Shown piece by piece: positions 1 to 32,659 of a DNA stretch of 32,659 bases (position 1 is the stretch's first letter; each line of letters opens with the position of its first letter). A model generated the notes under the pieces. It saw nothing but the letters and a program-made list of their open reading frames with translations. It did not search any database and had not been told where the DNA came from. A program made the translations under genes and the position numbers. Origin of the DNA: Vulcanimicrobiota bacterium (GTDB taxonomy: Bacteria; Vulcanimicrobiota; Vulcanimicrobiia; Vulcanimicrobiales; Vulcanimicrobiaceae); the NCBI GenBank assembly GCA_019236975.1, contig JAFAHZ010000257.1, positions 1-32,659 of the forward strand, written 5' to 3'.

Positions 1-284
1 GGCGCAACGTCTCGGCGCGGTCTGGCGTGCTCACTCTCAATCAACCTCCATAAGAAATGGCCCGGTCTGGTTCCACCATTGGATCGATGCATTGGATGGC
101 TTGCATCAAACCGTTGGATGGCTATACCCTGTATACGGGAAACCGAATCAACCTGTCAATAAGGCCTATTGATAATTTTATAGGTCTCTTCGGATTTTTC
201 GCTTGCGATGCCACGCATACGATGGACGCTGGGTGGACGGACAGTGCGCGATTATGAAGACGCTCCAAGGTCCGGAGGTGCGTT
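1..284. other. intergenic region, AT-richer than the rest
   Basis: No convincing gene is visible. In the third plus-strand frame an open stretch enters from the left edge and stops at TAA 51-53, so the end of an upstream gene is possible but cannot be shown. The 10-mer TTGGATGGCT occurs twice (92-101 and 114-123), and a shorter TTGGAT lies at 79-84. An inverted repeat lies at 162-187. The region leads into the lipoprotein gene at 285, so it probably carries that gene's promoter and control sites. Confidence 0.6.
162..187. promoter_or_regulatory. AT-rich inverted repeat upstream of the lipoprotein gene
   Basis: Arms AGGCCTAT (162-169) and ATAGGTCT (180-187) can pair over 8 bases with one G-U, around a 10-base loop TGATAATTTT. 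The loop contains GATAAT, a 5/6 match to a bacterial -10 box, but I see no good -35 box at the expected distance. It could be an operator overlapping a promoter, or a weak hairpin terminator of an upstream gene, since a short T run follows at about 194-198. Function is inferred from position only. Confidence 0.3.
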
Positions 285-2051
285 ATGAAGGCAAAGTTCG
301 TTTCGTCTCTTTTGACCACGCTGATAGTAGCGAGCGCGTGCTCCGGTTCGCCCGTTCCAATCGTACCCCGATCTTCGGCATCGGATTCTTCCGCGACGGG
401 CGCGAGCGCAGCGCATCGCACCAGCACGCGGCTGACGATTCACGTTCCCAAGCGCGTGCGTATCCGGCACCGTCACGGTTTTCGGTACGTTTCGCCGTCG
501 ACGCAATCGCTGTCGTACGCTATCAATCCGGTCAAAGGATGCAAAGGATGTACGCAGCAGCTCCTTGGCGACGACGGGCTAACGCTTGCATCGCCGAACT
601 GCGCGCCGGTCGATCAAGGCACGACGTGTACGTTCCCGCTTCCGCTTGCTCCCGGGCACTACACGGGAACGATCGCGACGTACGACGGGCCGGCGGGCTG
701 TCAAACCGTCAACGCGTGCAATACGCTTTCGAGCAATCAGTCGTTTCCGCTCACGGTTACCGCCGGTAGGTCGAACGCACCCTCCATCGCGCTGTACGGC
801 GTCGCATCGCAGTTGGAGATCGAGCCCGTCGGAAACAACGCACGAGTCCTGGGCAACGGTAATCAGAACGTGACGGTTTCGGGACTCAACTCGGTCGGAA
901 CCTTTGCGCTTTACGGCCTCGATGCCGACAACAACCTGATTCTCGGTCCGGGTTCTCCTACGTTTACGCTGCCCTCGCAGCCCAGCATCAACTGGACGGC
1001 GTCGATCCGCGGCAATCTCCTGACGTTCACGACCGGTTCGTCGTTTCAGGGAAACGACACGCCGTTTTTCGTGCAGGTTGGGCCGTCGTGCGTCACCGTC
1101 GGAAGCCCGTGCAGCTTCACGTTGCACCTCTACATGGGTGCGCTCGTAGCAATGGCCGACAGTACGAAAAATACGGTGCACGTCGTCATTCCGGGCGTCG
1201 GCACCGGCGCGGACTTCGGCACGTCGAGTATTGCGAACTACGCGACGGTCACCAACGGCGTAAGCGGTCCCACGGGCGTGGCATTTAACGATGCGACCGC
1301 CGAGCTGTTCGTCGCCAACGGTTCCAACAGTACCGTCACGGTGTACGTGCCGCCGTACACCGGCGCTCCGATCGCTACGCTTCACGTACCTTTCCTTGGC
1401 GCCATTGCGGTGGACGCGGCGGGCGACGTGGCCGCAGCGAGCAATACGTTTGGATCGGACTCCGTTGAGGTCTTTTTTGCCCCGTCGTATGGCGTGCCGG
1501 CGGTCCAGCCGCTGTCGCATCCCGCCACATCGCTCGCGTTCGCGTACGGTTCGAATCCCGACCTCTGGGTGGGTACGAGCGGAAGCGTTGCAGCCTATGC
1601 CGCGCCCTATACGGCTCCGGCGGCGCACACGGTTGCGGCGACCGATCCGGTAAGCATCGATCTGGACGGTAACGAGAATTTGTACGTATCCGACGCTACC
1701 GCGGAAACCGTGACGAAATATCTCTCCGCGTCGTCCTACGCGGCCGGGCCGAGCGCGACCGGGCTATTTAACGCCGGCTGCGTTTTGGTCGGCTATTTCG
1801 TCAATATTTGTCAGGAAGGCGTCGTCGAGTACGGCGCGCTCGGACCCTCTTCGTTTCAAGTCCTCTTCGCGACGGGAATCGACGGCTCGGCGCCCTGTCT
1901 CGGCGCGGTCGATTATCTCGGCGACCTGTGGGCTGCCGGCTCGGCGGGCACGTCGTCGACGATGCTCGCGGGCACCGGCAACCTATTTACCTACGTTTCG
2001 TATTCGGTCTCGGCAATGGCCGCGTTCCCCGGAGCGCGATTGGCCCTCTAA
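285..2051 (+). CDS. lipoprotein with YVSP-type N-terminal module and propeller-like repeats
   Basis: 588 residues. The ATG is preceded by GGAGG at 274-278 with 6-base spacing, which fixes the start. The N-terminus is a lipoprotein-type signal ending at Cys19 (VASAC), followed by a Ser/Ala/Thr-rich linker. Residues about 48-135 form a module with PKRVR, YVSPSTQS (68-75), several cysteines and a CTF motif. A second stretch carries LDADNNLILGPG (about 212-223). Both stretches recur in the lipoprotein at 27381-30227. From about residue 290 the protein shows irregular repeats of the type 'V.VY..PYTGAP' and 'D..GN..YVSD', resembling NHL/SMP-30-like beta-propeller blades. It is probably anchored to a membrane facing the periplasm or cell surface. 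I do not recognise a specific function and see no catalytic motif. It converges with the next gene: its TAA (2049-2051) overlaps that gene's TAG (2048-2050). Confidence 0.85.
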   Translation: MKAKFVSSLLTTLIVASACSGSPVPIVPRSSASDSSATGASAAHRTSTRLTIHVPKRVRIRHRHGFRYVSPSTQSLSYAINPVKGCKGCTQQLLGDDGLTLASPNCAPVDQGTTCTFPLPLAPGHYTGTIATYDGPAGCQTVNACNTLSSNQSFPLTVTAGRSNAPSIALYGVASQLEIEPVGNNARVLGNGNQNVTVSGLNSVGTFALYGLDADNNLILGPGSPTFTLPSQPSINWTASIRGNLLTFTTGSSFQGNDTPFFVQVGPSCVTVGSPCSFTLHLYMGALVAMADSTKNTVHVVIPGVGTGADFGTSSIANYATVTNGVSGPTGVAFNDATAELFVANGSNSTVTVYVPPYTGAPIATLHVPFLGAIAVDAAGDVAAASNTFGSDSVEVFFAPSYGVPAVQPLSHPATSLAFAYGSNPDLWVGTSGSVAAYAAPYTAPAAHTVAATDPVSIDLDGNENLYVSDATAETVTKYLSASSYAAGPSATGLFNAGCVLVGYFVNICQEGVVEYGALGPSSFQVLFATGIDGSAPCLGAVDYLGDLWAAGSAGTSSTMLAGTGNLFTYVSYSVSAMAAFPGARLAL

Positions 2052-3532
2052 CGCTTCACTTCGTAGAGCGCGTGGTAGTCGTCGATCTGTTGGTCGAGTT
2101 TTGCGCCGTCGATGCTGGAGACGTCCTGCGGATTGACGAGGATGTAGACCCGATGCGTCCGCGCCCAAACCTTATATTGCGCGATTTTGTCGGGGTCCCA
2201 GCCCGAGACGATGATGCGTCCGGGTAGCGATCCGTCGACGTATGCGCCGTAAGCGAGCGAGGTTGCGTCGAGCCAGTCCACCATGATGACGCTTCCGGGC
2301 GACGTGAACGGCGCGACCGCATCGATCACCCAACGGCCGCCTTCGCCGCGATCGTGGTGGAAGAACTCGGGATGTGCGAGGAACTCGATCGACGCGACGA
2401 CGGCAAAGAAGAGTGCGATCGCCGTCCGGCCGAGCGTTGCGCGAAGACCTGCAACGTCGCGCGGAACGAGTGCCGCCACGAGCGGAACCGCAAGCCAGAG
2501 CGCGAGCAGACGATACCGGCCGACGTCGCCTTCCCCGGAGTACGTGACCGAAAACAGCAGCGACGCCGTGCAGGCGACGCAGAGAAAAAGCGTCGTGCGC
2601 CAGTCGCGCCGCCAGGCGGCGCCGATGCCGAAGAACGCCAGCACGAGCGTAAACGCGCCGTACTGCTCGCCGATGCTGGAGACGAACGCCCACAGCGCGT
2701 CCTGGACGTGCACCGGATTGAACGAGGACAAGAAATAATGCGGCGCGTTGGATTCGTTGCCGGTGAGATCGAGCAGCAATCCGCCGGGCGTGCTCGGATT
2801 GTGGTAGTTCCAAAAAATTCCGCCGTCGGTTCCCAGCGCGAGCGTCGGATCGAGACCGTGGGCGACGATATACGCGGAGCGCAGCGGCAGGTAGAGATAG
2901 AAGGCCAAGCCGGCGGCGACGAGTGCCAGCGAACCCGCCACGAGCGCGAGGTTCGGACGTGTTCGGGCAATCAGCGAGCCGACGAGAAAGCCGGGGAACA
3001 GCCAGATCGCGTTCGGGTGTGCGGCCATGCCGAGGCCGCACAACGCGAACGCAGTGGCATACCAGATCGGCCGCTCCTCGGTGAGCCAGCGCACAAACGC
3101 GTAAATGGCCGCGGTTTCAAACGCGACCGCCAGAACTTGGGCTTCGGCGCGGTTGGCGTGCGACCACACGTCTTGCGTGAGCGAGAACGCAAGCGTTACG
3201 CACAGAGCTACGGGGCGGCTCGCGCCGAGCCGCAGAGCGGTAGCATACGCAAGGAGAGCCGCAATCGCCATCGTGACGCCGGTAAACGCGTTCATTCGAA
3301 ACGCGATCGTGTCGACGGCCATCAGATGCGACCAGACGTAGCCGAGCAGCGCGAAGAGCGGAAAGCCGGTCGGATGCGATATGCCAAGAATATAGGGAAC
3401 GCCTTGGAACTCGGCCGTGTCCCACGACGCCGGCTCGTGCGACACGCTCGCGACGTAGACCGCAGCCGGCACGGCAAAAGCGGCAACGTCGCAGAGCATC
3501 GCTGCGATCGCGGCGGCGCGCGCTTTGATCAC
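2048..3532 (-). CDS. DUF2723-family integral membrane protein (GT117 / protein O-mannosyltransferase-like)
   Basis: 494 residues from a GTG start (3532) that overlaps the TGA of the upstream protease gene as GTGA, so translation is probably coupled. An in-frame extension upstream is antisense to nothing but lies inside the protease gene and is rejected. The N-terminus has the DUF2723 signature: SWDTAEFQGVPYILGISHPTGFPLF (split here as SWDTAEF at 36-42 and HPTGFPLF at 53-60), with the acidic pair D38/E41 expected to act in catalysis. About ten hydrophobic segments follow, then a soluble C-terminal tail of about 90 residues. DUF2723 proteins belong to the GT-C glycosyltransferase superfamily, and the eukaryotic relative TMEM260 is a protein O-mannosyltransferase. 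The lipid-linked donor and the acceptor here are unknown. It is the last gene of an operon with two alpha-mannosidases, which makes a mannose-linked role attractive. Confidence 0.85.
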   Translation of the reverse strand: MIKARAAAIAAMLCDVAAFAVPAAVYVASVSHEPASWDTAEFQGVPYILGISHPTGFPLFALLGYVWSHLMAVDTIAFRMNAFTGVTMAIAALLAYATALRLGASRPVALCVTLAFSLTQDVWSHANRAEAQVLAVAFETAAIYAFVRWLTEERPIWYATAFALCGLGMAAHPNAIWLFPGFLVGSLIARTRPNLALVAGSLALVAAGLAFYLYLPLRSAYIVAHGLDPTLALGTDGGIFWNYHNPSTPGGLLLDLTGNESNAPHYFLSSFNPVHVQDALWAFVSSIGEQYGAFTLVLAFFGIGAAWRRDWRTTLFLCVACTASLLFSVTYSGEGDVGRYRLLALWLAVPLVAALVPRDVAGLRATLGRTAIALFFAVVASIEFLAHPEFFHHDRGEGGRWVIDAVAPFTSPGSVIMVDWLDATSLAYGAYVDGSLPGRIIVSGWDPDKIAQYKVWARTHRVYILVNPQDVSSIDGAKLDQQIDDYHALYEVKR

Positions 3533-6500
3533 GTCAGGGTTGGCAGCGGAAGGGACGGTCGCGTCCCCAGATCGGGACGCACGTCGACGTAACGTTCGAT
3601 CGCGTCTTCCATCAGTTCGAGTGCGCGGTCCAACTGCGGATCGCGGTTTTCGCGATAATCGTGCGGTGCGACGTCGACCTCGTAATCGGGATCCGTCCCG
3701 TAGTTTTCGACCCGCCAGCCGACGTCGACGAACCAGAACGAAAACTCCGGCTGCGTCGTGAGCGTGCCGTCGACGAGATAGTGATACGGATCGATGCCGA
3801 TCACGCCGCCCCACGTGCGTTTTCCGACCAGCGGGCCGAGCTGGTAGATCTTGAAGCAGTGGCTGAAGATGTCGCCGTCCGAGCCGGCAAACTGGTTGGT
3901 GATGGCGACGATCGGGCCGCCGACGGATTCGGGCGGGTACGGAATGGCCTCCCCGTAGCGCGGCACGTCGTACCCGACGCGCTTGCGTACGAGTTTTTCG
4001 AGCAGCAGCGGTGAAACGTGGCCGCCCCGGTTGTAGCGCACGTCGACGATCAGGCCCTTGCGATCGAACTCTCCCAAGTAGCCGCGATGAAACTCCGAAA
4101 AACCCCACGGCCCCATGTCGGGCACGTGCAGGTAACCGACGCGCTCGTTGGTGCGCTCGTGGACGTAGCGCCGCTTCGCTTCGACCCAAGCGCGGTAACG
4201 CAGCGCGGCTTCGCTTTCGAGCGCCTTAACGAGCACCGTGCGCTCTTCGTCTTTGCGCGAGCGCAGCGTGATCGACACGTCGCGGCCGGCCGTGTTGACG
4301 AGCAGGCGATCCGGCGTCACTTCTCGCGATAATCGTTTGCCGCCGACGGCCACGATCAGGTCGCCTTCGTGCACGTCGTTGCCGGGTTCGGCCAGCGGCG
4401 AATCCGTTTCGCGATTCCAGGAGTCGCCGCGGTAGATGCGATCGATGCGGTATCCGCCGCGTTCGCCCTCCCATGCGACGTCGGCACCGAGGAAACCGCG
4501 CTGATATTGCGGCGGCACCCGATAATCGCCGCCGTACTCGTAGGCGTGCGACGTTCCCAGCTCGCCCTGCATCTCCCAAATCAAGTCGCTCAGCTCGCCG
4601 CGCGTGCGCACGCGCGCAAGCACCGATTGGTACCGGTCGTACACGCGATCCCAATCGATGTCGTTCATATCCTCGACCCAGAACTGTTCGGTCTGCAAGC
4701 GCCAGGCTTCGCGATACATCTGCGCCCATTCGTCGCGCGGAACGATTTCGACGCTGGCGCGATCGAGGTCGATCCAACCGGTCTTGCGTCCGGGCTCGTT
4801 ATTGGGCTTTTGATCGTCGCCTTCGTCGGGCAAATCGAGCAGAGCGTCGATCGCGCGCAAGCGATCGCCCGAGCGGTAGACGAGGGTACGGCCATCCGAA
4901 CCCATTCGAATGTCGTCGCACTCCTGCGCGACGTTCGCCACGCGCTGCTGCTCGAAATCGAACGCGAGCAGCGTGCCGTGGGCGTCTTCCTCGCGATCCT
5001 CGCGGCGAACCGGCTTAATGCCCTTGACCGGGAAGCGCGTAAACAGCACGCGATCGCGAACGGCAACGATGCGGTCGTACTCGCCCTCCTCCACCGGAAA
5101 ACCGAGTACGCGGCCGGCGATGCCGTCGAAGTCGATCGTGATGTCGCTGGCTTTGCCGTTGCGCTTTTCATCCTCGCGGTCGCGGTCGTGGTCGCGATGC
5201 ACGGGTTTGGGCGGCGGAACGAACGGGGACGGCACGTCGTTGCGCAGCGTGACGACGAACGGCCGGCTGGCCTGCGGAAAGCTCAGATCGAACGCGAGGG
5301 CGTCGTAGACCGGATTGAAATCGCGCGATGAAACGAAGTAGAGGTATTTGCCGTCGGGATCCCACGCCGGGGATTGATCGGTGCGCAGCGGCGGCGTCAC
5401 GTCGTGCACTTTGCCCGAACGCACTTTGACGATGCGAACGATCGACGTGCCGTGCGCCGGCCACCAAACGTAGGCGATAAAGCGACCGTCGGGAGAAAAC
5501 GCCAGATCGCCGATTCGATGCGAAGGACACGTATCGAGAACGCGTACTTTACCGTCGTCGAGATCGAGCGCGCATAACTCGTGACGGTGATTGGCAAACG
5601 CCACGACGTCGCTCCGAGGCGAACACGCAAGATCGGTGACGCGTCCGATGTCGCCGGTCGTGACGAGACGCGGTTCGTCGGAGCGATCGGCGCGGTGCAG
5701 CGCGATCTGTTCGTAGCCGTTGACGTCGGTCACGCAGACGAAGCGTTTGCCGTCGTGCAGCCACTCGGTAAAGCGTGCGCGGGCGCGGCTCCCGGTTCCG
5801 TGATGGATCACCGCACCCTCGAACAGCGGCATGGTAAACGGTTGGCCGCGCGAGACGAACGCCAGCCGCGTGCCGTCCGGATGCGGCGCGTAGTGTTCGA
5901 GGGATTCCGATGCATCCTCGAATCGGCGCACCGTCTGCGGTGCCGACGAATGCGTGTCGATCTCGATCGTCGACACCTCGCCGCTGCGCGCGTCGTACTT
6001 CCGCAGTTCGCCGCCCGCCGAATACACGATGAAGCGTCCGTCGGTCGACGGAAAGCGCGCGTAATACTCCGATTCGTGCGTGTGCCGCGCGAGGTCGCTT
6101 CCGTCGGGAAGACAGGAGTAGAGGTTCCCGATGCCGTCGTGATCGGCCAAGAAGTGCACCCGGGAACCGATCCACATCGGCCAACAGGGGTTTCCGTCCG
6201 GCAGCGGCAGTCGCGAAAACGTGCCTTCGCCGTTGCGGTCGATCCAAATTTCACCGGACGTTCCGCCGCGGTACCGCTTCCAGCGCGCCGGATCGTTGGC
6301 GTTGCGTCCGATAGCGACGCCGGCGGCGTCGCCGAACGCAATCGTCCGCGCGTGACCGAGGCGAAGTTCGCGCGGGTCCCCGCCGTCGCGCGCGATCGCA
6401 AACAGGCGCGTCTCGCCCTCGAACCACGCGACCGGATTCGCGACGAAATAGATCTCGCTGCCGTCCGCGCTCCACGTCGCGACCGCCGCCTGGGTCGAAC

Positions 6501-6753
6501 CCAAGAACGTCAGTCGCCGCGGCTGGCCGCCGCCCGCCGGCATCAGAAAGATCTCGGGGTTGCCTTCATCCGTCGAAACGAACGCGATCCACTCGCCGTC
6601 CGGCGAAAGTCGCGGGAAGGTGCAGGTGCCGAAGCTAGCGGTCAGTCGCGTCGCATTCCCGCCGGAAAGCGGTGCAGTCCAAAGGTCGTCTTCGCAAACG
6701 AAGACCACCCGGTCGCCGGCGACGGTGGGGTAACGGTAGTAGCCCTGGTTCAT
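3529..6753 (-). CDS. tricorn-type serine protease
   Basis: 1074 residues, close to archaeal tricorn (1071). The start is the ATG at 6753 (MNQGYYRYPTVAGDRV), where the family begins. An open extension of 32 codons runs into the upstream gene and is rejected. The first half shows WD40/PD40-like beta-propeller repeats such as SPDGEWIAFVS and SPDGRFIAYVW. A PDZ domain follows the catalytic core start (about 750-850). Catalytic positions are visible: S735/H736 in GTSHAY, nucleophile S958 with D959 in NQFAGSDGD, and E1016 in ENYGTDPD. The 58-residue spacing from S958 to E1016 equals that of the Thermoplasma enzyme (S965 to E1023). There is no signal peptide, so it is predicted to be cytoplasmic, where tricorn degrades oligopeptides of about 6-12 residues released by larger proteases. 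It sits 19 bases after the GH125 stop and overlaps the next gene by 4 bases. Confidence 0.95.
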   Translation of the reverse strand: MNQGYYRYPTVAGDRVVFVCEDDLWTAPLSGGNATRLTASFGTCTFPRLSPDGEWIAFVSTDEGNPEIFLMPAGGGQPRRLTFLGSTQAAVATWSADGSEIYFVANPVAWFEGETRLFAIARDGGDPRELRLGHARTIAFGDAAGVAIGRNANDPARWKRYRGGTSGEIWIDRNGEGTFSRLPLPDGNPCWPMWIGSRVHFLADHDGIGNLYSCLPDGSDLARHTHESEYYARFPSTDGRFIVYSAGGELRKYDARSGEVSTIEIDTHSSAPQTVRRFEDASESLEHYAPHPDGTRLAFVSRGQPFTMPLFEGAVIHHGTGSRARARFTEWLHDGKRFVCVTDVNGYEQIALHRADRSDEPRLVTTGDIGRVTDLACSPRSDVVAFANHRHELCALDLDDGKVRVLDTCPSHRIGDLAFSPDGRFIAYVWWPAHGTSIVRIVKVRSGKVHDVTPPLRTDQSPAWDPDGKYLYFVSSRDFNPVYDALAFDLSFPQASRPFVVTLRNDVPSPFVPPPKPVHRDHDRDREDEKRNGKASDITIDFDGIAGRVLGFPVEEGEYDRIVAVRDRVLFTRFPVKGIKPVRREDREEDAHGTLLAFDFEQQRVANVAQECDDIRMGSDGRTLVYRSGDRLRAIDALLDLPDEGDDQKPNNEPGRKTGWIDLDRASVEIVPRDEWAQMYREAWRLQTEQFWVEDMNDIDWDRVYDRYQSVLARVRTRGELSDLIWEMQGELGTSHAYEYGGDYRVPPQYQRGFLGADVAWEGERGGYRIDRIYRGDSWNRETDSPLAEPGNDVHEGDLIVAVGGKRLSREVTPDRLLVNTAGRDVSITLRSRKDEERTVLVKALESEAALRYRAWVEAKRRYVHERTNERVGYLHVPDMGPWGFSEFHRGYLGEFDRKGLIVDVRYNRGGHVSPLLLEKLVRKRVGYDVPRYGEAIPYPPESVGGPIVAITNQFAGSDGDIFSHCFKIYQLGPLVGKRTWGGVIGIDPYHYLVDGTLTTQPEFSFWFVDVGWRVENYGTDPDYEVDVAPHDYRENRDPQLDRALELMEDAIERYVDVRPDLGTRPSLPLPTLT

Positions 6754-6772
6754 GACGAGAACGCTCCATTGG

Positions 6773-8176
6773 CTACGGTCCGTGCGGCATCCCGGTCGTG
6801 GCGTGAAGCAGGTGCCCGAGGGTGGCGTTGAGCTCGGCGGAGTTTTCAACTTGGGTTAGCGGGGCGACCAGGGTGGGCGTTCGCGAGCGTTCCTGGAAGG
6901 GCAGCATCGGACCGCCTGCCGCAAACTGGCTCGCCGCATCGCCGGCCAGGCTCCGAAAATACAGCTCCGCGCCCAACGCGTTCGCCCAGCCAAACTCGCC
7001 GCGCGTGTATCGCCAATAACCGCCGGGATAGAAGCTCTCGTGAAAGAGCCCGGCATCGCCGTTGGTTTCGGCCAACGTCGTGATCGCTTCGGCCACTTCG
7101 GCCGAAGAGGTGGCCGTGAGCGCACGGCCGATGATGCCGAGCGGCCACACGTAGCCGTACGGCGTATGCGGGCTTCCCAGCCCTTGCGCGTAGCGGCCCG
7201 AGAAGTAAAACGGATTGTCCATGCTCAGCGTAAACGCGCGCGTGCTCAGATACGTCGGATCGTACGCCGAGCACCAATCGAGGTAGGGCAGCGTCGTCAG
7301 GTTCGGAATGTTCGCGTCGTCCATGAGGTTGTAGCGGCCGTAGCCGTCGGTCTCGTACGCGTACGTCCACCTTTGGCGCACGGAATCGTAAAAGCGGCCG
7401 TACGTCAAAACGCCGCGCACCACGCGCGCCGACAGCGTCGCTGCATCTTGCGCCAGCTCCCCGTCGCCGTATCCGATTCGTGCGAGCGCGGCGACGTCGC
7501 GCAACGCGACGGCCGCAAACGCGTTTTGTGGAACGTTGAGCCGGTACTGGACCGGATCGTCCGAAGGTCGAAACGCCCCCCAAATCATGCCGGTATCGTC
7601 GTTATAGCGGTCGTCGGTGTAGACGGCGTACGGATACGTATAGCGGTTGCATCGGCGGTGGTGCTCTTCACACGTATAGGTGAAGACGATCTGCCGCAGT
7701 GCGACGTGCAAATCGGGCGTGAACATGCTGCGATCGCGCGTTACGCGCCAGTACACCCAGGCCAGCACGACGGGCCACGACAGCGAATCGATCTCCCACT
7801 TGCGCTCCCACGCGTGGTAGTCGGCTTGAAAGGCGTTAGCGTAGACGTCGGTCAAGATCGAGCGCGCCTCGCGCTGGATCACGCCGCCGAAACGGGCGTG
7901 CAGTACCGGATACGCACGCTGAAAGCGGACGTACGGAATCGTTTGTGCGGCCGCATCGCGCATCCACATCGCCGGGATGTCGCCGGTTTGCACGTATGTG
8001 GTCGTATCGTCTTCGAGAAAGAAGTCGGTGAACAACGTGTGGAAGAGGGTCGCCGTTTGTATGTCGCGCGTACGCTTGCCCGTCATCGGGACCAGCAGCG
8101 TCTGTGCGGGCGCCGGGAACGGTACGACGGCGAAGGCCGCCAGCACCATTATGGCGACGGCGCGGCGCAGCCTCAA
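6773..8176 (-). CDS. exported glycoside hydrolase family 125 (exo-alpha-1,6-mannosidase), copy A
   Basis: 467 residues. The proposed start is TTG (8176), overlapping the TGA of the upstream gene (TTGA). It gives a proper signal peptide with a basic n-region (MRLRR...), hydrophobic core and APAQT cleavage region, whereas the internal ATG at codon 10 would remove the charges. GH125 hallmarks are TGDIPAMWMRD (64-74), FRPSDD (202-207), ETDGYGRYNLMDDANIPN (275-292), GLGSPHTPYGYVWPLG (332-347) and GLFHES (376-381). By family knowledge the catalytic acid is an Asp and the base a Glu. The best candidates are D206/D207 and E380. GH125 enzymes release terminal alpha-1,6-linked mannose with inversion and need no metal. 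The protein is a close paralogue of the product of 9282-10676 and shares with it a C-terminal tail of about 40 residues after the catalytic domain. Confidence 0.92.
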   Translation of the reverse strand: MRLRRAVAIMVLAAFAVVPFPAPAQTLLVPMTGKRTRDIQTATLFHTLFTDFFLEDDTTTYVQTGDIPAMWMRDAAAQTIPYVRFQRAYPVLHARFGGVIQREARSILTDVYANAFQADYHAWERKWEIDSLSWPVVLAWVYWRVTRDRSMFTPDLHVALRQIVFTYTCEEHHRRCNRYTYPYAVYTDDRYNDDTGMIWGAFRPSDDPVQYRLNVPQNAFAAVALRDVAALARIGYGDGELAQDAATLSARVVRGVLTYGRFYDSVRQRWTYAYETDGYGRYNLMDDANIPNLTTLPYLDWCSAYDPTYLSTRAFTLSMDNPFYFSGRYAQGLGSPHTPYGYVWPLGIIGRALTATSSAEVAEAITTLAETNGDAGLFHESFYPGGYWRYTRGEFGWANALGAELYFRSLAGDAASQFAAGGPMLPFQERSRTPTLVAPLTQVENSAELNATLGHLLHATTGMPHGP

Positions 8177-9285
8177 GGAGGCGGCGCGATCGTCAACGAC
8201 TCGATCGCTTCGTCTTTTCCATACCCGGCCGTGACCGTTCGAACCGTTCGATCGAAGGTCGCGCGGTAGCGGTCGTACGTCAGCGCGCCGGAATGCGTTC
8301 GTTCCAAAAATTCGAGCGACTGCAGCGTTCCGAAGCGCTCGAAGGCAGCACTGGTCAAGATCGCGCGCAGCGCCGCGCTGACGGTCGCGTCTTCGTTTTC
8401 CGGCGGTGCGGAAGGAGAGGCGTACAGGTTCGCGTCGCGAGGCGAATCGACCATGGCAAAGATGCTTTTAGCAAGCGGCACGAGATCGATGCGATCGGCG
8501 TCGCACAGAATGGCGATCGCGACGCCGTCGTCGAGCGACAATGCGTCGACGGCCGAGTAACCGGGGACGAAGCCGTCGTGGTAGACCACGCGGTAACCGT
8601 ACCAGTTCGCAACGAAAAACCCGAACCCGTAGTTGGCGGGTACGCCGCCCGGCAAGGTAGCGGACGTGGTCATCTCCGCAACGTCCGGCAGAGAAACGAC
8701 GCGGCCGGCGCGTAAGTCGCCGAGCCAGCGCAGCAAATCCGGCGCGTTCGACCATAAACCGCCGGCCGCCGGCGCGATGGGCGCGCTCCCTAACGTCGAA
8801 CCTCCCGCGACGTTCGAAGCGCGCAACGGCGGCCCGCACGATGTGGACCGCAGTTGCAGAGGCACCAGGATGCGAGCGTCGAGCAATCGGCAGAACGGTA
8901 CGCCGTCGGCGCGTTCGAGAATCGATCCGAGCGTCGCATAGTTCTCGTTGTTATACGTCCACGTGCCGCCGGCGGTTTGGTCGAGCAGCGCCCGAAGAGG
9001 CGGATCTCCCCGGTCGAGCGCGAGGGTTCCGGCTGCTACGTCCTGCAGCACCACGGCAGCCGTGAACTGTTTTGCGATCGATCCTGCCGGATAGATCGTG
9101 AAGCCGTCCGGACGGCCCTTGCCTTCCCGGTATCCATAGCCGCGCAGGTAGATCGTCACTCCGTCGCGCGCGACTCCTAGAGAGAGTGCCGCCACGTGCT
9201 GCTCGGACGTGACGCGTTCCACGATACCGTCGATGCTTTGGAAGGGGACTGCTACTGCTGCCGCCGCAAGCAGCGCGCCAATCAC
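8173..9285 (-). CDS. exported serine hydrolase, beta-lactamase class C / penicillin-binding protein fold
   Basis: 370 residues from a GTG (9285) overlapping the upstream stop as GTGA. A short signal peptide is visible (MIGALLAAAAVAVPFQS). All three active-site motifs are present: S69-I-A-K72, Y111-N-N113 in TYNNENYATLG, and H236-D-G in VYHDGFVPGYSA. The length is right for the family (Pfam Beta-lactamase), which includes D-aminopeptidases, esterases and PBP4*-like proteins. Motifs alone cannot tell these apart. GGLWSNAPDLLRWL (175-188) is the usual family helix. The C-terminal 90 residues form a separate small domain of the kind often found in this family. Sandwiched between two secreted mannosidases in a tightly coupled operon, a deacylase or peptidase acting on glycan substituents or peptide stems is plausible, but that is inference. 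Confidence 0.9.
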   Translation of the reverse strand: MIGALLAAAAVAVPFQSIDGIVERVTSEQHVAALSLGVARDGVTIYLRGYGYREGKGRPDGFTIYPAGSIAKQFTAAVVLQDVAAGTLALDRGDPPLRALLDQTAGGTWTYNNENYATLGSILERADGVPFCRLLDARILVPLQLRSTSCGPPLRASNVAGGSTLGSAPIAPAAGGLWSNAPDLLRWLGDLRAGRVVSLPDVAEMTTSATLPGGVPANYGFGFFVANWYGYRVVYHDGFVPGYSAVDALSLDDGVAIAILCDADRIDLVPLAKSIFAMVDSPRDANLYASPSAPPENEDATVSAALRAILTSAAFERFGTLQSLEFLERTHSGALTYDRYRATFDRTVRTVTAGYGKDEAIESLTIAPPP

Positions 9286-10676
9286 AGCGTGGAATGCTGG
9301 GTCAAGAGAAGGCCCAAAGTCAGCGTAACGTCGGTCGCATTGTCGAGTTGGGTGAAGAGGGGTGTAATGCTCGGAATATCGCTCAGCGGTTCGAACGGCG
9401 TCATCGTGTCGAGCTGCACGAAGCCGACGGCCGGGTAGCCGGCAACGGTGCGAAACAGCAGGTCGGCCCAGAATGCGTTCGCCCAGCCGAACTGTGGGCG
9501 GGTGAACTGCGATGGATCGTTGGGATTGACCGACTCGTGCATCAATCCGTTGAGCGTATCGCTTTCGTCCAGCATGTTAATCGCCTGCGCGATCTCCACG
9601 CGCCGGCGCGTCGACAGCGCAGCTCCGATGATGCCGATCGGCCAAACCCAGCCTTTCGGCGTGTGCGGACTGCCGAGTCCGGTTGCGTATTTCCCCGAGT
9701 AATAGTACGGGTTGGCCGAGCTGAGCGTGAATCGCCGCGTGTTGAGGTACACCGGGTCGTCGGTCGCGCACCATCCGATATACGGTAACGCCGTGAGGTT
9801 GGGAATGTTTGCGTCGTCCATGAGGTTGTCGCGGCCGTATCCGTCGGTTTCGTAGACGTACATCCATCCGTGCCCCGGTACCCACCGCCGGCCGTAGTTC
9901 AATATTCCCGTCTGCACTTGGTCGGCCAGCGCGGAGGCGTCGTTTGCCAGCGTGGCGTCGCCGAAAGCGTCGCGAGCGAAGAAGGCGAGCAGGCGCATCG
10001 CGACGACGGCGATCGCGTTCTGCGGAACGTTGTACCGATACGTTACCGGATCGTCGGAGGGCCGAAACGCGCTCCAAATCATCCCGGTATTGGGATTGTA
10101 GACGTTATCGGTCGGAACCGGCTGCGGCCACGAGTAGCGGCTGCAGGTAGCGTGGTGCTGCTCGCATTGCAGCGTTGCCACGATCGTTTGCATCGCGCGA
10201 TGCAGCGTGGGCGTGAAGATTCTCCGATCGTGCGTGTTGGCGTAATACAGAAAGACGAGAACGACGGGCCACGAAAGCGAGTCGATCTCCCACTTGCCTT
10301 CCCACACGCGATAGTCGGCGCTGAACGCTTCGGCGTGCGGGTCGACGAGAATGTTCTTTGCATCGCGCTGAATTACGCCGAAAAAGGTGTAACGAAGCGC
10401 TGCGTACGCCGGCACGAAGCGAATGTACGGAATGGTCTGCGCCGCCGAATCCCGCAGCCACATCGCGGGAATGTCTCCGGTTTGGACGTACGTCGTTCCG
10501 TCGCTTTCGGGAAAGAAGTTGTAGAAAAGCTGCTGGAACAAGACCGCACTTTGGATCGGGCGGATGTGCGATTCCACGGGAATATTGAGCGTTTGCGCGC
10601 CGGCCGGCGCGACGGCGGTCACGGCGAAGACGGCGCCGATCAGAATCGCGGCGATCCGTCGAGCGTTCGCTCTCAT
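9282..10676 (-). CDS. exported glycoside hydrolase family 125 (exo-alpha-1,6-mannosidase), copy B
   Basis: 464 residues from ATG 10676. That start gives a clean signal peptide (MRANARRIAAILIGAVFAV...PAGAQT). An upstream in-frame start at about 10712-10727 would add 12-17 residues and overlap the divergent gene, so I prefer the internal ATG. The same GH125 blocks as copy A occur: TGDIPAMWLRD (66-76), FRPSDD (204-209, candidate acid D208/D209), ETDGYGRDNLMDDANIPN (276-293), GLGSPHTPKGWVWPIG (333-348) and GLMHES (377-382, candidate base E381). It differs from copy A in the loops near CEQHHATCSRYSWPQ and VNPNDPSQ, so the two could prefer different linkages or aglycones. It is the promoter-proximal gene of the five-gene operon. 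Only 44 bases separate it from the divergent GTPase gene, so the two promoters must be very compact or overlap coding sequence. Confidence 0.92.
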   Translation of the reverse strand: MRANARRIAAILIGAVFAVTAVAPAGAQTLNIPVESHIRPIQSAVLFQQLFYNFFPESDGTTYVQTGDIPAMWLRDSAAQTIPYIRFVPAYAALRYTFFGVIQRDAKNILVDPHAEAFSADYRVWEGKWEIDSLSWPVVLVFLYYANTHDRRIFTPTLHRAMQTIVATLQCEQHHATCSRYSWPQPVPTDNVYNPNTGMIWSAFRPSDDPVTYRYNVPQNAIAVVAMRLLAFFARDAFGDATLANDASALADQVQTGILNYGRRWVPGHGWMYVYETDGYGRDNLMDDANIPNLTALPYIGWCATDDPVYLNTRRFTLSSANPYYYSGKYATGLGSPHTPKGWVWPIGIIGAALSTRRRVEIAQAINMLDESDTLNGLMHESVNPNDPSQFTRPQFGWANAFWADLLFRTVAGYPAVGFVQLDTMTPFEPLSDIPSITPLFTQLDNATDVTLTLGLLLTQHSTL

Positions 10677-10720
10677 GTTCCGAAGGCTTCGCTGACCTCG
10701 CGCGCCAATCATTCGGTGCT

Positions 10721-11707
10721 TTGGCACACCAAGAGGCGATCGACGCGCTGCTGCGCGATTTCGCGGCGCGCAAGCCGCGCGCGCTGGCGCGCGCTATTTC
10801 GTGGGGAGAATCCGGGCGCGCAGCGGAGTTGATCCGGCGTCTCTACGCGAAAACGGGCTCGGCACTAACGATTGGTTTGACGGGACCGCCCGGCGTCGGC
10901 AAATCGACGTTGTCGTCGGCGCTGGTGCGCAAAGCGCGTTCGTTCGGGAAAACGGTCGGCGTCGTTTCGGTCGACCCGAGCTCGCCCTTCTCGCACGGCG
11001 CGCTGCTCGGCGACCGCATTCGTCTGACCGAGCATTTTACCGACGAAGGCGTGTTCATCCGCTCGATGGCGAGTCGCGGCCACCTCGGCGGCTTAGCCGG
11101 TGCGACGGCCGATGCCGTGCTATTGATGGATGCGTTCGGGCTCGACGTCGTCCTGATCGAGACGGTGGGCGTGGGACAAAGCGAAATCGAGATTGCCGAG
11201 CTCGCGCACACGGTGCTCGTCGCACTGCAGCCCGGCAGCGGTGACTCGATTCAGGTGCTCAAGGCGGGAATTATGGAAATCGCCGACATCTTCGTCGTGA
11301 ACAAAGCCGATCACCCGATGGCCAATCAGCTGCGTCGCGAAATTCGCTCGATGATGGAGATGCTGAACTTTCCCGGCTGGATTCCGGAGCTGGTTACCAC
11401 GCAGGCGTTGGCCGGCGAAGGCATCGACGACTTGTGGGGCGCCATCGAACGCCACGTCGCCTATCTCAACGAAACCGGCGAAATCGAGGAAAAGCGACGT
11501 CAGGCATTTCTGCATCAGGTGCGCCAACTCGCACTAGGCCGGCTCGAGCGCCGTCTCGACGCCGAACTGTCGCAGGATCGTTCTCACGGCGTCGATCCGT
11601 ACGCGGCGGCGGATCGCATCCTCGATGCGTTCGGGGGTTCGCCGGAAGCCGGCGGCGACGACGTTCGCACGGCGCGTCCGCGTGCAACCGTCAAGGGTTT
11701 GACGTAG
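10721..11707 (+). CDS. meaB: MeaB/ArgK-type G-protein chaperone of B12-dependent acyl-CoA mutase
   Basis: 328 residues. The Walker A motif is GPPGVGKST (55-63), followed by the family blocks VVSVDPSSPFSHGALLGDRIRL, FIRSMASRGHLGG, LIETVGVGQSEIEIA (G-domain Asp replaced by the usual Glu-Thr-Val-Gly) and VNKAD for guanine recognition. MeaB proteins use GTP hydrolysis to gate delivery of adenosylcobalamin to the mutase and to expel damaged cofactor. The start is TTG (10721), since no ATG or GTG exists in frame upstream and the predicted first helix (EAIDALLRDFAARKPRALARAIS) follows directly. The length and C-terminal helical arm match stand-alone MeaB. It reads toward the mutase genes but is separated from them by the convergent S53 peptidase gene (9-base gap between stops). 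A better name may be MeaI, given the mutase type next door. Confidence 0.95.
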   Translation: MAHQEAIDALLRDFAARKPRALARAISWGESGRAAELIRRLYAKTGSALTIGLTGPPGVGKSTLSSALVRKARSFGKTVGVVSVDPSSPFSHGALLGDRIRLTEHFTDEGVFIRSMASRGHLGGLAGATADAVLLMDAFGLDVVLIETVGVGQSEIEIAELAHTVLVALQPGSGDSIQVLKAGIMEIADIFVVNKADHPMANQLRREIRSMMEMLNFPGWIPELVTTQALAGEGIDDLWGAIERHVAYLNETGEIEEKRRQAFLHQVRQLALGRLERRLDAELSQDRSHGVDPYAAADRILDAFGGSPEAGGDDVRTARPRATVKGLT

Positions 11708-11716
11708 CGTAGTACT

Positions 11717-12934
11717 TCAAAACGCGGTGACGCCGTTAGGCGTGCCCCAGCCGGTCGGGCCGTTATATCCGTGGCCGGCGCTGCAGATATACGCATAGAC
11801 CGCCGGGCACGTTCCGTTGCGGCCTTTATCGATGTGATTGAGCGCCGGTGTCGCCGCCGCGTCGTAAATCGATTTTGCAAAGGTCGCCGAAAGCTGCCTG
11901 GCGTTTCCGGCCAACCCGTATGCCGCTGCGACGATCGGCGTGGCGGCGCTCGTGCCGCCGAACGTCACCCACCCGCCGGTGCGGCTCGCGCCGACCGGCG
12001 TGGAATCGTAGACCGCGACGCCGGTTAACGGATCCGCGACCGCTGCAACGTCGGCGGCGGCCCGCGTCGGGCAACCATCGTCGGTTTGCCAGGCCGGCTT
12101 GGCGACGAAATCGCTGCAGCCGCTGCCGGTCGCGCCGATATCGGCGTCGTTCCACACGCGTTCCTCCCAGCCGCGAGCGTTCGAAGCGCGCGCGAGCGTC
12201 GTACCGCCGACCGCGACGACGGTTGCAAACGATGCCGGCTGTTCGGGAAAGTAACCGTCGTCGCCGGTGCCGGCAACGACGATCGCCTTCCCGCGCTGAT
12301 CGAAGTTCGCGTCGTACGGAGCGTATTCGTATCCGCCGTATGAGTTGCTGATGACGCTGGCGCCCAAGCGTGCGGCGGTGCGCACGGAAAAGCCGAGATC
12401 GGGCGCGGAGCTGCTCGTCGCTTCGACCAGCAAGATCTTGCAGTGCGGGCACACCGCGGACACCATGTCGAGATCGAGGGACATCTCGCCCGTCCATCCG
12501 CGGTCGGCTCGTGGATACGATCCGGCAGTGCCCTGCTCGTTCACTTTGCGAAAGCAGCCGTTGCTCGCCGTGCACGCCGGCAATCCGAAGCGCGCGCGAT
12601 AAACGAGTAGATCGCTTTCGGCACGCGGATCGTCGTAAGCGCCGACGATTGCGACGACCGACGATTTTCCACGCGTCGACGACGGAAAGCGATACGCCGA
12701 TTGCAAGTCGCGCGGCGTGTAGCCTTTTAACGCGGTACGGCTCGTCAGCGCCCACGCAAAACACTGGAAGGCGCCGCGAGTGCGGACCGGGCAAAGCGGT
12801 GTCGCCGTACTCGACGCTCGCAGCGGCGCGGCCGCAAAGACGTCCGACGGAACGGGCGGCGCGCCGGCGGGAATCGCGCACCCGCCGAGGGCCGCGCCCA
12901 ACACGATTGGAACGAGCAATCGCAGAGGCTTCAC
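11717..12934 (-). CDS. S53 (sedolisin/kumamolisin) peptidase, lipoprotein, short-propeptide form
   Basis: 405 residues from GTG 12934, chosen because AGGAGG lies about 9 bases upstream and a lipoprotein signal begins there ([19 protein letters not shown], lipobox LGGC, Cys19). A longer open frame is antisense to the mutase gene and is rejected. Catalytic positions of the family are visible: E150 and D154 in GEMSLDLD, oxyanion Asp D225 in GTGDDGY, and nucleophile S329 in [18 protein letters not shown] (72-81) and [11 protein letters not shown] (99-109) are typical starts of the S53 catalytic domain. The usual propeptide of about 150-180 residues is absent, since only about 50 residues lie between the lipid Cys and the domain. 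Extra cysteines (48, 58, 121, 127, 162, 165 and others) suggest disulphides in an oxidising compartment. S53 enzymes are often acid-active endopeptidases. Confidence 0.9.
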
Positions 12935-12969
12935 AGGATGCGCCCTCCTCAAGCAGTCATCGGGCCGTT

Positions 12970-12991
12970 TGGCGGGAGGCCGAAGCCGCCA
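12970..12991 (+). other. hairpin in the leader of the mutase gene
   Basis: TGGCGG (12970-12975) and CCGCCA (12986-12991) are perfect inverted arms around a 10-base loop. It lies in the 141-base gap between the divergent S53 peptidase and mutase genes, which is otherwise without a clear -35/-10 pair. It could be part of a structured leader. I could not match it to a known riboswitch class. Confidence 0.35.
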
Positions 12992-13075
12992 GGACCCCGG
13001 CCGGAAAGGCGGTTGCTTGGCGCGAGGCTTCTTGGGAAAATGGCAAGCCACGTCGAACCGAGGCGATTCTACATT

Positions 13076-14767
13076 ATGAAGCAAGTATTGAGGGACCCGG
13101 CGGCCGAACCGGCGGGAGGCGCGAAGCGCGAAGTGCCGGCACCGGCGCGCGCCGGCGCGCGCAAGGGCCCGGGATCGGGTGCCGTCGACCGAACGATCTC
13201 CGACGTTCCGCTCAAAACGGTCTACGGGCCGAACGATATCGCCGAGCTCGATCTTACCCGCGACCTCGCCTGGCCGGGCGAGTTTCCGTACGTCCGCGGC
13301 ATCCATGCCAACGGATACCGCGACCGGCTTTGGACGATGCGCCAGTTTGCGGGCTTCGGCACGGCCAAGCAGACCAACGAGCGCTATCACTTTCTGCTCG
13401 AGCAGGGACAGCATGGCTTGTCGGTTGCATTCGACATGCCGACGCTGATGGGTTACGACTCCGACGCGCCGCAAGCGCGCGGGGAAGTCGGCAAGTGCGG
13501 CGTCGCGATCGACTCGCTGGCGGACATGGAAGCGCTCTTCGACGGCATCGACATGGGCGATATCACCACGTCGATGACGATCAACGGCCCGGCGGCGATC
13601 GCCGTCGCGCAATACGTCGCCGCGGCCGAGAAGAAAGGCATTTCGCGCCACAAACTGGGCGGGACGATTCAGGCCGATATCCTCAAGGAATACATCGCGC
13701 AGAAAGAGTGGATCTTTCCGCCGCGCCCGCACATGCGGGTCATCGTCGACATGATCGATTTCTGCACGCGCGAGATGCCGAAGTGGAATACCATTTCGAT
13801 CTCGGGCTATCACATTCGCGAAGCGGGTTCGACGGCCGCGCAGGAACTGGCGTTTACGCTGGCCGACGGGTTTGCGTACGTCGAAGCGTGCGTGGCGGCC
13901 GGCATGAACGTCGACGATTTCGCTCCGCGCTTGTCGTTCTTTTTTAACTCGCACATCGATTTCTTCGAAGAGATTGCGAAGTTCCGCGCGGCGCGCCGGA
14001 TTTACGCCCGCCATATGCGCGATAAATACGGCGCCAAAGATCCGCGCTCGTGGAAGCTGCGCTTCCACACGCAGACCGCCGGGTGCAGCGCGACGGCGCA
14101 GCAGCCCGAGAACAATATCGTTCGCGTCGCCTTCGAGGCGATGGCGGCCGTTTTGGGCGGCACGCAATCGCTGCACACCAACTCGATGGACGAAGTGCTC
14201 GCGCTTCCGACGGAAAAGTCGGTCGAGATCGCGTTGCGTACCCAGCAGGTGCTCGCGTACGAAACCAACGTGACCAACGTGGTCGATCCGCTCGGCGGCT
14301 CGTATTACGTCGAGGCCCTTACCGACGAGATGGAACGCCAGGCCGAAGCGTATTTTTCGCAGATCGAAGAGTACGGCGGCGTCGTCGAAGCCATCGAAGC
14401 GGGTTTCTTCCAAAAGGAAATCGCCGAAGCCAGCTACCGCTATCAGCGTTCGATCGAAAGCAAAGACCGCGTGATCGTCGGCGTGAACGCCTTCGTCAAA
14501 GAGGAAGAGTCGCACGACATCGACCTTCTCAAAATTACCGAAGAAACCGAACGCGAGCAGGCGCGCGCCGTGCAAGCCGTTCGTTCGCGCCGCGACCCCA
14601 ACGCGGTGCAGTCGGGCCTCGAACGGCTGCAGCGAGCCTGTCGCGACCCCAAAGATAATCTCATGCCGCACCTGATCGATTGCGTCAACGCGTATTGCAC
14701 CGAAGGCGAAATCGTCGATGCGATGGTTGCAGTGTACGGCCGGTACACCGAGCGAAGCATCTTCTAA
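13076..14767 (+). CDS. icmA: adenosylcobalamin-dependent acyl-CoA mutase, catalytic subunit, isobutyryl-CoA mutase type
   Basis: 563 residues. The start at ATG 13076 is a choice: ATG 13040 (12 codons longer) is equally open, and GAGGCG lies about 9 bases before 13076. The TIM-barrel substrate domain of the MCM family is complete and ends without a B12 domain, as in IcmA or small archaeal McmA. Family blocks are [80 protein letters not shown] and [13 protein letters not shown]. Substrate-selecting positions are F91 (codon 13346-13348) and Q209 (13700-13702). Methylmalonyl-CoA mutase has Tyr and Arg here (Y89/R207 in Propionibacterium), isobutyryl-CoA mutase Phe and Gln, and 2-hydroxyisobutyryl-CoA mutase Ile and Gln. 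The 118-residue spacing is identical. It most likely interconverts isobutyryl-CoA and n-butyryl-CoA. Automated annotation will probably call it methylmalonyl-CoA mutase. Confidence 0.9.
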
Positions 14768-14790
14768 GTCGGCCGGAAAGCGAGAGAGCA

Positions 14791-14949
14791 ATGCCTTGGA
14801 GAACCGATCTCGAGCGTTACCGCGTACGGCGGACGCTCTCGGAAGTAAAACGCAAACTCGAAGAAGCGCTACGTCTCAGCCGTCTGCAAAACGGCACCGG
14901 CGCGGAAAGCCATAATGGCAGCAAGACCGTTACGAATCGTCATCGCTAA
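14791..14949 (+). CDS. candidate small basic helical protein between the mutase subunits
   Basis: 52 residues, starting MPWRTDLERYRVRRTLSEV. It begins 23 bases after the catalytic-subunit stop and overlaps the first codons of the B12-subunit gene in another frame. The middle (SEVKRKLEEALRLSRL) would form an amphipathic helix, and the composition is strongly basic. A weak GAGAG precedes the ATG. I recognise no family. Points in favour are the otherwise unexplained 147-base gap and the coupling geometry. Against are the small size and the ease of random open frames in GC-rich DNA. It may simply be a spacer that couples translation of the two subunits. Confidence 0.3.
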   Translation: MPWRTDLERYRVRRTLSEVKRKLEEALRLSRLQNGTGAESHNGSKTVTNRHR

Positions 14950-15331
14950 AGCGGGCCTCGACGGCCACGATCGAGGCGCGAAAGTCATCGCGCGCGCGCT
15001 GCGCGACGCGGGCATGGAAGTGATTTACACGGGGCTGTTTCAGACGCCCGAACAGATCGTGCAGACAGCGATCCAAGAAGATGCCGACGGCATCGGCCTC
15101 TCGATTCTCTCCGGCGCGCACATGACGCTGTTCCCGCTCGTCGTCGAGCAGCTGGCGGCGCAGGATGCCGGCGATATCGTGTTTTTCGGCGGCGGAACGA
15201 TACCGCCCGAGGATGCCGGCGCGCTCAAAAGTGCGGGCGTGCGCGCGATCTTTACGCCGGGTGCACCCTTGCAAGAGATCGTCGACTTCGTGCAGCGGGA
15301 GTGCGGCAAACGGCGCGAGCTCGTCGGCTAA
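14915..15331 (+). CDS. icmB: B12-binding small subunit of acyl-CoA mutase
   Basis: 138 residues, the normal size of a stand-alone cobalamin-binding domain. The signature DxHxxG is present as D16-G-H18-D-R-G21 in KAGLDGHDRGAKV. H18 would replace the dimethylbenzimidazole base of the cofactor (base-off/His-on binding). Downstream blocks GLSILSGAH and FFGGGTIPPEDA line the nucleotide-loop pocket. It pairs with the catalytic subunit at 13076-14767 to form the holoenzyme, with the GTPase at 10721 as reactivation chaperone. In many bacteria these three parts are fused (IcmF) or the two subunits are one chain (MCM). Here all are separate. The start ATG has GGAAAG about 8 bases upstream. It is followed after 15 bases by gltX. 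Confidence 0.93.
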   Translation: MAARPLRIVIAKAGLDGHDRGAKVIARALRDAGMEVIYTGLFQTPEQIVQTAIQEDADGIGLSILSGAHMTLFPLVVEQLAAQDAGDIVFFGGGTIPPEDAGALKSAGVRAIFTPGAPLQEIVDFVQRECGKRRELVG

Positions 15332-15346
15332 CCGTTCGAACTCAAC

Positions 15347-16801
15347 GTGACCGTTAGAACCAGAATCGCGCCGTCGCCGACCGGCGACCCGCACGTCGGC
15401 ACGGCCTACGTCGGTCTCATCAACTACTGCTTTGCTAAGAAGCACGGCGGCGAGTTTATCCTTCGCATCGAGGACACCGATCAACAGCGCAGCACCGCCG
15501 AGAGCGAACGTGCGATTCTCGAAACGCTGCATTGGTGCGGACTGACGTGGGACGAGGGTCCGGACGTCGGCGGGCCGCACGGCCCGTACCGCCAGAGCGA
15601 ACGTTCCGCCATCTATCGGACCTACGTCGACAAGCTGCTCGCGGCCGGTCACGCCTTCAAGTGTTTCTGCACGCCGCAGCGGTTGGAAGAGATGCGCGTC
15701 GCACAGCGTGCTGCGGGGCAGCCTTCGCACTACGACGGGTTGTGCCTGACGTACGACGCTGCGGAAGTCGCGCGCCGCGAGGCGGCCGGCGAACCGTTCG
15801 TCGTCCGCATGAAGGTTCCCAACGACGGCGTTTGCGTGGTATCCGACCTGCGGCGAGGCGACATCGAGTTTGAGTATAAGAGCGTCGACATGCAGGTGCT
15901 GATGAAATCGGACGGCCTGCCGACGTACCATCTGGCCAACGTCGTCGACGACCACCTCATGGAGATCACGCACGTTTTTCGCGGCGAAGAGTGGGTGTCG
16001 AGCGCGCCCAAGCACTTGCTGCTCTATCGATACCTCGGCTGGGAACCGCCGAAGCTGATGCACCTGCCGCTGCTGCGCAACCCCGACAAAAGCAAGCTCA
16101 GCAAACGCAAGAACCCGACCGGTATTCTTTTTTACCAGCGGATGGGCTATCTGCCCGAAGCGCTGATGAACTTCTTGGGCCTGCTCGCCAATGCGGCACG
16201 TGAAGGCGAAGACGAGCTGATGGATCTCGCGCACATGGTGAAGCGGTTCGAAGTGGAGCACGTGCCGATCGGCGGTCCGGTGTTCGACGTGGCGAAGCTG
16301 GACTGGATCAACGCTCGCTACATTCGCGAGCGTCTCGACGCCGCAACCTTCGTCGAGCGCGTGCGGCGCTGGGCGATAACCGGCGAACGCCTAGAGCGCA
16401 TCGCCGGGCTCGCGCAGCCGCGCATCGAGCGTCTCAGCGATCTCGGGCTTTTACTGGCATTTCTTTTTGCGGGACGGATTCCGGTCCGCGTCGAGGAGTT
16501 GCGCGGGAAATTGGCCGAGAACGAGCTCCGCAGCGCGCTCACGATGGCGCTCGCCGACTTCGACGCGCTGCCGGCGTGGAACGCCTTTGCGATCGAGGGC
16601 GTTTTCAAACGCATCGCGGAAGCGCTCGGCAAGAAACCGCGCGACGTGGCGCGTCCGTTCTACGTAGCGATAACCGGGAGCTCGACCTCGATTCCGCTCT
16701 ACGATTCGATGGAGCTGCTCGGACGCGACATCGTGCGCGAGCGTTTGCGCAACGCGCTGGCGCTTGCCGGCGGTCCGGCCAAACTCGAGGTGCCGGCGTG
16801 A
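15347..16801 (+). CDS. gltX: glutamyl-tRNA synthetase
   Basis: 484 residues from GTG (15347), giving MTVRTRIAPSPTGDPHVGTAY. It is a class I aminoacyl-tRNA synthetase. The HIGH motif reads PHVG (15-18), the KMSKS loop reads KLSKR (250-254), and RIEDTDQQRS and GPYRQSERSAIY are typical GluRS blocks. The C-terminal anticodon-binding helical domain is complete (ends LEVPA). It charges tRNA-Glu in the cytoplasm. Whether it also charges tRNA-Gln (non-discriminating) cannot be decided here. Its TGA overlaps the GTG of glmU by 4 bases, so the two are translationally coupled. Confidence 0.97.
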   Translation: MTVRTRIAPSPTGDPHVGTAYVGLINYCFAKKHGGEFILRIEDTDQQRSTAESERAILETLHWCGLTWDEGPDVGGPHGPYRQSERSAIYRTYVDKLLAAGHAFKCFCTPQRLEEMRVAQRAAGQPSHYDGLCLTYDAAEVARREAAGEPFVVRMKVPNDGVCVVSDLRRGDIEFEYKSVDMQVLMKSDGLPTYHLANVVDDHLMEITHVFRGEEWVSSAPKHLLLYRYLGWEPPKLMHLPLLRNPDKSKLSKRKNPTGILFYQRMGYLPEALMNFLGLLANAAREGEDELMDLAHMVKRFEVEHVPIGGPVFDVAKLDWINARYIRERLDAATFVERVRRWAITGERLERIAGLAQPRIERLSDLGLLLAFLFAGRIPVRVEELRGKLAENELRSALTMALADFDALPAWNAFAIEGVFKRIAEALGKKPRDVARPFYVAITGSSTSIPLYDSMELLGRDIVRERLRNALALAGGPAKLEVPA

Positions 16802-18162
16802 TTCGTGCGATCGTTCTCGCTGCCGGTAAAGGCACGCGCATGAAGAGTGCGCGGACGAAGGTCCTGCACGAAGTCTGCGGACGTCCGATGCTGTGGTACG
16901 TTCTGCGCGCGCTGCGGGGTGCGGGCATTGTCGAAACGATCGTCGTGACCAACGACGAGCTGCACGCCGAAATCGCGAATTTCGGCGTTCGCGGGGTTCT
17001 GCAAGACGAGCAGCTGGGAACGGGTCACGCGGTGAAGATCGCCCTGGAGGCGCTCGATCCCGTAGCCGGGGCACGCGTCGTGGTCGCATGCGGCGACATG
17101 CCGCTGGCCGGCGAAGACGTTTACCGCGACGTGACCGCCGCGCTCGACGGCGACGCTGCGATGTCGCTGATTACCGTGAAGATGCCGCTCCCCTCGAACT
17201 TCGGGCGCATCGTACGGCGCGGACGCGACATCGAACGCATCGTCGAGGTGCGCGACGCCTCGGACGGCGAGCTTGCGATCGACGAGATGAACGCCGGCAT
17301 CTATGCGTTCGACGAAGCGTCGCTGCGCGATGCGGTGATGCGCTTGGGCAACGACAACGCGCAAAAGGAATATTATCTCACCGATACCGTCGCCGATTTC
17401 GTCGGACGCGGCCGGCGCGTCGTCCCGGTAGCGTGTACCGATCACCGGCACGTGCTCGGTATCAACGATCGCGTCGAACTGGCGCGCGCGCGGCGCGAGA
17501 TGAACGAGCGGCTTTGCGCGCAGCATATGCGCGACGGCGTGACGATCGTCAACCCGGAAGTCACGTATCTCGAGCCGGAGCTGACGATCGGGCGCGATAC
17601 GGTGATCTACCCGAACACGGCGATCTCGCTGCTTTCGGAGATCGGCGAAGGCTGCGTCGTCGGACCCAATACCCGGCTTTCGAACGCGCGTATCGGCGAT
17701 CGCGTCACCGTTCGAGAGAGCGTCGTTACGGATTCGACGATCGGCAACGACGCCGGAATCGGCCCGTACGCGCACTTGCGTAACGAAACCGTGCTGGAAA
17801 ACGACGTCAAAATCGGCAACTTCGTCGAGATCAAGAAATCGAAGCTCGCTCGCGGCGTCAAAGCGAGCCATCTTACCTATCTCGGCGATGCCGTCATCGG
17901 CGAAGACAGTAATATCGGTGCCGGAACCATTACCTGCAACTACGACGGCAAGGACAAGAACCCGACGGTCATCGGCAAGAACGTCTTTATCGGGTCCAAT
18001 AGTTCGCTGGTCGCACCGCTCTCGATCGGCGACGGCGCTGCGACCGGGGCGGGATCGGTCGTGAACCGCGACGTGCCGCCCGGCGAACGCGTCGCCGGCG
18101 TGCCCGCACGTCCTCTACCGCGAAGGAATCCCGGCAGCGAGCTTCTTGATGGTGTCGAGTAA
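16798..18162 (+). CDS. glmU: bifunctional GlmU: GlcNAc-1-phosphate uridyltransferase / glucosamine-1-phosphate acetyltransferase
   Basis: 454 residues from GTG 16798 (GTGA overlap with gltX). An upstream open extension lies in gltX and is rejected. The N-terminal Rossmann-like nucleotidyltransferase starts IRAIVLAAGKGTRM (2-15) and continues KVLHEVCGRPM, QLGTGHAVKIAL and ACGDMPL. The C-terminal left-handed beta-helix shows hexapeptide repeats and SHLTYLGDAVIGEDSNIG with the catalytic His, then GTITCNYDGKDK and IGSNSSLVAP. It makes UDP-GlcNAc for peptidoglycan and, in diderms, lipopolysaccharide. The last 48 bases overlap the convergent decarboxylase gene. In many Firmicutes glmU directly precedes prs-ctc-pth. 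Here that trio is about 14 kb away on the other strand. Confidence 0.97.
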   Translation: MIRAIVLAAGKGTRMKSARTKVLHEVCGRPMLWYVLRALRGAGIVETIVVTNDELHAEIANFGVRGVLQDEQLGTGHAVKIALEALDPVAGARVVVACGDMPLAGEDVYRDVTAALDGDAAMSLITVKMPLPSNFGRIVRRGRDIERIVEVRDASDGELAIDEMNAGIYAFDEASLRDAVMRLGNDNAQKEYYLTDTVADFVGRGRRVVPVACTDHRHVLGINDRVELARARREMNERLCAQHMRDGVTIVNPEVTYLEPELTIGRDTVIYPNTAISLLSEIGEGCVVGPNTRLSNARIGDRVTVRESVVTDSTIGNDAGIGPYAHLRNETVLENDVKIGNFVEIKKSKLARGVKASHLTYLGDAVIGEDSNIGAGTITCNYDGKDKNPTVIGKNVFIGSNSSLVAPLSIGDGAATGAGSVVNRDVPPGERVAGVPARPLPRRNPGSELLDGVE

Positions 18163-19512
18163 GAGCGTCAGATCCTCGTCGCGGGTGCGATGGTTGGTAA
18201 TGTTGACGCGAATTGCGCGCCGGGTGCCGACCGTCGTCGATGAGGTCACCGCCGTACCGCTCTCTTGAAGCGCGACAACCAGCTCGTCGTTAAAGCGGTC
18301 CAGCTCTTCATCGGGTAAGCCGGGCGCGCGGTAGCGAAAGCAAACGATATTGAGCTGTACCGGCGCGAGCAACTCGAATGCGTCGTCGGCATCGACGGCT
18401 TCGCCGAGCAGTTTCGCCTGGCGAACGTTCGCTTCGATCGCGGCGCCGAGCGCGCGCGCACCGTGTTCCTTGACGACGAACCAAACCTTGAGCGCTCTAA
18501 AGCTGCGGGACAAATCGATGGTATAGTCGGTAAACCAGGGTGTAGCCGCCGCCGTTCCGCGAGGCATCCGCGTGAGGTATGACGGCGTCGAAGCAAACGT
18601 CGCACGATGCAGCTCGCCGTCGCGCACGAGCACGCAGCCCGCATCGTACGGAACGTGCAGCCACTTGTGAAAGTCGAAGGCGATCGAATCGGCCCGCTCG
18701 AGCCCGCGCAACATCGGAGCGACGCTGGGCGCCAAAATAGCGGTGGCGCCGAACGCGCCGTCGACGTGAAACCACACGTTTTCGCGAGCGGCGACGTCGG
18801 CCAGCGCGTCGAGGGGATCGAGCGCGCCCACGTCCACCGTTCCCGCGTTGCCGACGATCAGAAACGGAACCAGTCCATTGGCGCGGTCGGTTTCGATTGC
18901 ACGCGCGACGGCGTCGGCATCGGTGCGGTGCAGCGCATCGGCGGGCAGTACGCGCAGCGAGGCACCACCGAGCCCCGCAACCTCAAACGCGCGGCGAACG
19001 CAGCCGTGCGTGGTACTGGACGCGTATCCGACCAAACGCGGAACGCCGAAAAGACCGTCATCGCGAACCGATTGCCCCATCGCGCGCGCGCGCGCAACGA
19101 CGACCGCAATGAGATTCGCTTCGGACGTGCCCATCGTCAGCACGCCGCTGCCACCCGCCGGAAAACCGAAGAGGCGCAAGAACCAGTCGACGACTTGCCG
19201 CTCGACGTAGACGGCGCCGTGATCGCGGCCGCCGACGTTCGAATTCATGATGGCCGCCAAGAAGTCGGCGAGCGCGCCGGACGGCGTTCCGCTGCCGTGC
19301 ACCCATCCGAAGAAACGCGGATGAATGTTACCGGTCGGATACGGCAACACGTTCTCGGTGAACTCGCGATAGACGTCCGTCAACTCCGACGGATCGAGCG
19401 GCAGCGGCTCGCGCAGGCGCTCCCGGACCTCCGCCGGAACCGGCTGCCACGCCGGGTGTTGGCGAACGTGCTCGAGATAATCGAGCGCATCGTCGAGTGC
19501 CGTGTGGCTCAA
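18115..19512 (-). CDS. PLP-dependent group II amino acid decarboxylase (aromatic-L-amino-acid decarboxylase-like)
   Basis: 465 residues from TTG 19512. The fold-type I PLP domain is visible: GTSEANLIAV (cofactor phosphate loop), TTHGCVRRAFEVAG (His that stacks on PLP), HVDGAFGA (Asp to pyridine N) and FDFHKWLHVPYD with Schiff-base Lys K283 (codon 18664-18666). HPRFFGWVHGSGTP and NVGGRDHGAVYVERQVV are typical of the aromatic/tyrosine decarboxylase branch, but the true substrate cannot be read from motifs. The annotated TTG may be too short: the in-frame codons upstream (19513-19539) read P-K-D-W-A-A-F-R-A, matching the usual family start, yet only an ATT (19546-19548) precedes them before a stop at 19564-19566. 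The 3' end overlaps glmU tail-to-tail by 48 bases. It is divergent from the GGDEF gene with a 72-base gap. Confidence 0.88.
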   Translation of the reverse strand: MSHTALDDALDYLEHVRQHPAWQPVPAEVRERLREPLPLDPSELTDVYREFTENVLPYPTGNIHPRFFGWVHGSGTPSGALADFLAAIMNSNVGGRDHGAVYVERQVVDWFLRLFGFPAGGSGVLTMGTSEANLIAVVVARARAMGQSVRDDGLFGVPRLVGYASSTTHGCVRRAFEVAGLGGASLRVLPADALHRTDADAVARAIETDRANGLVPFLIVGNAGTVDVGALDPLDALADVAARENVWFHVDGAFGATAILAPSVAPMLRGLERADSIAFDFHKWLHVPYDAGCVLVRDGELHRATFASTPSYLTRMPRGTAAATPWFTDYTIDLSRSFRALKVWFVVKEHGARALGAAIEANVRQAKLLGEAVDADDAFELLAPVQLNIVCFRYRAPGLPDEELDRFNDELVVALQESGTAVTSSTTVGTRRAIRVNITNHRTRDEDLTLLLDTIKKLAAGIPSR

Positions 19513-19584
19513 CGCGCGAAATGCAGCCCAGTCCTTTGGATCGAGAATGCGGGCACTCTCCCGTGTCGTCTAACGTGGACGGCG

Positions 19585-20724
19585 ATGAAACTTTTGTGGT
19601 GGCGCGCGCTCGCTCCTTCGCGCGAACTTCGAGCGGCGCGCTCGTGCTTACTTCGCGAGCGCGCGCGGCTCGACGCGTTGACGGCCTCTATCGCGGCATC
19701 GCGCCGTTCCAGCGCGGCGGTGTTTTCCGCGCTGGAACGATCGATTGTCGCCGTCTACCCCGCGGCCGACGCCGTCATCGCCTTTGCCGTGGACGAGCAC
19801 GAGCTGGTCTGCATTTTTTCTGCGGGCGCGCGCAGCGAGCATTTCCGCAACGTGCGCCTGCTTCGCGAGGACGCGCGTGCGTTGCCGGCGCGCGCCGCCG
19901 AGCGGCGATGCCGCTGTATTTCGGGAGAAAACGGCGCGCCGCTGCTGCCGACCGACCGTTTTGCCGTTGCCGTGCCGTTGTTGGACGCTGCCGACGTGCG
20001 TGCCGTCGTTTACGCGGGATCGCACCGAGCGGCGCCGCCCGATCTCGAAGCGGTCGTGCAAACGATCGAAGCCGTTGCGATACCGTACGCCATTGCGGTC
20101 GAAAGAGAGACCGACCGCCGCGACGCGCTGCAAGACGGTCTCACCGGGTTACTGGCGCCGCGGCCGTTTCGGCGTCAGCTGCACGAAGAAATCGCTCGCA
20201 TCGAAGCGAGCGGATGCCAGTCCATCCTGTCGCTCTGGTTCGTCGATACGGACGAGTTCAAAAACGTCAACGACACCTTCGGGCATCGTGCGGGCGACGG
20301 GGTGCTGCAAACCATGGCGAGCCTGTTGCGGGCGCATCTCCTCCCGGGCACCGACGTCGCCGCGCGTAACGGCGGCGACGAGTTCTGCGCGCTCGTGCGC
20401 GCCACGACGAAGGCGGCGGCAATCGCGCGGGCTCAGCGCTTTCTCGATGCCGTCCGCCGTCACGATTTCGGAATTCCCATACCCGTGACCGCCAGTATTG
20501 GGGTTGCAAGCTATCCGCACGACGCAGCGAGCTCGAGCGCGTTATTGGAGGCGGCCGACGCCGCGATGTATCGCAGTAAGCGCGACGGCCGGAATCGAGT
20601 GTCTTTCGCGCTCGAAGCCGGTACGTTTGCAAGCGCCGCACCGGAGGCCGAAACGCCGTCGTCGCGAAGCCCCGAGCGATGGCCCGCGAGCTCCGCAGCT
20701 TCCTCGTCGCAGCGCTTGTCGTAA
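19585..20724 (+). CDS. GGDEF diguanylate cyclase with N-terminal GAF-like sensory region
   Basis: 379 residues from ATG 19585. A long open extension upstream is antisense to the decarboxylase and is rejected. Residues about 25-55 form a helix, about 45-170 look like a GAF-type sensor fold (weak, by pattern), and DGLTGLLAPRPF (184-195) opens the cyclase domain. The active site is intact: FVDTDEFKNVNDTFGHRAGD (219-238) provides the metal-binding Asp and the guanine-binding Asn, and GGDEF is at 263-267. The inhibitory I-site RxxD is missing (PGTD at 254-257), so product inhibition by that route is unlikely. No membrane segment is seen, so it is probably cytosolic and makes c-di-GMP. Its 3' end overlaps the next gene by 46 bases. 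The Arg-rich C-terminal tail after about residue 350 is low complexity. Confidence 0.9.
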   Translation: MKLLWWRALAPSRELRAARSCLLRERARLDALTASIAASRRSSAAVFSALERSIVAVYPAADAVIAFAVDEHELVCIFSAGARSEHFRNVRLLREDARALPARAAERRCRCISGENGAPLLPTDRFAVAVPLLDAADVRAVVYAGSHRAAPPDLEAVVQTIEAVAIPYAIAVERETDRRDALQDGLTGLLAPRPFRRQLHEEIARIEASGCQSILSLWFVDTDEFKNVNDTFGHRAGDGVLQTMASLLRAHLLPGTDVAARNGGDEFCALVRATTKAAAIARAQRFLDAVRRHDFGIPIPVTASIGVASYPHDAASSSALLEAADAAMYRSKRDGRNRVSFALEAGTFASAAPEAETPSSRSPERWPASSAASSSQRLS

Positions 20725-21941
20725 CGGCTTTTCTCGCTTCGTTTGCCGCCGCGCGTGCCGCCGTCGAGCGTCCAAACCAGCTCGATCGCCGCGTCGACTC
20801 GATCTCGGCGAGCGCGCTTCTCACGCAGCCGGCAATCGCTCTCGTAGATCCGGCTCGTCAGCGAGCGGCGAGTCGCCTCGCGCACCTCACGCTTCCCGGC
20901 TGGCTCGCAACGGCGCTCTTCGAAGCGATCGCGCTTGCGTATTTTTGGAGCACCGGCCGCGCGGCGGCGTTTCGCGATTGGCTGCGCAGACGGATTACAT
21001 CGGAGTTCGCCGTGCGGTTCCTCTTCGGCGCGATGCTGGGACTCATCGCTCGAGCCGCCGCGCTGCCACCCGCTTTCTACCTCTATCGCGTCGAGCGAAT
21101 CATGGGTCTATCCGCCGAGCTGACGCGAACGTGGGCGCTCTTGTGGATCGCGCACACGCTGTTGGCGATGGTCGTCGCGGGTCTGCTGGCAGCGCTCGTG
21201 CTGTGGCTCGTCGATCGCACGCACCAATGGTACGTCTTTACCATTCTCATCATTCTCGCGGTGAGCGTGGCGTGGTCGTTTGCGAGTCCCTATTTTCAGG
21301 TTCCCGGCTCGCGCGCGATCGAGCCGCTTTCGAGCCCGCTGGGCGCGCAGATGGAGAGCTTGTTTGCTCGTGCCGGGCTACCGAACTTTCCGGTCTACGT
21401 GGAGCGCTCGCGCAACTCGCCGGTCGATCGGGCCGTCGTGGTCGGGCTCGGGGCGTCGCGGCGCCTCGTACTGACCGATACGCTCATCTCCGGCAACACG
21501 CCGCCCGAGGTTCTCTTCCTCGCCTCCGGCGCGACGGGGGCCGTCGTCTTGGGCAACCCAATCTACATCGCCCTCATCGAAGGCGGTATCGTGATCGTCT
21601 TTTCAGCGTTGGCAGTCGTCATCGCCGACCGTATCGGTTTTCGCCGTGACGACGATCCGCTGTCGCGACTGGCGCTCGTCGGATCGCTGCTGGCGATCGT
21701 TTATCTCGTCGCCGTTCCGGTGCGCAACGCCTCGCTCCGGTCGTACGACCTCGATGCGGATCGTTATGCGGTCCGTCTCACCGGCGACCGCGTCGCGGCC
21801 GTTCGCGCTCTCGTGCGGGAGGCGGACCAGCATATCGAAGAAGTCTGTCCTGAAATGTCGTCAACGTTTTTTGTCTACGCCCATCCGAGCCCCGGCGCGC
21901 GAATCGCTGCCATCAATCACGTTCCCAGCGGGTGCCCGTAA
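20679..21941 (+). CDS. Ste24/M48-like integral membrane protein lacking the zinc site
   Basis: 420 residues from ATG 20679, inside the end of the GGDEF gene. The layout follows CAAX prenyl protease 1: an N-terminal membrane domain with about five hydrophobic segments (8-28, 72-92, 111-135, 152-180, 184-203), a peptidase-like part (about 225-290), then two more segments (294-318, 330-350). The linker EPLSSPLGAQMESLFARAGLPNFPVYVERSR resembles the family region before the active site. Where HEXXH should stand (after NTPPEVLFLA) the chain reads SGATG (283-287), and the third ligand Glu in the ExxAD region is Asp357 (YDLDAD). All metal ligands are therefore gone or changed, and it is probably not a protease. 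Its stop lies 2 bases before the receptor gene. A scaffold or regulatory role is possible but unsupported. Confidence 0.75.
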   Translation: MARELRSFLVAALVVTAFLASFAAARAAVERPNQLDRRVDSISASALLTQPAIALVDPARQRAASRLAHLTLPGWLATALFEAIALAYFWSTGRAAAFRDWLRRRITSEFAVRFLFGAMLGLIARAAALPPAFYLYRVERIMGLSAELTRTWALLWIAHTLLAMVVAGLLAALVLWLVDRTHQWYVFTILIILAVSVAWSFASPYFQVPGSRAIEPLSSPLGAQMESLFARAGLPNFPVYVERSRNSPVDRAVVVGLGASRRLVLTDTLISGNTPPEVLFLASGATGAVVLGNPIYIALIEGGIVIVFSALAVVIADRIGFRRDDDPLSRLALVGSLLAIVYLVAVPVRNASLRSYDLDADRYAVRLTGDRVAAVRALVREADQHIEEVCPEMSSTFFVYAHPSPGARIAAINHVPSGCP

Positions 21942-21943
21942 CG

Positions 21944-24900
21944 ATGCGCCGCTGCTGCGCCGCTCTACTCGTCGCCATCCTTGCGTGCTGGTGCGTTCGC
22001 GCCGGAGCCTCGACCACGGGAAGCCTTCGCGGTCGCGTGACCGATGCGGCGACGAACCTTCCGATCGCCGGCGCTCGCGTCACCGCCGATTCGCCGTCCC
22101 AAATTGCGACGGCGGTCACCGACGTCTCCGGAACGTTCTCGTTTCTCGCGCTCGCCCCCGATTCGTATACCCTGCGCGTTGAAAAGAGCGGTTACGAACC
22201 CGCGTCGCAAGCGGGCGCGGTGGTCTTCGCCGACCAAGCGGCGTCGTTCGTCATCGCGTTGTCGCCTGCGTTGCGCACGATCGCGCGGGTCGGTACGCGC
22301 TCGTCGTCGAGCTTGGTTCGCTCCGGTACGACGAGCGACGTCTATTCGGTGAACGCTGCCGGCCAAAAAGCCGCACAGTCGGTTGCCGGATCGGGTTCGC
22401 TCAATCAGGCGTACGGCGCGATTGCGAGCGTGCCGGGCGTCTCGGTGCCGTCCGGTCAGCAAGGATGGTACCAGAGCGTCTACATTCGCGGCGGCGATAC
22501 CGATCAAGTGGCGTACGAGTTCGACGGCGTGCCGGTCGTGCGCCAATCGGACTACGCGCCGATCGTGACGCTTTCCGCGCTCGGCCAGCAGGAAGTGCAA
22601 GTCTATACCGGCGGGACGCCGGCAACCTCGAACTCCTCGGGGCTGGCCGGCTACATCAATCAGGTCATCAAGACCGGCACGTTTCCTGGCTATGCCGACG
22701 TCGATGCGTCGATCGGTACGCCGCAGTTTTACCACGATCTCTCGGTGGAAACCGGCGGCGCGACGCCCGACCGTCTCTTCTCGTATTACGTGGGACTCGC
22801 GGGTGCGAACCAATCGTATCGCTACATCGACCAATTCAACGGTGCAGGCGATCCGCGCTATTTCTATCCGTTACAAATTCAAACCGGCAACTCGCTGTAT
22901 CAAGTCGTGGACGGCAGCTGCCTGCTCAAGGGAGCCTACGCTCCCTGCAAAAACGATCCGAACTTCGGAACGCTGTATTCGCCCGGTAACTCCTACTTTC
23001 AAGCGACCGGATTCGATCGCGAAAACGTGATGAACTTTCACGTCGGCATTCCGCATCGCAGCGGCGGAGGCCGCGACGATATTCAGCTGCTGTACGTCAC
23101 CGGAAACATTGCGACGCAGTTCTACAGCTCCTATAACGACGTCTACTCTGGTCAAGTGTTTCCCGGGGGCGTACCGTATTACGACTCGACGTATTACGAC
23201 GGAGCGCTCGGGGCGCCGCCCAACCCGTCGCAGCTCGTCGTAGGCCGCTTTCCAAGTAGCCCGGCAGGCCGCATTTACAACAATATCACCGTAGACGGTT
23301 CCACCACGACGCCGTCGCTGATCGGGCTCAATCAACGCGACGGAAACGGCAACAACTTCTCGGTCGAAAAGCTGCAGTACCAGCGCAACTTCAACAGCAG
23401 TTCGTACCTTCGCGTCCTCGCCTACGGCGAGTACTCCTCGTGGCTCATCAACGGTCCAAATGCGACTCAGTTCGTCTTTTCGGCCGATCCAGCCGAGTAC
23501 GACGTTCTGGCCAACATTTACGGCGGCAATGCGATTTACTCGAACCAGCTGTCGTCGAAGAACCTGCTGACTGCCAGTCTCGCATACACGCTGCAGACGC
23601 TTTCCGACTACAACGCACAGTATGCCAGCGTCGGCGGCAATCCGGTGCCTCCGACCGGGTTAGGCACGCTCGTGTCGAGTTACGTGGGCGCCAACGGAAC
23701 CTGCTTTAACTATAAGACCGGGGCCCCGTGGAGCTGCTTCGACGCCGGAAGTCAAGGCGGAGCGCTCAGCGGGCCCTACTCCGGCTGTCCGTCCGCGGCA
23801 AACTACCCCGCGATCTGCTTGACGCCCGGCAACGCGCCCGCCGGAACGCCTGCCGCGCGCGCCGGGGCGCACTGGATCATGACCGAAGACGGCCGCTCGG
23901 CGCAAATCGATACGGTCGATCCGTACTTCAGTTCGCTCGCGCTCACCGACGTATGGACGCCCGACGACAAGTTGCTCGTCAACGTCGGCGCTCGCGTCGA
24001 CGATTTCAAGTACACGTTTAGCAATACGGCCGCGGGCTATCCGGCGCGCGCGTTCTGGTTTGCGGCTTTCAATCGCGAGTACTGCGGCGCGCCGGCGCAA
24101 GATCCGGTCTGGCGCTGGAACGGCAGCAGTTTCACCGCATGTCCGGCCGGCTTCCAGCCGATGACGGTTCCGGGCGTCGGCTTGTACAACTCCGGCATAC
24201 CCAGCTCCATTTCGCAGTGGGAATTTCAACCGCGCCTCGGATTGACGTATACGCTCAGCACGAATACGGTACTGCGCGCGTCGGCCGGCAAGTACGCGCG
24301 CGCGGCGGAAACGGGGAGCGGCTCGCTGGAGCAAAACGCCGTCCAGCAAGACTTGCCCGACCAGCTGTTGCCGTTCTATCGCCTCGGCTATCACACGCCG
24401 TACCATCCCGGCGTGCCCGATACGTCGAACAACTTCGACGTCTCGTGGGAGCAGCATATCAAGGGCACGCAGCTGTCCTTCAAGCTTTCACCGTTCTATC
24501 GAGCGACCAGCAATCAGGTGCAGTTCTTCGCGACCGATCCGGCCACCGGAATCGGAACCGGGCTCAACGTCGGAACGCAGCATTCGTCCGGCGTCGAGCT
24601 TTCCGTGCAGGACGGCGACTTCACGAAAGACGGCCTTTCGTGGCAGCTTTCGTACACGTATACGAACAGCACGATCAAGTACGCGCCGATATCGAACGGC
24701 GTCTCAGTACTCGACAGCTTCAACGCTGCTATCGAGCAATACAACTCCTACACGCGCGGGTGTGCCGGAGCGGCTTCGAAATCGCAGCTCTGCGGCAGCG
24801 GCGCCTACGCGGGGAACGCGCAGCCGGTTTTCAACAATGGCAAAGGCGTCGTCGTCGACAATCCATACTATAACGGTTCGCCGCAGCCGCTTGTCGACCG

Positions 24901-25549
24901 CAACGGCTGGTTCACCACCTACGACTTCATCCCGACCGCGTTCAATAATGCCAACGGATTCGCCGTCCCCAACGTTGCGACGCTGATCGTGAACTACAAG
25001 CACAAGAAGTTCAGCATCACACCGAATCTGACGTACACGTCGGGCTCGTTCTACGGCTCGCCGTTGTCGTGGGGAGGCTACGTGCCGCAGTCGTGCACGC
25101 AGAGTCCGAACTTGACGCCGGCGGCCCCCGGGGCCAGCTGCAGCGGCAGCTACACGACGCCGACGGGGGCCACGTTGAACTCCGGGGTGATCTTCACTCC
25201 CGACCCGTATACCGGCCGCTTCGACGGGCTGGGCAGCCTGCAGCAGCCGTGGCAGCTCTCGGTGAACCTGCAAGCCAATTACGACGTCAGCTCGAACGCA
25301 TCGGTCTCGGTCGTGGCTTCGAATCTTTTCAACGCGTGCTTCCAGCGCGGGTACGCGTGGGATGACTCGAACTTCTGCATGTACTCAAACCTCCCGTCGA
25401 ACATCTTGGCGCCCGCGGGTAACTTTTTGCGCACGCCGCCCGTTCAACTCAAGTATCCGTACGGGCCGTGGTCGAATCAGAACGAAGTCGGGTACACCGC
25501 CGTCAAGCAGCCGTTCCAGTTTACCGCGGCGCTGCACCTGCGGATCTAA
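21944..25549 (+). CDS. TonB-dependent outer-membrane receptor with N-terminal carboxypeptidase-regulatory-like domain
   Basis: 1201 residues from ATG 21944. A GTG 12 bases upstream overlaps the previous gene and is less likely. A signal peptide (MRRCCAALLVAILACWCVRAGAS) is followed by a CarboxypepD_reg-like beta-sandwich (TTGSLRGRVTDAATNLPIAGARV through about residue 110). The plug domain (about 130-240) contains YIRGGDTDQVAYEFDGVPV, and a long beta-barrel full of Tyr/Asn/Ser-rich strands runs to the C-terminus (FQFTAALHLRI). No obvious TonB box is seen before the plug. Large receptors of this build, common in Acidobacteria and related soil phyla, import or bind bulky ligands. The ligand is unknown. 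Many paired cysteines in the loops (for example CLLKGAYAPC) suggest disulphide-stabilised surface loops. The stop is 12 bases before the amidohydrolase ATG, so the two are probably co-transcribed. Confidence 0.92.
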   Translation: MRRCCAALLVAILACWCVRAGASTTGSLRGRVTDAATNLPIAGARVTADSPSQIATAVTDVSGTFSFLALAPDSYTLRVEKSGYEPASQAGAVVFADQAASFVIALSPALRTIARVGTRSSSSLVRSGTTSDVYSVNAAGQKAAQSVAGSGSLNQAYGAIASVPGVSVPSGQQGWYQSVYIRGGDTDQVAYEFDGVPVVRQSDYAPIVTLSALGQQEVQVYTGGTPATSNSSGLAGYINQVIKTGTFPGYADVDASIGTPQFYHDLSVETGGATPDRLFSYYVGLAGANQSYRYIDQFNGAGDPRYFYPLQIQTGNSLYQVVDGSCLLKGAYAPCKNDPNFGTLYSPGNSYFQATGFDRENVMNFHVGIPHRSGGGRDDIQLLYVTGNIATQFYSSYNDVYSGQVFPGGVPYYDSTYYDGALGAPPNPSQLVVGRFPSSPAGRIYNNITVDGSTTTPSLIGLNQRDGNGNNFSVEKLQYQRNFNSSSYLRVLAYGEYSSWLINGPNATQFVFSADPAEYDVLANIYGGNAIYSNQLSSKNLLTASLAYTLQTLSDYNAQYASVGGNPVPPTGLGTLVSSYVGANGTCFNYKTGAPWSCFDAGSQGGALSGPYSGCPSAANYPAICLTPGNAPAGTPAARAGAHWIMTEDGRSAQIDTVDPYFSSLALTDVWTPDDKLLVNVGARVDDFKYTFSNTAAGYPARAFWFAAFNREYCGAPAQDPVWRWNGSSFTACPAGFQPMTVPGVGLYNSGIPSSISQWEFQPRLGLTYTLSTNTVLRASAGKYARAAETGSGSLEQNAVQQDLPDQLLPFYRLGYHTPYHPGVPDTSNNFDVSWEQHIKGTQLSFKLSPFYRATSNQVQFFATDPATGIGTGLNVGTQHSSGVELSVQDGDFTKDGLSWQLSYTYTNSTIKYAPISNGVSVLDSFNAAIEQYNSYTRGCAGAASKSQLCGSGAYAGNAQPVFNNGKGVVVDNPYYNGSPQPLVDRNGWFTTYDFIPTAFNNANGFAVPNVATLIVNYKHKKFSITPNLTYTSGSFYGSPLSWGGYVPQSCTQSPNLTPAAPGASCSGSYTTPTGATLNSGVIFTPDPYTGRFDGLGSLQQPWQLSVNLQANYDVSSNASVSVVASNLFNACFQRGYAWDDSNFCMYSNLPSNILAPAGNFLRTPPVQLKYPYGPWSNQNEVGYTAVKQPFQFTAALHLRI

Positions 25550-25561
25550 AGGAGCGTTGCC

Positions 25562-27301
25562 ATGAATCGACGTCGCATGATTGCAGGCAGCACGGCGGCC
25601 GCCGCGGCGGCTGCGGTACGATCGCGTGCGTTTGCCGCGACGGATCGTGCGTCGTTGATCGTCCGAAACGCCGTCGTGTATACCGCTCGTAGCGACGGCG
25701 CCGTTGCCGAAGCCATCGCCGTCGCCGGAAACCGGATCGTCGCCGTCGGATCGAACGCGACCGTCGATGGGTATCGCGGTTCCGCGACGCGCGTCGTCGA
25801 CGCGCGCGGCGGAATGGTGCTGCCCGGCCTTATCGATACGCACACGCACTTCGTCGACGGCAGCGTGATGCGCACTCAGGTCGACTTGAGCGATGCCGAG
25901 AGTGCCGAGGAAGTCGTCGCGCGGCTTAAGGCATACGCACGCGCCCATCCGCACGACGCGTGGATTCTCGGCGGCAACTGGCAGTACGACGCCTTTCCGC
26001 CGACCGGGCTGCCCAACAAAGCGCTGCTCGACCGTGCCATTCCGGATCGTCCCGCCGCGCTCGACGCATTCGACGGCCACTCGATTTGGGCGAACTCCAA
26101 AGCGCTGCAGATCGCCGGCGTGACGAGCGACAGCGGCGTTTTTAAAGAGGACGCGCAGCACCTGATCCGCCGCGTCATACCCGAAATGTCGCGCGAACTG
26201 CTGCTGAAAGACATCGCCGGCGGCATCGCCGCGGCCAACGCGCGCGGCGTCACGTCGGTACTCAACGCGAGCGGCGATCTCGACCAGATGGATCTCTACC
26301 AAACGCTGCACGATCGCGGACTGCTGACCCTGCGCACGACGACCGCCTATTCGGCGGGTGCGGGAACGCGGCACACCCTTTCGCCCGAAGAACTCGAGGC
26401 ATTCGAAACTGCCCGGGAACGCTACCGTGGCGACTGGGTGCGTGCCGGCGTCGTGAAATTCTTCATGGACGGCGTCGTGGAAACCGACACCGCCTACATG
26501 CTGCGGCCGTTCGCCAACGACCCGGGCGTGCGCGGCGAGCCGTACTATCCGGCGCAGCGTTACGCGGCGATGCTGACCGAGCTCGACCGTCGTGGATTCG
26601 CCGTAATGACGCACGCGATCGGCGATGCGGCGGTTCGCGCAACGCTCGACGGCTATGCGGCCGCCGCGGCGGCGAACGGTCCGCGCGACCGGCGCTGGCG
26701 CATCGAGCACATCGAAGTGTGCGACCCGGCCGACGTTCCACGATTCGCAGCCACCGGCACCGTTGCGTCGATGCAGCCCTATCACTTTTGCTGCCCGGCG
26801 CCCGACGGCAGCGATACGTGGGATCGCAATCTCGGGCGCGCGCGGTGGCCGGAAGGTTTCGTGTGGCGCGATATCGCCGATACGGGCGCGATGATGGTGC
26901 ACGGCAGCGACTGGCCGGTAGTGACGATCGATCCGCTGATCGGCGTTTACTCGGCGATCACGCGCGAGGATCCCAACGGTCTGCCGCGCGGCGGATGGTA
27001 TCCGCACCAGCGCTTAACGCTCGACGAAGTCCTCGCCGGCTATACGCGCAACGCCGCGCGCGTTGCCTTCATGGAGAATCGTATCGGCACGCTCGAAGCC
27101 GGAAAGTTCGCCGATCTCGTCGTGCTCGATCGGGATTTGCGCCGCGTCAGCCCGCAGGAGGTGCTTCACGCGAATATCGAGATGACGCTCGTCGGCGGCC
27201 GCGTCGCGTACGAGGGGAAACGCGCACCGAATCGCGTCGCGGAGCTTCCTAAGCGTCCCGGCGACGCGTGTCTGTGCCGGCGATTCGCCTCACGCCGCTA
27301 G
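25562..27301 (+). CDS. YtcJ-type metal-dependent amidohydrolase, exported (Tat-like signal)
   Basis: 579 residues. AAAGGAG at 25548-25554, overlapping the receptor stop, sets the ATG at 25562. The N-terminus MNRRRMIAGSTAAAAAAAV resembles a twin-arginine signal, so folded metalloprotein export is likely. Amidohydrolase_3 features are DTHTHF (H94, H96), DGHSIWANSKAL, VKFFMDG with the bridging Lys, MTHAIGDAAVRATLDGY, WRIEHIEVCDPAD and HGSDWPV with the catalytic Asp. Enzymes of this family hydrolyse amides or related C-N bonds (N-acyl, imide). The substrate is unknown. The last eight codons (CRRFASRR) lie in a 26-bp repeat whose second copy is at 30234-30259, so the natural C-terminus may have been altered. 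Adjacent to the TonB receptor, it may act on what the receptor imports. Confidence 0.92.
   Translation: MNRRRMIAGSTAAAAAAAVRSRAFAATDRASLIVRNAVVYTARSDGAVAEAIAVAGNRIVAVGSNATVDGYRGSATRVVDARGGMVLPGLIDTHTHFVDGSVMRTQVDLSDAESAEEVVARLKAYARAHPHDAWILGGNWQYDAFPPTGLPNKALLDRAIPDRPAALDAFDGHSIWANSKALQIAGVTSDSGVFKEDAQHLIRRVIPEMSRELLLKDIAGGIAAANARGVTSVLNASGDLDQMDLYQTLHDRGLLTLRTTTAYSAGAGTRHTLSPEELEAFETARERYRGDWVRAGVVKFFMDGVVETDTAYMLRPFANDPGVRGEPYYPAQRYAAMLTELDRRGFAVMTHAIGDAAVRATLDGYAAAAAANGPRDRRWRIEHIEVCDPADVPRFAATGTVASMQPYHFCCPAPDGSDTWDRNLGRARWPEGFVWRDIADTGAMMVHGSDWPVVTIDPLIGVYSAITREDPNGLPRGGWYPHQRLTLDEVLAGYTRNAARVAFMENRIGTLEAGKFADLVVLDRDLRRVSPQEVLHANIEMTLVGGRVAYEGKRAPNRVAELPKRPGDACLCRRFASRR
27276..27301. repeat. 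26-bp direct repeat, copy 1
   Basis: Matches 30234-30259 at 24 of 26 positions (differences at the 8th and 21st base). The core TTCGCCTCACGC is identical, and a GGCGATTCGCC hairpin is included. It forms the end and stop codon of the amidohydrolase gene. Confidence 0.75.
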
Positions 27302-27380
27302 TCGGCAACGTCGTGATGCTGGGCCGGGCTTTGCGAGGTCCGTGATGGGAAACGTGAACGCGCGACTGCAGAGTATAGGG

Positions 27381-30227
27381 ATGCAGCGATGTGCAATCGC
27401 CGTTCTGGGCGTGCTGTGCGCCTGTAGCGGATCGCTGGGCGGTCAGGTCCTACCCGGCCCTCCGGCGCCGGCAGTTGCGCCGGGGGAAAACGCCGGAAAT
27501 CCATTGGCGCCGGAGCACGCTAACGCGCAGCTCGAAGTGCAATTGACGATTCCGCCCAAGCGCCTGCGCGCGGATTACGTTTCGCCCGCTACCCATTCGA
27601 TCGTCATCGAGGAAGGAAGTACGACGGTCGGATCCTTCGATACCGGCCGGGGGTCGAAAGGCTGCACGCACGGCGACCGCGGCGCGACGGTCTGCACCTT
27701 CACCATGGGAGCGATTGCCGGCAAGCACGAGGCGTTCGCCGTAAAGACGTACAGCGCGCCGGACGGCCGCGGTCACCTGCTGGCGAGTGCTACCGTCAGC
27801 CAGACGATCGTTGCGAACAAACTCAATAAGCTGAAACTGACGTTGGACGGCGTCGTGGTGTCAATCGAGATCTCGCTCGCAAATCCCGATCCGTTCGCGG
27901 GCGTGCCGGTCACGATGCCGGTCACGGTGGCAGCAAAGGACGCATCGGGAGCGACGATCGTCGGCCCGGGAACGTATATCCCGGCGATCGCCCTCACCGA
28001 CAGCGACGCTTCGGGCGCGACCAGACTCTCGACAACGAAGGTAGATGGCGCCTCGACGAAGGTGACGCTAACCTACGACGGCTCGAGCAGCTTAACCAGT
28101 GCGACCATCTCGGCAACCGCACCCGGGATTGCGAGGGGAAGGATTACTCCGGCGACGTTAACGCCGTTTGGCGCGACGCAGGTTACTACAGCACTCCAGA
28201 ACGTCGAATCGTATTATTTAACCTTGCCGCATACCTCGATATCGAGCGATCTGCAAGCTCTCGCCGCGCACATGACGGCTTCGGGCCAGTTTGCCGGCGC
28301 GACCGTTGCGACCGGCGGCGTCGACGCGACCTTTTCAAACGGGGCGCACGCGCTGATCTTCGCCGATAAGCCCGAAGACCTCGCCGGTCCGTACTCAAGC
28401 GGCGCGAAAATGACGAGCGCGCGAGAGGCTGCAGTGTGGGTCCGCAACGGACCGTTGAGCGCGCCGAACCCGCACGAGGTCGCGTTTTTAGTCAACGAAT
28501 CGGGCGACAGTGCGTTCCACCCGCAGCGCCAACAAGCGTTTGCCGCGGCTTTTACCACCGAAGGATTTACCTCGGGTGCGGGCTACGGCGTTGACGCGCT
28601 CGACGTCACCCTCGATAATATCGCCGCGCTTGGTACGAGTCACAACATCGATTTTTTGGACATGGCCACGCACGGAATGGTCGATCACGACGGTACCTAC
28701 TGGTGGCAATCCGATACGCAGGTTTCGAACGCGTCGCTGCAGGCGTATTTCAAGGATCTAGCGGGGAACAACGTTGCGTTTTCCATCCCACTGGCTGCCG
28801 GCTACTCAAGCAAACCGTTTGTGGATTTTGCATTCGGCGCCGGTTTCTTGGCGAACCACCTCGCGTTCAATTCGGGCGCGATCGTCGACAACCAATCCTG
28901 CTATGGGCAAAGCGCAAGTATTAAACACGGTCCTCTCGACTTGAAGTCTCGCGGCGTCCTCCGGTATTACGGGTGGACGGAAGTGGTCGAGGACCAAGAT
29001 GCAGACGGTACCGACGCGTTCATGCTCGATCGATTGCTGGGCGAACAGTCGCCAAGCAAGACCGGGCTCGACCAATATGCGCCACAGCGCACGCCTCCGC
29101 AGCGGCCGTTCGCACTCGATCAAGTGAATGCGATCATGCAAACGGAAGGCCGCAGCGGGCCGCTCTCGGGAAATTCGTACGGTCTTCCCTACACGATCTC
29201 CGATATCACCAACGGACGCTCGACGAAACGGTACTCGACGTTTTACGAGAGTGATTTCGGGGGCGAGCTCGTTGCGAATCCGCCGATCGAATATGCCCTG
29301 CCGTCGATCGAAGCCGTCGGCGTGAGCGAAGGGACGCCATCGCTACTCTATATCGCGGGCACGTTCCCCGCGACAACGGGCAGCGTCACCATTACCAACT
29401 CGTTCGGCACGGCGATGCCGGCCCCGACGTCGTGGACCCCCACGCTGATCCAGGTACCGATACCGGCAACCGGCGCCGGTGCGTGGGGAGTCGTTTCGGT
29501 AACGAGCGGCGGTATCGCAAGCAATGCCGTGCCCTTAACGCTGTGGACCGGAAACCTCACGTACCAAGCCAGCGGAACGCTGACGTCCTGGGCCACCGAC
29601 GCAGGCAGCGGGTCGTTCAACGTCGGAGCCAACGTTTACGTTGCCGTCCGCGCCGACGTTCATCCGACCGTCGTTACGATCGACGCCACGCCCGAACCGC
29701 AGAACCTCGTTTTCAGTAACGTGGCGCCCAATTCGAGCGCTGCCGGCACGGCCTACAACTGGGCGTTTACGAGCTCGGCCGGCGATTGTCCGGGATGTAA
29801 CGTCACCATCGCGATAGCCTCACCCGCCCCAACGATGGCTCCGTTTAACCAACTCAATATGTCCTTCGCGTATCCGGGACCGTCGTGCAACAACGGATCC
29901 CCCGGCCCGCAGGGCGATGCCAACCCGAACGTGTTTTGCGCTCTCCTGCAGTTCGACACGACTTCGGGCAGTACGTGCTCGACCAACAGTCCATCCAATG
30001 AGTATTGTGACACCATCGGCGGTCTCTTCAGCAGCGTCGGCGATAAGGTCGTGCTTACGATGGATCCTACGACGTACGCGCTGACGATCGATGCGACACC
30101 GTACGCGCTTTCGGTCGGTAACGGCGTCACGGGCTCCGGAACTGCGACCGTGAGCGGCCCGTTCGCGGCGCCCCTCTCTCCTCCCGACGCGTCGACGCCG
30201 GCGCTGCGCCGGCACCGCCGACCGTAA
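27381..30227 (+). CDS. large lipoprotein: YVSP module, possible caspase-like domain, IPT/TIG-like domain
   Basis: 948 residues from ATG 27381 (AGGG just upstream), giving a short lipoprotein signal (VLCAC, Cys15). Earlier in-frame starts at 27342/27345 would push the signal 12-13 residues inward. Residues about 52-135 share PKRLR, YVSPATHS (66-73), CTF and TYSAPDG with the lipoprotein at 285-2051, and DASGATIVGPG (187-197) matches a second shared block. Residues about 360-530 show a pattern like clan CD peptidases: strand VAFLVN, helix RQQAFAAAFTTEGF, then hydrophobic strand NIDFLDMATHG with H431, and hydrophobic strand AIVDNQSC with C507. Residues about 640-730 resemble an IPT/TIG immunoglobulin-like domain (LPSIEAVGVSEGTPSLLYIAGTF, split). 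The C-terminal 200 residues are Thr/Ser/Pro-rich. It is probably surface or periplasmic. Protease activity is inference from motif order only. The gene is flanked by 26-bp direct repeats. Confidence 0.8.
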   Translation: MQRCAIAVLGVLCACSGSLGGQVLPGPPAPAVAPGENAGNPLAPEHANAQLEVQLTIPPKRLRADYVSPATHSIVIEEGSTTVGSFDTGRGSKGCTHGDRGATVCTFTMGAIAGKHEAFAVKTYSAPDGRGHLLASATVSQTIVANKLNKLKLTLDGVVVSIEISLANPDPFAGVPVTMPVTVAAKDASGATIVGPGTYIPAIALTDSDASGATRLSTTKVDGASTKVTLTYDGSSSLTSATISATAPGIARGRITPATLTPFGATQVTTALQNVESYYLTLPHTSISSDLQALAAHMTASGQFAGATVATGGVDATFSNGAHALIFADKPEDLAGPYSSGAKMTSAREAAVWVRNGPLSAPNPHEVAFLVNESGDSAFHPQRQQAFAAAFTTEGFTSGAGYGVDALDVTLDNIAALGTSHNIDFLDMATHGMVDHDGTYWWQSDTQVSNASLQAYFKDLAGNNVAFSIPLAAGYSSKPFVDFAFGAGFLANHLAFNSGAIVDNQSCYGQSASIKHGPLDLKSRGVLRYYGWTEVVEDQDADGTDAFMLDRLLGEQSPSKTGLDQYAPQRTPPQRPFALDQVNAIMQTEGRSGPLSGNSYGLPYTISDITNGRSTKRYSTFYESDFGGELVANPPIEYALPSIEAVGVSEGTPSLLYIAGTFPATTGSVTITNSFGTAMPAPTSWTPTLIQVPIPATGAGAWGVVSVTSGGIASNAVPLTLWTGNLTYQASGTLTSWATDAGSGSFNVGANVYVAVRADVHPTVVTIDATPEPQNLVFSNVAPNSSAAGTAYNWAFTSSAGDCPGCNVTIAIASPAPTMAPFNQLNMSFAYPGPSCNNGSPGPQGDANPNVFCALLQFDTTSGSTCSTNSPSNEYCDTIGGLFSSVGDKVVLTMDPTTYALTIDATPYALSVGNGVTGSGTATVSGPFAAPLSPPDASTPALRRHRRP
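30197..30213. repeat. perfect GC hairpin at the end of the large lipoprotein gene
   Basis: GCCGGCGC-T-GCGCCGGC, 8-base arms around one base (in practice a 7-bp stem with a 3-base loop). It lies in the last codons of the lipoprotein gene and shares GCCGGCGCT with the repeat copy at 30234. No T run follows, so it is not a classical terminator, though it could slow transcription between the converging genes. Confidence 0.5.
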
Positions 30228-30233
30228 CGAATT

Positions 30234-30259
30234 GCCGGCGCTTCGCCTCACGCGGCTAG
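30234..30259. repeat. 26-bp direct repeat, copy 2
   Basis: Second copy of the 27276-27301 repeat, same orientation, 24/26 identical, with a GGCGCTTCGCC hairpin. It spans the convergent gap and the stop codon of the NAGK-like gene (minus strand). Confidence 0.75.
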
Positions 30260-30892
30260 GGTAACGCTCCCCGTCACCTGCGTACCGACGTGCTGCGCGG
30301 TGATGAGTTCGACGATCGCCGCGTGCGGTATGCGGCCGTCGACGATCTGGGCGGCCGCGACGCCGCCCCGTACGCCAAGCGCGGCAGCGCGAATCGCGTC
30401 GCGCAGGTCGGACGCGACTCGCTCGTCGCCGGCAATCGCCAGCGCCTCGCTCGGGGTTAACTCGGCGATCAGCGCGTCCGTCTGGGGGTCGGCCACGCCG
30501 CCGGCGGCGTGAAAGAAGATGGCGCGAACGGCTTCGGTCGCAACCGCGAGCGCGCCGGCGACTTCGTCCGCAATCAAACTCGCGTCGCCCGGTGCGAAGA
30601 CGGAGAAACCGGTTGGCTCGATGACGGGAATGTAGCCGGCGTCGAGCAGCGTAGAAAGGATGCCGGTGTTGACGCGTCCGATGCCGCCTGGGGCGTGCGG
30701 CAGCATCGCCGCATCCGAGCCGCTGAGCGAAACGGCGGCATTCAGGCTGCGATTGATGGCCCGCACGATGGCGCGGGCGGCCGACGGTTCGGGGGCGACG
30801 ACGATCGGGCGCACCGCTGCGTCGGTCAGCACGGCAAGGTCGTCGAAAAGCGTCGACGCGTCGGCGCGCACGCTCGCTTCGTCGACGCGCAC
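30248..30892 (-). CDS. acetylglutamate-kinase-like protein with degenerate active site
   Basis: 214 residues from GTG 30892, five bases inside the intergenic side of the pth stop (30895-30897). The open frame continues into pth without a usable start. The fold of the amino-acid kinase family is recognisable: IGRVNTGILSTLLDAGYIPVIEPTG (71-95, split), SLIADEVAGALAVATEA (105-121), FFHAAGGVADPQ, LIAELTPSEA and GVAAAQIVDGRIPHAAIVELIT...GT. Key residues of ArgB are missing. The KLGG phosphate loop is RVDEAS, HGGG is APEPS, the Asn of NxNAD is Ser105 (Asp109 is kept), and the Lys before the last helices (IPK) is replaced by VASDL. At 214 residues it is also shorter than ArgB (about 260-300). It probably no longer works as a kinase and may bind a ligand or regulate. 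It is the last gene of the prs-rplY-pth operon. Confidence 0.75.
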   Translation of the reverse strand: MRVDEASVRADASTLFDDLAVLTDAAVRPIVVAPEPSAARAIVRAINRSLNAAVSLSGSDAAMLPHAPGGIGRVNTGILSTLLDAGYIPVIEPTGFSVFAPGDASLIADEVAGALAVATEAVRAIFFHAAGGVADPQTDALIAELTPSEALAIAGDERVASDLRDAIRAAALGVRGGVAAAQIVDGRIPHAAIVELITAQHVGTQVTGSVTLAA

Positions 30893-30894
30893 GA

Positions 30895-31509
30895 CTAGGG
30901 TTTTTCCGGCGAACCTGGCTTCCGTTGGTCGTCCCCCTCTCCGTTTGTATTCGGTTCTTCCCAGGTATTGATAAAGCGCATCGCCGCGTCGAGGTCGCCG
31001 GCGAGCCACGTTTCGATGCCGTGCGCGGCCGCATCGACGATCGCGGGGAGCCGCTCGCGCTCGGCACGATCGAAGCCGCCGAGCACGTGGTCGACGGCGT
31101 CGTCTTGCGGGCGCCCGACGCCGATGCGGATGCGCGGAAAGCGATCCCCGATCGTTGCGATCACCGAGCGCAGTCCGTTGTGTCCCCCGTGGCCGCCGAA
31201 CGGGCGCATGCGAATCTTGCCGTACGGCAAGTCCATCTCGTCGGCAACGATCAGCACGCCTTCGGGAGGCGTTTTGTACCACGAAGAAATGAGCCGCACC
31301 GGCGTGCCGGAGAGATTCATATACGACGTCGGCTTGACGAAGACGACGCCGCGGCGCACGTCGGCGGCTTGTTCGGCGCTGTCTTTCTTACGCCAGCGAT
31401 CGATGCCGAAGCGGCGCGCGACCTCGTCGACGGCCATGAACCCGGCATTGTGACGCGTCTGCGCGTACTCTTTGCCGGGATTGCCCAAGCCAACCACAAT
31501 CCGTGTCAT
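30895..31509 (-). CDS. pth: peptidyl-tRNA hydrolase
   Basis: 204 residues from ATG 31509. Catalytic and binding residues of bacterial Pth are present: N10 in GLGNPG, H20 in TRHNAGF, the Asn of SYMNLSG, and the Asp of ADEMDLPYG, followed by GGHGGHNGLRS. It cleaves peptidyl-tRNA that drops off stalled ribosomes, recycling tRNA. The C-terminal 20 residues (NTNGEGDDQRKPGSPEKP region) are a hydrophilic extension. Its position after the L25 gene is the common Firmicutes-type order prs-ctc-pth. The start codon lies at the edge of a dispersed repeat, and there is no spaced Shine-Dalgarno (CTCAGG abuts the ATG). Its 3' end is followed within 2 bases by the NAGK-like GTG start. Confidence 0.96.
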   Translation of the reverse strand: MTRIVVGLGNPGKEYAQTRHNAGFMAVDEVARRFGIDRWRKKDSAEQAADVRRGVVFVKPTSYMNLSGTPVRLISSWYKTPPEGVLIVADEMDLPYGKIRMRPFGGHGGHNGLRSVIATIGDRFPRIRIGVGRPQDDAVDHVLGGFDRAERERLPAIVDAAAHGIETWLAGDLDAAMRFINTWEEPNTNGEGDDQRKPGSPEKP

Positions 31510-31548
31510 CCTGAGCGCAGCGAGCGTAGCGAGCGAAGTCGAAGGACA
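31504..31548. repeat. dispersed GAGCGCAGCGAGC-type repeat between rplY and pth
   Basis: A 45-bp element beginning TGTCATCCTGAGCGCAGCG and ending GTCGAAGGACA. It contains AGCGAGCG twice (31521-31528 and 31530-31537, approximately) and short inverted ends (TGTC.TCCT / AGGACA). Elements with CCTGAGCG...GTCGAAGGA are familiar short dispersed repeats in many environmental bacterial genomes. It fills the 42-base gap and provides the ATG of pth on the minus strand. Confidence 0.65.
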
Positions 31549-31551
31549 GCG

Positions 31552-32205
31552 TTACTCCGCGGGTGCCGGGGTTTCGGCGCCGACGATCTCCGGTTCGGCC
31601 GCTTCGGTCGGGCCGGCCGCGACTTCTTCGAGTTCCTTCTCGGTGCGCGAGGCTTCGATCGAAACGACGATCGTGTCGGGCGGCGTCACCATCGTAAAGC
31701 CGTTCGGCAGCTTGACGTCGGCGGCGCTCACGTGCTCGTGAATGCCGAGGTTGGTGACGTCGACTTCGAGATTCTCGGGAATGCGGTTTGCCGGACCCTC
31801 GACTTCGAGCGCGTGCGTGACGACGTCCATGACGCCGCCGAAGTCGCGCACGCCGAGCGCCGTGCCGACGGTAACCACCTGCAGCTCGACCGTGACGGCT
31901 TCGTCGGCGGAAACGCGCAGCAAATCCGCATGGATGATGCGGCGCGTCACGGGATCGTATTGCAGCTCGCGGACGAGTGCGGTCTCTCCCTTTTTACCAC
32001 CCTCGCTGAGAGTGATGATGGAGTTGCGACCGCCGTGGTGCAAAATATCTTCGAAGGCGCGCGCCTCAATCGCGACGTGCTCCGCCGGAGTGCCGTGCCC
32101 GTACACGACGGCGGGAATCTTCCCACGTTGGCGCAGCGATTGCGCGCCGGTCGTTCCGAGCTTTTGACGCGTTTCGATCGAGAGTCTCAAATCTTTGGTA
32201 GCCAC
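31552..32205 (-). CDS. rplY: 50S ribosomal protein L25, general stress protein Ctc type
   Basis: 217 residues from GTG 32205, with AAAGGAA about 6 bases upstream. The N-terminal L25 domain (RLSIETRQKLGTTGAQSLRQ, GKIPAVVYGHG) binds 5S rRNA, and the C-terminal TL5/Ctc beta-domain contains NRIPENLEVDVTNLGIHEHVSAADVKLPNG. The two-domain length is that of Ctc/TL5, not the short E. coli L25. An acidic Ala/Glu/Pro-rich tail of about 25 residues ends the chain (EEVAAGPTEAAEPEIVG region), a feature common in this family. The gene starts 9 bases after the prs stop. Confidence 0.96.
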   Translation of the reverse strand: MATKDLRLSIETRQKLGTTGAQSLRQRGKIPAVVYGHGTPAEHVAIEARAFEDILHHGGRNSIITLSEGGKKGETALVRELQYDPVTRRIIHADLLRVSADEAVTVELQVVTVGTALGVRDFGGVMDVVTHALEVEGPANRIPENLEVDVTNLGIHEHVSAADVKLPNGFTMVTPPDTIVVSIEASRTEKELEEVAAGPTEAAEPEIVGAETPAPAE

Positions 32206-32214
32206 AGGGTTCCT

Positions 32215-32659
32215 TTACGAGACGACGGGTTCGGGCAGCAGCACCGGTCCGTCCAACTTAGGGTTTTCCTCGCCGAACAACTCCGAAACCGAACGATTGG
32301 TCGTGATACGGCTGATCGCGTCGGCAAACGTCTGCGCGATCGAGAGCTGCACGAACTTCGGATGCTGCTCGACGTTGGTAATTGGTATCGTGTTGGTGAC
32401 GACGATCTTCTCGATCTCCGATCGCTCCAGCACGTCGACGGCGTCGCCGGCAAAGATGCCGTGCGAGGCCACCGTGTAGACTTTGGTAGCGCCGCGCGCC
32501 TTGATCGCTTCGGCCGCCTTCGCCAGCGTACCGCCGGTCGAGATCATGTCGTCGACCACGACCGCGATGCGTCCGTTGACGTCGCCGACGATGTCGGTCA
32601 CCTCCGAAACGTCGGGTTCGGGGCGGCGCTTGAAAACGATGGCAAGCGAGCTATTGAGC
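32215..32659 (-). CDS. prs: ribose-phosphate pyrophosphokinase, C-terminal part (cut by window edge)
   Basis: About 148 C-terminal residues are visible. The gene enters from the right edge, starting in LNSSLAIVFKRRPEPD. The PRPP-binding loop VVVDDMISTGGTL is intact, and ATKVYTVASHGIFAGDAVDVL, IVVTNTIPI and KFVQLSIAQTFADAISRI are standard Prs blocks. It makes PRPP from ribose-5-phosphate and ATP for nucleotide, His and Trp synthesis. The start lies outside the window. An internal GTG at 32601 is not the true start, because homology continues upstream of it. It is the first visible gene of the prs-rplY-pth operon. Confidence 0.95.
   Translation of the reverse strand, partial: LNSSLAIVFKRRPEPDVSEVTDIVGDVNGRIAVVVDDMISTGGTLAKAAEAIKARGATKVYTVASHGIFAGDAVDVLERSEIEKIVVTNTIPITNVEQHPKFVQLSIAQTFADAISRITTNRSVSELFGEENPKLDGPVLLPEPVVS

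Follow-up and report, generated by a model that had tools for sequence, protein, structure and literature searches.

Caspase-like proteases form a class that is best known for its part in cell-death and defence signalling, and CHAT (PF12770), as found in TPR-CHAT/Csx29, is one of the caspase-like domains. The caspase/haemoglobinase fold that defines clan CD has a parallel sheet with strands in the order 2-1-3-4. In this clan the His and the Cys close strands 3 and 4 (PMC4357240), and the residue numbers given in the same paper place the two residues 42 positions apart in caspase-7 and 49 in MARTX-CPD. The central domain of the lipoprotein described here agrees with this order of elements, with a His after one conserved hydrophobic strand and a Cys after a later one, and its His-Cys spacing of 76 residues exceeds both of these values.

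We have analysed a stretch of 32,659 nucleotides (hereafter the window) from a soil bacterium whose genome amounts to 3.19 Mb in 336 contigs and which belongs to the Eremiobacterota (WPS-2), a phylum that is hardly represented in culture. On the evidence set out below, we consider it likely that one of its genes encodes a Sec-exported, lipid-anchored cysteine peptidase with a clan CD-type active site closest to that of CHAT and with a putative His431-Cys507 dyad.

Domain layout and distribution of the lipoprotein

The gene (Table 1) is one uninterrupted frame in which the ATG at 27381 codes for residue 1, and the homologues align with it in frame. By inspection, the N-terminal sequence MQRCAIAVLGVLCAC agrees with a lipobox (LCAC) whose Cys is C15, so that the protein starts with a signal peptide of the bacterial lipoprotein type. 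This candidate lipobox indicates lipid anchoring only, which could be at either face of the membrane.

Table 1. Features of the lipoprotein gene, with positions in the window
Feature	Residues	Positions	Strand	Basis
Whole gene, 948-aa lipoprotein with putative caspase-like central domain		27381..30227	+	Open frame; homologues in frame
Signal peptide, lipobox LCAC, candidate lipidated Cys	C15	27381..27425	+	Sequence; full-length homologues likewise begin with a lipobox-like Cys
N-terminal domain	~16-265	27426..28175	+	Matches in relatives; missing from alignment A1
Alpha-alpha-beta-beta-beta subdomain, N-terminal to core	~268-330	28182..28370	+	Conserved in homologues
Putative caspase-like core	~365-600	28473..29180	+	Alignments A2/A3; profile match to CHAT
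Candidate catalytic His, followed by invariant G432	H431	28671..28673	+	Invariant in 8/8; in register with CHAT ATHG motif
Candidate nucleophile	C507	28899..28901	+	Invariant in 8/8; sole Cys of central domain
Post-Cys block, DLKSRGVLRYYGWTEVV...TDAFML	~520-549	28938..29027	+	Best CHAT register among 261 gapless
IPT/TIG-like domain	~648-727	29322..29561	+	42% match to TIG-bearing protein
C-terminal Cys-containing domain	~728-935	29562..30185	+	Alignment columns and Cys counts

The N-terminal domain has a distribution of its own. When the whole protein was used as the query, matches to residues 1-265 were obtained in 38 of 60 relatives, with up to 8 copies per genome, nearly all of them lying within residues 1-320 and ending near 245-320; across the relatives this domain is joined to many different C-terminal parts, and the proteins that are homologous in the central domain lack it (alignment A1). 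A diverged copy is carried by the window gene at 285-2051 (28% identity, E 2e-7), and neither of the two window proteins scanned has a Pfam match in this domain. Further paralogues, each with a different C-terminal part, are found on three contigs (G000:C19, C45 and C110). This pattern of matches marks the N-terminal 265 residues as a separate, widely shuffled lipoprotein domain. Because the N-terminal and the central and C-terminal parts differ in distribution, we view the protein as this shuffled domain fused to a rarer module, which consists of the small alpha/beta subdomain, the core, the IPT/TIG domain and the Cys-containing C-terminal domain.

Within the rarer module, the small subdomain is a possible prodomain. 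The IPT/TIG-like domain that a sequence-only reading had placed downstream of the core is borne out through a relative: residues 654-748 are 42% identical (E 9.6e-5) to a protein of genome G056 that carries a Pfam TIG domain at the equivalent place (PF01833, E 2.1e-15, residues 346-423). The homology to IPT/TIG is established by way of this TIG-bearing protein, as the 948-aa protein has no direct match to PF01833 and lies below Pfam detection. In the C-terminal domain Cys 836, 853 and 866 are invariant, a fourth Cys is present in the homologues, and these residues probably form disulfides.

Homologues of the central domain (~268-651) number seven, at 44-49% identity, in four other Eremiobacterota MAGs, all from the window's family and from three genera, the window's own included; the named records are Candidatus Eremiobacterota/WPS-2 MAGs, mostly palsa isolates. 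The homologous proteins are of about 750-800 aa, one being a contig-end fragment; their N-terminus is short and contains a lipobox-like Cys. No central-domain homologue was found in the one other genome of the window's genus that was searched, the profile run against 149 genomes of the phylum gave nothing beyond the eight known members, and no relatives were found in the plasmid and viral collections; the weak profile matches in the phylum set that were inspected proved unrelated or had no convincing motif. The 124 synonymous against 41 non-synonymous codon differences between two of the homologues (L060 and L034) are evidence of purifying selection.

A comparison of the gene neighbourhoods of the lipoprotein and its homologues revealed no conserved neighbour. 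Directly upstream lie a TonB-dependent receptor with a carboxypeptidase-regulatory-like domain (21932-25549, +) and then a PF07969 amidohydrolase (25562-27301, +), a pair that was not seen beside the homologues of the central domain. Elsewhere in the window, a long open frame (11717-14791, -) encodes towards its C-terminal end a subtilase-like peptidase (PF00082, E 7e-9), whose serine motif GGTSAATP looks sedolisin-like on visual inspection.

Conservation of the candidate dyad

The sequence-only reading had proposed a caspase-like arrangement from a His followed by Gly and a Cys further on. Its residues are placed correctly, with H431-G432 in NIDFLDMATHG, C507 after GAIVDNQS, VAFLVN at 367-372 and TTEGF at about 392-396. 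As a bare pattern, HG...C is not above chance: a hydrophobic stretch plus HG followed by a Cys occurs in 12 of 130 open segments of at least 300 aa from other loci in a stricter form and in 42 of 284 in a looser one, and the 948-aa protein itself fails both regular expressions on account of the short hydrophobic stretch ahead of C507. What makes the arrangement worthy of attention is therefore the conservation of H431, G432 and C507, and not the pattern itself.

These three residues are invariant in all eight members, and the variation in H431 or C507 that would speak against the proposal was not found among the homologues. The order expected for clan CD, a conserved His and then a conserved Cys, is thus present in the eight sequences. 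In each member the central domain contains no Cys other than C507, the remaining ones being the lipid Cys and those of the C-terminal domain, and C507 is retained even in L035, where the preceding residues have changed (SLGAC, against DNESC, and DN(E/Q)S in the other members). Conservation alone is no proof, since eight close relatives, here at 45-90% identity and with 59 of 281 domain columns (about a fifth) invariant, make invariance partly expected. H365 is likewise invariant in the seven members that cover it, as is, in all eight, a second His ten residues before H431 (H421, 28641-28643).

The IPT and Cys-containing C-terminal domains, as well as the fact that no conserved gene neighbour was seen, would suit a purely structural, adhesin-like lipoprotein of the cell envelope without enzymatic function. 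However, one would not normally expect the core of a structural domain to keep an unpaired Cys and a His without variation, and we regard such a role as highly improbable.

Database searches, structural models and comparison with CHAT

Searches of the central domain against Pfam, NCBIfam, PADLOC, PHROGs and PDB sequences returned nothing significant; one match to phrog_4344 (E 0.0011), found in a single member and located in a variable linker, was taken as chance. In Pfam no member matches a clan CD family significantly, none matches the CHAT model PF12770 at E<=1, and Peptidase_C25 (PF01364) is matched neither by any member nor anywhere in genome G000, while the families C14 (PF00656) and C11 (PF03415) gave neither a Pfam nor a profile match. 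Since these Pfam comparisons gave no match, we have not filed the family under any named one, and its earlier description as undescribed is borne out as far as Pfam, NCBIfam, PADLOC and PHROGs are concerned.

The structural models add little to this. AlphaFold, run on the eight sequences, reached a pLDDT of 36 for the window domain and of 43 for the core of the homologue L032, and in the first model only the ~268-330 subdomain exceeded 60; CHAT rows were kept out of the input alignment, as including them would have been circular. The L032 core model begins with strand-helix-strand-helix-strand before the His. Foldseek and VIA-align with this poor model gave nothing significant, and the absence of clan CD chains from the VIA-align rows is uninformative given the quality of the query; caspase-11 chains among the insignificant fold matches (E 1.7) were discarded as evidence.

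A profile-profile comparison was carried out by gathering CHAT, C14 and C11 domains within the phylum, building profiles from them and aligning these with the central-domain profile in HHalign, using as controls an alpha/beta hydrolase family (a deliberate strand+HG decoy), glutamine amidotransferases and the N-terminal domain. The score against CHAT is 30.2, whereas 200 column shuffles average 14.3 (s.d. 2.7, maximum 24.4), and C11, C14 and the three controls score 10.9-18.0; for reference, the true within-clan pair C14-C11 scores 24-27. The HHalign probability is 15-37%, over 38 columns that cover the His half only. The unguided alignment places DFLDMATHG on CHAT yvhfATHG, so that the ATHG motif is in register with that of CHAT, and this His register still ranks first among 277 without the H and G columns. 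The Cys half alone gives no independent profile signal against CHAT, and its register without the C column is only in the top 21%. After the Cys, the best of 261 gapless registers for the block ...AGVGRYLGWTKEVDGNDADETDAFIF falls on the CHAT block ...AGARSVVASLWSVPDESTAELMVDFY (pattern AGA..V..SLW.V.D....FY), a register that had been proposed by eye prior to scoring.

In summary, the domain resembles CHAT in the ATHG after a hydrophobic strand, in the order of His before Cys and in the AG....v..W.v.D....F...l block after the Cys, and differs from it in the long His-Cys spacing, 76 residues against some 46 in our consensus for CHAT. Unlike TPR-CHAT proteins, the 948-aa protein would be lipid-anchored, and it has an IPT domain and no TPRs. 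The caspase-like reading is partly supported and more probable than not: the profile match to CHAT around the His speaks for it, and the lack of a Pfam match to clan CD against it.

One way of accounting for these data is an unrelated alpha/beta fold, in which HG...C and the match to CHAT would reflect convergence on a hydrophobic strand plus ATHG, the domain having another role, such as that of a different hydrolase or transferase or in the binding of a metal or ligand. The frequency of the bare pattern by chance, the shortness of the HHalign match, the invariance of H421 and the fold searches, which brought no confirmation from a model of pLDDT 43, are all compatible with it. Yet the CHAT score tops all shuffles and all unrelated families, the strand+HG decoy included, and the post-Cys block also finds its best register in CHAT, from which we judge this explanation unlikely. 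A CHAT-like relationship is thus the better account, and the central domain is probably a CHAT-like branch of clan CD that constitutes an undescribed, narrowly distributed family.

The profile evidence fits equally well a caspase/CHAT-like fold that is no peptidase in vivo and acts as a binding or sensing module, with the dyad kept for another reason, and pseudo-variants of bacterial caspase homologues are indeed documented (PMC6426788). In those documented pseudo-variants the dyad positions have been replaced, whereas here both are invariant in 8/8 members, and we consider a non-peptidase module distinctly unlikely.

The likeness to gingipains that had been suggested is weak and finds no support in the sequence, as no member matches Peptidase_C25 and the best signal is to CHAT. 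As in these C25 enzymes, a prodomain-like part, a catalytic domain (here a putative one) and an Ig-like domain follow one another in a protein with an export signal, and it is only this domain order that agrees; unlike them, the protein is a lipoprotein, and no other C25 sequence evidence accompanies the missing PF01364 match. With the bacterial caspase homologues (C14) and clostripain (C11) the domain shares a His and then a Cys, each after a hydrophobic strand, but it gives no Pfam or profile-profile signal with either, whereas C14 and C11 genes elsewhere in the phylum are clearly recognisable. Several other families of the phylum (f4-f16) have clostripain genes in multiple copies, whereas in the window's family (f1), to which the proteins described here belong, such genes were detected at the threshold used in one genome only (G022). 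A 393-aa lipoprotein (L088/L143, G062:C42, ~6924-7532 in the contig, -) of another, distant family of the phylum has an apparent IPT-like stretch and then a C14/C25-type caspase domain (PF00656, E 9.4e-11; PF01364, E 3.8e-5), and by these matches is an independent lipoprotein-IPT-caspase arrangement.

A putative envelope peptidase of one lineage

As a lipid-anchored cysteine peptidase of the kind proposed above, the protein would first be exported and lipidated, and would then cleave a peptide substrate by means of the His431-Cys507 dyad, within a fold predicted to be caspase-like as a whole. The small alpha/beta subdomain would act as a prodomain, the variable linker that separates it from the core (~331-364) being a plausible site of maturation or processing, while the IPT and C-terminal domains would probably serve to display the enzyme or to bind partners. 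There is about an even chance, in our estimation, that these proteins make up a new clan CD peptidase family limited to one Eremiobacterota lineage, which would be lipid-anchored and CHAT-related, with a long His-Cys insertion and a prodomain-like subdomain of its own, and which is here joined to the shuffled lipoprotein domain. If so, this would not be a new kind of system but a family of envelope proteases that escapes the present family libraries, and it would add an exported, lipid-anchored branch to the caspase-like protease class in a little-cultured phylum.
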